Assembly (NCBI RefSeq): GCF_000420065.1
Contig: NZ_ATUF01000003.1
Coordinates: 248,001 to 312,000 of the forward strand
Direction: 5' to 3'
Length of the DNA: 64,000 nucleotides
From: Varibaculum cambriense DSM 15806
GTDB taxonomy: Bacteria > Actinomycetota > Actinomycetes > Actinomycetales > Actinomycetaceae
Shown in pieces: positions 1 to 64,000 of the stretch. The position numbers were made by a program, and so were the translations under genes. Position 1 is the stretch's first letter. Each line of letters opens with the position of its first letter. A model generated the notes under the pieces. The model made no database searches and was not told where the DNA came from. It saw only the letters and a program-made list of their open reading frames with translations.

Positions 1-561
1 GTGCGTCTGGAAATTGGTACGGGTAATGGCGATCAGATTGTGTCGGCGGCGGTATCTCATCCAGATCGCGACTATATCGGGTTCGAAGTTTACCGCCCGG
101 GAGTGGCGCAAACCGTGTCGAAAGCGGTTAAAGCTGGGGTGGATAACCTGCGGATTATCGAGGCTGACGCGGCTCAGGCATTACCGATTCTGTTCCCGGA
201 AGGCTCTCTCGATGAAGTCTGGACTTTCTTCCCGGATCCCTGGCGCAAAACCAAGCACCATAAACGGCGCCTAGTGCAGGCCGAGTTTGCGGAAACGGTG
301 GCGCGAGTACTGCGCCCCGGGGGAGTGTGGCGCCTGGCCACCGACTGGTCGGATTATGCCTTCCAGATGCGGGACGTGATTGAGGATTCCCCCTATTTCG
401 AAAATCCTTATGCCGGAGTTAATCCCCATGAGGAAGACCCGGATCCGGGGCGTGGCGGTTTTGCACCCCGCTGGGAAGGGCGCGTGATGACCAAGTTTGA
501 ACGGCGCGCCATCGATGCGGGACGCGAAGTATTTGACCTGGTGGCGCAGCGGCTTTCGTGA
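1..561 (+). CDS. trmB: tRNA (guanine-N7-)-methyltransferase, 5'-truncated by window edge
   Basis: SAM-dependent methyltransferase that makes 7-methylguanosine at position 46 of tRNA variable loops. The visible part opens directly on the SAM-binding loop (LEIGTGNGD) and carries the family signature FPDPWRKTKHHKRR around residues 76-89, followed by the LATDW strand. The family normally has about 40-60 residues before the SAM loop, so the real start lies left of base 1 and the GTG at base 1 is an internal codon. Its stop shares four bases (GTGA) with the hemW start, suggesting translational coupling. Identity is firm; only the N-terminus is missing. Confidence 0.93.
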   Translation: MRLEIGTGNGDQIVSAAVSHPDRDYIGFEVYRPGVAQTVSKAVKAGVDNLRIIEADAAQALPILFPEGSLDEVWTFFPDPWRKTKHHKRRLVQAEFAETVARVLRPGGVWRLATDWSDYAFQMRDVIEDSPYFENPYAGVNPHEEDPDPGRGGFAPRWEGRVMTKFERRAIDAGREVFDLVAQRLS

Positions 562-1862
562 GCGGCACCGCCAAGCTAACAGAGCTTTTTTCCGCAGCTA
601 ATGAGGGCGGGCGCTCGCAGCTTTCTCCAGTAGCGGGGGAGGGCGCGGCGCACGCTGATTTAAGGCAGCAGGCAGCCGGCTTTGCGGTCTATATTCATGT
701 GCCTTTTTGCCGGGTGCGCTGCGGGTACTGTGATTTCAATACCTATGTGAACGGTTTTGGAGCTGGCGCTGACCGGGCAAGCTACCATGATTCGGCTCGC
801 CGTGAGCTAGCGCTGGCTGCTCAGTTTTTGCGTCAGGAAAAGCTAGTTCCCCCGCCAGCGTCCTCAGTTTATTTCGGAGGCGGTACCCCCACCCTGCTCA
901 GCGTGCGGGCGCTGCGGGCAATCTTGGAGGAAGTTGAGTCCACCTGGGGGATAGCTCCGGGCGCCGAGGTTTCGATTGAAGCTAATCCGGACACGATAAC
1001 TGCGCAGGTAGCGCAGGAACTAGCAGCCAGTGGATTCACCCGCGTGTCCCTGGGAATGCAATCGGCGGTGCCGCAGGTATTGGCCACTTTGGAGCGGACT
1101 CATTGCCCGGAAAATCTTCCCCAGGCAGTAGCGGCTTTGCGTGGCGCTGGCCTCGCGGTGTCCCTGGATTTGATTTACGGGACTCCCGGGGAGTCTTTAG
1201 CGGATTGGGAAGCCTCGTTGCAGGCAGCCTTGGCCTTAGAAGTTGACCATATTAGTGTCTACTCTTTGGTGATTGAGCCCGGCACCAAAATGCACGCCCT
1301 AGTCGATCACGGAAAGCTGTCTCCGATCGATCCCGATAGCCAGGCGGAAAAATATGAAATGGCGGACTCGCTGCTAAAAGCGGCGGGTTTTAAATGGTAC
1401 GAGATCTCCAACTGGGCTAGGCGGCAAGAGGGCGAAAAGCTTCCTAGCCCACAGATTCCGGATGCTACTTATTTGGCGAATGCATCGCGGCACAACCTGG
1501 CTTATTGGCGGGACTGGAATTGGTGGGGGATTGGGCCGGGCGCCCATTCTCATCTCGGCCAGGTGCGCTGGTGGAATCAAAAACATCCCCGCGGCTACGC
1601 GAGCCGCGTAGCCGCGGGTGACCTCCCAGTTCAAGACGGGGAGGTGGTCGCTGCGGCCAGTCGGGAACTGGAGCGGGTTATGTTGGGGCTGCGTACCGCG
1701 GCGGGAGTAAAAAGCTTGCGTGCAGAAGAACGAGCCCAGTTACCGGCGCTAGTGGCAGCGGGATATCTTGAAAAGGAGGCAGCAGGTCGCGGCGAAGCGA
1801 TCCTAACTTTGCGGGGACGTTTAATGGCGGACTATGTTACCGGCCAGCTGCTGGGCTGGTAG
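558..1862 (+). CDS. hemW: radical SAM heme chaperone HemW (coproporphyrinogen oxidase-like)
   Basis: Radical SAM protein of the HemN/HemW family. HemW binds heme and delivers it to acceptor proteins; it is often annotated as oxygen-independent coproporphyrinogen oxidase. Near residue 50 the iron-sulfur motif CRVRCGYCDF gives the CX3CX2C cluster ligands, followed by YFGGGTPTLL, the SAM-binding GGGTP. The 434-residue length and C-terminal HemN-type wing (RELERVMLGLRT, YLEKE) fit. The GTG start overlaps the trmB stop by four bases. The cluster has CX2C rather than the extra Cys typical of true HemN, which favours HemW. A perfect 14-bp hairpin lies inside the coding sequence (listed separately). 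Confidence 0.88.
   Translation: MSGTAKLTELFSAANEGGRSQLSPVAGEGAAHADLRQQAAGFAVYIHVPFCRVRCGYCDFNTYVNGFGAGADRASYHDSARRELALAAQFLRQEKLVPPPASSVYFGGGTPTLLSVRALRAILEEVESTWGIAPGAEVSIEANPDTITAQVAQELAASGFTRVSLGMQSAVPQVLATLERTHCPENLPQAVAALRGAGLAVSLDLIYGTPGESLADWEASLQAALALEVDHISVYSLVIEPGTKMHALVDHGKLSPIDPDSQAEKYEMADSLLKAAGFKWYEISNWARRQEGEKLPSPQIPDATYLANASRHNLAYWRDWNWWGIGPGAHSHLGQVRWWNQKHPRGYASRVAAGDLPVQDGEVVAAASRELERVMLGLRTAAGVKSLRAEERAQLPALVAAGYLEKEAAGRGEAILTLRGRLMADYVTGQLLGW
1588..1618. repeat. perfect 14-bp inverted repeat inside hemW
   Basis: CCCGCGGCTACGCG (1588-1601), loop AGC, then its exact reverse complement at 1605-1618. It encodes the PRGYASRVAAG stretch of HemW. No T-run follows, so it is not a normal intrinsic terminator. 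Function unknown; it could pause ribosomes or polymerase, or be a small palindromic insertion tolerated in a surface loop. Confidence 0.9.
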
Positions 1863-2750
1863 CTAGCGGGTGCCGGCGGCGGTAACGAAATCGATTAGGG
1901 ACTCGACCGGCCCTAAAAGACCCGGTTCCAGATCTCGCCAGTCGCGGACTTTCCGCAGAATATGTTTCCAGCCTTGAGCGATATCCGCCTGGTTTGCTGC
2001 CGGTAAGCCTAACGCTTGCAGACTGCCAACTTTGATATCCGTGCCCCGGGGTACCTCCGGCCAGGCGGATAACCCCAAGCGTTGCGGTTTTACGGCCTGC
2101 CATACGTCCACGAAGGGGTGTCCCGCAATCGCGACTGCGTCCTCTCCAAAAGTGTCAATGCACTGCTGGGTGATACGCGACTCTTTAGAGCCGGCAACCA
2201 GGTGATCCACCAAGGCGCCGATTCTTTCCTGCGGGGTAGGAGCAAACTCTGCCAGCCGCTCCTGCAGATGATCCACCCCGTCCAGGATCTCAACTACCAC
2301 CCCCAGCTCTCGCAGGTCGTCACCCCAAACGTGCTCTACCAGTTCCGCGTCGTGGCGTCCTTCTACCCAAATCCGAGAAGCCCGCGCTACCCGGGCTCGC
2401 CGTTTATCCTGCTGCGGCGCGCGCCGCGAACCGGAGTTAGTGGCGGCACGACCGCTCACCAGTTTAGGAGCCTGATCGTTTTTGGCTGCCGGGGCGGGAG
2501 CCCGTAGTTCTACCGGTTTCCCGTCAATCCAAAAACCGGCTCCTAGGGGGAAAGCTCGCACTTTTCCGCGGCGATCCTCTAATTCCACCAAATACATGCC
2601 GCCGGCTTTATAGCAGCGCAACACGGCGCCTACAAAACCGGTCATCACGTCCTCAACTACCAGGCCGCGGGTAGCAGCCACCGGACGGGAAGCCGGGAGC
2701 TTCCGCCAATCATCATTAGCGAGGACGTCTTTTCCGTAGCGATCAAACAC
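1863..2750 (-). CDS. DUF3097 family protein
   Basis: Actinobacteria-specific conserved protein of unknown function, recognised from its N-terminus (MFDRYGKDVLANDDW, then GLVVEDVMTGFVGAVLRC) and the later RIWVEGRHDAELVEHVWGDD segment, a Toprim-like strand/acid pattern. The family commonly sits beside hemW, as here, tail to tail with no gap. A variable, basic Ala-rich linker near residues 85-130 (AAKNDQAPKLV...RRAPQQDKRR) separates the two conserved halves. The GTG start has no Shine-Dalgarno, but TATAGT lies six bases upstream, so the mRNA is probably leaderless. Function cannot be stated. Confidence 0.82.
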   Translation of the reverse strand: MFDRYGKDVLANDDWRKLPASRPVAATRGLVVEDVMTGFVGAVLRCYKAGGMYLVELEDRRGKVRAFPLGAGFWIDGKPVELRAPAPAAKNDQAPKLVSGRAATNSGSRRAPQQDKRRARVARASRIWVEGRHDAELVEHVWGDDLRELGVVVEILDGVDHLQERLAEFAPTPQERIGALVDHLVAGSKESRITQQCIDTFGEDAVAIAGHPFVDVWQAVKPQRLGLSAWPEVPRGTDIKVGSLQALGLPAANQADIAQGWKHILRKVRDWRDLEPGLLGPVESLIDFVTAAGTR

Positions 2751-2756
2751 GCCCTT

Positions 2757-2762
2757 ACTATA
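2757..2762 (-). promoter_or_regulatory. candidate -10 box, leaderless DUF3097 transcript
   Basis: On the minus strand TATAGT is followed by six bases (AAGGGC) and then the GTG start. A -10 box at that distance puts the transcription start at or next to the start codon. No clear -35 is visible. Confidence 0.4.
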
Positions 2763-2771
2763 GGGGAAACT

Positions 2772-3575
2772 TCAGGCGCTACAGGCTACCGCCCCGCTAG
2801 AGTCTTCAGATTCGCCGCTCCCGGAATAGTTAGGATCCAGGGCCGCTGCCTCTTCCGGGCTCACCCACGCTGGCAACTGGCTTAGGCGTGAAAGATACTC
2901 GCTAATCGCCTCGAAATCACTCAAAATCTGGGGATCCGCAGAAGAAAGCACTTGGAAAACCACAAAAGCGCGAATATCGCTTTCGATGGGCTGCTGGCCA
3001 GTAAGGAACGGATTTTCCCGTAACATATCCTCCAGGCGCTCCAAAGTCAGCGAAAAGTTCCGCTGGGTTTGTCCGTCGGCTTCACCGTGAGAAACCGCCC
3101 AGGAAGGTGCCACCAGCTGTTTATTTAGCCAGGTATCGAGAGCATCGAGTTTTGCCCGCTCATTCTTTGGGTACAGATCCGGGGCTTCAAAATGACTGAA
3201 AGGTTTCCAAGCGGTGCAAAAATCTAGCAGCATATCAGCGGACTCGGTGGCCACAATCTGGTTATCACGCTGGGAATCTAGAATCACCGGTACGGTTTGC
3301 GGATCATCAGGCTCAAAAGTGGGCTGGCGGCGATATAGTTCGCGTGCCGAACGCACCATCAGCAGCGGGTCATAGGAATAACCATCCCGAATAAATTCGA
3401 AACCATCGGGACCGGAGCCGGTAGCGTAACGCACCCCGATTGCAGCCTCTAAACCTAAGAGCCGTCGCGCAATGGTCACCCGGCGGCAATAGGGGCAGAG
3501 GGGAGAAACAACTAGCAGGTAACGGCCGGCCTGTACCGGTAACTCTTCGCTACCAAAACGATAATTCGGGATCAT
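2772..3575 (-). CDS. ECM4/glutathionyl-hydroquinone reductase-like glutathione S-transferase
   Basis: Thioredoxin-fold transferase of the Omega/ECM4 (glutathionyl-hydroquinone reductase) type. The N-terminal fold has a glutaredoxin-like CPYC active site near residue 28 where classical members have CPWA, then VRSARELYRRQP, a TVPVILD cis-Pro strand and ATESADMLLDF, in family order. A helical C-terminal GST domain follows (DTWLNKQLVAPSWAVSHG). Actinobacteria usually make mycothiol rather than glutathione, so the thiol cofactor is uncertain. I start at the ATG at 3575, which has AGGAG six bases upstream, rather than the TTG at 3599. The gene is divergent from the riboflavin operon. Substrate unknown. 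Confidence 0.75.
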   Translation of the reverse strand: MIPNYRFGSEELPVQAGRYLLVVSPLCPYCRRVTIARRLLGLEAAIGVRYATGSGPDGFEFIRDGYSYDPLLMVRSARELYRRQPTFEPDDPQTVPVILDSQRDNQIVATESADMLLDFCTAWKPFSHFEAPDLYPKNERAKLDALDTWLNKQLVAPSWAVSHGEADGQTQRNFSLTLERLEDMLRENPFLTGQQPIESDIRAFVVFQVLSSADPQILSDFEAISEYLSRLSQLPAWVSPEEAAALDPNYSGSGESEDSSGAVACSA

Positions 3576-3656
3576 AGAAAGCTCCTGTCCTGGGTTCAAC
3601 TCTCATTATCGCAAATGCAGAGCGCCCTCGCGCGCTGAGCGAATCGAGTCAAAATG

Positions 3657-3665
3657 TGGCATAAT
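3657..3665 (+). promoter_or_regulatory. candidate extended -10 promoter of riboflavin operon
   Basis: TG-G-CATAAT fits an extended -10 element. The predicted transcription start (about 3672) falls exactly at the beginning of the FMN riboswitch, which supports the call. No good -35 is present, as is usual with extended -10 promoters. Confidence 0.45.
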
Positions 3666-3669
3666 AAAC

Positions 3670-3792
3670 GGGTGCTCCGGGGTCGGTGAAAATCCGAACC
3701 GGCGGTAAAGTCCGCGACCCGCCCACTATGGGCGGCTGAACCGGTGAAATTCCGGTACCGACGGTTATAGTCCGGATGGAAGGCAGCACGGG
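3670..3792 (+). promoter_or_regulatory. FMN riboswitch (RFN element)
   Basis: Contains the conserved RFN blocks in order: GGTGCTCCGGGGTCGGTGAA, ATCCGAACCGGCGGTAAAG, GTCCGCGACCCG, a variable GCCCACTATGGGC hairpin, TGAACCGGTGAAATTCCGG, then ACCGACGGTTATAGTCCGG and ATGGAAG. It sits 70 bases before ribD, the first gene of a riboflavin biosynthetic operon. By established behaviour of this class, FMN binding lowers expression of the downstream genes. Confidence 0.96.
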
Positions 3793-3827
3793 CAGTTATG
3801 CCTACCTGGCGTCTGCGCGCGCCCAAG

Positions 3828-3863
3828 CCTCCTCGGAACACGCTCTAAACGAGGAGGATTTTT
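3828..3863 (+). promoter_or_regulatory. riboswitch expression platform: SD-sequestering hairpin
   Basis: CCTCCTCG (3828-3835) is an exact complement of CGAGGAGG (3850-3857) across a 14-base loop. The right arm contains the ribD Shine-Dalgarno AGGAGG and is followed by ATTTTT. The hairpin can therefore hide the ribosome-binding site, and with the short T-run could also act as a weak terminator. Translation control is the simpler reading because the start codon lies seven bases beyond the SD. Confidence 0.7.
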
Positions 3864-3864
3864 G

Positions 3865-4929
3865 TTGGCGCTTTCAATGCCCCCTAAGGCTGCGCTTACT
3901 CACGCTCTCGCGGCCGCCAGCAAAGCTGCCCTCCAAGGTCCGCGAACCGGGGGAAATCCCCAGGTGGGCTGCGCTATTCTTTCTCCTGCCGGTCGGATTA
4001 TCTCGGTGGGATATCACCGGGGAGCTGGAAGTGCCCACGCCGAAGTAGACGCCCTCGCAAACTTGAAAGAGGATACCGGATCGGCTCCGCTAACCGCCGT
4101 AGTCACCTTGGAGCCCTGCAACCATAGCGGTAAAACTCCTCCCTGTACCCGCGCCCTGATTGAAGCGGGGATCAAGAATGTTATTTGGGCAGCCGATGAC
4201 CCTAATCCGAAAGCTGCTGGTGGCGGGGAATATTTAAGAAGCGAAGGGATTAATGCCCAGCCTGCCAGCGAAGTAGGGATTGAGGAAAACGTCCTCGCTA
4301 AGGCCCGGGCAGTTAGCGCCCACTGGGTGCAGGCCATAAAGCGCGGCCGCCCCTGGACGATCGCGAAAGTAGCACAGACTCTGGACGGGTATTGCGTCGC
4401 TAAGGACGGGTCTAGTCAGTGGATTACCAACCGACTTTCGCGAGCCTACGCACACCGCATTCGCTCCGGTGTCGATGTAATTATTGCCGGCACCGGCACT
4501 GTCATTGCCGATAATCCGCAGCTGTCCGCGCGTCTAACTGATGGGCGGCAACTCCCGCATCAGCCGCGTCCCCTGATAATTGGTAGGCGCGAGATTCCCG
4601 CAGATTTTTACCTGGCGGGAAAAGCGGAACAGGCTCGCACCCATGACCTGAAAGCGGTACTTGAAAGCTGCTATCAGCGAGGAGAGATTTTTGCGCTCCT
4701 GGAGGGTGGACCTACCTTGGTAACCGCGGCACTAAAGGCTGGCCTGGTCGATGAACTGCATATTTATCTCGCTCCGCGGTTGTTAGGGGCGGGACGCAAA
4801 GGCATAGGGGACTTGGGGATTACCTCTTTGAACGGCTCGCGAGATTTTAGTTTGCGAAAGGTTAAAGAGCTAGGGGGAGATGTTTTCTTGGCGTTAGAAA
4901 AGGAAGGGGCAGCATGTTTACCGGACTAA
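3865..4929 (+). CDS. ribD: bifunctional diaminohydroxyphosphoribosylaminopyrimidine deaminase / reductase
   Basis: Carries out two early riboflavin steps: deamination of the pyrimidine product of GTP cyclohydrolase II, and reduction of its ribosyl group. The N-terminal cytidine-deaminase-like domain has the zinc motif HAEVDAL plus PCNHSGKTPPCTRALI. The C-terminal NADPH-dependent reductase domain starts near residue 165 (RPWTIAKVAQTLDG, SQWITN, LLEGGPTLVTAAL). The TTG at 3865 is preferred because AGGAGG ends seven bases upstream; an adjacent TTG at 3862 is only four bases away. The 3' end overlaps ribE by 16 bases. Controlled by the FMN riboswitch. Confidence 0.95.
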   Translation: MALSMPPKAALTHALAAASKAALQGPRTGGNPQVGCAILSPAGRIISVGYHRGAGSAHAEVDALANLKEDTGSAPLTAVVTLEPCNHSGKTPPCTRALIEAGIKNVIWAADDPNPKAAGGGEYLRSEGINAQPASEVGIEENVLAKARAVSAHWVQAIKRGRPWTIAKVAQTLDGYCVAKDGSSQWITNRLSRAYAHRIRSGVDVIIAGTGTVIADNPQLSARLTDGRQLPHQPRPLIIGRREIPADFYLAGKAEQARTHDLKAVLESCYQRGEIFALLEGGPTLVTAALKAGLVDELHIYLAPRLLGAGRKGIGDLGITSLNGSRDFSLRKVKELGGDVFLALEKEGAACLPD

Positions 4930-5513
4930 TCACAGAGGTAGGCCGCATCAAGTTTCTAAAGCAGCAAGAACAAGATCTCGAAATCGGGGTCGCTTGCAGT
5001 TTTGCCTCCCAACTAACCCCGGGAGAATCCGTGGCTACTTCCGGGATTTGCTTGACCGTGACCCGGATAGAAGACGATGCTTTTTTCGCTTACGCGATGC
5101 CGGAAACCGTAAAGCTCACCACCTTGGGGCAAAAGAAAGTAGGTGACCCGCTTAATCTGGAGCGCGCCCTCCTGCCTACGGATCGCCTAGGGGGACATCT
5201 GGTCGCCGGGCATATAGACGGCACCGGCACGGTAACTTCGCTAGAAGAAGGAGAGCGCTGGTTGGAGCTGCAGATTTCGGCTCCGTCCTCGCTACTTTCC
5301 CAGATTGCCCGCAAGGGATCGATTGCGATTGACGGAGTGTCCTTGACCGTAACCGCGGTGGGTGCCGATTACTTTAGGGTGGCGATTATTCCCGTCACCC
5401 GGGACCACACAACTTTAGGGACGCTAAAGGTTGGTTCCCTAGTTAACCTAGAGACTGATCAGATAGCGAAATACGTGGAACGTTTACTGGAGGCTAGTAA
5501 AACCAATGAGTGA
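4914..5513 (+). CDS. ribE: riboflavin synthase, alpha chain
   Basis: Converts two molecules of 6,7-dimethyl-8-ribityllumazine to riboflavin and a recyclable pyrimidine. Starts with the family signature MFTGLITEVGRI. Two homologous lumazine-binding barrels follow, each with an S(V/L)(A/T)xxGxxLTVT strand (GESVATSGICLTVT and KGSIAIDGVSLTVT), and VAGHIDGTG in the middle. The 199-residue length is typical. The ATG lies inside the ribD tail and the stop overlaps ribBA by eight bases, so the operon is tightly coupled. Confidence 0.95.
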   Translation: MFTGLITEVGRIKFLKQQEQDLEIGVACSFASQLTPGESVATSGICLTVTRIEDDAFFAYAMPETVKLTTLGQKKVGDPLNLERALLPTDRLGGHLVAGHIDGTGTVTSLEEGERWLELQISAPSSLLSQIARKGSIAIDGVSLTVTAVGADYFRVAIIPVTRDHTTLGTLKVGSLVNLETDQIAKYVERLLEASKTNE

Positions 5514-6750
5514 CTTGGTGCAGTTATTTGAGCGGGTCAGCGCGGCACTGCGGGCAGGCAAACCCGTTCTGGTTGCGGATTCCAAAGACCGCGAAAACGA
5601 GGTCGATGCGATTGTCAGCGCCCAAGAAGTTACCTCCGAGTGGATGGGGTGGATGGTGCGTTACACCTCGGGTTATATTTGTGCCCCCATGCCGGCCGAA
5701 CGTGCGGATTTGCTAGGATTGCCGATTCAATGGCCGGCCAATCAAGACCAGCTACGCACTTGCTATACCGTTTCCTGTGATGCTGCCGAGGGGGTAACCA
5801 CCGGAATCTCGGCTGCGGACCGGCGTACCACTTTGCGGGCTTTAGCCAATCCTGATGCCAGCAGTGAAGATTTGGTACGTCCGGGCCATATTCTGCCGCT
5901 GCGGGCGCGCGGTGGCGGGATATTTACTCGTGCGGGACACACCGAAGCCGCCGTAGATCTAATGAATCTAGCTGATTTGGTTCCGGTAGCGGCGATCGGG
6001 GAAATGGTGCACGACGACGGTTCTATGGTTCGCTATCAGGACTGCCCGGCAATCGCCGAAAAGTTCGACCTGGAACTAATCACGGTTGCAGAGCTGAAAG
6101 AATTTTTATCCCAGGTCAAATCCCCGGCAGATGTAGAAGCGATTGCCCGGGTTACCCAGATCGCCAGCGCGAAATTGCCGACAAGGTATGGGGATTTCAC
6201 GGTACGTGCCTATCAGGATTCCGAATTGGGGACAGTACATATGGCTCTGATTTCCGAAAAGACTCCCGAGTCGACCGCGCTGGTGCGAGTGCATTCCGAA
6301 TGTCTGACCGGGGAGTCTTTCGGTTCGTTGCGTTGTGATTGCGGGCCGCAGTTACAGCAAGCGATGAGACAAGTAGCAGCCGAGGGCGGCGCGATTATTT
6401 ATCTGCGCGGACAAGAAGGACGCGGGATTGGACTAAGTGAAAAAATTAAAGCCTATGCGCTGCAGGACCAAGGACGCGATACCGCGCAGGCCAATCTTGA
6501 TTTGGGGTGGCCAGTTGACCTGCGTGAATACGGCGCAGCCGCGGCGATTTTACGGGATCTAAAAATGACTGCTATCCGTTTGTTGACGAACAATCCGCAA
6601 AAGGCGCTGCTGAGTCAAGATGGGATTCAAGTAGAGGAAACCGTGCCGCTAGAAGTAGGGATCGATCCTCACAATATTGAATATTTACGCACTAAACAGC
6701 GACTGGGGCATACCTTCCACAATCTCGACAATTTCGCGGCTAAGAAATAG
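5506..6750 (+). CDS. ribBA: bifunctional 3,4-dihydroxy-2-butanone-4-phosphate synthase / GTP cyclohydrolase II
   Basis: Supplies both precursors of riboflavin: the C4 unit from ribulose 5-phosphate (RibB half, about residues 1-205) and the pyrimidine from GTP (RibA half, about 206-414). RibB shows DAAEGVTTGISAADR, VRPGHILPLRA and RAGHTEAAVDL. RibA shows the zinc site VHSECLTGESFGSLRCDC, GQEGRGIG and LLTNNPQK. Odd: the normally invariant DRENEGD acid loop reads DRENEVD, replacing Gly by Val; flanking catalytic acids and Arg are kept, so activity is still likely. Followed after 43 bases by ribH with its own strong SD. Confidence 0.95.
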   Translation: MSDLVQLFERVSAALRAGKPVLVADSKDRENEVDAIVSAQEVTSEWMGWMVRYTSGYICAPMPAERADLLGLPIQWPANQDQLRTCYTVSCDAAEGVTTGISAADRRTTLRALANPDASSEDLVRPGHILPLRARGGGIFTRAGHTEAAVDLMNLADLVPVAAIGEMVHDDGSMVRYQDCPAIAEKFDLELITVAELKEFLSQVKSPADVEAIARVTQIASAKLPTRYGDFTVRAYQDSELGTVHMALISEKTPESTALVRVHSECLTGESFGSLRCDCGPQLQQAMRQVAAEGGAIIYLRGQEGRGIGLSEKIKAYALQDQGRDTAQANLDLGWPVDLREYGAAAAILRDLKMTAIRLLTNNPQKALLSQDGIQVEETVPLEVGIDPHNIEYLRTKQRLGHTFHNLDNFAAKK

Positions 6751-6793
6751 CTGCGGCGCCCTAAAAACAATCGACCGGTACTGAGGAGGAAAA

Positions 6794-7267
6794 ATGGCTG
6801 GAGCGGGAGTTCCGGACCTGCACACTTTAGCTGCAGGTAAGAAAGTAGTGATTATTGCTACCCATTGGCATGAGCAAGTGATGGAGGGGCTCATCGCCGG
6901 GGCTAAACGTGCCTGTCAGAACGCGAAGGCGGACTTTGAAGTGGTGCGGGTTCCGGGCTCTTTTGAGCTTCCTCTGGCCGCTAAAGCCTATGCCGAAAGC
7001 GGGAAAGCTGACGCCCTGGTTTGCCTGGGGGTAGTTATTCGCGGGGGTACTCCGCATTTTGACTATGTGTGCGATGCGGCGACTTACGGCCTTACCAAAG
7101 TATCGGTTGAGTCCGCTATTCCCCTAGGGTTTGGTTTGCTTACCTGCGATAACGTAGAGCAAGCCCTGGACAGGGCCGGTCTGGAATCCTCTCACGAAGA
7201 TAAAGGTTACGAGGCCGTGCAGGCGGCGTTAGCCATGGTGCAGGTCTTAGCTAAGGCTCAGAAGTAA
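6794..7267 (+). CDS. ribH: 6,7-dimethyl-8-ribityllumazine synthase
   Basis: Penultimate riboflavin enzyme; joins the pyrimidine and C4 unit and usually assembles as a pentamer or 60-subunit shell. Family motifs: VPGSFELPLAAK, CLGVVIRGGTPHFDYVC (with the catalytic His) and PLGFGLLTCDNVEQAL. 157 residues is normal. The ATG has GAGGAGG upstream. Last gene of the riboflavin operon, completing the pathway from GTP to riboflavin. Confidence 0.95.
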   Translation: MAGAGVPDLHTLAAGKKVVIIATHWHEQVMEGLIAGAKRACQNAKADFEVVRVPGSFELPLAAKAYAESGKADALVCLGVVIRGGTPHFDYVCDAATYGLTKVSVESAIPLGFGLLTCDNVEQALDRAGLESSHEDKGYEAVQAALAMVQVLAKAQK

Positions 7268-7285
7268 GCGGCATTGTCTTTAGCT

Positions 7286-7314
7286 TTGCGCGAATCACCG
7301 GTTCCGGGTTAATA
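7286..7314 (+). promoter_or_regulatory. candidate hrcA promoter
   Basis: TTGCGC (7286-7291) and TTAATA (7309-7314) are 17 bases apart. The inferred transcription start near 7321 places the CIRCE operator in the 5' untranslated region, the usual arrangement for hrcA-regulated genes. Confidence 0.4.
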
Positions 7315-7337
7315 AGTAGCTGCCAATCAAGGTAGAG

Positions 7338-7364
7338 TTAGCAGTCGAGGTGGCCGAGTGCTGA
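7338..7364 (+). promoter_or_regulatory. CIRCE operator (HrcA binding site)
   Basis: TTAGCAGTC-N9-GAGTGCTGA matches the CIRCE consensus TTAGCACTC-N9-GAGTGCTAA at 16 of 18 positions with the exact nine-base spacer. It lies 52 bases before hrcA, implying autoregulation of hrcA-dnaJ by heat shock. Confidence 0.92.
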
Positions 7365-7416
7365 AAAAGTTTTAAATGGGATTTAGCGCTATGGTTTTCC
7401 AGGACAGTGAGGAGAT

Positions 7417-8442
7417 ATGAGCCAGGCAAGTATCCGGCGCGACGACGTGTTAAGAGCTATCGTCACCGACTATGTGGAGACCGGTGAACCTGTAGGCTCT
7501 AAGGCGTTGGTAGATCGGCATGACCTGCGGGTATCCCCGGCCACGGTTCGCAACGACATGTCGGTGCTGGAGGAAAAAGGCTATCTGTATCAGCCGCATA
7601 CTTCTGCGGGGCGGGTACCCACCGAAAAGGGATATCGCGCCTTCGTAGACCGGATTTCGGAGCTCAGCCCGATTACCGACGCGCAACGCCGCGCACTTGA
7701 GACTTTCGTGTTAGGCGCTGCTGATTTTGATGAAGTGGTCGAACGCACCGTTAGAGTTTTAGCTCAGTTGACTCGGCAATTAGCGGTGGTGCAGTATCCA
7801 CATTTTGAACGCAGCGGTCTGCGTCATGTCGAGTTAATCCCCGTTGCCGAGTTCAAACTGTTAGTAATCGTGATTACCAATAGCGCCCGGGTGCAGCAAG
7901 CTACTATCGATACCCGCTATGAGCTAGATTCAGCAAGCGTTCGCTCTTTAGCGATACTCCTAAACTCCACTTTAGAGGGGATGGAAGAATCGCAAATATC
8001 CCAAGTGGAACCGGTTTTAATGGCAGGAGCCCGCCCCGAACAGCTCGAAGTGATCTCGCAGGTACTGCCGATTATTCGCGAGGCGCTTACCGGGGAACGA
8101 ACCGAGAGGATCGTGATGGTGGGTGCGGGAAACTTGGTGCGTTCTAGCCCGGAGTTTTCCAGTTCGATTGGCTCTATCTTGGATGCCCTCGAAGAACAGG
8201 TAACTTTGCTGCGGTTATTCTCGGAGATCGACCAACAGGACTCACCGGTTACGGTGACGATTGGCTCGGAATCAGGGGAGCATTCCCTGTCAGAGACTTC
8301 CATCGTGGCGGGTGCCTATGGAGATAAAGAAAGCGGGGTCGCCCACGTGGGGATAGTGGGGCCGCAAAGAATGGACTATCCGCGCGCGATGAGCATCGTG
8401 CGGGCGGTTTCGCGGTACTTATCGCGGATGATGACCAGGTAG
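7417..8442 (+). CDS. hrcA: heat-inducible transcription repressor HrcA
   Basis: Represses heat-shock genes by binding CIRCE; its folding depends on GroEL, which links it to protein damage. The N-terminal winged helix is clear (RRDDVLRAIVTDYVETGEPVG, then VSPATVRNDMSVLEEKGYL and TSAGRVPTEKGYRAFVD). The dimerisation and GAF-like inserted parts follow, ending GPQRMDYPRAMSIVRAVSRYLS, the family C-terminal block. 341 residues is typical. A CIRCE site precedes it and dnaJ follows after 24 bases. Confidence 0.95.
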   Translation: MSQASIRRDDVLRAIVTDYVETGEPVGSKALVDRHDLRVSPATVRNDMSVLEEKGYLYQPHTSAGRVPTEKGYRAFVDRISELSPITDAQRRALETFVLGAADFDEVVERTVRVLAQLTRQLAVVQYPHFERSGLRHVELIPVAEFKLLVIVITNSARVQQATIDTRYELDSASVRSLAILLNSTLEGMEESQISQVEPVLMAGARPEQLEVISQVLPIIREALTGERTERIVMVGAGNLVRSSPEFSSSIGSILDALEEQVTLLRLFSEIDQQDSPVTVTIGSESGEHSLSETSIVAGAYGDKESGVAHVGIVGPQRMDYPRAMSIVRAVSRYLSRMMTR

Positions 8443-8466
8443 ATTAGGAAAGAGGAAAAAGGATCC

Positions 8467-9573
8467 TTGGCTGATTATTACGAGATTCTAGGAGTTTCCC
8501 GGGACGCTAGTGAAGCGGAGATTAGGCGTGCGTACCGCCGGAAAGCACGCAAGTTGCATCCCGACGTAGCTGGGCCACAGTCAGAGGAGGCTTTCAAAGA
8601 GGTCTCGATGGCACACGAAGTCCTCTCTGATCCGGAGAAGCGTCGCCGCTACGATATGGGCGGTGAATCCGGTTTTGCTAGCTCCGGTATGGGAGACTTT
8701 TCGATGTTCTCCGATATTTTCGAGAGTTTTTTCGGAGGAGATACGGGCGGTGGCCCTACTCCTCGGGGGCGAAGAGGCGAGGATCTGCGCCAGCGTTTGG
8801 AAATCGCTTTAGAAGAAACGGTTTTTGGGGTAAAGAAGCAGGTACAGGTACGTACCGCCGTCCTGTGTCCTACCTGTGAGGGAAGCTGCTGCGCTCCGGG
8901 AACTTCCCCGCGTACCTGCCAGGTTTGTAACGGTCGGGGCTCGGTGACCCGCTCTACCCGCACTTTCTTGGGGCAAATGCAATCCACAGTGCCCTGTAGC
9001 GCGTGTGCCGGTCATGGTACCACTATCCCAGACCCCTGCCCCGAATGCTCCGGGGAAGGACGAGTGCGTACCACCTCTACTTTGCAAGTGGAGATTCCCG
9101 CCGGGGTACAAACCGGGCACAAGGTGCAGCTGCGCGGCAAAGGTGCAGTAGGACCGGGGGGCGGTCCCAGCGGGGATTTGTATTTAGAGATCAAAGTAAG
9201 CGCCCATCAGGTATTTTCCCGACAGGGCGATAACCTGGAGACCACCTTGCGGGTGCCGATGACGGCCGCTATTTTGGGGACCCAAGTTGACCTGGATACT
9301 TTCGACGGCACGCAAGAGATAACTATCGCAGCTGGCACCCAGCCCGGTCAGCAGATTCGTCTTCCTGGTCTTGGGGTAGGACGCTTGCAGCGAGAAGGCC
9401 GCGGCGACCTGATCGTAAACATTATGGTGCAGGTGCCTACCAATCTGGATGCTGCCCAGCGGGAACTGATTGAACAGTTGGCGCAGCTACGACAAGAAGA
9501 TCGGGTAGAGCCCGAGCTGCTAGAAGACGGCGGAGTCTTCTCTCGTCTGCGGGAACGATTTGCAGGTCACTAA
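8467..9573 (+). CDS. dnaJ: chaperone protein DnaJ (DnaJ2 type)
   Basis: Hsp40 co-chaperone that stimulates DnaK ATPase. J domain at residues 1-65 with the LHPDV (HPD) tripeptide, a short Gly/Phe-rich segment, then four zinc-finger repeats (CPTCEGSC, CQVCNGRG, CSACAGHG, CPECSGEG) and two C-terminal beta domains. The first repeat deviates slightly (CEGSC for CxGxG). Pairing with hrcA instead of dnaK-grpE marks it as the second DnaJ of actinobacteria. Start is TTG with GAGGAAAAAGGA upstream. The stop shares one base with rsmE. Confidence 0.94.
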   Translation: MADYYEILGVSRDASEAEIRRAYRRKARKLHPDVAGPQSEEAFKEVSMAHEVLSDPEKRRRYDMGGESGFASSGMGDFSMFSDIFESFFGGDTGGGPTPRGRRGEDLRQRLEIALEETVFGVKKQVQVRTAVLCPTCEGSCCAPGTSPRTCQVCNGRGSVTRSTRTFLGQMQSTVPCSACAGHGTTIPDPCPECSGEGRVRTTSTLQVEIPAGVQTGHKVQLRGKGAVGPGGGPSGDLYLEIKVSAHQVFSRQGDNLETTLRVPMTAAILGTQVDLDTFDGTQEITIAAGTQPGQQIRLPGLGVGRLQREGRGDLIVNIMVQVPTNLDAAQRELIEQLAQLRQEDRVEPELLEDGGVFSRLRERFAGH

Positions 9574-10355
9574 TGTTTCTTCCGGTATTTTTAGGTGATG
9601 AATCCTGCCCGCCGCTTTCTGCCCTACAGGAGGGGGACCGCGGATCCCTTAAAGGTGCAGAAGCCGCCCACGCAGTCGGTTCCCTACGTCTAGGAATAGG
9701 TGACCCCCTCGACCTGGTTGACGCTAAAGGATTGCGCCTGCGCTGCCAGATACTCGCAACCGAGAAAAACTATTTAGAGTACAAAGTACTTCAGGTAATG
9801 CACCTATCTTTGCCGCGAACCCAGTTTGGGCTGATCCAGGCGCTTTCTAAAGGAGGGCGTGATGAACAGGCGGTAGAGTCGGCAGTCGAGTTAGGGATAA
9901 GCCGGGTGCGCCCCTGGGCGGCAGGGCGCTCTATTGTGCAGTGGAAAGGAGCCAAAGTGCAGCGGGGCGCCAAGAAGTGGGAGTCACTGCTGCAAGCGGC
10001 TGCGAAACAGTCGCGTCGCGCCAACTGGCCGCAGCTGGATCCGCTGGCCGATTCGCGGCAACTGCGAGATTCGATTGCCGCGAAGAGCAGCGAAGAAGAG
10101 TTTCTACTGTTAGACCCAGATTCTTCCCTCCCTCTTATCGAAGCTTGGGAGCAGGTAAGCTCGGCGAAAATGATACACCTGATAGTAGGGCCGGAGGGCG
10201 GGGTGAGCCCAGAAGAAACTGCTGATTTTTGTGCAGCTGGCGCGATTACTGCACGGCTGGGACCTACGGTATTACGTTCCTCAAGTGCCGGACCGGCTGC
10301 CTTGGCAGCGCTAGGACTTTGTAGTGGCCTGTGGGGCCGGAAGGAAGCACTCTAA
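9573..10355 (+). CDS. rsmE: 16S rRNA (uracil-1498-N3)-methyltransferase
   Basis: SPOUT-class methyltransferase that methylates U1498 of 16S rRNA. The C-terminal knot motif is present: LIVGPEGGVSPEE and LGPTVLRSSSAGPAALAAL (usual form LGxRILRxETA). The N-terminal PUA-like half is recognisable (HAVGSLRLGIGDPLDLVD). 260 residues is normal. ATG overlaps the dnaJ TAA by one base; rsmE conventionally follows dnaJ in actinobacteria. Confidence 0.9.
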   Translation: MFLPVFLGDESCPPLSALQEGDRGSLKGAEAAHAVGSLRLGIGDPLDLVDAKGLRLRCQILATEKNYLEYKVLQVMHLSLPRTQFGLIQALSKGGRDEQAVESAVELGISRVRPWAAGRSIVQWKGAKVQRGAKKWESLLQAAAKQSRRANWPQLDPLADSRQLRDSIAAKSSEEEFLLLDPDSSLPLIEAWEQVSSAKMIHLIVGPEGGVSPEETADFCAAGAITARLGPTVLRSSSAGPAALAALGLCSGLWGRKEAL

Positions 10356-10356
10356 A

Positions 10357-11316
10357 ATGAGCGATGAGCTAACCCAGGTGGTAATGCCCGAAGATCTAGA
10401 TCCGGTGTTGGTATTTGGCCCCGGAGACCAGGTGTTGCGGGCAATGCAAGATAACCTGCCGGGGGTACGGATTAACTCGCGCGGCAATATCGTAACTTTT
10501 CAAGGCAATCCTGGTGAGGCGCGGATGGGTGCTGATTTGCTGACCGAATTGATTGCGGCTGCCCGTCACGGTAATCCCTTATCTGCGGCGGCAGTCCAGC
10601 AGGCCTTAAGCTTAATGTCATCCCAAGAAACCTTGCCGGTACTGCGTACCAAACGCCGGCAGGTTAGGGCAAAAACCCCGGGGCAACAAAAATATTTAGA
10701 GGCGATCGCCAATAATCGGATCGTCTTTGGGGTGGGGCCAGCCGGAACCGGAAAAACCTACCTGGCCATGGCCAAAGCGGTGGAAGCCTTAGAATCGGGG
10801 GCGGTGTCCCGCATAGTTTTGACCCGTCCCGCCGTAGAAGCCGGTGAATCCCTCGGCTTCCTACCCGGCACCCTCACCGAAAAGATCGATCCCTATCTGC
10901 GTCCTCTTTATGATGCCTTGCGGGAAATGTTGGAACCGGCTGAACTGGCCCAGCTATTAGAGTCGGGAACTATCGAGGTGGCTCCCTTAGCCTATATGCG
11001 GGGACGTACCATCTCGCATGCGTTCATCGTGCTAGATGAAGCCCAAAACACTACCACCCAGCAGATGAAAATGTTCCTCACCCGCCTAGGGGAGGGATCC
11101 ACTATGGTAGTGACCGGCGATATTACCCAAATCGACCTACCCCGGGGCAAACTTTCGGGACTTAAAGATGCTCGCAACGTCCTCACTGGAGTTAAAGATA
11201 TCGAGTTTTGCTATTTGACCAGCGAGGACGTAGTGCGCGATAAGCTGGTAGGGCTGATTATTGATGCCTATGAGCGACATGCGAACACGGCAGAGGAAGG
11301 GGAGAAATACCGGTGA
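10357..11316 (+). CDS. phoH: PhoH family ATPase
   Basis: PhoH-like P-loop NTPase, probably RNA-related because it is almost always next to ybeY. Walker A is [19 protein letters not shown], Walker B is FIVLDEAQN, and [14 protein letters not shown] is the helicase-like sensor motif. I start at the ATG at 10357, with AAGGAAG nine bases upstream; a GTG at 10324 would overlap rsmE and add eleven unconserved residues. Ends in a four-base GTGA overlap with ybeY. Confidence 0.93.
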
Positions 11317-11768
11317 GCGTAGAGGTATTAAACGAAACTGAATATCCAATCGACGGGGAAGAATTCCAAGCACTTGCCGCCTATGTACTGGAGGCTATGC
11401 ATGTATCTCCCTCCGCCGAATTATCCCTGATTTTCGTGGAACCAGATGCAATCGCCGCCCTGCATGAACGCTGGTTAGATCTAGAAGGCCCTACCGACGT
11501 GATGAGTTTTCCCATGGACGAGCTGCGTCCGGGAAGCGCGGATGCTCCCACCGAGGCAGGGATCTTAGGAGACATCGTGATTTGTCCGGAAGTTGCCCAG
11601 ACCCAGGCAGCTAATGCCGGACACTCTTCCACCGAAGAAATGTTGCTGCTTACGGTGCATGGAATCTTGCATCTTTTGGGCTATGATCACGCCGAAAAGG
11701 ATGAAGAAAAAGAAATGTTTGCTTTGCAGCGCAAGCTATTGCTGACCTTCTTAGCGGAGCGGGGCTGA
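11313..11768 (+). CDS. ybeY: endoribonuclease YbeY
   Basis: Zinc-dependent single-strand RNase involved in 16S rRNA 3'-end maturation and ribosome quality control. The metal motif [16 protein letters not shown] (HxxxHxxGxDH) is intact near residues 110-125, and TDVMSFPMD is the conserved central strand. 151 residues fits. GTG start overlaps phoH by four bases; the corC-like gene starts two bases after the stop. Confidence 0.95.
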
Positions 11769-11770
11769 AG

Positions 11771-13066
11771 TTGTTCTCCCAGATACCCGCCTCCGGGCTC
11801 CTGGCATTAGCCATCGTGCTAGTGGGGGTAGACGCCGTCTGGGCAGCGGCTCTGGGAGCCTTTCAAACCCTGTCTCATGCCCGTGCCCAAGACCTGGTTG
11901 AAGAGGGACGTCGCCGCGCGTCGCTAGTGCGCTTACTACTCGAAGATAGGGAACATACCGTGGCTATCTGCCAGTCTTGGCGTCTGTTTGCACAGGTATT
12001 AGCGGCTACCTGCATGACTTTGGCCATGGTCGGATTTGGTCTGACTTGGTGGGTGGCGCTCCTAGTCTCGCTCCTGGTATTGGGGGCGCTACTACTAATC
12101 TTTGCTACTTTTGCCGGTATGCGAGTAGGGCATTACCGTCCCGAAGCTACCGCTTTGTGGCTGAGCAAAATGGTCAATTTCGGACTGAAAGTATCGGTGC
12201 TTTACCGCCCCATAGAATGGATAGTACAAAAGATAGCGCCCCTCGGTCCGGCAGATGAGGCCGCTTCCCGTGCCGAAATAGCGGAAGATTTCCGGGAAAT
12301 GGTCGATGAAATGGCCGAGGAAGAAAATCTAGCTTTCGAGGATGAAGATCGGCAAATCGTGCGTTCTGCTCTGGAGCTGGGGACTACTCTGGTTCGCGAA
12401 ATTATCGTGCCGCGTACCGATATGGTGGCGGTAGAAACCACTACCTTGGCCAGAGAGGCCTTCGAAGTTTTCATTCAATCTGGTTTTTCGCGGATCCCGG
12501 TACTGGGTGAAGATGCTGATGATGTGCGCGGCATCCTCTATCTCAAAGATGTAATTTCGCGTTGTTTTTCTCGCCCCGAACTGATGGATTATCCGGTTCC
12601 TGAAATGATGCGCGAAGCCTTCTTTGTCCCCGAAGTGATGCTCGCTGATGACTTGATGCGGCAGATGCAAGCCGATGCTCCTCACATCGCGGTAGTGGTG
12701 GACGAATGGGGAGGCACAGTTGGTCTGGTGACCATCGAAGATATTTTGGAAGAGTTGGTCGGCGAAGTAACCGATGAGCATGACCGTGCCGAGCAAGAAC
12801 CGGAGCAGCTCAGTGCCGATACTTGGTTGGTGCCCGCCCGTTTAGGTTTAGATGACCTCGCTGAACTGGTAGATCTGGAAATAGATGATGACGAAGTGGA
12901 TACTGCTGGCGGACTGCTCGCCAAAGCTTTAGGAAAAGTGCCGCTGCTGGGATCACATGCCCAAACGAGGGGACTGGAAATTACGGTAAAAGAAGTAGCT
13001 GGCCGGCGCCGACAAATGGATACCCTATTGGTAAAACGTCTAGATAAAGAAACGGACGAGGAATGA
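11771..13066 (+). CDS. CNNM/CorC-type hemolysin-family membrane protein with CBS domains
   Basis: Predicted magnesium/cobalt transport-related membrane protein. The N-terminal DUF21 (CNNM) region holds about three to four membrane segments in residues 1-140. Then comes an acidic EEENLAFEDEDRQIV linker, the REIIVPRTDMVAVE entry to two CBS domains, VVDEWGGTVGLVTIEDILEELVGE, and a C-terminal CorC/HlyC domain (DDDEVDTAGGLLA). TTG start, two bases after ybeY; the stop overlaps era by four bases. The ybeY-corC-era order is standard for actinobacteria. Transported ion not provable from sequence. Confidence 0.88.
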   Translation: MFSQIPASGLLALAIVLVGVDAVWAAALGAFQTLSHARAQDLVEEGRRRASLVRLLLEDREHTVAICQSWRLFAQVLAATCMTLAMVGFGLTWWVALLVSLLVLGALLLIFATFAGMRVGHYRPEATALWLSKMVNFGLKVSVLYRPIEWIVQKIAPLGPADEAASRAEIAEDFREMVDEMAEEENLAFEDEDRQIVRSALELGTTLVREIIVPRTDMVAVETTTLAREAFEVFIQSGFSRIPVLGEDADDVRGILYLKDVISRCFSRPELMDYPVPEMMREAFFVPEVMLADDLMRQMQADAPHIAVVVDEWGGTVGLVTIEDILEELVGEVTDEHDRAEQEPEQLSADTWLVPARLGLDDLAELVDLEIDDDEVDTAGGLLAKALGKVPLLGSHAQTRGLEITVKEVAGRRRQMDTLLVKRLDKETDEE

Positions 13067-14124
13067 GTGAACAAGAGATAAAATCGCCTAGCGAGCACCG
13101 CGCAGGATTTGTTTCTATCGTGGGTCGCCCTAATGTGGGTAAATCTACTCTAACGAATGCGCTGGTGGGGCAGAAGGTAGCGATCACTTCCTCGCGTCCG
13201 GAAACGACCCGCCATAACGTGCGCGGAGTAGTTCAGGGGGAAGATTACCAGCTCGTGTTGGTGGATACACCCGGGCTGCACCGTCCCCGCACGCTGCTGG
13301 GTAAGCGCCTCAACGATATGGTGCGCGAAGCTTTGGTAGATGTAGATGCGGTGGTATTTTGCGTGCCCGCGGATCAAAAGATCGGTCCGGGGGATCGCTA
13401 TATTGCAGCTGAACTTAAAGAACTTAAGCTCCCGGTGATTTTGGCGGTTACCAAAGCGGATCTGGTTTCCAAAGAACGGATGGTGGCCGCGCTGGTAGCT
13501 GCAGGTGAACTGGGGGATTGGAAAGAGATTGTCCCCGTCAGTGCCAAACAGGGCGAAGTGTCGGTACTAGCGGATCAGATCGCTAAATATCTGCCGCCCT
13601 CTCCGCCTCTATATCCGCGCGACCAAGTAAGTGACGAATCGGTAGAAAAACTGATTGCGGAATTTGTGCGCGAGGCCGCCTTAGAAGGGGTACGCGAAGA
13701 GCTGCCACACTCGATTGCGGTGCAGGTAGAAGAAATTCTCTATCAGGGGGAAGACAGCGGACCACAGCTAGGGTACGGTACACACCGTGCCCCGGAAAAA
13801 GATAAAGACACTGAGGAGTCTGCGCAGGATGAAGCTGGTTCCGAGAGTGGGATTTCTCCTTCCGCTACTACTGTGGAGGGCGAGGCCGCTTCACCTCAAA
13901 AAGAAACCAAGCCTCTAGACGTGCATGTAAACGTGTTCGTGGAACGCGATTCCCAAAAAGGAATTTTGATCGGTAAGGGCGGCAGCCATATTCGGCGGGT
14001 GCGGATAAAATCCAAACGGCAGATTCAAAGACTGTTAGGTCAACCGGTGCAATTGCATCTGCATGTACGGGTGGCGAAGAATTGGCAGTCAGACACTAAA
14101 ATGTTGGGACGTCTCGGATTCTAA
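13063..14124 (+). CDS. era: GTPase Era with an extra acidic insertion in the KH domain
   Basis: Essential GTPase that binds the 3' end of 16S rRNA during 30S assembly. G1 is GRPNVGKST, G2 is SSRPETTRH, G3 is DTPGLHRP, G4 is TKAD and G5 is VSAKQG. The C-terminal KH domain has VERDSQKGILIGKGGSHIR and ends VAKNWQSDTKMLGRLGF. At 353 residues it is about 50 longer than usual. The excess is an acidic, low-complexity insertion at about residues 228-283 (EKDKDTEESAQDEAGSESG...) between two KH strands that are normally joined by a short turn. The frame is intact, so this is an insertion rather than damage. Confidence 0.95.
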   Translation: MSEQEIKSPSEHRAGFVSIVGRPNVGKSTLTNALVGQKVAITSSRPETTRHNVRGVVQGEDYQLVLVDTPGLHRPRTLLGKRLNDMVREALVDVDAVVFCVPADQKIGPGDRYIAAELKELKLPVILAVTKADLVSKERMVAALVAAGELGDWKEIVPVSAKQGEVSVLADQIAKYLPPSPPLYPRDQVSDESVEKLIAEFVREAALEGVREELPHSIAVQVEEILYQGEDSGPQLGYGTHRAPEKDKDTEESAQDEAGSESGISPSATTVEGEAASPQKETKPLDVHVNVFVERDSQKGILIGKGGSHIRRVRIKSKRQIQRLLGQPVQLHLHVRVAKNWQSDTKMLGRLGF

Positions 14125-14209
14125 CTCTCTTCCTATGGGGATAGGTTCTATAACTCGCTATTATTCGGCGGCTGTTAGCTTCCGTAAAAATGCGTGTGGA
14201 AGGATTCTT

Positions 14210-14220
14210 GTAAACGTTTC
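14210..14220 (+). promoter_or_regulatory. candidate LacI-family operator
   Basis: GTAAACGTTTC has a perfect AAACGTTT core with the central CG step typical of LacI-family operators, about 65 bases upstream of the LacI-type gene. Likely autoregulatory, but based on one site only. Confidence 0.4.
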
Positions 14221-14285
14221 CCCATATCGGAATTTTCCTGCTAGGATCTTTTACGTTAAGTTTCGGCGCGAGGAGGCGTTTAGTA

Positions 14286-15344
14286 GTGGCAACCATTAGG
14301 GACGTGGCCAAGGCGGCGGGAGTCTCGATTGCTACCGTTTCGCGTGCCCTGAATGGGAATACTCATTTAGCTGCCGATACCAGGCAGAAAGTGTTGGCAG
14401 CCGCTGAAGAACTGGGATATCAAAAAGACCGGTTAGCAGCGGCTATGCGCACGGGGCGTACGGGAGCCATCGGGTTGGTGGTAGGAGACGTGATGAACCC
14501 GTTTTATGCGATGCTGGCGCATTGTGTGGAGCGGGCGGTGCATTCCCATAAAGCTTCCCTCGTGCTCTCTAATGCACATGAGGACGGAGAGAGTTACGAA
14601 AACGGGATTAGGGCACTGGCGAAACAGGGGGTAGATGGGCTGCTAGTGGTACCACCCTCCCGGGTATCACCGGGATGGAAACATCCGGATTCCCCCGAGG
14701 GAATGGCAATGGTGGCTTTAGATCGGGAAGCTCCGGGAGCCAAGATCCCCTCGGTAGTGATTGATTCTTCGCGAGCAATGCAAGACCTGGGAGAGCATCT
14801 ACGCGCTGCCGGGTATCGTCATCCCGCTTATCTGGCAGGACCCGAGTTTTCTTTATCGGAGCAAAGACGCGCTGGAAAACTCCAGGAAGCCTTAGCTAAC
14901 TGTGGTTTTGGGAAACTAGAAGTGGAATATTGCCCTCACGAGGCAGTGTCTGCGGCTAGTGCCGCCCGGGCGCTATTGGCACTGTACCGTCCCGATATTA
15001 TTATCTGTGCCTCTAACCAGATCGCCCTGGGGGTATTGATGATCGCCAAAAGTATGGGAATGCAGCTAGGTGCTGACCTGGGATTAGCGGCAATCGATGA
15101 TATTCCCTGGTTTTCAGTAATGTCTCCGGCGATCAGCGTAATAGACCAGCCGGTCGATAAACTCGCTAACTTGGGGGTAACGGTACTGATGAAGCAGATT
15201 TTCGGTGCCTCCTATTTGCCGAAAGCTGGGGATCGTTTAGTGGCCGGTGAAGGTGCCTTTATTCCTCGGGAATCCACCCAAGGTCCGCAGTTGTCTGCTC
15301 AATATGCGGGCCGGTGGTTACCAGAAAGCGGAAAAACAGTTTAG
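14286..15344 (+). CDS. LacI family transcriptional regulator
   Basis: DNA-binding regulator with the LacI N-terminal helix-turn-helix (TIRDVAKAAGVSIATVSRAL, hinge NxxxxLAADTRQKVLAAAEELGY) and a periplasmic-binding-like effector domain (IGLVVGDVMNPFYAML, GLAAIDDIPWF, PAISVIDQP). 352 residues. The GTG start has GAGGAGG eleven bases upstream. It is monocistronic between era and leuA with no sugar gene beside it, so target and ligand are unknown. The effector region lacks an obvious sugar-specific signature I can name. Confidence 0.88.
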   Translation: MATIRDVAKAAGVSIATVSRALNGNTHLAADTRQKVLAAAEELGYQKDRLAAAMRTGRTGAIGLVVGDVMNPFYAMLAHCVERAVHSHKASLVLSNAHEDGESYENGIRALAKQGVDGLLVVPPSRVSPGWKHPDSPEGMAMVALDREAPGAKIPSVVIDSSRAMQDLGEHLRAAGYRHPAYLAGPEFSLSEQRRAGKLQEALANCGFGKLEVEYCPHEAVSAASAARALLALYRPDIIICASNQIALGVLMIAKSMGMQLGADLGLAAIDDIPWFSVMSPAISVIDQPVDKLANLGVTVLMKQIFGASYLPKAGDRLVAGEGAFIPRESTQGPQLSAQYAGRWLPESGKTV

Positions 15345-15359
15345 AGTAGTCCCGTGCGC

Positions 15360-15401
15360 ATGATTATTCTGCTGCTAGGCTGCCGCGACGAAGTCCAGTA
15401 A
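15360..15401 (+). CDS. leuA leader peptide (Ile-Ile-Leu-Leu-Leu)
   Basis: A 13-codon frame, MIILLLGCRDEVQ, ending TAA, 73 bases before leuA. Three consecutive Leu codons preceded by two Ile codons are typical of a branched-chain amino-acid sensing leader. An in-frame GTG at 15354 is an alternative start. The coding end overlaps the left arm of the hairpin at 15383-15423, so ribosome position can affect folding. Comparative work has described leader structures (LEU elements) before leuA in many actinobacteria; I place this in that class by inference. Confidence 0.72.
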   Translation: MIILLLGCRDEVQ

Positions 15402-15423
15402 AACTGGTCGAGGCTCGTCGCGG
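15383..15423 (+). promoter_or_regulatory. leuA leader hairpin (candidate LEU element)
   Basis: CCGCGACGA (15383-15391) pairs exactly with TCGTCGCGG (15415-15423). Inside is a smaller hairpin, CCAGT-AAA-ACTGG, that contains the leader stop codon. Only a weak pyrimidine-rich stretch follows (GATTCTTTGG), so a translational or pseudoknot mechanism is as likely as termination. Confidence 0.65.
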
Positions 15424-15473
15424 GATTCTTTGGTGTCTTCGGCCAGCCACTAAAAGCAGAAAGAAATCTTAGA

Positions 15474-17225
15474 ATGCGAACTACTGGTAAAGCTCCTCGG
15501 CAACAAGCTTCCGGAATGCCTTTTCAAAAGTATGCCCATTTTTGGGATACTTCGCTGAAACTTCCTGATCGTACCTGGCCAGATAGAAATGTTACCCAGG
15601 CTCCCCGCTGGCTATCTACGGATTTGCGGGATGGTAATCAGGCTTTGATTGACCCCATGGATCCGTTGCGGAAACGGAAAATGTTTGATCTGTTGGTGCA
15701 GATCGGATTGAAAGAAATCGAAATCGGGTTTCCGGCGGCCTCGCAGGTAGATTACGATTTTGTACGCTCGCTGGTGGAAGAGGACGCAATTCCCGAGGAC
15801 GTCTGCGTTTCGGTGCTTACCCAGGCACGCGAAGATCTAATCGGACGCACCGTGGAGTCCCTAGTGGGAGTGCCGCGCGCCAATGTGCATATCTATAACG
15901 CCACCTCACCTACTTTCCGGGAAGTAGTATTCCATAACGATAGAGCGGCCACCGTGGAACTGGCAGTAAGCGGGGTGCGCGAGGTAATCGCGCAAGCAGA
16001 AAAGCAGCTAGACGATTCCACGGTTTTCGGGCTGCAATATTCTCCAGAAATTTTCGTAGATACCGAAGCCGAGTTTGCCCTGGAAATCTGTGAAGCAGTT
16101 ATGGATATTTGGCAGCCTGATGAGGATCGCGAAATTATTTTGAACCTGCCGGCAACCGTGGAGCGTTACACCCCGGACTCCTATGCGGATCAAATCGAAT
16201 GGATGAGCCGTAACCTTAATCGCCGCGAACACATATGTTTGTCGGTACATAACCATAATGACCGGGGGACGGGGATTGCGGCCGCCGAACTGTCTATGAA
16301 AGCCGGCGCTGACCGGGTAGAAGGCTGCTTGCTGGGGCAGGGGGAGAGGACTGGCAACGTAGATTTGATTACTTTGGCGATGAATCTTTATTCTCAAGGG
16401 ATCGATCCCATGTTGGATCTGTCTAACCTGGATCAGGTGCGCGAAACCGTGGAGTATTGCACTCGTATGGAAACTAATCCTCGCCAGCCCTATACTGGCG
16501 ATCTGGTTTACACTTCCTTTTCCGGCTCCCACCAGGACGCCATTAAGAAGGGCTTTGATAAGCGCGCCCAGGCAGTGGCAGCTGTCGGCGGCGACCAGAA
16601 TCAGGTGATCTGGACAGTGCCTTACCTGCCGATTGACCCGGGTGATGTGGGACGAGACTATCAGGCAGTAGTGCGGGTTAACTCCCAGTCGGGCAAGGGG
16701 GGAATCGCCTTCATGATGAAACGGGATTATTCTTTGGATTTGCCGCGCCGCCTGCAGGTGGAGTTTTATCGCCACGTCCAGGACTACACGGAAAAGTTTG
16801 GGGGCGAGGTCGACTCGCAGCTTTTGTGGAAGATTTTTGCTGACGAATATCTGCCCGGCGAAGAACATAGCCTTTCGCCTTGGGGGCGCTTCAAACTGCG
16901 TGATTCTCTCGCCGATACCAACCATGAAACTGGGGAAGTTTCTTTGCGTGCTCAGGTTAGCGATAACGGAACTTTGCGCACGTTAGAGGCGGTGGCGCCC
17001 GGTCCTATTGAAGCGTTCATTACTGCTTTCCAAGGGTTGGGATTGGATATCAAAGTGCTGGACTATGTAGAGCATGCCATGGAAACCGGGGAAAGCTCGC
17101 GGGCAGCCGCCTATGTGGAGGCCGAGATCGCCGGCCAGGTGCTGTGGGGAGTAGGTATTGATCCCTCGATTACCCGCGCTACCTATAAGGCAGTCATCAG
17201 TGCCCTCAACCGCGCGGAACGCTAG
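15474..17225 (+). CDS. leuA: 2-isopropylmalate synthase
   Basis: Condenses 2-oxoisovalerate with acetyl-CoA, the first committed leucine step. The TIM-barrel has the STDLRDGNQALIDPM signature near residue 48, metal-site HNHNDRGTG near 258-266, and GCLLGQGERTGNVDL. A C-terminal LeuA allosteric domain (about 440-583) normally gives leucine feedback inhibition. At 583 residues it is the longer actinobacterial-type enzyme. It stands alone, with expression apparently controlled by the upstream leader peptide. Confidence 0.95.
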   Translation: MRTTGKAPRQQASGMPFQKYAHFWDTSLKLPDRTWPDRNVTQAPRWLSTDLRDGNQALIDPMDPLRKRKMFDLLVQIGLKEIEIGFPAASQVDYDFVRSLVEEDAIPEDVCVSVLTQAREDLIGRTVESLVGVPRANVHIYNATSPTFREVVFHNDRAATVELAVSGVREVIAQAEKQLDDSTVFGLQYSPEIFVDTEAEFALEICEAVMDIWQPDEDREIILNLPATVERYTPDSYADQIEWMSRNLNRREHICLSVHNHNDRGTGIAAAELSMKAGADRVEGCLLGQGERTGNVDLITLAMNLYSQGIDPMLDLSNLDQVRETVEYCTRMETNPRQPYTGDLVYTSFSGSHQDAIKKGFDKRAQAVAAVGGDQNQVIWTVPYLPIDPGDVGRDYQAVVRVNSQSGKGGIAFMMKRDYSLDLPRRLQVEFYRHVQDYTEKFGGEVDSQLLWKIFADEYLPGEEHSLSPWGRFKLRDSLADTNHETGEVSLRAQVSDNGTLRTLEAVAPGPIEAFITAFQGLGLDIKVLDYVEHAMETGESSRAAAYVEAEIAGQVLWGVGIDPSITRATYKAVISALNRAER

Positions 17226-17415
17226 GGCGTGGGCGTTACTGAACAATGCTTTACCTCGAATAATAGCTGCTAAAAACCGTTTTGCAGGGACTCTAACAAT
17301 CGTTTTGCAGATTTTAGGATGGTTACTGGTATTCGAATTTGTGGAGGAGGCCGCTAGCTCTCGCTCGCAAGTACCTGTGGAACTGTGCTAACACTGGCCT
17401 AGCAAGTAGATATGA

Positions 17416-17421
17416 GATAAT
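17416..17421 (+). promoter_or_regulatory. candidate -10 box, leaderless recO transcript
   Basis: GATAAT ends six bases before the recO ATG, so transcription should begin at the start codon. The rest of the 202-base gap between leuA and recO (17226-17427) shows no further feature I can support. Confidence 0.4.
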
Positions 17422-17427
17422 GAGAGG

Positions 17428-18159
17428 ATGCTGCGAACCTATATCGACCAGGCGATTGTCCTGCGAACCACCAAACTAGGGGAAGCAGACTTGATTTTGA
17501 CCCTGCTTACTCTAGAGCATGGGCAGGTGCGGGCGGTTGCCAAAGGGCTGCGCCGGACTTCCTCGAAATTCGGGGCGCGCCTGAGTCCCTTCAACCGGGT
17601 AAAACTGCAGCTACACTCGGGACGTAATCTGGACACCGTCACTCAAGCTGAGTCGCTCAGCCTGAATGCCCCGGCGATCGCCTCCGACTATGAACGTTAC
17701 CTCTCGGGGCAGGTAATGCTGGAAACTGCCGAGAAACTTTCCGAAGGCGAGGCTTCGCGCAGCCAGTACCGCCTGCTCGCGGGCGCAATACCGGCATTAG
17801 CGAACCGGGCGCATCGCCCGGGCATGGTGCTGTCCTCCTATCTATTGCGTACCTTAGCGATTGCCGGATGGGCGCCCGCCTTAAATGAGTGCGCCCTCTG
17901 TGGAGCTGATGGCCCTTTTAAGGTATTTTCCGCACCTGCCGGTGGAGTGGTTTGCGAAGAGTGCCAGCTCAGCGGCGGTCTTCACATATCTAAGCCAGTA
18001 ACCGAGCTGCTCACTGCGCTGCTGGCGGGACAGTGGCCCCAGGTCTACCAGGCGGATCCACTAACCCAGGGGATAGCAGAAGAAGTGGTCACCGCCTATA
18101 CCGAGTGGGTTTTAGAGCGAAAACTTAAGTCCTTGTCGGTTATGGCACGAAAGGCATAA
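17428..18159 (+). CDS. recO: DNA repair protein RecO
   Basis: Recombination mediator that works with RecF/RecR to load RecA on gapped DNA. N-terminal OB fold (DQAIVLRTTKLGEADLILTLLT, about residues 7-28, and AVAKGLRRTSSKFG), helical middle, and a C-terminal zinc-finger-like CALCG...CEEC around residues 155-180. 243 residues is typical. It precedes uppS by seven bases, the normal actinobacterial order (era-recO-uppS), here interrupted by lacI-like and leuA. Confidence 0.93.
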   Translation: MLRTYIDQAIVLRTTKLGEADLILTLLTLEHGQVRAVAKGLRRTSSKFGARLSPFNRVKLQLHSGRNLDTVTQAESLSLNAPAIASDYERYLSGQVMLETAEKLSEGEASRSQYRLLAGAIPALANRAHRPGMVLSSYLLRTLAIAGWAPALNECALCGADGPFKVFSAPAGGVVCEECQLSGGLHISKPVTELLTALLAGQWPQVYQADPLTQGIAEEVVTAYTEWVLERKLKSLSVMARKA

Positions 18160-18166
18160 TAGGAAT

Positions 18167-18949
18167 ATGAGCGATCAAGAGTTTGTAGCCACTATTCCCC
18201 CGGGGCAAGGTGCTGCTATGCCGCAGTTATCGGAAGTTCCCTCCCATGTGGCACTAATTATGGACGGCAATGGACGTTGGGCTAACCAGCAGGGATTACC
18301 GCGCACGGCAGGACACCAGGCCGGAGAACTATCGCTTATGGATACGCTGGCCGGGGCAGTAGAAGCCGGGGTAAAAATGGTGAGCGTATATGCTTTTTCC
18401 ACTGAGAACTGGAAACGTTCCCCGGCAGAAGTGCGTTTCCTGATGGGATATTCGCGGGATGTGATTCGTCGCCGTTCCCACGAACTAAACGACTGGAACG
18501 TGCGCATAGTTTGGTCGGGGCGGCGCGGACGCCTGTGGAAGTCAGTTATTAAAGAACTAGAAGCCGCCGCCGAGCTGACCAGGAAAAATACCGGCATGGT
18601 GTTCAATATGTGTATTAACTATGGAGGGCGCGCAGAACTGGTTGACGCTGCTCGTGCGGTTGCGCGCCGGGTTGCGACTGGGGAAATCAGCGAAAACCAT
18701 ATCCGCGAGGACACTTTGGCACGGGAAATGTATTTAGGGGGAATGCCGGATGTAGATTTGTTGATCCGCACCTCCGGGGAGCAGCGCCTATCTAACTTTT
18801 TGCTCTGGCAATGTGCTTATGCGGAGCTTAGTTTCGTTCCCGAAATGTGGCCAGATTTTAAACGGGAACAACTCTGGCGGGAACTAGCCGCATTTGGAGG
18901 ACGCAATCGGCGTTTTGGGGGCGCGAAAGACCAGCCTTGCTCGGCTTAA
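18167..18949 (+). CDS. uppS: isoprenyl transferase (undecaprenyl/decaprenyl diphosphate synthase family)
   Basis: cis-Prenyltransferase that makes the polyprenyl diphosphate carrier for cell-wall sugars. Motifs: VALIMDGNGRWANQQGLPR near residue 28 with the catalytic Asp, VYAFSTENWKRS, and LIRTSGEQRLSNFLLWQ. 260 residues. A short Shine-Dalgarno (AGGA) precedes the ATG and recO lies immediately upstream. Product chain length cannot be read from sequence. Confidence 0.94.
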   Translation: MSDQEFVATIPPGQGAAMPQLSEVPSHVALIMDGNGRWANQQGLPRTAGHQAGELSLMDTLAGAVEAGVKMVSVYAFSTENWKRSPAEVRFLMGYSRDVIRRRSHELNDWNVRIVWSGRRGRLWKSVIKELEAAAELTRKNTGMVFNMCINYGGRAELVDAARAVARRVATGEISENHIREDTLAREMYLGGMPDVDLLIRTSGEQRLSNFLLWQCAYAELSFVPEMWPDFKREQLWRELAAFGGRNRRFGGAKDQPCSA

Positions 18950-18996
18950 GTTTGCCTGCGTCCTCGTAATAACAAAGGCGCTAAATCTCGGTATTA

Positions 18997-20217
18997 CTAA
19001 TCCCAGAGGGGATGGGCAAACAGGCCGCTACCCAGTTTCGGCTCGAACCAAGTGGACTTGGGGGGCATAATTTTACCGGCATCGGCCACTTCCAGTACCT
19101 GGTCAATCTGGGTGGGATACATATAGAACGCGCAGGCAGCGCTCGCATCTACTGCTGCTTTAAGCTCTCCATCCCCGCGAATTCCGCCTACGAACTCGAT
19201 GCGCTCGCTGGTGCGCGGATCGTTAATCCCCAGCAGGGGAGCAAGTACGTTTTCCTGCAACAGCGACACATCCAATGAATCGGGCAGCTCTTTACCCGCG
19301 ATCACCTCAGGATGGAAACTGCATGCGTACCATTTGCCACCCAGATACATACTGAAAGAACCCGGATTTTCTGGGGGTGCGAACCCGCCGAGTTCGGTTA
19401 TCGTCGCCACCTGCGCTAAGTCGCTCAAGAACTGCGCGGGGTTGGTGTCCCCCCAATCAAGCACTAAGCGGTTATAGGGTAGGCAACGTAAATCATGATC
19501 GGGAACTGCGACTACCAGGAACTCATTCCAAGGGGCATCGGGGCGCTGCGGGCGAGAAAGCCCCACTTTGGCCGCGGATGCGGAGCGGTGATGTCCATCG
19601 GCAATATAAAAGTAGTCCAGCGCCTCTAGGGCGCGGGCAGCCAAGTCGGTATCTTCATCCGATAAAGGCCAAAGCTCATGGCAGGTTCCATCAAGAGTTT
19701 CCCCTTTAAGTAGTGGTTCCTCTTGAGTTACCCGCGCGGTAATCTCATCGATTTCTTGATTGGCACGATAAGTGAGAAATACCGGCTCAGTATGGGCATT
19801 AACCCGGTCAAAATGTTTAATCCGGTCGGCTTCTTTAATCGCCAAAGTTTTCTCGTGCCGCTTAATGGTGCCGTCTTGATAATCGGCAACCTGGGCGCAC
19901 CCGACAATCCCCACCTGGGCGGCGCCTCGCCAAGTCTCCCGATAAAGGTACAGGCAAGGACGGTCTTCGCGAACCAGCACGCCTCGGTCAATAAAATCCG
20001 CCAGGTTAGCGGCAGCCTGCTCATGCACCTGGTCGGCGTGTTGATCCACGCTTAAAGGTAGATCAATTTCTGCGCGAGTAATATGCAGATAGGAATTGGG
20101 GTCTTTGCCTTGCACTGCAGCTTCCTGACGGTTCATAACGTCATAGGGCAGTGCCACTACCCGCGGAGCAGCCTCGCTAGTGGGACGCAGCGCACGAAAA
20201 GGACGCAACTTCGGCAT
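18997..20217 (-). CDS. DUF1015 family protein
   Basis: Conserved protein of uncertain function, recognised by RPFRALRPT, VVALPYDVMNRQEA, NSYLHITRAE, then IKRHEKTLAIKEADRIKHFDRV, HTEPVFLTYR and IADGHHRSASA. The ordered charged motifs suggest a nucleotide- or phosphate-handling enzyme, but I do not assign a reaction. About 406 residues, normal for the family. I use the ATG at 20217, with AGGAG six bases upstream, not the adjacent TTG. It converges on uppS and stands alone. Confidence 0.82.
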   Translation of the reverse strand: MPKLRPFRALRPTSEAAPRVVALPYDVMNRQEAAVQGKDPNSYLHITRAEIDLPLSVDQHADQVHEQAAANLADFIDRGVLVREDRPCLYLYRETWRGAAQVGIVGCAQVADYQDGTIKRHEKTLAIKEADRIKHFDRVNAHTEPVFLTYRANQEIDEITARVTQEEPLLKGETLDGTCHELWPLSDEDTDLAARALEALDYFYIADGHHRSASAAKVGLSRPQRPDAPWNEFLVVAVPDHDLRCLPYNRLVLDWGDTNPAQFLSDLAQVATITELGGFAPPENPGSFSMYLGGKWYACSFHPEVIAGKELPDSLDVSLLQENVLAPLLGINDPRTSERIEFVGGIRGDGELKAAVDASAACAFYMYPTQIDQVLEVADAGKIMPPKSTWFEPKLGSGLFAHPLWD

Positions 20218-20385
20218 CAAAATCTCCTTCAGATAGATGTCTTCACTTCCAGCTTATCGGCTTGGCCCCAGTTTCGTAGCTGTGTACCAACTATTAGCGA
20301 GGGGAAAATGGAAGCTAATGATAGTTTTAGGAGTATTCGCACCTAACTCCCTGCTTGCGCCGGACAAACAGGCAGCGACCTACGG

Positions 20386-21417
20386 TTATTTGCTGAACTG
20401 GTTGTAAGCGTTCGGGTTATAAACCCAGTCGAACTGTCCAATCATTTCTAAGAGGCCGCCCTCGCCGCAGAAGGCCTTTTTGAAGCTGTATAGTCCCCCG
20501 GAGTTATCCACCTCGAAAATTCCTCCCATATCGTATTGGGTGTATCCCTGGGCAATAGCGTCCTTAATTGCTTCATTATTCATTTGATAGTTGGGTCGCA
20601 GATTTCGTTTTTCATTGGAACTAGCAGCGTAAATATAAAAACACTTCCGGTTAAAACTGAGGGCGATGGCGCAGGAAAGGATCTCTTCCTCGGGGGTGCG
20701 AGTTTCATAGAGAGTTACCGCTTCCGGTGGGAACGCATTAAATAGGCGCCGGAAGTAATCTTTAGGGCGATGGGTAATTCCTTGGCGCTTGGCCATGATT
20801 TTAGTTAGTTCATAAAATTTATCGAGCGCTTGCTCGAAGCCAGGATCACTACGATGAAAACGCAAAGTTTCCAGACCATGTTTATAAGGAACTTTGATCT
20901 TTCCTTTATTTTTTGATTTTACGGTCTTCAGAAAATCATCATGGGTTCCCATAGAAATGTCCGCAATCATATGCATCCGGGGATTAGAAAAACTGTGTTC
21001 ATCGGCTCCGCGGGTAGTAATCTCCAGATTATCTATGCCGGCATTGCGATAGGCAGCTAACACTTCCTCGTCGTAGGCAAACTCGGGATCCATCCTGAGA
21101 ACAAAACCGTTGCGTTTTTCAATTACCGGGGCGGCCTCTTTTACCAGGGATTTAACCGTGTCAATATCTCTGAAATCGCAGACGGGACCGCGGGGGGCAT
21201 ACATAAAAGCATGAACGCCATCGTTCTTAACAGAGAGTATCGAGAGGGCGGCAGTTATGTTTCCCGCCTCATCCTGCAGATATACGTAGTCACTATCCCA
21301 GTTGTCTTTCACCTTTGCCCAGTTGACGGACTGCATAACGTGACCGTACGGACTGGAAGCAATGAATTCTTCATAGCGAGCTACGGTTTTGATATCCGTT
21401 AAATCCAAAATGGGCAC
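20386..21417 (-). CDS. FemABX-type peptidoglycan bridge peptidyltransferase
   Basis: Member of the Fem family, which adds an amino acid from aminoacyl-tRNA to the lipid II stem peptide or to other precursors. Typical features: GHVMQSVNWAKVK near the start, MYAPRGPVCD, RMDPEF, two GNAT-like halves, and AASSNEKRNLRPNYQMNNEAIKDA with YDMGGIF near the end. About 343 residues. The GTG at 21417 has GAGGAG seven bases upstream and is preferred over an ATG 22 codons earlier. Presence suggests a bridged cell wall. The added residue is unknown. Divergent from the DegT-like gene. Confidence 0.85.
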   Translation of the reverse strand: MPILDLTDIKTVARYEEFIASSPYGHVMQSVNWAKVKDNWDSDYVYLQDEAGNITAALSILSVKNDGVHAFMYAPRGPVCDFRDIDTVKSLVKEAAPVIEKRNGFVLRMDPEFAYDEEVLAAYRNAGIDNLEITTRGADEHSFSNPRMHMIADISMGTHDDFLKTVKSKNKGKIKVPYKHGLETLRFHRSDPGFEQALDKFYELTKIMAKRQGITHRPKDYFRRLFNAFPPEAVTLYETRTPEEEILSCAIALSFNRKCFYIYAASSNEKRNLRPNYQMNNEAIKDAIAQGYTQYDMGGIFEVDNSGGLYSFKKAFCGEGGLLEMIGQFDWVYNPNAYNQFSK

Positions 21418-21629
21418 GATTCTCTCCTCATTGTTTTCCGGATATACGTATCTATTCCCGGAATGAAATCCGCTTTCGGACACTTCAGTCTAGCGCCGGT
21501 GGGGTAAAGCCAGTTATGACACGCTGCGGTAGCGTCCCAATGAGGGGATGTTATCTGGGGAGTTTCTGGTCTCAACAGCATAATTTGTTTGTTTCAGACG
21601 GATTACCCCAGGTATTTAGATTGAGGATT

Positions 21630-21635
21630 TAGAAT
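21630..21635 (+). promoter_or_regulatory. candidate -10 box, leaderless DegT-type transcript
   Basis: TAGAAT is followed by six bases and the ATG at 21642, with no Shine-Dalgarno in between. Lies in the 224-base divergent region shared with the Fem-type gene. Confidence 0.35.
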
Positions 21636-21641
21636 ACCTAC

Positions 21642-22841
21642 ATGCTTGGAAGTAGCTTTTTGCACCTAAAGGAAACTCTCGCTGCGCTTACTGCTACTCG
21701 CGCTGAGGATTGGTTGTTATTTATGCGTGCCCGCCACGGGATGGCAACCGTCTACCAAACCTTGCACCAATGCTTCGGTCAAGGAAACGTAACCACCCAG
21801 GCATACACTTGCGTAACCGCAATTAACCCCATCCTGGTGGCAGGGCTAAAACCCGAGTATGGGGATATTGACCCCGATTCCATAGCTTTAGTCCCCAATT
21901 CCGCGCCCCTCCATGAGCAGACGCGGGCGGTGGTGTGGCAAAACACTTTCGGAATTCTCGCGGACAGCAAGGCGGCGCTGCTGCGTTCGCGGGTTCATAG
22001 CACTCCGGCGATTTTTCTGGAAGACTCCGCTCACTGCGTCGGATCTATGGTGCGTGATGAAAAGGGGGAGCCGCTCGCGGATATCTCGGTGCATTCTTTC
22101 GGGGTAGAAAAACTCCTGCCCACCAAGTTTGGGGGTGCGATCTGGATTAATCCGCGCCTAGAGGAGCGCAGCCCGCAGCACCATCGCTTTGTAGAAGAGC
22201 TAAAAACCGCTTGCGCCGGGGTGCGCGCTCCCCAGGGGCGCGAAGAAAAAGCTATGCGCCACTACTTTAACCAAGTTCGAGTCTTAAACCATTTACCGCG
22301 GGCGCTCTCGGCTCCTCTGCGGAAAGCTCTAATAAAAACCGATAGGTTTTTAGCCCCGATTATTCCGGTTGAACAGCAGGGAAAGTTAGATCGCGTCCCC
22401 TCCTTACCCTCAAAATGGGCGGCAGACCAGGCATTAGCCCAGCTGAAAAAGATTGAGGATACCCGGCGGCGGCGCCAGCAAGTGCAGCACGTTTATCAAG
22501 AAAAGCTTACCCGGCAACTGCAAATACCTGCTGATATCAATGGCTCCCAGGCTCTAGTGCGTTTTCCGATATTTGTTGAGGACGCGACCTCGGATATCAA
22601 GGCCGAGAGCCTCTTTTCTTTCTTGCACGCGCGCGGCTATTACCCGGGACGCTGGTATCGACCGGCACTATTTCCCGGGGTAAAAGATTACGAGCTCTAC
22701 CACCTCGATCCTGAGCTTTCCGAATTACCCAACACCAAGCGCCTGATTGACAGTGCCATTAACCTTCCCACCCAGGAAAGTGTTCCGCGAGCCCAAGAAA
22801 TCGCCTCTCTGGTAAATCAGTGGGCGGAAGATAATAGTTAA
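21642..22841 (+). CDS. DegT/DnrJ/EryC1/StrS-type PLP-dependent aminotransferase
   Basis: Resembles the sugar aminotransferase family that acts on nucleotide-linked keto-sugars. The cofactor Asp motif FLEDSAHCVGS lies near residues 125-135, and the PLP lysine motif SFGVEKLLPTKFGG (SFxxxK) at about 153-166. 399 residues fits. No sugar dehydratase or glycosyltransferase is nearby; the only neighbour is the divergent Fem-type gene, so a cell-envelope role is a guess. A more distant PLP-fold enzyme cannot be excluded. Confidence 0.68.
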   Translation: MLGSSFLHLKETLAALTATRAEDWLLFMRARHGMATVYQTLHQCFGQGNVTTQAYTCVTAINPILVAGLKPEYGDIDPDSIALVPNSAPLHEQTRAVVWQNTFGILADSKAALLRSRVHSTPAIFLEDSAHCVGSMVRDEKGEPLADISVHSFGVEKLLPTKFGGAIWINPRLEERSPQHHRFVEELKTACAGVRAPQGREEKAMRHYFNQVRVLNHLPRALSAPLRKALIKTDRFLAPIIPVEQQGKLDRVPSLPSKWAADQALAQLKKIEDTRRRRQQVQHVYQEKLTRQLQIPADINGSQALVRFPIFVEDATSDIKAESLFSFLHARGYYPGRWYRPALFPGVKDYELYHLDPELSELPNTKRLIDSAINLPTQESVPRAQEIASLVNQWAEDNS

Positions 22842-22946
22842 CCACTGCTTTCCTTATAGCTGTCGACATAAATAGAGCACCATGCCAAAGAGCCCTCGGT
22901 CACAGCAGTTTTCGCCCCTGGCAGCTCGCCTATTAGACTGGGCGCG

Positions 22947-24461
22947 ATGACAAGCAACGATAAAATGCCCCGCACCTACCATGTGCGCACCCTGGGGTGC
23001 CAGATGAACGAGCATGACTCCGAACGCATGGCGGGTCTGCTAGAAGCTGACGGATTAGTACCGGTAGAGCTGGTGCCGGCTGCTGCTGCCCGCGCCACTA
23101 ATGCTGGCGACGCAGGAGCAGATGTAGTAGTAATCAACACCTGCTCCGTGCGGGAAGCAGCAGCTAACCGCCTGTTTGGGAACCTGGGGCAACTAGCCAG
23201 CGTGAAGCGGCAGCGCCCCGGAATGCAGATTGCGGTCGGAGGGTGCCTAGCGCAGCAGATGCGCGAAAAAATTATTGAAAAAGCCCCCTATGTGGACGCG
23301 GTTTTCGGTACCCACAATATTGATGTGCTCCCCGCCCTGCTGCGCCGATCTGCTCATAACCAGCAAGCAGCGGTAGAAATTGCGGAATCCCTAAAAGTCT
23401 TTCCCTCCACTTTGCCGACCCGCCGCGAATCGGCCTATTCCGCCTGGGTATCCATCTCGGTGGGCTGCAATAATACTTGTACTTTCTGTATCGTTCCTTC
23501 TTTGCGGGGGCGTGAGCGCGATCGGCGTCCCGGGGAGGTACTCGCGGAAGTAGAAGCGGTAGTAGCGCAGGGAGCTTTGGAAGTTACCTTACTGGGTCAA
23601 AACGTAAACTCTTATGGTGCCGGATTTGGTGATCGGGGAGCCTTCGCTAAGTTACTGCGTGCCTGTGGAAATATCGAGGATTTAGAGCGGGTACGCTTCA
23701 CTTCTCCGCATCCGGCAGCTTTTAGCGATGACGTGATTTGGGCGATGGCAGAAACTGAAAACGTAATGCCTACCCTGCATATGCCGCTGCAATCGGGTTC
23801 CGATACTATTTTGCGGGCAATGCGCCGCTCCTACCGTCAAAAACGCTTCCTAGGGATACTGGATAAAGTCCGCCAGGCCATGCCCGAGGCCGCGATTTCC
23901 ACCGATATTATCGTGGGCTTCCCAGGGGAAACTGAGGAAGACTTCCAACAAACCCTAGAGGTAGTGGAGCAGGCTCGTTTCGCTTCCGCCTTTACCTTCC
24001 TGTATTCACCGCGCCCGGGCACCCCGGCGGCTGACCGAGAGGATCAGATTCCTCACCAGGTCAAGCTGGAGCGTTACAACCGTTTGATTGCCTTGCAAGA
24101 ACAAATTTGCCTGGCAGAAAACCAAAAGCTGGAAGGCAGCACCGTTGAAGTTTTAGTTGCCGAGGGCGAGGGGCGCAAAGATCAAGAAACTCACCGAATT
24201 TCGGGCCGGGCTCGCGATGGGCGCCTGATCCACGTGGCGCTGCCCGCCGGGCAAAAAGCCCCGCGTCCCGGAGATATCGTGACTGCGCAGGTCACTTACG
24301 GCGCTCCCCATAACCTGATTGCGGATTCTGGTCTGAACGGGGGAATGTTCTCCGTGCGCGCGACCAGAGCCGGGGATGCTTGGGAAGCGCGCCAAAGTAA
24401 AGAAGAAGCATACTCCCAGCAGGTGTCTTTAGGGATTCCCGCTATTCGTCCTCGCGGTTAG
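22947..24461 (+). CDS. miaB: tRNA-2-methylthio-N6-dimethylallyladenosine synthase
   Basis: Radical SAM methylthiotransferase that adds the 2-methylthio group to i6A37 of tRNA. The N-terminal UPF0004 domain has three cluster Cys ([29 protein letters not shown]). The radical SAM motif is [20 protein letters not shown], followed by [10 protein letters not shown], a MPLQSGSD strand and a C-terminal TRAM domain. 504 residues. TAGACT seven bases before the ATG and no SD suggest a leaderless start. miaA, the enzyme that makes its substrate, follows after eight bases. Confidence 0.95.
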
Positions 24462-24469
24462 GTAACTTA

Positions 24470-25408
24470 ATGGATGCCTCCAAACTTCCCCTAGTAGCGG
24501 TAGTAGGGCTTACTGCCAGTGGAAAATCTGGATTTTCCCTGCAGCTGGCTGCGGCGTTAGGGGAACGCGGAGTCGCCTGCGAGATTATTTCGGCCGATGC
24601 TTTCCAACTTTATCGGGGAATGGATATTGGAACTGCGAAAGTTTCTGTACAGGAGCGCGGAGGAATCCCGCACCACCTGCTCGATGTTTTGGAGCTTGAG
24701 GAAAAAGCCTCAGTTGCCGCCTATCAGCGCAGTTGTCGCCAAGTGATTAACGAGATTCGTGCGCGGGAAGCCCTCCCGATACTGGTAGGCGGGAGCGGGC
24801 TCTACGTGCGCGCTGTCTTGGACAAAATTGAGTTTCCCGGAACTGATAGCGGTATTAGAGCGCAGCTAGAAACCCAGGCGGCGCAGCTGGGGATAAAAAA
24901 AATGCATCAGCGCCTCGCTGAAGTTGATCCGGAGTCTGCCGCTAGAATCGTGCCGGCCAATGAACGCCGGGTTATCCGCGCCCTGGAAGTTTACGAATTG
25001 ACTGGCAAGAAATTCTCCGCCACTATGCCGCGGCGGGAATACTTTCAACCTGCTGTGCAGCTGGGAATCAAGTGGCCGCTAGCAGTGCTCGATGAACGCA
25101 TTAGCCAGCGTACTGCTCAAATGCTTACGCAAGGATTTATCGAAGAAGTCGCGGAGCTAGAAAAACGGGGACTGGCAGATACTCCTACCGCATGTCGCGC
25201 CACTGGCTACCAGGCAGTTATGGATTATCTCGCCGGAAAGATCACCCGTGAAGAGTCGGCAGAGCAAATAGCGCTGCAAACCCGTCAGTTAGCTCGCAAA
25301 CAGCGCAAATGGTTCCGCAAAGACCCGAGAATCCATTGGCTAGACGGCGAAACCGGTGCATCCTCTAACCTCAAACAAGCCTTAACCCTCCTCGGAATCG
25401 AACAGTAA
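24470..25408 (+). CDS. miaA: tRNA dimethylallyltransferase
   Basis: Adds dimethylallyl to adenosine 37 of tRNAs reading U-initial codons; MiaB then modifies the product. The P-loop is VGLTASGKSGFSLQLA, followed by ISADAFQLYRGMDIGTAK, GIPHHLLDV, ILVGGSGLYVRAVLD and NERRVIRALEVYELTG. The C-terminal QLARKQRKWFRKDPRIHWLD is typical. The P-loop Ala-Ser replaces the commoner Gly-Ser, which is tolerated. 312 residues. Cotranscribed with miaB. Confidence 0.94.
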   Translation: MDASKLPLVAVVGLTASGKSGFSLQLAAALGERGVACEIISADAFQLYRGMDIGTAKVSVQERGGIPHHLLDVLELEEKASVAAYQRSCRQVINEIRAREALPILVGGSGLYVRAVLDKIEFPGTDSGIRAQLETQAAQLGIKKMHQRLAEVDPESAARIVPANERRVIRALEVYELTGKKFSATMPRREYFQPAVQLGIKWPLAVLDERISQRTAQMLTQGFIEEVAELEKRGLADTPTACRATGYQAVMDYLAGKITREESAEQIALQTRQLARKQRKWFRKDPRIHWLDGETGASSNLKQALTLLGIEQ

Positions 25409-25419
25409 CAAGAGTCATA

Positions 25420-25527
25420 CGAGGGGGGCGAGATTTTCCTCCCGCCCAAGAATTCGGAAAACGTAGCGGCGTTTTCCGAATTCTTATGCCCACCGCGCCC
25501 ACTCGGATAAAACCTCGCCCCCTCGTT
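25420..25527. repeat. nested palindromic repeat element, copy A
   Basis: Core hairpin AAGAATTCGGAAAACG (25448-25463) / exact complement (25470-25485) with a six-base loop TAGCGG. It is enclosed by CCTCCCGCCC on the left and ATGCCCACCGCGCCCACTCGG on the right. An outer stem pairs ACGAGGGGGGCGAG...TTTT with AAAA..CTCGCCCCCTCGT apart from a one-base bulge and one mismatch. A second copy at 39971-40079 keeps the core but has different, still-complementary outer arms. Intergenic, 3' of both miaA and hypD. It may act as a bidirectional terminator, a structured RNA or a small dispersed element. Confidence 0.88.
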
Positions 25528-25579
25528 TAAGTTGCCTTGGCTTACCGAGCTGTCTTCATGCGGGGGCAAGGGTCGCGGC

Positions 25580-25652
25580 CGGTAAAAGATGCGAGAGGGG
25601 CTCGTTCCGCTTGCTCCAAGCGGAACGTGGGGTCCCCGGAGCGCTTTTACCG
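25580..25652. repeat. second nested hairpin between miaA and hypD
   Basis: Inner stem CGTTCCGCTTG (25603-25613) pairs exactly with CAAGCGGAACG (25617-25627). Outer arms CGGTAAAAG (25580-25588) and CTTTTACCG (25644-25652) also pair exactly, and pairing may extend through flanking GGC/GCC and GTC/GAC. Unrelated in sequence to copy A. Located 3' of both convergent genes, so it may be the hypD terminator or a small RNA; no poly-T tail is visible on either strand. Confidence 0.7.
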
Positions 25653-25694
25653 AGCCAGACCCGTGAACAGACCCGCGTGCTTAGCCAGACCCTA

Positions 25695-26843
25695 CTAGTC
25701 CTCAATTACGATGGCGTGGGCGGTTTCGCGGTCGATCCGGCCGAAGTTATAGAACGCGGCGCACGCCCCCTCGGGGGAAACCATACAGGTACCAATGGGC
25801 TTCTCCGGGGAACAGGCAGTACCGAAGACTTTGCATTCCCAAGGCTTAATCCGTCCGGTTAGCACCGATCCACATTCGCAGGCAGGAGGATCGGGAACCC
25901 GCACGCCCGGTACCTTGTACAGTCTCTCGGCATCCCAGGGGGCGAATTCCTCGGAAATCCCCATCCCGGAGTAGGGCATCCAGCCGAGACCGCGCCACTC
26001 GAAAGTGTCGCGGGTGGAAAATACCCGGTCGAGTAACCTGAGGGCAGCAAGGTTACCTTCGGGACGTACTACCCGCGAGTATTGGTTTTCGACTCGCGCT
26101 TCACCCCGTTCAACCGCTCCTGACAGGTATTGGTCGATTAGCATCGCAACCGACTGCAAAATATCGAGCGGCTCAAAACCAGTCACTACCACCGGTTTGT
26201 TGTATTCTTTCGGCAAGAATTGGAAGGCGTCGGAGCCGACTACCGTCGCCACGTGACCTGGTCCAATAAAACCGTCAATGCGGGTTTCGTCAGCCCCTAC
26301 AATCGCTCGTAGCGGCGGTTCAATCTTCACGTGATTAGAGAACACGGAAAAGTTCTTTACCTGCTGTTTCTTAGCAGCTACCAGAGTCACCGCAGTGGAG
26401 GGGGCGGTAGTTTCGAACCCGATAGCAAAGAAAATAACCTGCTTATCTGGATTTTCTTTTGCAATCTTCAAAGCATCTAGGGGAGAGTAAACGAAGCGGA
26501 CGTCGCGCCCACGCGCCCTCGCCTGGAGCAGGGATTCCTTCGAGCCTGGTACCCGCATCATGTCCCCGAAAGTCGTCAAGATAACGTCCGGTTGATTAGC
26601 TAGCCAGAGGGCATCGTCTACCCGCCCCATGGGGATCACACACACCGGGCAGCCGGGGCCGTGAATAAACTGCACGTTTTCTGGCAAGAGATGCTCCAGG
26701 CCGTGCCGGTAAATCGTGTGGGTGTGTCCGCCACAAATCTCCATAAACGCTAGCGGGCGCTCAAAGTGTTTGGCCTCCGCGTTGATACGTTTTACCAGTT
26801 GGCGTGCAAACTCGGGGTCGCGGAATTCGTCAACGTACTTCAT
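25695..26843 (-). CDS. hypD: hydrogenase formation protein HypD
   Basis: Iron-sulfur scaffold that, with HypC and HypE, builds the Fe(CN)2CO group of [NiFe]-hydrogenase. Motifs include EICGGHTHTIYRHG, IHGPGCPVCVIPMG with the redox Cys pair, and FAIGFETTAPSTA. The C-terminal [4Fe-4S] region spans PACECGSVLTGRI, WECKVFGTAC and ACAAFYNFGR. 382 residues is standard. It is downstream of hypC with a 48-base gap and converges on miaA across the palindromic region. Confidence 0.96.
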   Translation of the reverse strand: MKYVDEFRDPEFARQLVKRINAEAKHFERPLAFMEICGGHTHTIYRHGLEHLLPENVQFIHGPGCPVCVIPMGRVDDALWLANQPDVILTTFGDMMRVPGSKESLLQARARGRDVRFVYSPLDALKIAKENPDKQVIFFAIGFETTAPSTAVTLVAAKKQQVKNFSVFSNHVKIEPPLRAIVGADETRIDGFIGPGHVATVVGSDAFQFLPKEYNKPVVVTGFEPLDILQSVAMLIDQYLSGAVERGEARVENQYSRVVRPEGNLAALRLLDRVFSTRDTFEWRGLGWMPYSGMGISEEFAPWDAERLYKVPGVRVPDPPACECGSVLTGRIKPWECKVFGTACSPEKPIGTCMVSPEGACAAFYNFGRIDRETAHAIVIED

Positions 26844-26891
26844 ATGTTCTATCTCTTTTCGCGGTCAAAAGATTCTGGTAGCAAGAGTCGG

Positions 26892-27158
26892 CTAAACCGA
26901 GGTGGTCTTAAATTGCTCCAGCTCGCTTTCAAACTGTCCCAGTTTTCTAATCTGATCTAAAGTAGTGGCGGCCTCTTGGGCGTCAATCTGCGACATCGCA
27001 AATCCCACGTGTACCAGCACCCAGTCGCCGACTTTTAAACCCTCGTCTGCCAGCAAATCTGTGGAAATCATCCGTTCCACCCCAGATAGCGAAACCTTGG
27101 CACGACCGCTTTCATTTTCATCGAATGCCACGATTTCGGCAGGAACTCCCAAGCACAT
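26892..27158 (-). CDS. hypC: hydrogenase assembly chaperone HypC (copy 1)
   Basis: Small chaperone that carries the Fe(CN)2CO unit from HypD to the large-subunit precursor. Starts MCLGVPAEIV with the essential Cys2, and has DWVLVHVGFAMS, including the conserved His that works with Cys2. 88 residues. AAGGAGG precedes the ATG. Divergent from hypE. A second, variant HypC is at 38761, and this copy is the canonical one. Confidence 0.96.
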   Translation of the reverse strand: MCLGVPAEIVAFDENESGRAKVSLSGVERMISTDLLADEGLKVGDWVLVHVGFAMSQIDAQEAATTLDQIRKLGQFESELEQFKTTSV

Positions 27159-27193
27159 AGAACCCTCCTTGAGCTAACTACTTCCAGGTTACT

Positions 27194-27199
27194 TACAAT
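27194..27199 (+). promoter_or_regulatory. candidate -10 box upstream of hypE
   Basis: TACAAT in the short region between divergent hypC and hypE. If used, transcription begins near 27206, about 120 bases before the preferred hypE start. Confidence 0.3.
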
Positions 27200-27327
27200 T
27201 GTCAGTGCTATCAAAGATGAAAACTGGTGCCGGTTTGTGCGATTATCAAAGAGTGGATCCGAAAAATCGCCTGAATAAGGACGAACTCAAAGTAAACTCC
27301 AATATTGCCCGGGTACGCAGCCGGGGA

Positions 27328-28389
27328 ATGAAACTCAAAGACGACTACGTGACGCTCTCGCACGGCGCCGGCGGAAAAGCCTCGGCCGCGCTAGTTGATC
27401 AAGTGTTTGTTTCTGGTTATGGCAACGAGGTGCTTGCGGAACTAACCGATGCCGGGGTGCTGCCCCTAACAGAACTGCTAGGTGCGGTAGCCGGTAACGA
27501 GGACGCTGACTTCGGTGGCGGCAAGCTGGCAATGTCTACCGATTCTTATGTAGTTAACCCCATCGTTTTTCCCGGTGGCTCTATCGGGGAACTGGCGGTT
27601 AATGGTACCGTCAATGACCTGGCAGTTTCGGGGGCTATCCCCAAGGTGATTAGTGCCGGTTTTATTTTAGAAGAGGGTCTACCGATTGCGGATCTGCGTC
27701 GGGAAGTACAGGCGATGCGCGAGGCCGCCGAGAACGCGGGGGTACGAATCGTTACCGGTGATACCAAAGTGGTTCCCAAAGGAAGCGGCGACAAATTGTT
27801 TATTAACACCGCTGGCATTGGGATTGTGCCCGGAGATCGTCACCTAGGTGCCAGTAAAGTGCAGCGCGGCGACCGGATTATTGTTTCCGGAGCGATCGCT
27901 GATCATGGCATGTCGGTGATGATGGCGCGCGGTGATCTGGCGATTGAAGCCCCCATTAAATCTGATACCCGTGCCGTTAATCACCTGGTAGAAGCGTTAA
28001 TTACGGCGGTTCCACAGACTCGCTGGATGCGCGATGCCACTCGCGGCGGCCTGGGAACAGTACTGAATGAACTAGCGGTAGCTACCGGGTGGGGGATAGC
28101 AATCGAGGACGAATCGATTCCGGTACACGATATGACCCGGGGTGCCTGCGATATGCTCGGCATCGATCCGATCTATGTAGCGAACGAAGGTATGTTCTGT
28201 GCGGTAGTGCCGGCCGAAGAGGTAGATACGGCGCTGGAGGCGCTGCGAGCACTGCCCGGCGGGGAAGAAGCCGCCAATATCGGGCGGGTAGTTTCTAAAC
28301 CGGAGTCATCAGTAGTGATGGTGACGGCTTTCGGGGGGACCCGGATGATCGATATGTTGGTGGGTGATCCGCTGCCGCGAATCTGCTAA
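27328..28389 (+). CDS. hypE: carbamoyl dehydratase HypE
   Basis: Dehydrates the carbamoylated C-terminal Cys to thiocyanate, supplying the cyanide ligands for the hydrogenase iron. PurM/ThiL fold: TLSHGAGGKAS at the N-terminus, FGGGKLAMSTDSYVV, GTVNDLAVSGA, TGDTKVVPKG and DATRGGLGTVLNE. It ends with the obligatory PRIC tail. I chose the ATG at 27328 because HypE proteins begin a few residues before the HGAGG motif; the open frame continues upstream to a TTG at 27199, adding 43 unconserved residues, and no site has a good Shine-Dalgarno. Converges on hypF. Confidence 0.93.
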   Translation: MKLKDDYVTLSHGAGGKASAALVDQVFVSGYGNEVLAELTDAGVLPLTELLGAVAGNEDADFGGGKLAMSTDSYVVNPIVFPGGSIGELAVNGTVNDLAVSGAIPKVISAGFILEEGLPIADLRREVQAMREAAENAGVRIVTGDTKVVPKGSGDKLFINTAGIGIVPGDRHLGASKVQRGDRIIVSGAIADHGMSVMMARGDLAIEAPIKSDTRAVNHLVEALITAVPQTRWMRDATRGGLGTVLNELAVATGWGIAIEDESIPVHDMTRGACDMLGIDPIYVANEGMFCAVVPAEEVDTALEALRALPGGEEAANIGRVVSKPESSVVMVTAFGGTRMIDMLVGDPLPRIC

Positions 28390-28418
28390 CCGGCTCAAAG
28401 TGAGCAGGTAAAAGCAGA

Positions 28419-28444
28419 TTAGCAGGTGCCAAAAGTGCTGCTAA
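28419..28444. terminator. weak hairpin between convergent hypE and hypF
   Basis: TTAGCAG (28419-28425) and CTGCTAA (28438-28444) are exact complements around a 12-base loop at the junction of the convergent genes. There is no clear T-run on either side, so termination is a guess from position. Confidence 0.3.
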
Positions 28445-30735
28445 CAAGCTCCTAGAACTGCTGCCCACGCCTGCCCTAGGCTCAGCCCTCCATCATTTGG
28501 GGGCACGGTTTTGTGAGTCATGACTTGGTAGCCGTCTTCACGCATAATCCGGATAAAATGGCTGCTAAATAGGCGATTTAGGGCAACCCCGCCGGTTATT
28601 CCCACGGTTTTAATCCCGGCTTTTTCGGCAGTTTCTCCCGCCTGGCCAGCCAATAGTTGCGCTAGCCCCAGATGGAACTGCCAGGCACGTTCGCCCACTT
28701 CCCGCTCCTCCTCAGCCAGCATCTCGAAAAGTTCCCGGTAGCTACCAAAACTGGATGCCTGTGTGTCAACATGTCTATTTGCCCAAGTGTTGGCGGCGTG
28801 TTCTAGTTCCATTGCCGCCTGTGCCTCGTAGGTTACTTCTGTGCAGATTCCTAGCACGGCGGCCGCGGCATCAAATAGTCTGCCGCCACTGGTGGTGGCG
28901 ACTACTCCAAAACCACTATCTAACTGGCTTTTTACCAGTTCTAATTCGGCGTGCTTTCCTTGCCGATCCCCAATTTCGTTACTAATTTTCTGGGTAATCT
29001 CATCCAGCTTCCAATCGTGGGCAATCCCTAACGCTACCCTCCAGGGGTACCGGACTGCCCGATCTCCTCCCACCAGGCTAAACGAGGGAAGGTGAGCGCG
29101 GCGACGCCAGGCAGCCCCCGCAATCTCCAGGATTTCGCCGCCCCAGATAGTGCCATCGGTGCCATATCCGGTGCCATCTACTGCCACGACTACCGCTGGA
29201 TCCAGGTGAGAATGCTCCGCCAACAGGCTATAGGCGTGTGCCACATGGTGCTGCACCTGTAACAACTCAATGTCGCGCTGGTCGGCAAAACGGGAAGCCC
29301 AACTGACCGTGGAATAGGCAGGGTGCAGGTCGCAGACAACTTTCTCCGGCCGAGAATGCTGGAAATTCAACATTTGGGTTACTGCCCTTTCCAAGGCCTC
29401 CTGACTGGCCAGAGTACCCATATCCCCAATATGACCCGAGATATGCGCCCAATCTTCACTGGCCAGACAAAAACTATTTTTTAATTCCCCACCTACCGCC
29501 AAGATAGGTGCCGCGGCTGCCTGTGGCAGCGCCACCGGCAGTGGTGCATAGCCCCGGGAACGGCGGGAAGGAATAGTTACTTGCGAGTTCGCTAAGAAAA
29601 CTGAGTCCTCCATCGGTAGATGAATATCGCGGTCATGGAAAACGAAACCATCAGCTATTCTCGCCAAACGCGCGAGCGCGTCCTCGTTCGTAAAACACAG
29701 GGGTTCTCCCGCCAAATTGCCGGAAGTCGCCACCAGCGCCATCTCGGAGCATTCGGCGCTCAAAAGTTCTAAGTGCAAAGGGGCATAGGGCAATAAAATT
29801 CCCACATCCCCCAAGCCGGGAGCCACCGCGGGGGCTAAATCGTACCCGGAGCCAAAAGGAGCAATCACAATCGGGCGCGCGGGGGAGGAGAGCTCCTCTA
29901 GCTGCGAATCGCTAAGGCGTGCCAGCCCCCTTGCCGCCTTGAGGCTGGGAGCCATGACTGCAAACGGTTTTTCTCCCCGGTTCTTGCGTTTGCGCAGCCG
30001 CGCCACCGCCTCTTGATTGCGGGCATCGCACATCAGGTGAAAACCGCCAATACCTTTTACCGCCAGGATTTCTCCGCGTCGTAAACGTGTGCGGGCTTCA
30101 GCTAGGGCGGTGGCGATCAAAGGGTGGCGATCTCCCGTTGGAGGGCGCAGATTTGGGTTAGTAGTATCGCTCACCCACAGGACTGGGCCACAATCAAAAC
30201 AACTCACCGGTTGTGCATGGTAGCGCCGATTTTCTGGGTCGGTATACTCTGCGCGGCACGCTGGACACATTGGGAACTTAACCATAGTGGTGGTATCCCG
30301 GTCATAGGGTAAATCCATCATGATAGTCGCGCGCGGGCCACAGTTAGTACAGGTAATAAAGGGGTAGTGGTAGCGCCGATTGTTCGGGTCAGCCATTTCC
30401 TGGCGGCAATCCGGGCAGGTGGCAGTGTCGGGAGGAATCAAGGTACGCGCGCCAGGACGCCGCCGCGAAGACACAATCCTAAATCCACTTTCGTCCTCTT
30501 GCTCCGGAATCTCGCGGGCAACGCTCTGGAGGACGCTCGCCAGGGGAGGTAGGGTCGCTAGCATTTTCGTCATAAAGTTTTCAATATCGCGGGCGCTGCC
30601 TTGGGCTTCAATAAAAACTGACTCATCGTCATTTCCCACGAATCCGCTGAGGGAAAAATCCGCGGCCACTTTAGCCACGTGGGGCCGAAAACCTACCCCT
30701 TGCACTACCCCTCGGAGGCGATAGGCTCGCCGCAT
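28441..30735 (-). CDS. hypF: carbamoyltransferase HypF
   Basis: Transfers carbamoyl from carbamoyl phosphate to the HypE C-terminal Cys. Domain order: acylphosphatase (LRGVVQGVGFRPHVAK, residues 5-20), two zinc fingers (CPDCRQEM..CTNCGPR and CPACRAEY..CFDCGP), YrdC-like domain (LAVKGIGGFHLMCDA, then KNRGEKPFAVM), and Kae1-like domain (VVCDLHPAYSTVSWA, VQHHVAHAYS, AVDGTGYGTDG, GGVALNRLFS). 764 residues. It lies on the opposite strand from hypE and hypA. No domain is missing. Confidence 0.96.
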   Translation of the reverse strand: MRRAYRLRGVVQGVGFRPHVAKVAADFSLSGFVGNDDESVFIEAQGSARDIENFMTKMLATLPPLASVLQSVAREIPEQEDESGFRIVSSRRRPGARTLIPPDTATCPDCRQEMADPNNRRYHYPFITCTNCGPRATIMMDLPYDRDTTTMVKFPMCPACRAEYTDPENRRYHAQPVSCFDCGPVLWVSDTTNPNLRPPTGDRHPLIATALAEARTRLRRGEILAVKGIGGFHLMCDARNQEAVARLRKRKNRGEKPFAVMAPSLKAARGLARLSDSQLEELSSPARPIVIAPFGSGYDLAPAVAPGLGDVGILLPYAPLHLELLSAECSEMALVATSGNLAGEPLCFTNEDALARLARIADGFVFHDRDIHLPMEDSVFLANSQVTIPSRRSRGYAPLPVALPQAAAAPILAVGGELKNSFCLASEDWAHISGHIGDMGTLASQEALERAVTQMLNFQHSRPEKVVCDLHPAYSTVSWASRFADQRDIELLQVQHHVAHAYSLLAEHSHLDPAVVVAVDGTGYGTDGTIWGGEILEIAGAAWRRRAHLPSFSLVGGDRAVRYPWRVALGIAHDWKLDEITQKISNEIGDRQGKHAELELVKSQLDSGFGVVATTSGGRLFDAAAAVLGICTEVTYEAQAAMELEHAANTWANRHVDTQASSFGSYRELFEMLAEEEREVGERAWQFHLGLAQLLAGQAGETAEKAGIKTVGITGGVALNRLFSSHFIRIMREDGYQVMTHKTVPPNDGGLSLGQAWAAVLGAC

Positions 30736-30855
30736 CTGCGCCCTCCTCGTAAAAACTTAACCACTTCCACCCTAGCGCTAACCCGAATGAAGGGAAGCGG
30801 GTAAGGTTAAGAGCGTTCCCGCTGTGAGCGGCAAGTCACGAAATCGAGGAGGGTC

Positions 30856-31206
30856 ATGCACGAAGTTGCGCTTTCGCGTCAACTGGCGCGGATAGTGTCG
30901 CGAAACGCAGCTGGCCGTGAGGTGCTAGAGGTCGAATTAGAGGTAGGACACTTGCGCCAGGTGGTTCCCGAAGCTCTCCATTTCGCCTGGAGCGCAGTTC
31001 GCAAAAATACCTTACGCGGTCCTGCCCGGCTCAATATCACTGAGATACCGGCGGTGGTATGCTGCCGCGAATGTAAAGCCACCACCGAATTGCGAGAAGT
31101 GTTGGATTTTCGCTGCCAAGAATGTTCATCGCGGGATTTGCAGATAATCAGCGGGGAAGAGTTTAGAGTGGTGTCTATTGAGGTGACACCCTTAAGGAAG
31201 GAATAA
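30856..31206 (+). CDS. hypA: hydrogenase nickel incorporation protein HypA (copy 1)
   Basis: Nickel metallochaperone that with HypB inserts nickel into the hydrogenase large subunit. N-terminal MHEVALS places the Ni-binding His at position 2. The zinc site is CREC...CQEC, with the CX2C pairs near residues 73-76 and 93-96. 116 residues. The ATG has GAGGAGGG upstream. It starts a likely hypA-hypB transcript, one base from hypB. A divergent second HypA lies at 37065. Confidence 0.95.
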   Translation: MHEVALSRQLARIVSRNAAGREVLEVELEVGHLRQVVPEALHFAWSAVRKNTLRGPARLNITEIPAVVCCRECKATTELREVLDFRCQECSSRDLQIISGEEFRVVSIEVTPLRKE

Positions 31207-31207
31207 A

Positions 31208-31996
31208 ATGGGACGTTTTCATCGCCACGATGACGGCACGGTACATTCACACGATCACGGGGATCATACCCATCATCACGATCATGGTGACTATGTAGCT
31301 GATCCGGAGGTAATCGGAGATCACTCAGGCTACGACACCGAGAAAGAACGCATTGAAATCCTAGAAGATATCTATGCGGAAAATGACCACTTGGCAGAAC
31401 ACAATCGCCAGGCGTTCGCAGAAAACAACGTAAAAGTGGTTAACCTGATGAGTTCGCCCGGATCGGGAAAAACCACCCTCCTGGAGCGCACCCTAGCTGA
31501 ACTGCAAGGAAAAATGCGGATCGGAATTATTGAAGGCGATATCGAGACTCCTTTGGATGCCGATCGCCTCCGCGGCTATGGTGCTCAAATTTCCCTGCTC
31601 AACACCGGGCAGGGTTTTGGGGGTGAATGCCACTTGGATGCCCCCATGGTGCATCACACTTTGGATGGTTTAGACCTCAGCCAACTTGACCTGGTGATTA
31701 TCGAGAATGTGGGTAACCTGGTATGTCCGGCCGAGTTTGACGTGGGGGAGAACGCCAAAGCGATGGTGTTCTCTATTACCGAGGGCGAAGATAAGCCCCT
31801 AAAGTATCCGGTGATGTTCCGCTCGGTAGAAATCGTGGTGGTAAACAAGATGGATCTGGCGCCCTATCTGAACTTCGATATGGATCGTTTCCGCGGCTAC
31901 TTAGAGCAAGTAAATCCGGGGGTGAAAGTGGTTGAAGTTTCCGCCGAAAAAGGAGAAGGGATCGACGCCTGGATTCAGTGGCTGCAGCAACTATGA
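31208..31996 (+). CDS. hypB: hydrogenase nickel incorporation GTPase HypB
   Basis: GTPase that supplies energy and gating for nickel insertion. A His/Asp-rich N-terminus (HRHDDGTVHSHDHGDHTHHH) probably stores nickel. The P-loop is SSPGSGKTTLLE, the metal site GGECHLDAPMVHHTL, and NKMDLAPY the base-recognition motif. 262 residues. It follows hypA immediately and precedes the structural genes by 129 bases. It has the His-rich type rather than the CxxCGC type of high-affinity site. Confidence 0.96.
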   Translation: MGRFHRHDDGTVHSHDHGDHTHHHDHGDYVADPEVIGDHSGYDTEKERIEILEDIYAENDHLAEHNRQAFAENNVKVVNLMSSPGSGKTTLLERTLAELQGKMRIGIIEGDIETPLDADRLRGYGAQISLLNTGQGFGGECHLDAPMVHHTLDGLDLSQLDLVIIENVGNLVCPAEFDVGENAKAMVFSITEGEDKPLKYPVMFRSVEIVVVNKMDLAPYLNFDMDRFRGYLEQVNPGVKVVEVSAEKGEGIDAWIQWLQQL

Positions 31997-32069
31997 ATAC
32001 GTTAATTTTATTTGCGTAATATAGGTGGATGTTTTACCTGGTTACCGTGATGTTTGCACAGTAGCTAGT

Positions 32070-32075
32070 TATAAT
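32070..32075 (+). promoter_or_regulatory. candidate -10 box of hydrogenase structural operon
   Basis: A perfect TATAAT 51 bases before the small-subunit start, within the 129-base gap after hypB. No consensus -35 at 16-18 bases, suggesting activator dependence. It supports separate transcription of the structural genes. Confidence 0.45.
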
Positions 32076-32125
32076 GATCTCGAGAGACGTTGTGGTCTAC
32101 CTTCAATATCAGTGAGGAACCGGAA

Positions 32126-33361
32126 ATGAGCTATGAGATAAAACCGTGGCGGGAGGGAACCCTCGCCGATAACCTCGCCAGCGCCGGGGTCAGCCGACGA
32201 GATTTCGTTAAATACTGTGCGGGCTTGGCAGCAATCTTTGCTGTGGGTACCCCCCAGATGGCGCATGCAGCTCCGGCGCAAAAAGCCGCCGAAGAATTGG
32301 CCGACAAACTAGGGGCGATCACCAAACCTAATGTGGTGTGGCTCCAGCTCCAAGAGTGTACCGGCTGCATGGAATCAGCTTTGCGCAGTGGCGGTACCAC
32401 CGTAGAAGAAGTGGTACTGAACCTACTTTCGGTGAATTACAACGAGCTGCTGATGGCCGCCGCGGGAGAAGCTGCGGAAGAAGCTTTGGCCGAAACCAAC
32501 GCCAAAAAGCATATTTTGGTAGTTAACGGCTCTGTTCCTACTAAAGATGGCGGTATCTACTGCACCATAGGTGGCAAAACTGCGGAACAGGTTCTGCGGG
32601 AATCGGCCGAAAACGCAGACATAATCTTGGCAGTGGGAGCCTGCGCAGTCTACGGTTCGGTGCAGGCGGCGAAACCCAACCCCACCGGGGCAGTAGGGGT
32701 AGATGAAATCATTAAAGATAAAGCGGTGATAAATGTTTCTGGTTGCCCCCCGATTGGGGAAGTAATCACTGCCTCCCTAACCTATATCTTGACCCACGGC
32801 AAGCCTCCCGAAGTTGATTCTGAAGGGCGTCCCCTCTTCGCCTATGGTCAGCGGATCCATGACTCCTGTCCGCGTCGCCCCCATTTTGATGCCGGGCAAT
32901 TCGTACGTACCTTTGACGATGCCGGAGCTCGCGAAGGTTGGTGCCTGTACGATGTGGGCTGTAAAGGCCCCTCTACCTTTAGCCCCTGCCCGATTGTGCA
33001 GTGGAATATGAAAGCAGGTTGGCCGATTGGTGCCGGTCACCCCTGTATCGGCTGCACCGAGCGTGACTTTTTCGACCGTTTCTCACCGTTCTATCAAGTC
33101 CTGCCAAACGTCCCCGGATTCGGAGTGGAAGCTACTGCCGAGAAGGTGGGATTGGGCTTTACCGGAGCGGTGGCGGCCGGTGTCGCTGTGCACGCGGGAG
33201 TTACCGCCGTTAGAGCTGCAGCAGACCGAAAAGCCACCCGGAATTCTCCGATGGCTGCCTTTGGGGACGCTACCGATGTTGATACCGAACCACCTTCCCC
33301 AGAGGAAACTCCCAACGCAGAAGTTCCTAAGGACAGCGAAAAGAACAGTGAGGCGAACTAA
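32126..33361 (+). CDS. hyaA: [NiFe]-hydrogenase small subunit, Tat-exported
   Basis: Electron-transfer subunit carrying three iron-sulfur clusters. The signal has the twin-Arg motif SRRDFVKYCAG near residue 24 followed by a hydrophobic stretch ending AHAAP, so the mature enzyme faces outside. Cluster ligands: LQECTGCMES, VGACAVYG, SGCPPIGE, DSCPRRPHFD, GCKGPSTFSPCP and GHPCIGCTERDFFD. A C-terminal membrane helix (about residues 340-365) and an acidic tail follow. The proximal motif is ECTGC, not the ECTCC of oxygen-tolerant enzymes. I use the ATG at 32126 with GAGGA upstream. Its stop shares one base with the large subunit. Confidence 0.95.
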   Translation: MSYEIKPWREGTLADNLASAGVSRRDFVKYCAGLAAIFAVGTPQMAHAAPAQKAAEELADKLGAITKPNVVWLQLQECTGCMESALRSGGTTVEEVVLNLLSVNYNELLMAAAGEAAEEALAETNAKKHILVVNGSVPTKDGGIYCTIGGKTAEQVLRESAENADIILAVGACAVYGSVQAAKPNPTGAVGVDEIIKDKAVINVSGCPPIGEVITASLTYILTHGKPPEVDSEGRPLFAYGQRIHDSCPRRPHFDAGQFVRTFDDAGAREGWCLYDVGCKGPSTFSPCPIVQWNMKAGWPIGAGHPCIGCTERDFFDRFSPFYQVLPNVPGFGVEATAEKVGLGFTGAVAAGVAVHAGVTAVRAAADRKATRNSPMAAFGDATDVDTEPPSPEETPNAEVPKDSEKNSEAN

Positions 33362-35103
33362 TGGCTGAAAAAGTAGTTATCGACCCGTTAACCCGCATTG
33401 AGGGACATCTGCGTATCGAGATGGAAACCGAAGGCGAGCAGATTAAAAAGGCCTGGAGCGTTAGTACCCAGTTTCGAGGGATCGAGACTATCGTCCAAAA
33501 TCGCGATCCTCGGGATGTATGGGCCTTCGTCCAACGTATTTGTGGGGTTTGCACTTCGGTTCACGCGATTGCTTCCATTACCGCAGTAGAAGATGCTATC
33601 GGTTCCAATCCCCCAGAAAATGCGCGGTTGATCCGCTCGCTGGTTTTGGGGTCACAAGAAATCCAGGATCACGTGATTCACTTCTATCACTTGCATGCTT
33701 TGGACTTCGTTAATGTTCCCAATGCGGCGAAGGCAGATCCGGCTAAAGCACTGGAGTTTGCCCACTCCATCGGTTCTAAATGGCGGGGCAATAACCTCAA
33801 GCGCTTCACCGAGGTTCGGGACACGGTGAAGAAAATCCTGGAGTCCGGACAGCTTTCGGTGTTTACCGGCGGGTACTGGGATCACCCAGATTATCGTCTT
33901 CCTCCCGAAGCAGATTTGATGTGCGTGGCGCACTATCTGGATGCTTTAGAGTTCCAACGCTCCATGATTCGTATCAATACGGTATTCGGGGGTAAGAACC
34001 CGCATCCGAACTTCTTGGTGGGCGGCATGGCCTGCTCGATTGATCCGCAGTCTTCTGAATCCATTAACCAGGTGCAAATGGATCAAGTAAAAACCTGGGT
34101 AGAAGAGATCAACGAGTTCGTCAAGGATTGTTACTACCCGGATATTTTAGCCTTGGGTGGGGTTTACAAAGACTACTTCGATATCGGCGCTACCCATCCG
34201 AATTACCTGGCAGTGGGGCTAGCCGGATCGATGTTTGCGGGTGATCCCAATAAATCTCGTCTTTCCTCACCGCACACCGCCATTAAGCCGGGAGTCATAT
34301 TCGACGATGATTTAACCAAGGTTCATCCTTTCGACCCCCACAAGATTGAAGAGTTTATTACTTCTGCTTGGTATGAGTATTCGGTGGGAGACAAGAAGGG
34401 ACTAACTCCCGACAAGGGAGAGACCACGGTAAAATACACCGGTCCGCAACCGCCTTTCAAATGGCTAGGTGACCGTGATAAATACACTTGGTCGAAAGCT
34501 CCTCGCTATGACGGTAAGCCGATGCAGGTCGGCCCGGTCGCGCGGATGCTTTTGGCCTATGCCCAAGGATACGAACCGGTTAAGAAGCTGCTCGACGGAG
34601 CGATAGCTACCTTAGGTATTACCCCCAAACAGATTAACTCTACGATGGGACGGACTTTTGCTCGGGCGGCGGAAGCAGTAGTGTCGGCCGATCTCATGCG
34701 CGAGGATTACAATGCTCTGGTTAAGAACATCAAGGAAGGCGATATTGATGTTTTCGATGCCAGTAAGTGGGAGCCCAGTCGTTGGCCGGCCGAAGCGCAA
34801 GGATATGCCTTCATTGAAGTTGCCCGGGGAGACCTATCGCACTGGGTATCAATCAAGGATGGAAAGGTGGATCGCTACCAAGCGGTAGTTCCTACTACCT
34901 GGCTGGCAGGAGGGCGCGACGCTCAAGGAGTTACCGGCCCCTACGAGGAATCCCTGATGGGGACAGGAACTCATCCGCTGGTGGATCCCAAGGCCCCCCT
35001 GGAACCGATGCGTACTATTCATTCCTATGATCCCTGTATGTCCTGTGGGGTTCACATTCTCGATCCCGATGGAAATCTTCTGGGTGAGGCGGTAACGTCA
35101 TGA
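33361..35103 (+). CDS. hyaB: [NiFe]-hydrogenase large subunit
   Basis: Catalytic subunit that oxidises H2 at the Ni-Fe(CN)2CO centre. N-terminal RIEGHLRIE and the metal motif RICGVCTSVHA near residue 60; the C-terminal motif DPCMSCGVH supplies the second Cys pair. A 15-residue tail (ILDPDGNLLGEAVTS) follows the last motif His, as expected for a peptide removed by the maturation protease after nickel insertion. 580 residues, standard for membrane-bound uptake enzymes. Starts within the hyaA stop and ends in a four-base overlap with the cytochrome gene. Confidence 0.97.
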   Translation: MAEKVVIDPLTRIEGHLRIEMETEGEQIKKAWSVSTQFRGIETIVQNRDPRDVWAFVQRICGVCTSVHAIASITAVEDAIGSNPPENARLIRSLVLGSQEIQDHVIHFYHLHALDFVNVPNAAKADPAKALEFAHSIGSKWRGNNLKRFTEVRDTVKKILESGQLSVFTGGYWDHPDYRLPPEADLMCVAHYLDALEFQRSMIRINTVFGGKNPHPNFLVGGMACSIDPQSSESINQVQMDQVKTWVEEINEFVKDCYYPDILALGGVYKDYFDIGATHPNYLAVGLAGSMFAGDPNKSRLSSPHTAIKPGVIFDDDLTKVHPFDPHKIEEFITSAWYEYSVGDKKGLTPDKGETTVKYTGPQPPFKWLGDRDKYTWSKAPRYDGKPMQVGPVARMLLAYAQGYEPVKKLLDGAIATLGITPKQINSTMGRTFARAAEAVVSADLMREDYNALVKNIKEGDIDVFDASKWEPSRWPAEAQGYAFIEVARGDLSHWVSIKDGKVDRYQAVVPTTWLAGGRDAQGVTGPYEESLMGTGTHPLVDPKAPLEPMRTIHSYDPCMSCGVHILDPDGNLLGEAVTS

Positions 35104-36413
35104 GTGATAAAACGGGAACGGCAACTGTAGGATTATCGAAAAAATCCTCTGAGAAAGCTTTAGCAAAGGCGAATAAAGATCGACAAATCGAGTTTTTCGC
35201 TCAAGATAAAGCGAAAACCGAGGGGATTGAGGTCGGGGGCGGCTTCAGTTGTTCGGATATCTCCCTGCGACGCCTGCTGGTAATGGCGGCGGTTTCCCCG
35301 GAAGGCAGCACGGATCCGGTAGATGTAGCGCTTAAAGAGTCGCTGCGCTACCGATTCCGCCATGGCGCCCCCAATGTAGAGATCCCGGCCGAAAACTTCG
35401 ATCCCGCGGTCGATCGGCGCTACTCGTTGGCGCGTATCAATGATATGAAGCGGACTAAGACCGGGGAGTCTCGTAATACGGTTATTGCGCGGGGTGATCT
35501 CGAATCGGTGATGAATGTTGCCGCCCCCGAACGATCGCTGCGAACTTTGCTAAGGAAGAATGCGCAGATGGCGGGGTCGCGCGGCTACCGCTGTCTGGGG
35601 GTTGCCACCGCCACCGTGGATGAAAACGGCAATATCAGCCCCTTCACGATGGAAGGCTTTGTCAATGTGCGTCCGGTCGGTACCGGTCTGCAAGGCGGAG
35701 AGCTTACTCCCACCAGTGAAGATTGGGTCAGGCTTAGCGTCTGGTCTGCTAGTTTGCGTTTCCTGCATTGGTTTAACGTTTTCCTGATCGTTACCCTCTC
35801 CGTAACTGGCTACTACATTATGGATCCGTTCTTTGGGGATACTTTCTTCCGGGGGATAGATCCGGGATACCTCATGGGGATTATGCGTTTCATCCACTTT
35901 GCAGCAGCATTTGCCTGGCTGGCGGTGGGGGCTGCCCGGGTAATTATTGCTTTCATCTCCAAAGATCGCTATATGAGGTGGGAAACTTTCTGGCCGTTTA
36001 AGAAGAAACAAGACTGGATTAATTTCAAAGAGACGGTAGGTTTTTACCTCTTCTTACGCAAAGAGAGCCCGCTTTATGTGGCGCACAATCCGCTGCAGCA
36101 GATGGCCTACACTTCTATTTATGTCCTAGGGGCTTTCCAGATGCTTATCGGAGTGGCGTTGTATGCATTGCCATACAAAAACACCAACCTTTTTTGGCAA
36201 ATATTGGCGGCTCCCAATGACTGGTTGGGAATCCCGATGATGCGTTTCATCCACGCCATGATCATGTTCATGTTCTGGGGTTTCGTCATCGGGCATATTT
36301 ATCTTGCTTTCCGGGCAGATTCGCTGGAACGTCACGGAGGAATCTCCTCCATGATTTCCGGCGGGGTTTGGATGCGTCGTGCCTCAAAGCCCTATGATGC
36401 TCCTGAACTTTAG
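35100..36413 (+). CDS. hyaC: hydrogenase b-type cytochrome fused to a P-type-ATPase N-domain-like region
   Basis: The C-terminal half (about residues 218-437) is the usual hydrogenase cytochrome b: four membrane helices with candidate heme His residues in FLHWFN, FIHFAAAF, FIHAMIMF and GHIYLAF, passing electrons from the small subunit to quinone. The N-terminal half is unexpected. After a charged start, residues about 50-200 follow the layout of a P-type ATPase nucleotide-binding domain: LLVMAAVSPEGSTDPVDVAL, NFDPAVDRRYSLARI, VIARGDLESVMNVA (where pumps have KGAPE), then GYRCLGVATATVD and GFVNVRP. The usual ATP-contact Lys is Arg. There is no phosphorylation DKTGT and no pump helices. Standard HyaC is about 230 residues. 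Overlaps hyaB by four bases. Confidence 0.85.
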   Translation: MSDKTGTATVGLSKKSSEKALAKANKDRQIEFFAQDKAKTEGIEVGGGFSCSDISLRRLLVMAAVSPEGSTDPVDVALKESLRYRFRHGAPNVEIPAENFDPAVDRRYSLARINDMKRTKTGESRNTVIARGDLESVMNVAAPERSLRTLLRKNAQMAGSRGYRCLGVATATVDENGNISPFTMEGFVNVRPVGTGLQGGELTPTSEDWVRLSVWSASLRFLHWFNVFLIVTLSVTGYYIMDPFFGDTFFRGIDPGYLMGIMRFIHFAAAFAWLAVGAARVIIAFISKDRYMRWETFWPFKKKQDWINFKETVGFYLFLRKESPLYVAHNPLQQMAYTSIYVLGAFQMLIGVALYALPYKNTNLFWQILAAPNDWLGIPMMRFIHAMIMFMFWGFVIGHIYLAFRADSLERHGGISSMISGGVWMRRASKPYDAPEL

Positions 36414-36427
36414 ATTGAAAGGAATAG

Positions 36428-37075
36428 ATGTCGGCAGGTAACTTGACGTCTGCGGGGGACTTTACCCCGCAATTTCCTGCGAGTTTACCATCAGAAATAC
36501 CCTTAGGGGCAGAAAATAGTGATCACTATTTACCCCTTCCTGACATCTCTCAGGCTGATGGTAGTGCTTGGGAAGGAAGCCGTTTTACCGTCTTGGCGGT
36601 GGGAAACCCGATCATGGGTGATGATGGCATTGGCCTAGAGATCCTAGCGGGACTACAAGCATTAGTACCCCAGCGTCCTGCTTGGCAGGCTGCGATCGCC
36701 CGGGGAGAACTATCACTGTTAGAAGGTGGAACTAACGGTATGGAGCTGGTTCCGGTAGTTCAAGAGGCTGAGCGACTCTTGATTCTAGATTCCGTAGCTC
36801 CTGGCAAGGAGCGCCAACCGGGGCAAGCACTGCATATGAGTGGGGATCATGTACCCCGCCTACTTTCAATGAAGATGTCACCGCACCAGGTGGGACTGCT
36901 TGATGTGTTAAGCTCTGCCCGCCTTACGGGAAAAGAGCCCGCAGTGCTAGAAGTTGTAGGAGTAGTTAGCGAAAAAGTAGACCTCCACTTAGGTTTAACT
37001 GCTACCGCCGCATCGGGAATAAAACCAGCGGTCAATTATGCTGCCCAGATCCTAGATTCGTGGGTTAATCCTTAG
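36428..37075 (+). CDS. hyaD: hydrogenase maturation protease
   Basis: Endopeptidase that trims the large-subunit C-terminus once nickel is bound. The metal-sensing motif VLAVGNPIMGDDGIGLEIL includes the conserved Asp; GGTNGMELVPVVQEAERLLILDSV supplies the second acid and MSPHQVGLLDVLS the His. It is 215 residues with an N-terminal extension of about 50 residues beyond the usual start, of unknown role. SD GAAAGGA precedes the ATG. Its 3' end overlaps the convergent second hypA by 11 bases. Confidence 0.93.
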   Translation: MSAGNLTSAGDFTPQFPASLPSEIPLGAENSDHYLPLPDISQADGSAWEGSRFTVLAVGNPIMGDDGIGLEILAGLQALVPQRPAWQAAIARGELSLLEGGTNGMELVPVVQEAERLLILDSVAPGKERQPGQALHMSGDHVPRLLSMKMSPHQVGLLDVLSSARLTGKEPAVLEVVGVVSEKVDLHLGLTATAASGIKPAVNYAAQILDSWVNP

Positions 37076-37421
37076 CCCATTCCACCCAGGAAATTTCAAA
37101 CTCACGACCGTGAGCCAGATTGCCAGTAGGCATCCCGCATTCTGGGCATAGCAGCGCAAAAAACTCGTCAATCTCTACCTCTTTACTGCAATTCGGGCAG
37201 TAGACACTAGCGGGAATGGTGTTTACCTCGAGCTCGGCCGAACTACAAATGGTGTTTTCGCGAGCGATTGGCCAGGAACCATAAAGAGCTTCTGGAATAG
37301 CGCCAGACATAGTACCGACATTTAGCGCGACTTTTTCAACTCGGGTAACCTGATAATCAGCGTCAGCGGCTGCTTTTTCCACCGCCGCCACTACCGAAGT
37401 TAATAGCCCAAGTTCATGCAT
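37065..37421 (-). CDS. hypA: hydrogenase nickel incorporation protein HypA (copy 2)
   Basis: Second HypA/HybF-type nickel chaperone. MHELGLLTSVV has the Ni-binding His2, and CPNC...CPEC near residues 74-94 binds zinc. 118 residues, with clear divergence from the first copy. It lies on the minus strand between hyaD and the large-subunit-like gene and is divergent from the latter. Either a backup or a partner dedicated to the neighbouring HupK-like module. Confidence 0.93.
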   Translation of the reverse strand: MHELGLLTSVVAAVEKAAADADYQVTRVEKVALNVGTMSGAIPEALYGSWPIARENTICSSAELEVNTIPASVYCPNCSKEVEIDEFFALLCPECGMPTGNLAHGREFEISWVEWAKD

Positions 37422-37444
37422 ATATTCATTTTCCCAGGAGAGTC

Positions 37445-38704
37445 ATGAAAATCAACCTAGATGAAATCATTGATCCGCTGGAAGGGCGGGTAGTGGTATC
37501 CCCAGACTCGCAAGGCCAGGCTCATGCTCGTTTTGATCTGCAAGGTTTACCGCGGATAGACGGAATGTTGGTGGGAAAATCTGCGCTGGAAGCCTTGAAA
37601 ATGACCGAGCATTTATGCGGGATATGCCCAGTAGCTCACCATTTAGCCGGGATCCGCGCCCTCGATACGCTCAGCGACAGTGCGCAACTATCGCGGGCAG
37701 CTGAGCTTACCCGCCGCCTACTACATTACGGATCGGTGGTGGAAACCCATTCCCTACGGTTCTTACGCCAAGACCGCGATAGCGGGATTACGCTAAAGAA
37801 AATCTCTAAGAAAATGCTGATTGCAGCAGGTTCGCCAGGGCATTTCCCAACTACCGCCGTGCCGGGAGGGGTTAGAAATTGGCCGAATATCGAAGATTTA
37901 AAGACCCTTCAAAAAGACCTATCTGGCGCGTTAACCAGCGCCGAAAAGCTGTGCGAACTAGCTCTCAACATTCAGCCTAAGACCGCAGTATTTAGCCAGT
38001 TTGCGGGGATAGATTTAGCTTTGATTAACGAGGACGGAGACCCGGATATTTTTGGAAACAGGGTTCGGGCAGCGCGCGCCGGTTCGACCTGGAAAGAGTT
38101 TGACTTCTCGCAGTGGAACCAGCAGATAACTGAGGATAATCCGGGCGCACCAGCACCGCGTCCCTATTTGACTGGTTTGGGCGCAAAAGAAGGGGGCTAT
38201 CGGGTAGGGCCGGTTGCGCAGCTTTCGGTGGGCCTCTTACCCAGTGAGCTGGCAAGCGCGGCGCAAGTACGCTGGTTAGCGGCTAGCCGAGATGCGGCTA
38301 GTGCGCGCGCAATCATTACCTTGCACGTCTTGGAAAGAACTGTCGCGCTAGTGTCTGAGCTTATAGATTTGCTTGCACCAGGACAACTGGAAGATTGCCC
38401 CCCGGTGGAGCAGGCACGTTTTAAAGAGGGAGTTGCCACCGGACTGGTTGATGGTCCGCGCGGATTGCTGGCTCATACCTACCGCACCGATTCCCAAGGG
38501 GTGATTAGTGCCGCTACCATCCTGACTCCTACCGCGCAAAACGAACCCTGGCTGGCAGATCTATTAACCCAGGCGATCAGCAGAAAAGATGCGAGTAGAC
38601 AAGCAGTTCTAGAGCAATCAATCCGTGAGGCTGATCCCTGTCTGCCGCTGAGTTCAGCTCCGGAGGGGCAAATGGGGCTGACGGTTGATACCCTGCAAAA
38701 CTAG
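37445..38704 (+). CDS. hydrogenase large-subunit-like assembly protein (HupK/HoxV-like)
   Basis: Homologous to [NiFe]-hydrogenase large subunits but not a normal catalytic one. The N-terminal metal motif is present as EHLCGICPVAHHLAG (Cys58, Cys61, His65), with Leu where catalytic subunits have Arg/Ile. The C-terminal site reads DPCLPLSS (Cys399) in place of DPCxxCxxH, so the second Cys and His are absent, and there is no removable tail. At 419 residues it is much shorter than the real subunit. No small subunit accompanies it. These traits match HupK/HoxV, which serve as scaffolds for the Fe(CN)2CO group. Flanked by extra hypA and hypC copies. Confidence 0.8.
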   Translation: MKINLDEIIDPLEGRVVVSPDSQGQAHARFDLQGLPRIDGMLVGKSALEALKMTEHLCGICPVAHHLAGIRALDTLSDSAQLSRAAELTRRLLHYGSVVETHSLRFLRQDRDSGITLKKISKKMLIAAGSPGHFPTTAVPGGVRNWPNIEDLKTLQKDLSGALTSAEKLCELALNIQPKTAVFSQFAGIDLALINEDGDPDIFGNRVRAARAGSTWKEFDFSQWNQQITEDNPGAPAPRPYLTGLGAKEGGYRVGPVAQLSVGLLPSELASAAQVRWLAASRDAASARAIITLHVLERTVALVSELIDLLAPGQLEDCPPVEQARFKEGVATGLVDGPRGLLAHTYRTDSQGVISAATILTPTAQNEPWLADLLTQAISRKDASRQAVLEQSIREADPCLPLSSAPEGQMGLTVDTLQN

Positions 38705-38760
38705 TGAGGAGTATCCTGGGGTGAGAGGATCAAGTATCCCGGTAAGGAAGGATGTAGATC

Positions 38761-38988
38761 ATGTGCGTGGGAGTGCCCTGCAAAATCTTATCGATTGAGT
38801 CCGGCGTGATGCCGATGGGGCGCATCGATGTAGCTGGACAAGTGCAGGACGCTTGTATGGCATATCTTCCCGAGGCGCGCGTAGGCGACTATGTCCTCAT
38901 CCAAAATGGTTTTGCAATGAATCTTTTAACCGCCGAGGAAGCCCAGGAATCATTGGACACTTGGAGAGAGTTGGGAATGATTTCCTAG
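38761..38988 (+). CDS. hypC: HypC/HupF-type hydrogenase assembly chaperone (copy 2, variant)
   Basis: HypC-family protein of 75 residues, starting MCVGVPCKIL with Cys2, then GRIDVAG, and DYVLIQNGFAMNLLTAEEA. The usual LVHVGFA is LIQNGFA, so the conserved His is Gln. A further Cys is at position 7. AAGGAAGGA precedes the ATG. Placed directly after the HupK-like gene, it is probably its dedicated partner instead of the general iron carrier. Confidence 0.9.
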   Translation: MCVGVPCKILSIESGVMPMGRIDVAGQVQDACMAYLPEARVGDYVLIQNGFAMNLLTAEEAQESLDTWRELGMIS

Positions 38989-39078
38989 CCGGCAGGGCGG
39001 GCGGTGGAGGATCCCTCATCGCAAGCAGATAATTTGTTAAACTCGGTAGCAAGCTCATAGATAGTCGAAGGAGTTATC

Positions 39079-39468
39079 GTGGCATGTTTTATTGTTCCAA
39101 CCGTAGAAGCAGTGGCGGTTACGGCAGCTAAGAAACAAATCGCAAGGAAAGCAAAAAATGGTGCTTCCCCGGAAAGTACCGAACGTTCTTTAAATCTAGT
39201 TCGCAAGCTGACCTGGCTAACCAACCTGCTATGGGGCGGAGCCTTGTTGCTGGCTTTTGAGCACCTCTGGCATGGGGAAGTGATCCCATATTTCCCGTTC
39301 CTGTCTGCGCTTACGGAGCGATCAACCACCCAGCAGATGCTATTTGAAATGGGAACCGTGGGTGTCGGGATGGCAGTGCTGGTCACCGCAGTCTGGGGGA
39401 TTGGAGTAGCCCTGATTCGCGCTAACGAACGGCGTACCAACCCAGCTCCTGAAAAGATCGAGGCGTAA
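39079..39468 (+). CDS. small membrane protein of unknown function, hydrogenase-linked
   Basis: 129 residues; I cannot name the family. The N-terminus is a short hydrophobic segment (ACFIVPTVEAVAVT) followed by a basic patch. Two clear membrane helices follow, about 44-63 (WLTNLLWGGALLLAFEHLW) and 90-113 (MGTVGVGMAVLVTAVWGIGV), with a HGEVIPYFPFL loop between. GTG start with GAAGGAG upstream. Cotranscribed with the next membrane protein and placed at the end of the hydrogenase region, so a role in hydrogenase membrane attachment, electron transfer or nickel supply is possible but unproven. Confidence 0.7.
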   Translation: MACFIVPTVEAVAVTAAKKQIARKAKNGASPESTERSLNLVRKLTWLTNLLWGGALLLAFEHLWHGEVIPYFPFLSALTERSTTQQMLFEMGTVGVGMAVLVTAVWGIGVALIRANERRTNPAPEKIEA

Positions 39469-39478
39469 AGGATTAACA

Positions 39479-39847
39479 ATGACTCTAGTAATCACCCTTT
39501 TTGCGGCAATCTGTTCCACCGCCTGGTGGTATGCACATGCCCCCCAATCAAAAATGCGGGTAGATCTCCTTTGCTGGATGTACTGGGGAGCCTCTCTAAT
39601 GTGGACAGTTGACCTGGCCGCTGAATATATCGAAGAAGGCGCAGAGGTATTTTCGCCTGCTGCCAGCGATATGCTCAACGATACCTACCTGGGTCTGTTC
39701 GTGGTGGCACTGGCCGGTATTGTCTGGATCGGTTACCTGATCGTTAAGGATCCCCGTGGGGTTCGCACCCAGCTATTGGCGCAGCGGGAAACTGCTCTTG
39801 ATCGAGATGCCAGTGTCGACGCGAAAGATTTAGTCGCTTCTCGTTAA
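39479..39847 (+). CDS. small three-helix membrane protein of unknown function
   Basis: 122 residues. Predicted helices at about 2-20 (LVITLFAAICSTAWWYAHA), 30-48 (LLCWMYWGASLMWTVDLAA) and 69-89 (TYLGLFVVALAGIVWIGYLI), then a charged cytoplasmic tail. Trp- and Tyr-rich helices and a conserved-looking Asp in WTVDLAAEY stand out. It follows the preceding membrane protein after ten bases, so the two probably form a pair. A strong terminator follows. Function unknown. Confidence 0.7.
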   Translation: MTLVITLFAAICSTAWWYAHAPQSKMRVDLLCWMYWGASLMWTVDLAAEYIEEGAEVFSPAASDMLNDTYLGLFVVALAGIVWIGYLIVKDPRGVRTQLLAQRETALDRDASVDAKDLVASR

Positions 39848-39908
39848 GGACAATAGCAGTTTTTCGCCAGTGAAAACATGCTGACCAGATAACTAAAACT
39901 TAATAACT

Positions 39909-39947
39909 GCGCGGGCAGATACTGAGAAAAGTATCTGCCCGCGCTTT
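39909..39947 (+). terminator. intrinsic terminator after the hydrogenase region
   Basis: GCGCGGGCAGATACT (39909-39923) pairs exactly with AGTATCTGCCCGCGC (39930-39944) across a GAGAAA loop, followed by TTT. A 15-bp GC-rich stem this close to the gene end is a convincing terminator despite the short T-run. Confidence 0.8.
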
Positions 39948-39970
39948 GCTATATCGCCGGAAGGTAATGA

Positions 39971-40079
39971 ACACGAGGGATAACTTTTTCCTCCCGCCCA
40001 AGAATTCGAAAAACGTAGCGACGTTTCCCGAATTCTTATGCCCACCGCACCCACTCGGATAAAAGTTATCCCCCGCGTA
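39971..40079. repeat. nested palindromic repeat element, copy B
   Basis: Shares with copy A (25420-25527) the left segment TTTTCCTCCCGCCCAAGAAT, the core hairpin (here AAGAATTCGAAAAACG / CGTTTCCCGAATTCTT, slightly diverged) and the right segment ATGCCCACCGC.CCCACTCGG. The outer arms differ: GGGATAACTTTT on the left pairs with AAAAGTTATCCC on the right. Sequence changed but pairing kept, which argues that the outer stem matters. It lies between the hydrogenase terminator and the convergent methyltransferase gene. Confidence 0.88.
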
Positions 40080-40117
40080 TCTAATCGGTGCCGCGTTTGT
40101 AACTTGCAGTCGTCTAA

Positions 40118-40723
40118 CTATGCAGGGGAAACCGCTAGGAGGCGAAAACCTTTTTTCGAGGCCAGGCGGCGGGTGGGGAACCCTTGCGCGCACAGCCATT
40201 TTTGCATCGAATCTGCGCCTAGATTCTTTCCCATTACCAAAATCGCTTCTCCATCGGATTTCAATAGCGGCAACCAGGTCAGCAGTAAGTCTTGGAGGGG
40301 TTTTTTCCCGATCCTTACCGGGGGATTAGACCAGATCAGATCGAGTCCTCCGGCAGCTTTGGCGGCCGCGAAAATCTCTTCGGGAGAGCCTACCTGCAGA
40401 CAAACTCCTGCCCGCTGGGCGTTAGTGCGGCTGAGATCCCGCGCGCGTTCACTTACATCTACCGCTAGCACCTGTGAGTCGGGGCTTAAAAGGCCTAGGC
40501 TGATTGCCAGTGGCCCCCAGCCGCAGCCTAGATCCAAAAAAGTGCCGGTTCCCGGTGGGGTAGGCGCCTCCGCTAATAACACCGCGGTTGCTTTATCTAG
40601 GTGACGGGCAGAAAATACTCCCTCTGCGCCCTCTAACCTAAGTTTTTTTCCCCCTAGAGTCACTTCGATCTGGGTACGTTCTCCCGCACTAGCCGCGGGT
40701 TGATCCGTGAAATATTGTTCCAT
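40118..40723 (-). CDS. RsmC-like class I SAM-dependent methyltransferase
   Basis: Small-domain MTS methyltransferase resembling the catalytic half of 16S rRNA guanine-N2 methyltransferases. SAM loop FLDLGCGWGPLAISLG near residue 63; catalytic NPPVRIGK near 134; EAILVMGKNLGA after it. About 201 residues, lacking the N-terminal pseudo-domain of RsmC, which is normal for the actinobacterial form. The ATG at 40723 is preferred; a GTG immediately before is possible. TATTCT seven bases upstream suggests leaderless transcription. Target RNA not provable. Confidence 0.82.
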   Translation of the reverse strand: MEQYFTDQPAASAGERTQIEVTLGGKKLRLEGAEGVFSARHLDKATAVLLAEAPTPPGTGTFLDLGCGWGPLAISLGLLSPDSQVLAVDVSERARDLSRTNAQRAGVCLQVGSPEEIFAAAKAAGGLDLIWSNPPVRIGKKPLQDLLLTWLPLLKSDGEAILVMGKNLGADSMQKWLCAQGFPTRRLASKKGFRLLAVSPA

Positions 40724-40851
40724 CACTTCTAGAATATTGTTTTTAGTTTCCTAATGCGGGTAAGCCATAATATAGGGCGATAGCTATCGTCTTGCAATCT
40801 CGCCGAGGTGACAGAAGCGAAGAATAAAGGAAGCGAAAATAGGAGGTGCGA

Positions 40852-42540
40852 TTGACAACCGAGGTTAAGCAAATCGACGGCGTACTTGACCAATACGTCA
40901 CCGCCTATGCTCGGATCGATCCGTTTAAAGCCTCCGAATGGGGAATCTCCGGATATGACGCTCTCCTCCCAGATTATTCGCCTCCGGGAATTTCTGAACG
41001 CTACAACCTGCGAAAAGATACTTTAGCGAGGATGGCGAAGACCCCTAAGGGGACAGCTCGGGAGATCAGGGAAGCCAAGGGCTTTACCCTTTGGGCACGT
41101 GCTGAACAACAAAAATTCGAATCCGGGTTCCTGACTTCCGAGATTACCGGGACTAACTCGCCGATTCAGGTTTTTGCGGAAACCTGCAAACTGATGGAGG
41201 TAAGTAACGAGGCGGCGGTAGGTAATCTTACCCGGAGATTCTTGGCTCTTCCCCAAGCATTTGCGGGTCTGAGAACCACTATGAAAGAATCCCGCGATCG
41301 CGGCTGGGTATTCCCTCGGGAAGTCTTGGAAATGGTGTTGGAGCAGACAAGAATCCTGGCGAATCCCGAGCATGATATCTACGAAGACAAACGCGCGGAA
41401 ATGGCCAGTACCCGGCCGTCACAAATGAGTCAGCGTGCCTTTGAGCGGGGAATCTCTGCCGCTCAGGATGCCTTTTTAGAAATGGCAGATTTCTTGCAGC
41501 AAGAAATTCTGCCGGCATGCTCTCCCATCACTTCGATAGATCCACACTCCTATTTCATTTCCTTAGCGAGTATCGGGGTCAACGAGCCCAATCCCGGTGA
41601 ACTGTTTGCAACGGCTAGTGAAGATTTAGTGCGCGTGCGTGCTGTGTGCGAGCAATTACGCAGGGAGCTGGGGGATAAGCCTGTCTATCGGATTTCTGAT
41701 TTAGAGGTGGCTGATGGCTTTGAGGTGCTGACTTGGGCGATGGAGGATGCTTGGGATAGTCTGCGCTCCCAGGTAGATCCGGAGCTAGCAGAGCTGGTTA
41801 ATCCCGAATCCTCTTCCTTGAAATGGGAGAACGATCCCCACGGCTGCCTGGTTCATCCCTACTATTCCGCGGGAATCCGCCTAGCAAAGAACAACCGAGT
41901 TTTACCTCGAAAATATGCCGCTACTAGAGCGCCCCACGCCTATCAAAGCGGAGAAAACCCGGCGGCTATTAGTGGCAGGGCCTTCGACTCTTTCCTAGAG
42001 ATTGATAACCGCTACTTTGCGCTAGCGGCTCTGGAGAAAGGTATCCCGGGCTCGCACCTCTATTCGCGGGCGCGCGAGACTTTCGGCGCTAATCTTTTTA
42101 CCCGGATAGCTGCGCGTTTACCGGTCTCTAATTTGGGTTGGGATCTATTTGCCCTGGAAATGGTACCGGAGCTGTGGGATATCCCGGGGGAGATCAGATT
42201 ACAAATCCAGGAGCGAATTCTGCGCTATGTGGCGTTGGCTCTAGCTGATCTGCAGCTATATGGCGGCCAAGGGGAAGGGAAAACGAAATGGGGTCTAGCG
42301 GAGGCGATCGAGTATCTGCACCATACTGTAGGTGACCCCTGGAGCCAGGTGTTGTGGCGTCAACGATATTTAGGGGTTCCTGCCATGAGTGTGGCTGCCT
42401 GGTATGGGTGGCGGCGTTGGAAAGCGATATACCAAAACTTCCTGGCGTCTGGAGGCAGTGGGTTCGCTGAGTTTGTGCGGAAAGTAGCCCCGGCCGGAGC
42501 AGTTCATTTTCAGGTGCTCGCGGACGCCGTCACCGATTAG
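40852..42540 (+). CDS. DUF885 family protein with degraded metal-binding motif
   Basis: Belongs by overall layout to DUF885, a family of predicted zinc peptidases related to M3-like enzymes: helical, about 560 residues, VLDQYVTAYARIDPFKASEWG at the start, and GWDLFALEMVPELW toward the end. In active members the core reads HExxPGHHLQ; here it is LEKGIPGSHLYS (DNA near 42030-42060), so two of the three expected His are gone, and the EGWALYxE motif is also altered. It is probably a non-catalytic homologue. The TTG at 40852 has AGGAGG five bases upstream, better than the GTG that overlaps the SD. No functional neighbour. Confidence 0.72.
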   Translation: MTTEVKQIDGVLDQYVTAYARIDPFKASEWGISGYDALLPDYSPPGISERYNLRKDTLARMAKTPKGTAREIREAKGFTLWARAEQQKFESGFLTSEITGTNSPIQVFAETCKLMEVSNEAAVGNLTRRFLALPQAFAGLRTTMKESRDRGWVFPREVLEMVLEQTRILANPEHDIYEDKRAEMASTRPSQMSQRAFERGISAAQDAFLEMADFLQQEILPACSPITSIDPHSYFISLASIGVNEPNPGELFATASEDLVRVRAVCEQLRRELGDKPVYRISDLEVADGFEVLTWAMEDAWDSLRSQVDPELAELVNPESSSLKWENDPHGCLVHPYYSAGIRLAKNNRVLPRKYAATRAPHAYQSGENPAAISGRAFDSFLEIDNRYFALAALEKGIPGSHLYSRARETFGANLFTRIAARLPVSNLGWDLFALEMVPELWDIPGEIRLQIQERILRYVALALADLQLYGGQGEGKTKWGLAEAIEYLHHTVGDPWSQVLWRQRYLGVPAMSVAAWYGWRRWKAIYQNFLASGGSGFAEFVRKVAPAGAVHFQVLADAVTD

Positions 42541-42598
42541 AAGCAATCTTTACTACTGCATTCACCGCAATCTGTACGGGAAAATAACGTTATTTCGT

Positions 42599-42618
42599 CC
42601 GCAGATCCTTATCTGCGG
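42599..42618. terminator. hairpin after the DUF885 gene
   Basis: CCGCAGAT-CCTT-ATCTGCGG, an eight-bp stem 58 bases after the stop, without a T-run. A separate perfect palindrome AAATAACGTTATTT is at 42582-42595. The rest of the AT-rich gap (42541-42764) presumably holds the promoter of the next gene, but I cannot pick one with confidence. Confidence 0.35.
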
Positions 42619-42764
42619 GATATCGATGTGGCTCTCAGCGAAAAATAGGGATTATTTCTATTAATTTTGGAAAAACAAAAGTAAGTTGCGCAAAATATAA
42701 ACTAACAGTAATAAATCAGTATTATTAAAGCTAATCGTTCCGGTTTTTAGAAAGGCATAAGACT

Positions 42765-44366
42765 ATGCGCAGTCGTTGGCTCCCTCTAGCGGTTCTGGCA
42801 GCAACCATCCTTACTACCGGAGGTCTGACCGCTTGTAGTAACAATGCCCCCACCGATGCAGTTGACCGGATCTCAATTAACGGGGAAGAACCGGCGCGCG
42901 GGCTCATCCCCGCAGCTGCCGACGACGATGCCGGAATAAAGATTATTGATTTGCTATTTGCTGGTTTAGTCACCTATGACCAGCAGGGAAAAGTAGTCAA
43001 CGATGTGGCTCGGGAAATCACGGATTCTTCCGACCATAAAACCTGGACTATTCATTTAAATACTGATCGGAAATTCTCCGATGGAACCCCGGTACTGGCG
43101 AAGAATTTTGTGCGTGCCTGGAAAGCCTCGGCTGCGCAAAAATTGGGGGCTACCACGGCTTATGAAGCGATCGAGGGGGCAGAAGGCGATGGAACCGGTA
43201 ACCTCAGCGGGGTCATGGCTAACGGTGACGACAAAATTACTATCAAGTTGAAACGTCCGGTGGCTGATTTTTCTAATCGCTTGGGGATTAATGGTTTTTA
43301 TCCGCTACCCGATAGCGCTTTTGACAAACAGGGGAAAATAAAAAAAGGGTTTGGGCAAAAACCGGTAGGCAATGGCCCCTACACGCTTACTAACTGGGAG
43401 CCTTCCACTCAGATAATGCTCGATAAATCCACTACCTATCGCGGACCGCGCGAGGCACAAAACGCGGGACTGGAAGTAAAAATCTATGCAGATCTATCGG
43501 CGGCCTACCAGGATCTCTTGGCTGGGAACCTAGATGTGCTTGATCAAATCCCGGACGGGGAACTTCCGAATTCTAAAAAGGATTTGGGGAACAGACGCGC
43601 CAGCGCGGTGCAAGCTGGAATGCAAACCCTAGATATTGACTACCAGACGAAACATTTTTCGGGTGAAGAAGGCAAACTGCGGCGCCAGGCGATATCTCAA
43701 GCTATTAACCGGGAAGAAATCATTGAAACCATCTTTTACGGTACCCGCAAGGCCGCCACTGATTTCTTACCCCCACAAATCTTGGGGCATATCGCTGGGG
43801 GTGCCGAAAATAATAAGGTGCTGGAATTCGATGCCGTAGCTGCCAAACAAGCCTGGCAAGCTGCCGATAAGATCCATCCCTGGCAGGGGGAATTAAAAAT
43901 CACCTATAACTCCAATGAATCTAATCAACCCTGGGTAGATGCAATTTGTAATCAATTATCAAATACCTTGGGGATTAAAGCGGTAGGCGATCCTAAACCT
44001 GATTTCAAAACTATGATGGAAATGATGGATGAGCATGCCTTCTCCGGTCCTTTCCGAATGGGATGGTCTATGGGATATCCCTCTCCGAATAATCTACTTG
44101 CTGGCCGTTACGTAAAAGGCGGTAATGGTAACAAAATGGGATACGACAATCCCGCATACGCGGAGCTACTTTCTAAGGCACAGGCGGCAGATACTCCTAA
44201 AGAGGCAGGCAAACTCTATGAACAGGCGCAAACTTTGCTGCTGGCAGATTTGCCTTCGATCCCACTGTGGTCTCCCGGCTCCAACATCGGATTTAGTCAG
44301 CATGTGGGCAAAGTGACTACAGATTGGAAAGGTGAGGTAGCTTTTCATAAAGTTACTAGAAAATAA
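42765..44366 (+). CDS. family 5 (oligopeptide-type) ABC solute-binding lipoprotein, orphan
   Basis: Extracytoplasmic binding protein of the DppA/OppA class. Lipoprotein signal with lipobox LTAC at about residue 24. The family-5 layout follows: LLFAGLVTYDQQGK, VVNDVARE, WTIHLNTDRKFSDGTPV, then GNGPYTL, RRQAISQAINREEI and DLPSIPLWSP. 533 residues. It has no permease or ATPase of its own; an amino-acid permease follows after 17 bases, and a second such binding protein heads the complete system at 46155, so it may feed that transporter. Substrate unknown. Confidence 0.88.
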   Translation: MRSRWLPLAVLAATILTTGGLTACSNNAPTDAVDRISINGEEPARGLIPAAADDDAGIKIIDLLFAGLVTYDQQGKVVNDVAREITDSSDHKTWTIHLNTDRKFSDGTPVLAKNFVRAWKASAAQKLGATTAYEAIEGAEGDGTGNLSGVMANGDDKITIKLKRPVADFSNRLGINGFYPLPDSAFDKQGKIKKGFGQKPVGNGPYTLTNWEPSTQIMLDKSTTYRGPREAQNAGLEVKIYADLSAAYQDLLAGNLDVLDQIPDGELPNSKKDLGNRRASAVQAGMQTLDIDYQTKHFSGEEGKLRRQAISQAINREEIIETIFYGTRKAATDFLPPQILGHIAGGAENNKVLEFDAVAAKQAWQAADKIHPWQGELKITYNSNESNQPWVDAICNQLSNTLGIKAVGDPKPDFKTMMEMMDEHAFSGPFRMGWSMGYPSPNNLLAGRYVKGGNGNKMGYDNPAYAELLSKAQAADTPKEAGKLYEQAQTLLLADLPSIPLWSPGSNIGFSQHVGKVTTDWKGEVAFHKVTRK

Positions 44367-44383
44367 TCATCTCGGAGGATGTC

Positions 44384-45901
44384 GTGGCAAGTAGCGAAGT
44401 TTCTGATAGTAATCCCGGTTTTTCCCCGGCAGATAGTGCCCAGCTTCACCGCAAGCTAAAGGCACGACATCTCAATATGATCGCCATCGGAGGAGCGATC
44501 GGCACAGGGCTGTTTGTGGCCTCCGGCGGTACTATTACCGGAGCCGGTCCGGGGGGAGCCTTAGTTGCCTATGGTGCCATTGGCGTAATGGTGTTCTTCC
44601 TGATGCAATCGCTAGGGGAGATGGCTACTTACTGTCCCACTTCCGGGGCTTTTGAAGTTTTCGCTACCCGCTATGTATCCAAATCATTTGGTTTTGCCCA
44701 AGGGTGGAACTATTGGTACAACTGGGCAATCACCGTAGCGGCGGAGCTAGTTGCCGCTACTATCGTGATGCAATACTGGTTTCCAGAATCGGTGGTACCG
44801 GCCTGGATATGGTCACTTTTATTCCTGGTAATCCTATTTGCTCTTAATGCCTTCACGGTTCGTGGTTTCGGCGAATCTGAGTTTTGGTTTGCCTCCATCA
44901 AAGTAGTAACCGTGATTGTCTTCCTGGTGCTGGGATTGCTGATGGTGATAGGGATTCTAGGGGGAGAGTCTCCGGGATTTACCAACTTTACTCGGGGAGA
45001 TGCCCCCTTCGTTAATGGGTTTTGGGGCATTATGGGGGTCTTTATGATCGCCGGATTCTCCTTCCAAGGTACCGAGATGATCGGGATAGCGGCCGGGGAA
45101 ACCCAAGATCCGGAAACTAATGTTCCCCGGGCTACTAGGGCGGTATTTGTGCGGATTCTGCTGTTCTATATCGGCGCGATCGCGGTGATTGCCTTCCTGA
45201 TTCCCTATTCGGATCCCGCCCTCTTACAGGGAGCGAGCGCCGATTCTGATACTGCCCAAGGCTTTACCGAGGCCGTTACCAAGTCTCCCTTTACTTTGCT
45301 TTTTGAACGAGCTGGGGTAGCGATTGCAGCGGGAGTAATGAACGCGGTCATCTTAACCTCAATTCTGTCTGCCGGTAACTCCGGAATGTATGTGGCCACC
45401 CGGATGCTCTATTCCCTGGCCAAAGAAAAGAAAGCACCGGCGATTTTTGCTCGGCTGACCGGTCACGGCGTACCTCTAATGGCACTAGTGGCTACCAGTT
45501 TGGTAGGCGCACTTTGCTTCGCCACCTCGCGCGTAGGTACCGGTCAGGTCTATGTATGGTTGGTGAATGCTTCCGGGCTTGCAGGCTTTATTACCTGGAT
45601 GGGAATCGCCTGGTCTCATTACTGTTTCCGGCGCGCCTATAAAGCCCAGGGAAAATCGGTAAAGGATCTGCCTTACAAGGCAAGTTTCTATCCCGCAGGG
45701 CCGATAATTGCCCTGATAATGTGCGCGGTAGTGATAGTTGGTCAGTCTTTGGATGTGATTAGCGGGGAAGCCTCGGTGATGGACTTCCTAGCGGTTTATA
45801 TCGGGCTACTGTTCTTCTTGGCGCTATGGGGAGGGCATAAACTAGTTACCCGCGCCCCGGCCGTAAAACCGGAAGAAGCCGATCTTTCCCGTCATATCTA
45901 G
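44384..45901 (+). CDS. amino acid permease (APC superfamily, AAT family)
   Basis: Twelve-helix secondary transporter for an amino acid, closest in layout to lysine/basic or aromatic permeases. Family block LKARHLNMIAIGGAIGTGLF at residues 28-47, then GPGGALVAYG, FFLMQSLGEMATYCP and GAFEVFATRYVS. Helices run to about residue 485. GTG start with CGGAGG upstream, 17 bases after the binding protein. Substrate not predictable with confidence. Cytoplasmic N- and C-termini are short. Confidence 0.88.
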   Translation: MASSEVSDSNPGFSPADSAQLHRKLKARHLNMIAIGGAIGTGLFVASGGTITGAGPGGALVAYGAIGVMVFFLMQSLGEMATYCPTSGAFEVFATRYVSKSFGFAQGWNYWYNWAITVAAELVAATIVMQYWFPESVVPAWIWSLLFLVILFALNAFTVRGFGESEFWFASIKVVTVIVFLVLGLLMVIGILGGESPGFTNFTRGDAPFVNGFWGIMGVFMIAGFSFQGTEMIGIAAGETQDPETNVPRATRAVFVRILLFYIGAIAVIAFLIPYSDPALLQGASADSDTAQGFTEAVTKSPFTLLFERAGVAIAAGVMNAVILTSILSAGNSGMYVATRMLYSLAKEKKAPAIFARLTGHGVPLMALVATSLVGALCFATSRVGTGQVYVWLVNASGLAGFITWMGIAWSHYCFRRAYKAQGKSVKDLPYKASFYPAGPIIALIMCAVVIVGQSLDVISGEASVMDFLAVYIGLLFFLALWGGHKLVTRAPAVKPEEADLSRHI

Positions 45902-46051
45902 TATCTAGCTGGCGCTATTGCTTCACAGCCAAGGACAACCAGGCGTGAAGAGTACTGAACAAACCCCGAAAAATAGCTGTCGACATCCTGAGTAGTCGGT
46001 ATCCTACCAGTTATCGCTTCCTCAAAGCCAAGTCGAGAAAATCTTGGGATT

Positions 46052-46082
46052 TTGTAAAAACTATAACTAGAAATGCTATATT
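46052..46082 (+). promoter_or_regulatory. candidate promoter of the oligopeptide ABC operon
   Basis: TTGTAA (46052-46057) and TATATT (46077-46082) with 19 bases between, and a TG one base before the -10 (extended -10). The 5' leader contains the palindrome GCTGAT-AC-ATCAGC at 46107-46120, a possible operator. The remainder of the 45902-46154 gap shows nothing else I can support. Confidence 0.45.
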
Positions 46083-46154
46083 AGCTGTGATCGTGTCAAC
46101 AATTTTGCTGATACATCAGCTTTAACAATGTAAGCAACAAGCTTGGAGGCAATA

Positions 46155-47813
46155 GTGAAACGACGGGGCGCATTGGCCCTTGCATCTGCACTTGCTCTTT
46201 CCCTCGGGCTCGCCGGCTGTTCAAATGGGGCTGGCGACTCTTCCGCAGCTAAGGCAGATGACAAAGGGATTATTACTGTAAACACCGTAGAACCGCAGAA
46301 TCCCCTGATTCCTACTTCTACCAATGAAACCGGTGGCGGTAGGGTTCTGGACGCGCTGTTCTCTGGCCTGGTCTATTACGAGCCTAAGACGGGAGAAGCG
46401 AAGAACGAGCTGGCCGAATCTATTGAGTCTAAAGACCAAGTAGTTTGGACCATTAAACTCAAGAAGGACGCTAAGTTCTCCGATGGTTCGCCCATTAAGG
46501 CCGATAACTACATCAAGGCCTGGAACTACGGGGCAAACCCGAAGAACGCGCAAATGGCTTCCTCTTTCTTCGAGATTATTAAGGGCTTTACCCCTGGTCC
46601 GGAAGAAGAAGGAGCCGCGGCACCTGATGTTCCGGAATTGGCCGGCCTGAAGAAGATCGACGATTACACGTTCGAAGTAACTCTTAACCAGCCGACTTCT
46701 GACTTTGCACTACGTTTGGGCTACTCTGCCTATGCGCCGCTACCGGATGTAGCTTTCAAAGATATGAAAGCCTTCGGTCAGAACCCGACTGCCACCCCCG
46801 GTCCCTACACTCTAAAGGACAAGGGCTGGCACCACAATGAATCTATTGAACTGGTAAAGAACGACAAGTACTCTGGCCCGCGGGAAGCTAAGAACGGTGG
46901 GCTCACTTTCAAGATTTACACCAAGTCTGATGCAGCCTATGCCGATGTGCAGTCTGGTCAGCTGGATGTACTCGATGATGTTCCAGCTGCCTCTATGAGC
47001 ACCTTCCAGTCTGATTTCCCGGATTCTCACGCCAATATTCCGGTAGCTATTTTCCAGTCCTTCACGATCCCGGATCGCCTTAAGCACTTTGGGATGGATG
47101 AGGAAGGCCGCCTGCGTCGGCAAGCGCTCTCCTACGCCATCGATCGCGAAAGCATCTGTGAGAAGATCTTCCAGAAGACTCGGGTACCGGCGAAAGATTT
47201 CACCTCTCCGGCCATGCCTAACTACGACAAAGTTATGAAGCAGGTTAAAGGTGCGGAAGTCTTGAAGTTCGATAAAGCTAAAGCCAAAGAACTGTGGGCG
47301 AAAGCTGATGCTATTTCCAAGTTCGACGGCAAGTTCACCATCGGCTATAACTCGGACTCGTCCCACAAAGACTGGGTAGACGCGGTTACCAACCAGCTCA
47401 AGACCAACTTGGGAATCGATGCAGTTGGCGATCCTTACCCGGACTTCAAGGGATTGCGCGATGCCATTACCCAGGAAACTATCAAGGGTGCTTTCCGCTC
47501 TGGTTGGCAAGCGGACTACCCGGGGATGAGTAACTTCTTGGAGCCCCTATACTCTAAGAACGGTAACTCTAATGATGGTAAGTACGACAACGCGCAATTC
47601 AACCAGTTGATGACGGACATTGCGAAGCTGCCGGTTGGCGAGGAGCAGGACAAGAAGTTTGCGGAAGCGCAATCGATTCTGTTCACCGATCTGCCCGCTA
47701 TCCCGCTGTGGTACTCCAATGTTCTAGGTGTTTGGAATAAAGACAATGTTTCGAACGTTGCCTTTAACTGGAAGAGTGAACCGGTTTACTACCAGATCAC
47801 TAAGAACGCCTAA
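46155..47813 (+). CDS. oppA: oligopeptide ABC transporter, solute-binding lipoprotein
   Basis: Binding protein of the complete oligopeptide importer encoded downstream. Lipobox LAGC near residue 22 after a hydrophobic signal. Motifs parallel the upstream paralogue: LFSGLVYYEPKTGE, VWTIKLKKDAKFSDGSPIKA, RRQALSYAIDRESI and DLPAIPLWYSN. 552 residues from the GTG at 46155, where GGAGG lies seven bases upstream. Codons are strongly biased (AAG over AAA, AAC over AAT) compared with its neighbours, a mark of high expression. A terminator separates it from the permeases. Confidence 0.92.
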   Translation: MKRRGALALASALALSLGLAGCSNGAGDSSAAKADDKGIITVNTVEPQNPLIPTSTNETGGGRVLDALFSGLVYYEPKTGEAKNELAESIESKDQVVWTIKLKKDAKFSDGSPIKADNYIKAWNYGANPKNAQMASSFFEIIKGFTPGPEEEGAAAPDVPELAGLKKIDDYTFEVTLNQPTSDFALRLGYSAYAPLPDVAFKDMKAFGQNPTATPGPYTLKDKGWHHNESIELVKNDKYSGPREAKNGGLTFKIYTKSDAAYADVQSGQLDVLDDVPAASMSTFQSDFPDSHANIPVAIFQSFTIPDRLKHFGMDEEGRLRRQALSYAIDRESICEKIFQKTRVPAKDFTSPAMPNYDKVMKQVKGAEVLKFDKAKAKELWAKADAISKFDGKFTIGYNSDSSHKDWVDAVTNQLKTNLGIDAVGDPYPDFKGLRDAITQETIKGAFRSGWQADYPGMSNFLEPLYSKNGNSNDGKYDNAQFNQLMTDIAKLPVGEEQDKKFAEAQSILFTDLPAIPLWYSNVLGVWNKDNVSNVAFNWKSEPVYYQITKNA

Positions 47814-47852
47814 AGATAGCGAGAAATAACAATCCTGCAATAAAAGCAGGCT

Positions 47853-47906
47853 CGGAGGCGGGTCTGAAGGTAGCAAAATGCCTTTTGACCCGCCTCCGGT
47901 TTTTTC
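47853..47906 (+). terminator. intrinsic terminator between oppA and oppB
   Basis: CGGAGGCGGGTC (47853-47864) pairs exactly with GACCCGCCTCCG (47887-47898), followed by GTTTTTTC. An inner AAGG/CCTT stem may extend the structure. It should let most transcripts stop after the binding protein, giving an excess over permease. Confidence 0.9.
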
Positions 47907-47959
47907 TGGACGCTTTAACGCGATAGGGTTTAACACAGCTTATAGTCAAGGAGAGACCT

Positions 47960-48886
47960 ATGCTCAGATACATAGGGCATCGTCTACTACAGATGATCCC
48001 GGTATTTTTCGGGGCAACGTTACTGATTTTCGCCATGGTGTATGCCATGCCGGGTGATCCGGTGCAGGCACTGGGTGGAGATAAGGGATTGCCCCCCTCG
48101 GTAGCCGCACAGATACGCGCGGAATACAACCTGGATAAACCGCTGTGGATGCAGTACCTGCTGTATCTAAAAGGAATCGTCACCCTAGATTTCGGAAAGA
48201 CCTTCTCCGGAAGGGAAGTTACGGAAGTAATGGCTAATGCCTTTCCGGTAACTATCAAACTGGCTTTTATGGCGATTATTTTCGAGGCGGTAATCGGGAT
48301 TTTCTTCGGGTTTTTCGCCGGACTCAAAAAGGGCAAAATTTTTGACTCCACCGTGCTAGTAATTTCCCTAGTAGTAATCGCGGTTCCGACTTTCGTTATC
48401 GGTTTCTTGCTGCAGTTCCTACTCGGGGTGAAGCTTGCTTGGTTGCCTACGACTGTCGGGGCAAACGTTAGTTTCCAGTCCTTGCTGATGCCAGCGCTGG
48501 TGCTGGGAGCAGTTTCTTGTGCCTACGTCATCCGGCTAACCCGGCAAGAAGTTTCAGAGAATTTGACCGCCGACTTCGTGCGTACTGCCCGGGCCAAGGG
48601 GATTCCCGAATCTCGGGTAATGACCCACCATGTGCTGCGGAACTCGCTGATTCCAGTGGCTACCTTCCTAGGGGGCGACCTAGGAGCCTTGATGACGGGT
48701 GCGATTGTTACTGAAGGTATCTTCGCGATTAACGGCGTGGGCGGTACTCTTTACCAAGCTATTTTACGTGGTGAAGCCGCGACCGTAGTTTCGATCACTA
48801 CCGTGCTGGTGCTGGTCTATATCGTCGCTAACCTGCTAGTAGACCTGTTATACGCTGTACTAGACCCGAGGATTCGCTATGAGTAA
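47960..48886 (+). CDS. oppB: oligopeptide ABC transporter permease 1
   Basis: Membrane subunit of the DppB/OppB class. N-terminal LRYIGHRLLQMIPVFFGATL and PGDPVQALGG, six predicted helices, and the EAA-type loop VRTARAKGIPESRVMTHHVLRN near residues 210-231 that contacts the ATPase. 308 residues. ATG preceded by AAGGAGA. Overlaps oppC by eight bases. Confidence 0.94.
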   Translation: MLRYIGHRLLQMIPVFFGATLLIFAMVYAMPGDPVQALGGDKGLPPSVAAQIRAEYNLDKPLWMQYLLYLKGIVTLDFGKTFSGREVTEVMANAFPVTIKLAFMAIIFEAVIGIFFGFFAGLKKGKIFDSTVLVISLVVIAVPTFVIGFLLQFLLGVKLAWLPTTVGANVSFQSLLMPALVLGAVSCAYVIRLTRQEVSENLTADFVRTARAKGIPESRVMTHHVLRNSLIPVATFLGGDLGALMTGAIVTEGIFAINGVGGTLYQAILRGEAATVVSITTVLVLVYIVANLLVDLLYAVLDPRIRYE

Positions 48887-49826
48887 CCAACTACTTCCCG
48901 GACAAAAACATTTCGTTAACCAGGTCGATGAAACCGGCCTGGGGGCAGTCGATGCCGTAGCCGACGAATCGGCGCCCTCCTCGGTGTGGGGAGAAGCCTG
49001 GAAACAGTTGCGTCGTCGCCCCCTCTTTTGGGTGGCGTTGGTGATTATCACCCTGGCAGTGCTGATGGCCGTGGTACCCCAGCTGTTTACCTCCCAAGAC
49101 CCCACCTATTGCACCCTGGAAAACTCCCTGGATGGCCCTACTAAAGGCCACGTTTTCGGTTTTGATAAACAGGGATGCGACCTGTATTCCCGGATTATTT
49201 ACGGAGCCCGTGCTTCGATCGCAGTAGGGATTTTCTCTACTCTAACTGCCACGATTATCGGAGTAATTTTCGGGGCTTTGGCGGGGTATTTCGGGGGAAT
49301 CCTAGACGCGATTCTTTCGCGGATCGTGGATATTTTCTTCGCCATCCCCATGGTGCTAGCGGCCATTGTGATTATGCAAATGTTTAAGGAACACCGCTCT
49401 ATCTGGATGGTAGTGATCGTGCTGGGTGTCTTCGGATGGACCCAAATCGCTCGTATCACTCGCGGAGCGGTGCTTTCGATTAAGAACGAGGAATACGTAA
49501 CTGCAGCACGTACCCTAGGGGTATCTAATATTCGGATTCTGCTGCGGCATATTTTGCCGAATGCGGCGGCTCCGGTGATTGTTTATGCCACCGTGGCGCT
49601 GGGAACCTTTATCGTGGCGGAAGCAACCCTATCCTTTATGGGGATTGGTTTGCCTTCCTCCATCGTTTCTTGGGGTGGGGACATCTCTACTGCCCAGCAG
49701 CAACTGCGCACCGCTCCTATGGTGTTGTTCTTGCCTTCGATTGCCTTGGCGCTTACGGTATTGAGCTTCATCATGATGGGCGACGTAATCCGTGACGCGC
49801 TCGACCCGAACCAGAGGAAACATTAA
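48879..49826 (+). CDS. oppC: oligopeptide ABC transporter permease 2
   Basis: Membrane subunit of the DppC/OppC class. It has a cytoplasmic N-terminal tail of about 45 residues, then six helices, with the loop TAARTLGVSNIRILLRHILPN near 205-225 and GVFGWTQIARITRGAVLS before it. GFDKQGCDLYSRIIYGARAS is the usual family segment. 315 residues. Coupled to oppB by an eight-base overlap and to the ATPase gene by a two-base gap. Confidence 0.94.
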   Translation: MSNQLLPGQKHFVNQVDETGLGAVDAVADESAPSSVWGEAWKQLRRRPLFWVALVIITLAVLMAVVPQLFTSQDPTYCTLENSLDGPTKGHVFGFDKQGCDLYSRIIYGARASIAVGIFSTLTATIIGVIFGALAGYFGGILDAILSRIVDIFFAIPMVLAAIVIMQMFKEHRSIWMVVIVLGVFGWTQIARITRGAVLSIKNEEYVTAARTLGVSNIRILLRHILPNAAAPVIVYATVALGTFIVAEATLSFMGIGLPSSIVSWGGDISTAQQQLRTAPMVLFLPSIALALTVLSFIMMGDVIRDALDPNQRKH

Positions 49827-49828
49827 TC

Positions 49829-51694
49829 GTGAATCAAAATAACCAAAAGGATCAGATTATGGCAGCTGACTCGGATCAGAATGATGCCGTCAGCAAGGCG
49901 GTGGCAGGTAGTGAGAATGCTACCCCCGAGCCGTTACTGGAAGTAAAAGACTTAGAAGTTACTTTCCAGTCCACTACCGGGGTGGTTCCGGCGGTACGTA
50001 AAGCTAATCTCACTCTCTATCGCGGGCAGACCGTGGCGATTGTAGGGGAGTCCGGTTCCGGTAAATCCACCTTGGCTATGTCAATAATCGGCCTGTTGCC
50101 CGGTACCGGAAAAGTTGCCGGCGGATCCATTAAATTTGATGGACGGGAACTAACTACTCTCACTGAGAAAGAGATGCAACAGGTGAGGGGAGCCCAGATT
50201 GGGATGGTACCGCAAGATCCCATGTCGAACCTGAATCCCGTTTGGAAAATTGGTTCCCAGGTAGCCGAGGCGCTGAAGTATAACGAGGCCACTAAAGGCG
50301 GAAACATCCATGAACAGGCCATGAAAGCCTTATCGGATGCCGGCCTGCCTGATGCGGAGGCACGTTCTAAACAGTATCCGCACGAGTTTTCCGGGGGGAT
50401 GCGTCAGCGTGCGCTGATTGCCATCGGTTTAGCGGCCGGACCACAGCTGCTAATCGCTGATGAACCCACGAGTGCGCTGGATGTAACCGTGCAACGGCGG
50501 ATCCTAGATCACTTGGAAAAAGAAACCCAAGAGCTGGGGACCTCCACTTTGTTTATTACCCACGACTTGGGGCTGGCGGCGGAGCGTGCCTCCCACCTGG
50601 TAGTTATGCACCGGGGACGGGTAGTAGAGTCAGGACCTGCCCGGGAAATCTTGAACGATCCCCGCCATCCCTATACCCAGCGTTTGGTAAATGCAGCGCC
50701 TTCGCTGGCGTCTCAGCGGATCGAAATCAATTATTCTCCTGCCGAGGACGAGGCCACCAGCGGTACTATTGACTCGCGTACTTCTGCAGATGTAAATCTG
50801 GCGGTGGCGGCGGCCAAAGGCTCCGGGCAGAAAGTTATGGGCACCAATGTTTTGGGAGAGCCCTTAGAAAAACATCTGGGCGAAGAAGTCATCCGCGTAG
50901 AGCACTTGGTTAAAGAGTTCGAAATCCGCGGACAAAAGGGTAAGAAAAAGAGTTTCCGGGCGGTCGACGACGTTTCCTTCCAGGTGCGACGCGGCTCTAC
51001 TTTGGCTTTGGTAGGGGAATCTGGTTCCGGTAAATCCACCGTTGCCAATATGATCCTTAATCTGCTTGATCCCACTTCTGGCAAGGTTTATTACGAGGGT
51101 ATCGACCTGTCGACTTTGCATCGCAAACAATTATTTGCGCTTTGCCGCAAAATGCAGGTGGTTTTCCAGAACCCTTACGGATCTTTGGATCCTATGTTCT
51201 CGGTCTATCGCTGTATCGAGGAACCGTTGCGTACTCACCATATCGGTGACCGAGCTAAGCGAGAAAAGCGGGTCGCAGATTTGTTGGATATGGTGGCGCT
51301 ACCGCGCAGCGCTATGCGGCGTTTCCCGAACGAGTTGTCGGGTGGTCAGCGGCAAAGGGTGGCAATCGCGCGTGCCCTCGCTCTGCGTCCCGAACTGGTA
51401 GTGCTAGACGAAGCAGTATCTGCCTTGGATGTGCTGGTGCAAGATCAGATTCTGCATCTGCTTAACGAACTGCAAGGCCGGCTGGGGCTGACCTATCTGT
51501 TCATTACTCACGACTTGGCGGTGGTGCGTGAAAACGCTGACGATATCGCGGTGATGGAACAGGGCAAACTGGTCGAATACGGCAAAGCTGACGATATTTT
51601 CGCCAATCCGCAAAAAGAATACACCCGCGAACTTATCGATGCGGTTCCCGGTGGGGACTTGCTGAAAGCGCGTACCGGTTACCAGGCCGGCTAA
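49829..51694 (+). CDS. oppDF: oligopeptide ABC transporter, fused double ATPase
   Basis: OppD and OppF in one chain, each a complete ATPase. First: [52 protein letters not shown]. Second: [46 protein letters not shown]. In the second half the usual DEP of Walker B is DEA, a common OppF variant. Linker about residues 285-365. The GTG at 49829 is two bases after oppC; an ATG at 49859 with AAAGGA seven bases upstream is an equally good or better start. 621 residues. Confidence 0.94.
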
Positions 51695-51699
51695 TCTGT

Positions 51700-51742
51700 C
51701 CTTTTCTTCCCAGTTTCTGGCAAAGAAACCGGGAGGAAAAGG
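51700..51742 (+). terminator. long hairpin after the oligopeptide operon
   Basis: A 19-bp stem, CCTTTTCTTCCCAGTTTCT (51700-51718) with AGAAACCGGGAGGAAAAGG (51724-51742), broken by one mismatch and one wobble, loop GGCAA. No T-run follows directly, so it may terminate inefficiently or protect the mRNA 3' end. Confidence 0.65.
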
Positions 51743-51838
51743 AAAGTGTCGGGCGTTTTATACCCAAAAGCCGGGATTTCCAAAATATTTTGCACTCTGA
51801 GATGAGAATGAGCGTTTAAAAGGATCTGCCAGGCGCTC

Positions 51839-51847
51839 TGTTAAACT
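51839..51847 (+). promoter_or_regulatory. candidate extended -10 promoter of amino-acid ABC operon
   Basis: TG-T-TAAACT, 40 bases before the binding-protein start. No convincing -35. Confidence 0.35.
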
Positions 51848-51886
51848 CTAGGTGTCTTGCAGGTTGGCTCGAGAGAAAGATTCCAA

Positions 51887-52693
51887 ATGAAGTTGAAGAA
51901 AACGCTGCTAATGCTAACCAGTCTGGTGCTGGCGCTATCGCTTTCTGGATGTGCAGGAGGCTCGGGCGCCGCAGATGCTGGCAAAGCTAAGGGTGATGAC
52001 TTTACGGTAGGCTTCGATGCCAACTTCCCGCCCTATGGATATAAAGACAAAAGCGGAGAGTATGTAGGTTTCGACTTGGATCTGGCAGCCGAAGTTGCTA
52101 AACGTAACGGCTGGAAACTGCAAAAGCGGGCTATTGATTGGGATTCCAAAGATATGGAGCTCAAGTCGGGCACTATCGACTGCATCTGGAATGGTTTCAC
52201 TATGAACGGGCGGGAAAAACAATACACTTTCTCTAAGCCCTACGTAGATAACTCGATTGTGTTCGTTACTAAAGCCGGATCGGGGATTAAGTCCCTGGCA
52301 GACTTGAAAGATAAAACCGTGTTGGTACAGGTAGATTCCTCGGGGCTGGCCGCGCTGCAGGATAAGGAAAACACGGATTTAGTTTCCAGCTTCAAAGAAA
52401 TGACCCAGGTTCCGGACTACAATAACGCGTTTATGACCCTGGAGGCCGGCGCAGCTGATGCGGTTGCGGTTGATATTGGAGTAGCTGACTACCAGTTGTC
52501 TCAGCGCGGAAAAGACAAGTTCGAAATTATGGATCCGCCTTTCCACACCGAGCAGTACGGTATCGGTTTCAAGAAGGGGAACCAGGCTTTGCGTGACCAG
52601 GTACAAAAGACTCTGGACGAGATGAAAAAGGACGGTACTTTCCTCAAGATCGCGAAGAAGTATAAATTAGAAACATCGATCGTCGCTAAGTAG
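51887..52693 (+). CDS. polar amino acid ABC transporter, solute-binding lipoprotein
   Basis: Family 3 extracytoplasmic binding protein. Lipobox LSGC near residue 22, then the conserved VGFDANFPPYGYKDKSGEYVG, FDLDLAAEVAKRNGW, DCIWNGFTMNGREKQYTFS and DAVAVDIGVADY. The start is taken as the ATG at 51887 because a signal peptide should begin with the basic MKLKKT; the frame is open ten codons further upstream. 268 residues. Forms an operon with the next two genes. The exact amino acid is unknown. Confidence 0.92.
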   Translation: MKLKKTLLMLTSLVLALSLSGCAGGSGAADAGKAKGDDFTVGFDANFPPYGYKDKSGEYVGFDLDLAAEVAKRNGWKLQKRAIDWDSKDMELKSGTIDCIWNGFTMNGREKQYTFSKPYVDNSIVFVTKAGSGIKSLADLKDKTVLVQVDSSGLAALQDKENTDLVSSFKEMTQVPDYNNAFMTLEAGAADAVAVDIGVADYQLSQRGKDKFEIMDPPFHTEQYGIGFKKGNQALRDQVQKTLDEMKKDGTFLKIAKKYKLETSIVAK

Positions 52694-52738
52694 TTTCCTG
52701 CGCGAAATTCTAAACGCTAACGCAGGGAGTTATGGGTA

Positions 52739-53392
52739 ATGGATTTATCGTTTTTGCCGGAACTCGCCGGCGGTATGCTACAAACCTTCATCATCTTCGC
52801 GCTCACCCTGGTTTTATCGCTGCCCTTGGGGTTGGTGGTTTACGGTGGGCGGGTGAGCCGCTTTAAACCGCTAGCCTGGCTTATTCAGTTTTATATCTCG
52901 GTGATGCGGGGAACCCCCTTAATGCTGCAACTTTTGGTGGTGTATTTCGGTCCCTTCTTCCTTTTCGGGATGCAAATCGGAGCCGCCTACCGTTTCAGCG
53001 CAGTAATTATCGCTTTCGCGATTAACTACGCTGCCTATTTTGCCGAAATCTACCGCGGAGGTTTCCAAGCGATCCCGGTAGGACAATCGGAAGCCGCCTT
53101 TGTGCTGGGGTATTCTCCGGCGCGTACTTTCCTGACCATCAAGTTGCCGCAAATGTTCCGTACGGTGCTACCTTCGATTACCAACGAAGTAATCACCCTG
53201 GTAAAAGATACTTCTCTGGCTTTTGCGATCGCCTATGCGGAGATGTTTACGATTGCCAAGCAACAGGCCGCTGCTAGTGCTTCTATGCTGCCATTTGTGG
53301 CAGCCGGTATCTTCTACTGGGTGTTCAACCTGGTGGTAGCGGTAGTGATGGAACGGATTGAAAAACGCATGGGAAGCTACAAGATTAGGTGA
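52739..53392 (+). CDS. polar amino acid ABC transporter permease
   Basis: Membrane subunit of the HisM/GlnP class with about five helices and the EAA loop EAAFVLGYSPARTFLTIKLP. MRGTPLMLQLLVVYFG and YFAEIYRGGFQAIPVGQ are family hallmarks. 217 residues. AGGGAG precedes the ATG. It overlaps the ATPase gene by four bases if that gene uses GTG at 53389. A single permease gene suggests a homodimer. Confidence 0.93.
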   Translation: MDLSFLPELAGGMLQTFIIFALTLVLSLPLGLVVYGGRVSRFKPLAWLIQFYISVMRGTPLMLQLLVVYFGPFFLFGMQIGAAYRFSAVIIAFAINYAAYFAEIYRGGFQAIPVGQSEAAFVLGYSPARTFLTIKLPQMFRTVLPSITNEVITLVKDTSLAFAIAYAEMFTIAKQQAAASASMLPFVAAGIFYWVFNLVVAVVMERIEKRMGSYKIR

Positions 53393-54168
53393 GGAAGATG
53401 GAAGCGCTACGTATTACCGGTATGGAAAAAAGCTTCGGTACTAACCGGGTGCTTAAAGGAGTATCGCTGACGGTCAACACCGGTGAAGTCCTGGCGGTTC
53501 TTGGTCCTTCAGGTTCCGGAAAATCTACGCTTTTGCGTTGCTGTACTTTCTTAGAACAAATGGATAGCGGAGAAATCTGCTATTTCGGCAAGCAGGCTTT
53601 AAAGAAAGAGGCCGGCGTTAAGGTTTCTACTGGGGATGAGCGCGAGTTCCGGCGCGATTTTGGGTTGGTTTTCCAAGACTTTAACCTGTTTCCACATTGG
53701 AGCGTGCTGCGAAATCTCACTGATGCCCCGATGAAGGTGCAGGGGAGAGGGCGGGAAGAAGCCCAGGAAACAGCGCTGCAACTGTTAAAAAGGATGAACC
53801 TAGCCGATAAAGGCCAGGCCTACCCGGCAGAGTTATCCGGCGGGCAACAACAGCGGGTTGCGATCGCCCGGGCACTGGCATTAAAGCCTAAGATGCTGTA
53901 TTTCGATGAACCCACCTCCGCCTTAGACCCCGAGCTGACCGGAGAAATCCTACAGATCATTCGCTCGCTGGCAGCGGAGCAGATGACCATGGTAATCGTG
54001 ACTCACGAGATGGATTTTGCTGCCGAAGTCGCGGATCGCGCCCTCTTTATTGATAACGGAGTGGTACTGGAATCTGGCAACGCCAAGCAGTTAATCCGCA
54101 ATCCTTCCCAGGAGCGTACTCGCCAGTTCCTCAATAAACTACGCGGACACAACGCTTCTGCAGATTAA
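53389..54168 (+). CDS. polar amino acid ABC transporter ATPase
   Basis: ATPase of the HisP/GlnQ class. Walker [16 protein letters not shown]-loop GLVFQDFNLFPHWSVLRNL, signature [17 protein letters not shown], Walker [14 protein letters not shown] and switch His VTHEMDFA. A short insertion (KKEAGVKVSTGDEREF) precedes the Q-loop. 259 residues from the GTG overlapping the permease stop; the ATG three codons later is also possible. Last gene of the three-gene operon. Confidence 0.94.
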   Translation: MRKMEALRITGMEKSFGTNRVLKGVSLTVNTGEVLAVLGPSGSGKSTLLRCCTFLEQMDSGEICYFGKQALKKEAGVKVSTGDEREFRRDFGLVFQDFNLFPHWSVLRNLTDAPMKVQGRGREEAQETALQLLKRMNLADKGQAYPAELSGGQQQRVAIARALALKPKMLYFDEPTSALDPELTGEILQIIRSLAAEQMTMVIVTHEMDFAAEVADRALFIDNGVVLESGNAKQLIRNPSQERTRQFLNKLRGHNASAD

Positions 54169-54179
54169 TAATCCTTGGT

Positions 54180-55754
54180 CTATGAGGCGGGATATTCGTT
54201 AAGGCGTGCCATCCAAGCTTCCACCTCTTCGATAGTGCGGGGAATATCTTCCGAAAGACGGCGTACGCTGCCGTTCGCCTCCACTAGCACATCGTCCTCG
54301 ATCCTCACCCCGATGCCGCGTAGTTCTTCGGGTAAGAGTTGATCGTCCTGGTGGAAATAGAGACCCGGCTCAATCGTGAAACACATGCCTGGCTCTAGCA
54401 GGGCATCCATATACATATCCCGCGCGGCTAAGGCGCAATCGTGGACATCTAGCCCTAAGTGGTGGGAGACTCCATGCGGCATCCAGCGCCGGTATTCCCC
54501 GCCGTCCTTTGAGAGGGTCTGTTCGGCACTCACCGGCAATACCCCCCAGGCATCCAAATGTTTAACTAAAGCCGCAACTGCCGCGTCATGTACATCTTTG
54601 AACTTACATCCCGGCTTATTGGCTTGCGCCAAGCCGGCCTCGCAGGCATCGAGTACCGCGTTATACACCTTGGCCTGCACCGGGGTGAATTTGCCATTTA
54701 CCGGCAAGGTGCGGGTGATATCCGCGGTATAGAGAGAATCGGCTTCCACTCCGGCATCAATCAAAATCAAGTCGCCTGAGCGGACTGGTCCATCGTTATC
54801 AATCCAATGCAAAGTATTGGCGTGATTTCCCGAGGCTGCAATGGTGTCGTATCCCAGGCCGTTGCCTTCTTCACGAGCCCGAGCTTGGAAGGCTCCCTCA
54901 ACCACCCGTTCACCGCGATGGTGCTGGGTTGCACGGGGCAGCGCCCGAATCATGGCTTCAAAGCCCGACTTGGTAACCGCAATCGCGTGCTCTAGCTCCT
55001 TGACCTCGGCGGCATCCTTTTGCAAGCGCAATACCGAGGCGGCTTCTTCGAGTTTTTCATCCCGGCTCCGGGCGTCCTCTCCGGTCGGAAGCCCGGCTTC
55101 GCTACGCACTTTCTCTACCGCCGCCTGCACCGAAGCGTCGACTTCGCGTATTACTCGCAGCTGCACCAGACCTGCATCTTTAGCCAGTTGATCGGACAAA
55201 GTGTCTAAGGGGCGCGCCTCCAAGCCGGTCACTGCCTCCATTTGAGAAAGCGTCATTCGCGGTCCCACCCAGAACTCACCATAGGTGGAGTCAGCATAAA
55301 ATTCTTCGCTGCTGCGCGGAGCTTGGGGACGGAAAAATACGATCCCGCGATGAGTAGCTGCCCCCGCATTTTCGGGGGCATTTTCTAAGGGCGTCCCCTC
55401 TTTATCGGTTAGCGGTTCCAGGACTAGCGCGGCGTCCGGTTCGAGCTCCCCGCCTAGCCCAGTCAAATGGGCAAATGCGGAGTGGGCGCGGAAGCGATAG
55501 TCGCAATCATTGGAACGAACCTTATAGTTTCCGGCCGGAATCACTAGGCGTTCCCCTCGGAACTGGGCACCTAGTTTTTGATAGCGAGCCGTCAAGAAAT
55601 CCCGCGCGTGACTGGGAACAGGATCGGGATCTTTACGTTCGCCCCAACCGCTGCCAATAAATTCGCGAAACGCGGGACTGCCAATCCGGCGAGAACGGTT
55701 ATTTACCCGGTCTTTTAAGGGTTGCTCTTCTGCTGCTGCTAAGTTTTCTTCCAT
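54180..55754 (-). CDS. pepP: Xaa-Pro aminopeptidase (aminopeptidase P, M24B)
   Basis: Removes N-terminal residues preceding proline. The N-terminal creatinase-like domain (RYQKLGAQFRGERLVIPAGN...RFRAHSAFAHLTGL) precedes the pita-bread metal domain with ligands in ILIDAGVEADSLYTADITRT (two Asp), MPHGVSHHLGLDVHD (His), TIEPGLYF (Glu) and GIGVRIEDDVLV (Glu). 524 residues, within the actinobacterial range. Divergent from the PHP gene. Cytoplasmic, as no signal is seen. Confidence 0.93.
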   Translation of the reverse strand: MEENLAAAEEQPLKDRVNNRSRRIGSPAFREFIGSGWGERKDPDPVPSHARDFLTARYQKLGAQFRGERLVIPAGNYKVRSNDCDYRFRAHSAFAHLTGLGGELEPDAALVLEPLTDKEGTPLENAPENAGAATHRGIVFFRPQAPRSSEEFYADSTYGEFWVGPRMTLSQMEAVTGLEARPLDTLSDQLAKDAGLVQLRVIREVDASVQAAVEKVRSEAGLPTGEDARSRDEKLEEAASVLRLQKDAAEVKELEHAIAVTKSGFEAMIRALPRATQHHRGERVVEGAFQARAREEGNGLGYDTIAASGNHANTLHWIDNDGPVRSGDLILIDAGVEADSLYTADITRTLPVNGKFTPVQAKVYNAVLDACEAGLAQANKPGCKFKDVHDAAVAALVKHLDAWGVLPVSAEQTLSKDGGEYRRWMPHGVSHHLGLDVHDCALAARDMYMDALLEPGMCFTIEPGLYFHQDDQLLPEELRGIGVRIEDDVLVEANGSVRRLSEDIPRTIEEVEAWMARLNEYPAS

Positions 55755-55777
55755 ACTTCCATCATGCCACGATGACC

Positions 55778-55783
55778 TAAAAT
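55778..55783 (+). promoter_or_regulatory. candidate -10 box, leaderless PHP-gene transcript
   Basis: TAAAAT is followed by six bases and the ATG at 55790, with no Shine-Dalgarno. Confidence 0.4.
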
Positions 55784-55789
55784 AGTCCT

Positions 55790-56641
55790 ATGGCGGCGAC
55801 GCGAATCGATTTACACGCTCATTCTTCCTGTTCAGATGGTACTGACTCTCCCGAGCAGGTGATGCTTCTGGCCGCGCAAACCGGTTTGGATGTCATCGCG
55901 CTTACCGATCATGACACCTTCGCGGGGATAACAGCTGCCAGTAAAATGGTTCCGGAATGCGGGGTTGGTTTGGTTCCCGGGGTAGAGATCTCCACTTCCC
56001 ATCAGGGAATCACCGCGCATCTGCTCGCCTATTTACCTGACCCGCAAAGCCCGGTGTTAAAGGAGTTATTCGTAAAAACCGTGGAGGCACGCCAGCAGCG
56101 GATGCGGGAGATGGTGCAGCGCTTATCTGCAGATTTTGATATTTCTTATCCGGCAGTTGTCGAGCAGGCGGGATCGAGCCCCATTGGGCGGCCACACGTT
56201 GCTGATCTTTTGGTAAAAGCCGGGTATTTCCCTGACCGCTCCGCCGCATTTGAGCAGGTGTTAGCTACTTCCAGTAAATACTATGTGCACTATCAGGCTC
56301 CCGATACCATCGAGGCAGTGGAACAGGTAATAGCAGCGGGGGGAGTCCCGGTTCTGGCGCATCCGCGAGCCGGCAAAAGACAGCGCCGTTTCTTGTCGGT
56401 AGATACTATTGCCCTGCTAAAAGAAGCGGGACTATTTGCCCTGGAGGCTTTCCACCCGGAGCAAAACCCGATTGAACAGGCCGAGGTCAGGGAAATAGCG
56501 AAACTTCTGGGATTGGCTATTACCGGATCTTCGGATTATCACGGCAGCGGAAAGCCCAATCAACTGGGACAATGCCTCACAGATCCGGAAGTATTCGCGG
56601 AAATCTGTAGCAGGGGAGCGGGAGAACTGGTGTGTCCCTGA
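55790..56641 (+). CDS. PHP domain phosphoesterase (YciV/RNase AM-like)
   Basis: Polymerase-and-histidinol-phosphatase-fold metal enzyme. Metal motifs: IDLHAHSSCSDGTDSPEQV (HxH), ALTDHDTF, GVEIST, VLAHPRAGKR and TGSSDYHGSGKPNQLG. The last motif and 283-residue length match the YciV/TrpH group, whose characterised members hydrolyse short nucleotides or RNA 5' ends. ATG probably leaderless. Followed by the murE-type gene. Confidence 0.88.
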   Translation: MAATRIDLHAHSSCSDGTDSPEQVMLLAAQTGLDVIALTDHDTFAGITAASKMVPECGVGLVPGVEISTSHQGITAHLLAYLPDPQSPVLKELFVKTVEARQQRMREMVQRLSADFDISYPAVVEQAGSSPIGRPHVADLLVKAGYFPDRSAAFEQVLATSSKYYVHYQAPDTIEAVEQVIAAGGVPVLAHPRAGKRQRRFLSVDTIALLKEAGLFALEAFHPEQNPIEQAEVREIAKLLGLAITGSSDYHGSGKPNQLGQCLTDPEVFAEICSRGAGELVCP

Positions 56642-56709
56642 GAAGGGGGGTAGAGGCTGCGGCTGCGCACTTTATCGTTTGCAAGGAAGTTGCCACTAGA
56701 GTAGAGGCT

Positions 56710-58290
56710 ATGACCGTAACTTTTCGAGATTTTCGTCCCCAAAATATTGCTCCGGTTTCGCTGGCGCGTTTAGTTGCCGGCTTTACCCCCGAAATTGATG
56801 CCTCCTGGGAAGAGATTCCAGTGCGAGGAGTCTCTATGGCGTCTGATGAGATTTTAGCCGGGGAGGCCTTTATAGCAGTGGGCGGGGCGAATGTGCATGC
56901 CGCCAAGTTTGCAGGTGAGGTGGAATCTCTGGGGGCAGCAGCGGTTATTACTGATGCTAAGGGCGCGCAAATCGCTACTTCCCAAGGGGTGAAAATCCCG
57001 GTGGTGACGGTGCCGGATCCGCGGGAAGCGGCTTCACCCCTCGCGATTAGAGCCTTCGATAATCCGGCAGGGAAAATGAAAACCGTGGCGGTAACCGGAA
57101 CTAATGGCAAGACCACTACTTGTTTTGCTGCCAAATTTGCTTTTGAAGCGGCAGGGCTTGCCACCATGATTCTTTCTACGGCGGAAACTCAGGTGGGGGA
57201 TTTGCGGATTCAATCTTCGCGTACCACGTTTGAAGGTCCGATGTTGCAGCGAATCCTGGCTTACGGGGTGGAGCAGGGGATGCAGGCCGCAGTAGTGGAA
57301 GTATCCGCGCATGCCCTGGCTTTGGCGCGCATAGCAGGAATGAAGTTCGATGCCACCGCTTTTACGAACCTGCAGCATGATCATCTGGATTATTTCCACA
57401 CGATGGAAAACTACCTGGCAGCTAAGGCGCGGTTGTGTTCTAAAGAGTTTACGGATTATAGCGTGATCTGCGTCGATGATAAGTGGGGGCAGCAATTAGC
57501 GGCTAATTGTGACACCCAAAATCTGACAGTATCTGCCTACGATCCGGCTGCGCAAGCCGATTGGGTAGTAACCCGAAAAGTTAACAACATTGCGCATGCG
57601 GCGTGCGATTTTACTTTAACTGGGAAGACGGAACCGAATGTGGGGCGCGAGGAAAAAATTACCGTTGCCCTGCCCGGGGAGGTAAATGTGCAAGATGCCG
57701 CGATTGCCTATCTCATGGTTACCGGAATCGGGATTCCCGTCGAGGCCGTAAAAGCGGGCTTAGCGACCCTAGCCGTTCCCGGGCGCCTGGAAATCGTCAG
57801 CCGGCGTAATGAAGGTACCCCGCTGGTAATCAATGATTATGCCCATACCCCGGAGGCGTTAGCTTCGATTCTGCGCACTATGCAAGAGTTCACGCCCGGG
57901 AAACTACACTTGGTTTTTGGTACCGACGGGGATCGCGATGCGACCAAACGGGTACCGCTAGCTAAAGTGGCTGCTCAAGAGGCAGATATTCTCTGGGTGA
58001 CTGACGAAAATCCGCGCACCGAGAATGCCCAAAGTATTCGCGCCCAGCTGCTATCCGGGATTAAAGAGGAACGCCCCGAGATGGAGAACGTTTGTGAAGT
58101 AACTACCTGCCGCCGGGATGCCATCCGGAAAGCAATTTTGGCTGCTCATTCGGACGATACGGTAATAATCACTGGCAAAGGCGCGGAGCCCTATCAAGAA
58201 ATTGAGGGAGTTTTCCACGCTTTTAATGACACGCCGGTGGCTCGCGATTGCCTGGCAGCCTATAAGAATCGCGCTCATATTCAGGGGTAA
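56710..58290 (+). CDS. murE: MurE-type UDP-N-acetylmuramoyl-tripeptide ligase
   Basis: Mur ligase that adds the third amino acid to the peptidoglycan precursor. P-loop VAVTGTNGKTTTCFAAKF, central VVEVSAHALALARIAG and NLQHDHLDYFHTMENYLAAKA with the catalytic carbamylated-Lys region, VINDYAHTPEALAS, and DENPRTENAQSIR in the amino-acid selecting loop. ENPR recalls the DNPR of diaminopimelate enzymes, but actinobacterial Lys/Orn enzymes can share it, so specificity is open. About 526 residues from the ATG at 56710, where the family N-terminus begins; the frame extends upstream to a GTG at 56632. It stands outside a division/cell-wall cluster. TAGAGT seven bases upstream suggests a leaderless mRNA. 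Confidence 0.88.
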   Translation: MTVTFRDFRPQNIAPVSLARLVAGFTPEIDASWEEIPVRGVSMASDEILAGEAFIAVGGANVHAAKFAGEVESLGAAAVITDAKGAQIATSQGVKIPVVTVPDPREAASPLAIRAFDNPAGKMKTVAVTGTNGKTTTCFAAKFAFEAAGLATMILSTAETQVGDLRIQSSRTTFEGPMLQRILAYGVEQGMQAAVVEVSAHALALARIAGMKFDATAFTNLQHDHLDYFHTMENYLAAKARLCSKEFTDYSVICVDDKWGQQLAANCDTQNLTVSAYDPAAQADWVVTRKVNNIAHAACDFTLTGKTEPNVGREEKITVALPGEVNVQDAAIAYLMVTGIGIPVEAVKAGLATLAVPGRLEIVSRRNEGTPLVINDYAHTPEALASILRTMQEFTPGKLHLVFGTDGDRDATKRVPLAKVAAQEADILWVTDENPRTENAQSIRAQLLSGIKEERPEMENVCEVTTCRRDAIRKAILAAHSDDTVIITGKGAEPYQEIEGVFHAFNDTPVARDCLAAYKNRAHIQG

Positions 58291-58383
58291 CGCTCTACCG
58301 ATGATTATCCCCGGCGCTTAGCCCTTTTGGAGGGCGCAGGTCAGATTTCTCGTGCCCCTGGGAGAGAGTTCCTAATGGCGCGG

Positions 58384-58788
58384 CTATTCTGAAACCAGGT
58401 CAAAGTCGTAGCTGGCGCCATCGTCTAGGGTATGGCCAACGGTGCAGTATTTATCTATTGCCTCCTGGGATTTTTGCCGTAGTTGCGCCACCTGCTCTTC
58501 GCTTAGTTCGGCGAGGTCAGTAACCATTTCTACCGTCAGGTGGGAATAGGAATCGCGGCGCTCATCTTTTTGTGCTGCTACCCCTACGGCGGCCGCAAAA
58601 TCTTTTCCTAAAGCAGCAGAGAATACGTGATCAGCGGAAAAAGTATGGCAGGTGGCCAGAGCGAGCTGCAGCAGTTCCCCGGGAGTGAACTGGTTTTCTC
58701 CCATCCCGATTTCGACTTTGGCGCCGCGCTCATTTTGTCCTACATAGTGTTTCTTGCCTTGGCGGTGTGCCCATAAAATTTTACTCAT
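58384..58788 (-). CDS. OsmC/Ohr family protein
   Basis: Thiol-dependent peroxide-reducing fold. Two redox Cys are in place: LALATCHTFSADHVFS near residue 47 and KYCTVGHTL near 115. Starts MSKILWAHRQG and contains GGKxx-type GENQFTPGELLQLAL. 134 residues. It may detoxify organic hydroperoxides; distinguishing Ohr from OsmC or YhfA groups would need alignment. No operon partner. Confidence 0.87.
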   Translation of the reverse strand: MSKILWAHRQGKKHYVGQNERGAKVEIGMGENQFTPGELLQLALATCHTFSADHVFSAALGKDFAAAVGVAAQKDERRDSYSHLTVEMVTDLAELSEEQVAQLRQKSQEAIDKYCTVGHTLDDGASYDFDLVSE

Positions 58789-58830
58789 GCCCTTATTGTG
58801 GCAGGAACTGTCAGTAAGTGCAGGAACATA

Positions 58831-58863
58831 AAAAATCCTGCAACCTAAGGTTGCAGGATTTTT
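58831..58863 (-). terminator. intrinsic terminator of initiator tRNA gene
   Basis: A 16-bp perfect stem (AAAAATCCTGCAACCT with its complement, one base between) just 3' of the tRNA on the minus strand, ending in a run of T. The symmetrical A- and T-runs would let it work from both sides. Confidence 0.88.
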
Positions 58864-58868
58864 GCTAG

Positions 58869-58942
58869 TAGCGGGGGCTGGATTTGAACCAACGACCTCC
58901 GGGTTATGAGCCCGGCGAGCTACCGAACTGCTCCACCCCGCG
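58869..58942 (-). tRNA. tRNA-fMet(CAT), initiator
   Basis: Folds as a full 74-base tRNA with anticodon CAT in CCGGG-CTCATAA-CCCGG, giving the three consecutive G:C pairs that mark initiator tRNAs. The acceptor stem CGCGGGG/CCCCGCT has an unpaired first position (C1 opposite U72), also an initiator feature. T-arm GTTGG-TTCAAAT-CCAGC. The CCA end is not encoded (CTA follows the discriminator A), so it is added after transcription. Confidence 0.96.
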
Positions 58943-58953
58943 TCGACTTGTCT

Positions 58954-58983
58954 ATGTTAAGCAGGCTGGGTGGCTAAAGGCAA
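58954..58983 (-). promoter_or_regulatory. candidate tRNA-fMet promoter
   Basis: On the minus strand TTGCCT, an 18-base spacer and TAACAT, ending eleven bases before the tRNA 5' end. The rest of 58984-59147 shows nothing I can support. Confidence 0.45.
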
Positions 58984-59147
58984 AAAAATTCACTGTCGAA
59001 GAAGTCACGTTAGGAGCTTCAGAGACTAAACTAGCCGTTCAAATGGAATTAGGGGGAGAGCAGGGATTGAATTTAGAAAAGTAAAAACGCTGGAGCAGGC
59101 GCTAAACATTCAAGTAAAAACCGGCAGAGAACAAATAGGCTACCGCT

Positions 59148-59837
59148 TTATAGCGCCCGTAGGACGGTAACTACTTTCCCTAAAATCGTGGCATTGTCGC
59201 CCGGAATCGGTTCAAATGCTGGGTTGTGGGGGAGTAGCCAGACATGTCCTTCGCGCCGCGCGAGGGTTTTAACGGTAGCTTCCCCGTCGATCATGGCAGC
59301 CACGATTTCCCCCAATTCGGCTACGTTTTGGCGACGAACCACCACCCAGTCGCCGTCGCAGATCGCCGCCTCAATCATTGAGTCGCCATGCACCTTGAGC
59401 ATGAACAGTTCGCCATCCCCGGTAAAGCGGGTAGGGATAGTGAAAACGTCCTCTATATCTTGTTGGGCATCAATGGGGGTACCGGCAGCAATCTGTCCTA
59501 CCAAGGGAATCGCGTGATGGTTTAGGGGGGTTACTTCCGCTATTTGCGCAGATAAAGATTTGGGACCGGGCTCACTGGTTGAAAGCGCCGCGAATTGCGG
59601 GTTTACCTCCAGGGCGCGACTACGTCCCGCGGCCCGTACTAAGAAACCCTGACTGACCAGGTTATCTAGGTGATGCTTAACCGTGGAGGAGGAGGACAGC
59701 CCCACCGCTGCGGCAATTTCCCTAACCGAGGGCGGATATCCCTGAGCGCGAATCCCGGCGCAAACCGCCTCGAAAATAGAGCGTGCACGCGGACGTAAAT
59801 TTCCAATATCTAAGGCGTGATCTTGCTGTTTGCTCAT
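59148..59837 (-). CDS. lexA: SOS repressor LexA
   Basis: Represses DNA-damage genes; RecA-stimulated self-cleavage induces them. Winged helix with YPPSVREIAAAVGLSSSSTVKHHL. Cleavage site Ala-Gly in LVGQIAAGTPIDA; catalytic Ser in VHGDSMIEAAI and Lys in DGEATVKTLAR. 229 residues from the ATG at 59837, which has GGAGG upstream; a longer frame would run through the promoter and SOS box. A LexA site 49 bases upstream implies autoregulation. Confidence 0.95.
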   Translation of the reverse strand: MSKQQDHALDIGNLRPRARSIFEAVCAGIRAQGYPPSVREIAAAVGLSSSSTVKHHLDNLVSQGFLVRAAGRSRALEVNPQFAALSTSEPGPKSLSAQIAEVTPLNHHAIPLVGQIAAGTPIDAQQDIEDVFTIPTRFTGDGELFMLKVHGDSMIEAAICDGDWVVVRRQNVAELGEIVAAMIDGEATVKTLARREGHVWLLPHNPAFEPIPGDNATILGKVVTVLRAL

Positions 59838-59885
59838 CTTCCCTCCCGCTGTTAACTCGATGATAAGAAATTGTGACCCGTTATG

Positions 59886-59899
59886 CAAACATTTGTTCG
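59886..59899 (-). promoter_or_regulatory. SOS box of lexA
   Basis: CAAACATTTGTTCG: the actinobacterial/Gram-positive LexA site CGAAC-N4-GTTCG with one mismatch, 49 bases before lexA. Confidence 0.85.
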
Positions 59900-59949
59900 A
59901 TAAATTTGCATTTTTCGCTTGATTTTACGAAGCTCTCTCGTTAGTATAT

Positions 59950-59963
59950 CAAACAGATGTTCG
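59950..59963 (+). promoter_or_regulatory. SOS box 1 of the divergent membrane-protein gene
   Basis: CAAACAGATGTTCG, one mismatch to CGAAC-N4-GTTCG, separated by one base from the perfect box that follows. Confidence 0.75.
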
Positions 59964-59964
59964 A

Positions 59965-59978
59965 CGAACGTTTGTTCG
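59965..59978 (+). promoter_or_regulatory. SOS box 2 of the divergent membrane-protein gene (perfect)
   Basis: CGAACGTTTGTTCG is an exact CGAAC-N4-GTTCG LexA site ending 14 bases before the preferred start of the downstream gene. Tandem sites suggest tight repression. Confidence 0.9.
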
Positions 59979-59992
59979 AGAAAGGTGTAGTT

Positions 59993-60580
59993 ATGTCCAC
60001 ACAACTTTCTTTCAATCTGGAAGAACTAGCCCAAAAACGGGTAGTAGGTCTGGGGAGCTACCAGTTATCGAAACTGTCGGCGGCAAAGCCGAAGCGTCCT
60101 CACCTACAGTTGGTAGACGCCACCTATATAGAACGTGCACGGGCCAAGTCCCGTCATCCAGCGGGCTCCAAAATGCCATGCCCGCCCGCCATCGGTAGGG
60201 AGAGCCGTACGGAAGGGGCGGCTACAGCTTTTGACTCGCTTCCACAGTGGGCGCGCCGAGCGCCTCGCACTAAGAAGGTAGACTCAATGCCACTGGTAGT
60301 GGTTCCTCCCGCTGCCAAGGCAGAAAGCCAAGCTAGTGCGCGGCGCTCGGCTCCCCAAAGAAAGTCAACTAGGAATCTTCAGGTTCCCCGGATCAGCCAT
60401 AAATTATTCCAAGTATCCCTAGGGCTACTGGTGATGGCTGCAGCGTTAATCGCCGGTGTGGGTTTTGGCAGTTACTGGGATGCGACCGCTAATGACAGTA
60501 AAGGAATAAGTCAGTTTTCTAATGAAGTGGCAGTAGAAAACAGCCAGGCCTCCTCGGCGGATCTGCTATTAGGGCAGTAA
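59993..60580 (+). CDS. SOS-controlled single-pass membrane protein, candidate cell-division inhibitor
   Basis: 195 residues, not homologous to anything I can name by sequence. The first 125 or so residues are basic, low-complexity and cytoplasmic (repeated RRAPRTKK, RRSAPQRKS). One membrane helix lies at about 138-160 (LFQVSLGLLVMAAALIAGVG), then a short outer tail. It occupies the lexA-X-nrdR position held by the SOS division suppressors Rv2719c/ChiZ and DivS in other actinobacteria, but no LysM domain is present. The ATG at 59993 has GAAAGG upstream; an earlier ATG at 59957 would read through both SOS boxes. Function by position and regulation only. Confidence 0.75.
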   Translation: MSTQLSFNLEELAQKRVVGLGSYQLSKLSAAKPKRPHLQLVDATYIERARAKSRHPAGSKMPCPPAIGRESRTEGAATAFDSLPQWARRAPRTKKVDSMPLVVVPPAAKAESQASARRSAPQRKSTRNLQVPRISHKLFQVSLGLLVMAAALIAGVGFGSYWDATANDSKGISQFSNEVAVENSQASSADLLLGQ

Positions 60581-60804
60581 TCCCTCCTTTCACCATCCTG
60601 CGATATTTAAGGAAATTTTGTCCCGAAGGGGGCGTGGTGGGTCATTTGGTCAGTGGCAGTTTGGCGTCGCGGGGAAATCATTCTGGTGCGGGGGGACAGA
60701 TCCTAAGGAAAGCTATTCCTTTTTCTGCGGCGCGATCCTGGTTGAAGAGGTTGATGCAAGAGTGTCAAATGTTGCGATAAGCTAGACCTCCAGGATGCTT
60801 ACTG

Positions 60805-61299
60805 ATGGGGGAAAAGTTGCACTGTCCGTTTTGCCATAATGATGATTCGCGGGTAATCGATTCGCGAATCGCCGAAGAGGGAAACGCTATCCGGCGTCGC
60901 CGGGAATGTACCAAATGCAATAAACGCTTTACCACTATTGAGACTGCAGCTTTATCTGTGAAGAAACGCTCCGGCACTTTAGAACCGTTTTCGCGGGAAA
61001 AAGTGATTATCGGAGTTAGGAAAGCCTGCCAGGGTCGCCCCGTAAGCAGCGATGACCTTGCAAAATTAGCGCAACAGGTGGAAGAGGATTTGCGGGCGAG
61101 TGGAAAATCGCAAATTGATTCCCACTCTATTGGGACGGCTATCTTGGGGCCGCTTCGGGAACTCGACGTTGTTGCTTACTTGCGATTTGCCTCTGTATAT
61201 TCCAGCTTTGATGATCTAGATGACTTCCAAACTGCGATCGACGAGATTCGATCACAACAAAATGCAGCTAACGCAGAGACAGTACTCGCAGACCAATAG
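60805..61299 (+). CDS. nrdR: transcriptional repressor NrdR
   Basis: Zinc-ribbon plus ATP-cone repressor of ribonucleotide reductase genes that senses ATP/dATP. Zinc ribbon [16 protein letters not shown]...[10 protein letters not shown] at residues 6-43; ATP-cone from about 48 ([20 protein letters not shown]). [22 protein letters not shown] is the family C-terminal block. 164 residues. The 224-base gap before it (60581-60804) holds no gene or structure I can support. The 3' end overlaps the convergent serA by 32 bases. Confidence 0.95.
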
Positions 61300-62476
61300 T
61301 TTCCGGCATAGAACGAATTTCGGCCACTGCCGATACCGGAAGCTCAGAGGCAATATCGGTGAGGGCATATCCTACCTGCCCTTCGGTGCCTAAAATCTGA
61401 CCATTGATGTTCACATTTTGGTTGGCAAAAACCTGGTTGATACGACCCAACACCCCCGGCATATTCGAGTGTAAGAATGCTAAGCGATACAAAGAATCCG
61501 GGTGAGTGTTGAGTTTCAAGTTTGGCATATTCACACTCATCTCGGTGCTACCCCGGTGCCAGTAGTCAGCAATTTTATGAGCTACAAACTGACCGATATC
61601 AAACTGAGCCTCCAAAGTAGAGCCGCCGATATGCGGAGTCAAAATCGTGTTGGGAAGACCTAAGAGCGGAGAATGGAACTCGTTTCCGTTCTTTTGCGGT
61701 TCCTCGGGGTACACATCTACTGCAGCTCCCGAGATTTTCCCAGACCGAATATTCTCCGCCAACGCGTCCACATCTACCACTATGCCGCGCGAGAGATTAA
61801 TGAAAATCGCGCCCTCTTTCATTTGATCGAACTGCCGTTTGCCGATTAAGCCTTCATTCGATTTGCGGCCGTCCACGTGCAGGGAGATAAAGTCAGCAGT
61901 TTTAAGTACTTCATCCATGGTGGGCAGAGCCCGGGCGTTTCCCATGGCCAAGCGTTGAGCGGAATCATAAAAGACTACGTTCATTCCCATGGCTTCGGCT
62001 AAAACTGAAAGTTGGGTACCGATATTTCCATAACCGATGATCCCCAAGGTTTTCCCGCGCACCTCGTGCGAACCTGAGGCACTCTTATTCCAAATTCCGC
62101 GTTGCAAATCTTGGTTGCGGGTTTCCACGTGGCGCGCCAGGTTGATAATGTGCCCGATGGCCAGTTCCACCACGGAGCGGGTGTTGGAGTAGGGTGCGTT
62201 AAAAACCGTGACTCCGGCTTTAGTGGCAGCTGACAAATCTACCTGGTTGGTACCAATACAAAAGCAACCCACAACCTTCAGGCGGGGACAAGAGGAAATC
62301 ACTCGGGAAGTGACATGAGTTTTTGAACGAATCCCCACGATATCGGCATCTTGGAGGCGTTCGATTAAAGCGTCCTCTTCCAGGGCGCCTTTTACTCGCT
62401 CTACTTCAATGTCGTAACCGGTAAAAACTTCATCCGCTACCTGGTGCGGATCCTCAAGTAAAACTGCCTTTGTCAT
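61268..62476 (-). CDS. serA: D-3-phosphoglycerate dehydrogenase
   Basis: First step of serine synthesis. NAD-binding fold with [24 protein letters not shown] (GxGxxG); catalytic Arg in [11 protein letters not shown], Glu in VDVYPEEP and His in [15 protein letters not shown]-terminal ACT domain (about 330-402, [17 protein letters not shown]) gives serine control. At 402 residues with one ACT domain it is the shorter E. coli-like type, not the 525-residue form common in mycobacteria. Its tail overlaps nrdR by 32 bases. Confidence 0.93.
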
Positions 62477-62551
62477 GCCTCCATTTTTTCAGCGCTCACC
62501 ACGCTTGGCAAAACTGTCCGTTCTCCGGTACGTAAACCCGGTATTGCGCGG

Positions 62552-64000
62552 TTATTTCCATCCTGCCGGTAGCTGCTGGGTGTACAGGGTGACTAGGCGA
62601 CGGGTGGGGCGGGTCATGGCCACAAATAGATTACCGACGCTTTGGGAGGAAATATGAACTGGTTCCAGTAAAATTACGCTGTCGAACTCTAATCCTTTCG
62701 AGGTGACCGCATCCAATATGCAGACTCGATCACTAATGGGATCGCTACCCACTGGGAAAGGGAACTGTTCGGCAAGCTGCCAAATCGTAGAATAATCACC
62801 TTCCGCGCAGATTACCGCTACGCGTCCTCGTCCAGCTCCCAAAACCCTATCTAAATAGTTAATCTCGTTGGAAACTGTTTCCTGCACAGCTGAAACATCA
62901 AGGGCTGATACCTGCCGGGTTATTAGCGAGCTTGGATCTTGTCTAACCGCTTGAACCGGATAAGGGGAGGGTCGCCCAGCGGCAGTGGTAACTGCCTCTG
63001 CCAAATCCATAATTTCTTTCGGGGTGCGATAGCACACCGTTAAATAGGCTTCTTCCTCTAGAGCATCGGCGGCTGGTCCCAATAGCTGGCTCCACGAAGA
63101 CCCCCCGGCGGAAATCCGCTGAGCTAAGTCACCCACCACGGTAAAAGAACGTGAAGGACAGCGTCGCAGCAGGCAGCGCCAATCCATTGGGGACAGCTCC
63201 TGGGCTTCATCCACCACCACATGCCCATAGGTCCAGGTTCGATCCCGATAGGCTCTTTCTGCTAGGGATGACTGTTCACTGTTTCCGGCGGCGCGAGTGG
63301 CCAACATCTGGGCGGAAACAATCCCGTCTCCCAGTCCCTGTCCCTCAATCGCAGCTTGTGCCCGCGCCTGCTCTCGCTCGCGCGCAGCTGAGCGGGAGCG
63401 GCGTGAAGTGGGAGAGGTAGCGTTCGGCGGATCTCCCAGGAGTTCCGCAAGTTCATCAAGTAGAGGCACATCGGCAGGGGTGAATGCCTCCTGCTTGGGG
63501 CGGTAAATTATCTCCTGCTCCTCGAAGCTAAACTCACTGGCAAAGCGGGCAAGAAACGCTGGGTAGGCGTAGAGACGGCGCAAAAGATCTTGCGCTGAAT
63601 AAGGCATCCAGCAGAGATTTATTGCCCGTCGCACATTAAGGTTGGAGCGCAGATCCTCCTTTACCAGGGCGCGTTCAGAAAGGGCGTCGCGACTAGTTTC
63701 GATTTCGCCTAAACCGGCTGCCTGAGCCGCCGCAGCCAATTCTGCTTGTTCCCGGCGAGTTTCACTATCTAAATACTGGTCAGTTAAAGAGTCTAAAACG
63801 TGGGCAACAAAGATTTCTCGCGCCTGGTTATGGGGCTTGCCGCTAAGGCGGGCGCGGCGAATGGCCTCTTTTACTATTCGCGGCCGCAGAAGCAGTTTAC
63901 TGGCGCCTACGGTTAATGGCTGATCCGATTGTGGCACCCGCTGCAGTGAGTGTACTGCCTGCTTAATTAGCTTTACCCAGCGTAAATCTCCCTTCAAAGC
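62552..64000 (-). CDS. HelD-type superfamily 1 helicase, 5'-truncated by window edge
   Basis: C-terminal two-thirds of a UvrD/Rep-like ATPase of the HelD/HelR class, which binds RNA polymerase and releases it from DNA. Seen: Walker B HVVVDEAQELSPMDWRCL, motif III VVGDLAQRI, motif IV-like TVCYRTPKEIMDLAE and motif VI VAMTRPTRRLVTLYT. Walker A and the N-terminal coiled-coil lie beyond base 64000, so the start is not in view. Distinguishing HelD from UvrD relies on the VLDAVTSKGLEFDSVIL and ISAGGSSWSQLLG segments and the long helical insertion. Ends 75 bases before serA. Confidence 0.82.
   Translation of the reverse strand, partial: ALKGDLRWVKLIKQAVHSLQRVPQSDQPLTVGASKLLLRPRIVKEAIRRARLSGKPHNQAREIFVAHVLDSLTDQYLDSETRREQAELAAAAQAAGLGEIETSRDALSERALVKEDLRSNLNVRRAINLCWMPYSAQDLLRRLYAYPAFLARFASEFSFEEQEIIYRPKQEAFTPADVPLLDELAELLGDPPNATSPTSRRSRSAAREREQARAQAAIEGQGLGDGIVSAQMLATRAAGNSEQSSLAERAYRDRTWTYGHVVVDEAQELSPMDWRCLLRRCPSRSFTVVGDLAQRISAGGSSWSQLLGPAADALEEEAYLTVCYRTPKEIMDLAEAVTTAAGRPSPYPVQAVRQDPSSLITRQVSALDVSAVQETVSNEINYLDRVLGAGRGRVAVICAEGDYSTIWQLAEQFPFPVGSDPISDRVCILDAVTSKGLEFDSVILLEPVHISSQSVGNLFVAMTRPTRRLVTLYTQQLPAGWK

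Follow-up and report, generated by a model that had tools for sequence, protein, structure and literature searches.

Results

Gene order and architecture at the locus

The window, by which we mean the whole stretch of 64,000 nucleotides analysed here from Varibaculum cambriense DSM 15806, contains [NiFe]-hydrogenase genes in the order hyaA-hyaB-hyaC-hyaD.

32126..33361, forward strand: hyaA, [NiFe]-hydrogenase small subunit (TIGR00391, E 1.6e-122)
33361..35103, forward strand: hyaB, [NiFe]-hydrogenase large subunit
35100..36413, forward strand: hyaC-type gene for a predicted N domain plus hydrogenase cytochrome b, 437 residues (PF01292 and TIGR02125 on residues 214-421)
36428..37075, forward strand: hyaD-type maturation protease (NF007777, TIGR00072)

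By eye, the hyaA product carries an RR (Tat) motif and a C-terminal hydrophobic stretch. The hyaC open reading frame is a single unbroken frame of 437 codons that starts on an ATGA overlap with hyaB, in keeping with the preliminary description of a continuous frame and an intact overlap. Judged from its sequence, the product is a HyaC-type hydrogenase cytochrome b, since PF01292 matches residues 214-421 with an E-value of 1.2e-29 (model positions 1-179 of 179; 103.8 bits against a cut-off of 30.1) and TIGR02125 matches the same stretch with an E-value of 7.7e-41 (model positions 2-206 of 212; 139.9 bits against 121.5). Because both matches are confined to this region, about 205 N-terminal residues are extra, which agrees with the long additional N-terminus described earlier and sets the protein apart from ordinary HyaC. 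The protein can be divided as follows.

35100..35225, forward strand: variable N-terminal tail or linker, residues 1-42, starting MSDKTGTAT (length and letters differ among relatives; outside the modelled domain)
35226..35675, forward strand: predicted P-type-ATPase-like N domain, residues 43-192 (AlphaFold, VIA against Pma1, hhalign)
35676..35738, forward strand: linker from the N domain to the first transmembrane segment, with conserved Trp209 (pLDDT about 50; Trp209 in 22/22)
35739..36362, forward strand: four-transmembrane cytochrome b domain, residues 214-421, with His223, His266, His385 and His399 (PF01292, TIGR02125, hydrophobic segments)

The four histidines are invariant in all 20 sequences compared and presumably ligate haem, their role in the cytochrome family. 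Like other HyaC proteins covered by TIGR02125 and PF01292, the product thus combines four hydrophobic segments and four invariant histidines with a gene position after hyaA-hyaB and before hyaD. By eye, the loop at residues 287-334 and the C-terminus are rich in Lys and Arg, which together with the four hydrophobic segments suggests that the cytochrome is oriented N-in; the cytosolic side of the extension is inferred from this. The hydrophobic segments found are those of cytochrome b alone, and neither Pfam and NCBIfam searches nor these segments revealed an actuator domain, a P domain or a pump transmembrane bundle, so that the reported lack of phosphorylation and pump domains stands. The protein also fails the criterion of a phosphorylatable Asp of DKTG within a P domain, accompanied by GDGxND. 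Its sole DKTGT occupies residues 3-7, some 30 residues too far N-terminal of the domain, and we rejected the MSDKTGTAT start as a relic of the phosphorylation motif, given that relatives have DKAGTPT, DKPGTTT or nothing alike.

The extension is predicted to fold as a P-type ATPase N domain

AlphaFold modelled residues 43-216 of the window protein with a pLDDT of 85.1 and a pTM of 0.81, and the N domain of a divergent relative with a pLDDT of 83.8; the two models had different lead sequences, with overlapping input alignments. In Foldseek the best match was 5ksd (E 3.4e-6), and every one of the 50 matches listed was a P-type ATPase. VIA comparison with the Pma1 N domain gave Z 17.4 for the window model (149 aligned residues, 3.5 Å) and Z 17.1 for the divergent relative (137 aligned, 2.3 Å, 23% identity). 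Among the VIA matches listed, 49 of 50 for each model were P-type ATPases by title. The odd entry, 9byb, is titled just 'membrane transport protein'. The window model also resembles separately solved N domains, namely those of KdpB (1svj, Z 12.8), HMA8 (5lbk, Z 14.2) and Mg-ATPase (3gwi, Z 13.2), which are fragments cut from pumps, whereas the HyaC domain is naturally without one.

Profile-profile comparison agreed with the predicted fold. In hhalign, the extension profile matched P-type N domains with an E-value of 7.7e-10, with P3A H+-ATPases as the best single class over 118 columns, whereas reversed controls reached E 0.04 or worse. In addition, the NCBIfam model of the plasma-membrane H+-ATPases, TIGR01647, weakly matched residues 57-176 (E 0.0012) and recognised 11 of 20 homologous extensions (best E 1.3e-4). 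Pfam returned nothing on the extension of the window protein and, on the 20 related extensions, just four single-member matches (E 0.06-0.23) that we judged to be chance.

When the PDB sequences were searched with phmmer, the extension matched nothing but interferon-gamma (E 0.004 and E 0.013) and influenza PB2 (at E 1.1), which we likewise attribute to chance. A profile of 20 extensions did no better than E 0.036 on the PDB sequences, where CopA ranked first and AHA2 had an E-value of 0.23, so that such a search alone would not suffice to assign the fold. A profile search of genomes gave 11 weak matches outside the family itself, comprising four in-register N-domain matches in pumps (L043, L044, L045, L050), four to the hinge segment of P1B ATPases (L047, L051, L052, L053) and three to neither, which have no pump motif and no cytochrome (L046, L048, L049); on re-scoring, L046, L048, L049 and L051 fell short of E 1. 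Four weak single-sequence genome matches (L023, L024, L025, L027) were dismissed as chance, having no pump motif or pump-like frame.

The agreement of predicted fold, profile-profile comparison and selection (see below) places the likeness beyond chance, and we regard residues 43-192 as almost certainly a P-type-ATPase N domain, a statement about domain identity alone. The structure search, the profile comparison and the in-register pump matches support a P-type-ATPase-like N domain nearest to the plasma-membrane H+-ATPase kind, as had been proposed, and every sequence segment quoted in support of that proposal is present in the protein. The outcomes that would have refuted it, namely the lack of an N-domain fold or another known domain in homologues, were sought and not found.

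The nucleotide pocket is largely retained

With the N domains of P3A pumps (Pma1, AHA2; TIGR01647) the extension shares its predicted fold, the order of elements and the motifs DP[VI]D, FDP, [KR]G and G.R.L.VA. The computed pocket positions are as follows.

35322..35324, forward strand: Asp75 of DPVD, acidic contact position (Asp in 22/22; Asp or Glu in 18/18 pump sequences)
35397..35399, forward strand: Phe100, adenine-stacking Phe position (Phe in 14/22; Val, Ile or Ala in 8/22)
35415..35420, forward strand: Arg106-Arg107, position of the K-R pair of P3A pumps (Arg106 in 20/22, Arg107 in 22/22)
35490..35495, forward strand: Arg131-Gly132, position of KG in the KGA motif (Arg-Gly in 22/22; Lys-Gly in 18/18 pump sequences)
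35589..35597, forward strand: Arg164-Cys-Leu166 (Arg164 and Leu166 in 22/22)

We take Asp75, Phe100, Arg164 and Leu166 to occupy the positions of SERCA Glu442, Phe487, Arg560 and Leu562. Asp75, Arg107, Arg131, Gly132, Arg164 and Leu166 are invariant in all 22 sequences. The majority of nucleotide-contact positions are therefore retained, the exceptions being the stacking Phe in 8 of the 22 and the KGA lysine, a criterion of P-type N domains that is not met: the replacement of this ATP-contact Lys by Arg, remarked on in the preliminary description, is uniform. The extension further differs from P3A pumps in having no in-register DKTGT, in the absence of any detectable P, A or pump domain and in its partner, an electron-transfer protein.

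ATP binding is an inference that has no binding data behind it and that both exceptions leave undecided; the pocket residues might also be conserved for structural reasons. We presume that Pma1 Lys474 is the KGA lysine. Pma1 K474R is reported to be a dominant lethal allele (PMC3692421), and the isolated N domains of some P-type ATPases bind ATP, with 52-74 µM for ATP7B (PMC3203118) and with 1.4 mM for KdpB and 0.7-2.4 mM for SERCA (as cited in PMC5089723), while those of HMA6 and HMA8 gave no ATP signal by ITC (PMC5089723).

The fusion sequences form one group, with purifying selection in those sampled

The fusion is carried by 22 distinct sequences, including that of the window, all directly behind hyaB (22/22). 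The same architecture occurs in 11 of 213 family genomes, the one that holds the window counted, in records assigned by name to Varibaculum or Mobiluncus and in MAGs, which confirms that it did not arise by mis-assembly with a neighbouring pump. It is also present in some related actinobacteria, probably from the termite gut. Among 29 further HyaC-like loci of actinobacteria, not one matched the domain profile; 28 of them have 0-22 in-frame residues before the cytochrome and one (L056) has 113, mostly overlapping hyaB. Left out before counting were pieces of one genome (L022/L026), the window itself (L012/L042/L055), and genes already counted under other locus labels or a fragment (L028-L033, L036-L041); set A5 has 22 rows, of which 17 are distinct and five are copies.

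The fusion sequences form one group, a clade-like set. Computed dN/dS in the N domain is 0.030-0.079, near that of the cytochrome, which indicates strong purifying selection (8 of the 22 sequences sampled; values from 22 of 28 pairs). Moreover, the N-domain and cytochrome trees have 14 of 19 splits in common, compared with two or fewer in 300 label shuffles, and the two domains thus coevolve.

The accessible part of one report on Bifidobacteriaceae of termite gut flagellates describes just [FeFe] hydrogenase, with cytochrome and quinone pathways generally absent (PMC11707648). That part contains no description of a fused cytochrome, and its lineages look unlike the MAGs with the fusion.

Discussion

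We propose that HyaC reduces quinone as the cytochrome b of a [NiFe] uptake hydrogenase that is membrane-bound and Tat-exported, and that a P3A-like N domain was joined to the N-terminus of HyaC in a single event, no later than the common ancestor of all carriers. On the inferred electron path, electrons from H2 would still pass through the b haems to menaquinone via the cytochrome, and the N domain, lacking both a P and an A domain, could neither be phosphorylated nor pump. Most likely it would hold an adenine nucleotide in the retained pocket and, by shifting its seating on the cytosolic loops of the cytochrome, tune assembly or electron flow to ATP/ADP. That the domain confers adenine-nucleotide-responsive control of H2-to-menaquinone electron flow is an inference that we hold tentatively, at a little under even confidence; the fuller reading, a P-type N domain recruited outside pumps that sits in the cytosol, reads the adenine-nucleotide state and gates this flow, is inferred with greater reserve. 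Neither is backed by binding data, and our literature search found no precedent for nucleotide control of a HyaC cytochrome.

The main alternative, to be taken seriously though not one we would presume, is that the domain no longer binds nucleotide and acts as a rigid module for docking or assembly, whose cytosolic surface ties the cytochrome to another protein or aids complex building and whose pocket arginines hold a protein carboxylate or another anion. The uniform change of the KGA lysine to Arg, the absence of the stacking Phe from 8 of the 22 sequences, the failure of Pfam and NCBIfam to find a P domain and the often weak ATP binding of isolated N domains, unmeasurable for HMA6 and HMA8 (PMC5089723), would all suit such a module; however, most nucleotide-contact positions of the pumps are invariant, and mere docking would not need them. 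It is unlikely, but conceivable, that the pocket has taken on a different ligand, be it another nucleotide, a dinucleotide or an anionic metabolite, and reports redox rather than energy state. This would accommodate a uniform lysine replacement in an otherwise kept pocket, with the aromatic stacker absent in part of the family, yet there was no convincing match to another ligand-binding family, the few non-pump matches being to single members (E 0.04-0.23).

Two further explanations appear highly improbable. Ordinary HyaC has no such extension, as would be expected if this one were a neutral relic or an assembly or annotation artefact from a cytochrome beside a pump gene; against this stand the recurrence of the fusion behind hyaB in 22 distinct sequences, the low dN/dS of the N domain, the congruent domain trees and the location of both P-type ATPase genes of the genome on a different contig from hyaC. 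Homology to the hinge segment that follows the P domain in P1B metal ATPases, rather than to the N domain, could be argued from TIGR01525, which matches 6 of 20 members (best 8.7e-4), from the CopA and HMA4 sequences that match there (E 0.036-0.14) ahead of AHA2 in the 20-member profile search, and from the four hinge matches among the 11 in genomes. It would, however, cover only about 40 of 150 residues, whereas the predicted fold aligns along the full length of the N domain, with Z-scores as high as 17, and the P3A profile comparison covers 118 columns, and we rejected it on these grounds.

To our knowledge, the P-type N domain is generally regarded as part of a pump, and our literature search found no earlier report of one in an electron-transfer protein or of this fusion. 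Here its host is a respiratory cytochrome found in Varibaculum and Mobiluncus, which are human-associated genera, and in probable termite-gut actinobacteria. If there is no sensing, the fusion would offer a useful case of an ATP-binding fold turned scaffold. Under our preferred reading, it suggests that the energy state of the cell may control hydrogen use and, if nucleotide sensing holds true, energy charge would be linked directly to H2 oxidation.

The fused hyaC gene and its surroundings

The hyaC frame runs uninterrupted through 437 codons and its ATG overlaps the hyaB stop codon, as the preliminary description had it. The cytochrome part of the product is matched at residues 214-421 by PF01292 (E 1.2e-29) and TIGR02125 (139.9 bits against a cut-off of 121.5) and is preceded by about 205 residues; the extra length reported earlier is thus real, if nearer 205 than the 215 claimed. 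The gene belongs to a hydrogenase cluster of hypF (-), hypA, hypB, hyaA, hyaB, fused hyaC, hyaD, a second hypA-like gene (-) and a large-subunit-like gene, upstream of which we recognized, by eye, hypD-like (-) and hypE-like genes.

30856-31206 (+), hypA-like gene, somewhat under the TIGR00100 cut-off
35100-36413 (+), fused hyaC
37065-37421 (-), second hypA-like gene of the same cluster, also somewhat under that cut-off
37445-38704 (+), beside the operon, [NiFe] large-subunit-like protein of 419 aa; best match VhuA, far under the cut-off
39079-39847 (+), 3' of the cluster, a pair of small ORFs (129 and 122 aa) that look hydrophobic by eye, without NCBIfam match

By eye, the 37445-38704 product has CGIC near its N-terminus and ends in DPCLPL, so that one usual Ni-ligating Cys seems to be absent.

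The nearest PDB relative of HyaB is 3myr. By eye, HyaA shows an RR motif and, at its C-terminus, a hydrophobic stretch; the hydrogenase dimer should therefore lie outside, anchored to the cytochrome. Hydropathy gives the hyaC product four segments, near residues 217, 258 and 335 and from 375 on; most K/R of its membrane part sit, by eye, in loop 287-334 and at the C-terminus, from which we infer that the two ends of the protein should face the cytosol, with the N domain (residues 43-192) exposed to cytosolic nucleotides. A V. cambriense genome paper names hydrogenase subunits as electron donors for anaerobic respiration and describes a nearly complete menaquinone pathway (PMC4177395).

The extension resembles the N domain of P-type ATPases

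Pfam has no match on the extension, and the NCBIfam plasma-membrane H+-ATPase (P3A) model matches residues 57-176 only weakly (E 0.0012), reaching 11 of 20 homologous extensions (best 1.3e-4). The profile search that the preliminary description proposed thus failed with Pfam and succeeded with hhalign, where the 22 distinct extended sequences matched the P-type classes together at E 7.7e-10 (probability 96.5) and the reversed extension gave 0.04-0.62. By class, E was 6.2e-8 for P3A, 4.1e-7 for MgtA-like, 1.6e-5 for type II and 0.0064, over 31 columns only, for P1B. These E-values apply to single comparisons and the class labels are our own; on this sequence evidence P3A, the class named earlier, matches best, by a small margin over MgtA-like. 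Against PDB sequences the extension profile was not significant alone (best E 0.036, the CopA hinge; AHA2 0.23). Outside the own genome, it fell in register on pump N domains in four of 11 matches among 396 phylum genomes and in all three, each a P-type ATPase, among 394 class genomes, with one place common to both sets; four other phylum matches, on the P1B hinge, we took as local resemblance.

The predicted fold bears out the proposed relationship. An AlphaFold2 model from 20 homologues, with the window protein leading, reached pLDDT 85.1 and pTM 0.81; Foldseek returned 21 PDB matches at E <=0.001, and all 50 matches listed were P-type ATPases (top AHA2 5ksd, E 3.4e-6). In VIA the model matched Pma1 9ugb at Z 17.4 (149 aligned, 3.5 A) and AHA2 5ksd at Z 17.2. 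A second model led by the divergent L016 sequence (pLDDT 83.8, pTM 0.80) matched Pma1 388-535 at Z 17.1 (137 aligned, 2.3 A, 23% identity) and AHA2 at Z 15.8; the two models are not fully independent because most alignment rows are common to both.

No P or A domain was found in the hyaC product by Pfam or NCBIfam, in agreement with the earlier reading, and a phosphorylation cycle is therefore impossible. The start MSDKTGTAT (35106-35126) resembles the pump phosphorylation motif, a candidate rejected as out of register and not kept in relatives. TIGR01494 finds two P-type ATPase genes in the own genome, and none passes the P3A model cut-off; the N domain was therefore not recently copied from a P3A pump of this genome.

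Joint alignment of the 22 extensions with 18 pump sequences showed Asp75 (D/E in 18/18 pumps), Arg107 (R in 13/18), Arg164 (R in 18/18) and Leu166 (L in 12/18) in every extension and Arg106 in 20 (K/R in 17/18 pumps); at the Phe100 position 14 extensions have F and the other eight V/I/A. We presume that these positions correspond to SERCA contacts, and some could be conserved because the fold needs them. The reported replacement of the ATP-contact Lys holds throughout: Arg131-Gly132 stands in 22/22 extensions where 18/18 pumps have K-G, and this lysine we take to be K474 of Pma1. K474R of yeast Pma1 is listed as a dominant lethal allele (PMC3692421); a pump thus tolerates the exchange badly, and the extension's N domain therefore works under other demands.

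A probable single fusion, inherited as a unit

The extension matches Varibaculum cambriense at 94%. The whole fused protein was matched in 11 of 213 family genomes including the own, always as extension plus cytochrome, and the extension alone, searched in 297 order genomes, found the own genome and 10 from one other family of the order (f20); matches in three further genomes were taken as chance. When 84,980 species genomes were scanned, with two short peptide patterns as the only queries, 14 loci emerged, in Varibaculum, Mobiluncus, one Tissierella sp.-titled record and MAGs titled Bifidobacteriaceae (six, one fragmentary; five rows identical to f20 rows) and Propionibacteriaceae (two); isolate codes lead us to infer termite guts as the source of these MAGs.

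The record titled Tissierella sp. Marseille-P2918 holds a Varibaculum-like fusion gene (L031:4001-4522) with the same figures as L007, whose genome groups in the window's genus; its name is therefore probably wrong. The Propionibacteriaceae-titled MAGs carry the fusion at L034:4001-4501 and L035:4001-4513, and the cytochrome tree places L034 among f20 rows, which suggests transfer or mis-binning.

Among the other HyaC loci listed, the anticipated survey of homologues found no such extension. TIGR02125 matched at E 1e-10 in 75 of 396 phylum genomes, where the extension profile revealed no additional fusion; among the matches listed were 30 loci, one being the window's, and none of the other 29 matched the extension profile at E 10. 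In 28 of them 0-22 in-frame residues precede the cytochrome; the last (L056) has 113, much of which is, by eye, hyaB in another frame.

That the fusion is no assembly artefact, as previously argued, is supported by several results. The hyaB C-terminus (DPCMSC..H) lies directly ahead of the fused gene in 22/22 distinct sequences, the window's among them, the ATGA overlap is retained in 21, and the extension, counted from the first start codon at the hyaB junction, measures 169-217 residues. Its dN/dS is 0.030-0.079 (22 of 28 pairs with a value, eight sequences), that of the cytochrome 0.017-0.077; dS is saturated in many pairs, and the two least saturated give 0.049 and 0.044. On a 51-row cytochrome tree, whose plain rows are flagged for long branches, all 22 extended rows fall to the same side of one branch (support 99), and 14 of 19 splits are common to the extension and cytochrome trees (300 label shuffles: mean 0.27, maximum 2). 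The simplest account is one fusion passed on as a unit.

Possible roles of the N domain

Cytochrome b and N domain are each known; what is new, as far as we have seen, is that they are joined and that an electron-transfer protein contains an N domain. Full-text searches on hydrogenases with P-type ATPase parts, on Varibaculum and Mobiluncus hydrogenases and on N-domain fusions returned no report of this one; their scope left out most journals behind subscription and every bioRxiv preprint.

Isolated N domains do not behave uniformly: those of HMA6 and HMA8 gave no ATP signal (PMC5089723), and it is quite possible that the domain on HyaC serves for docking without any nucleotide. That it binds another ligand seems unlikely. 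ATP binding is documented for the isolated N domains of ATP7B (52-74 uM; PMC3203118), KdpB (1.4 mM) and SERCA (0.7-2.4 mM; both as cited in PMC5089723), and a millimolar affinity would fit sensing of cellular ATP. On these grounds, and without binding data, we tentatively favour the N domain on the HyaC cytochrome as a nucleotide-responsive control domain, a reading that we hold at somewhat short of even confidence.
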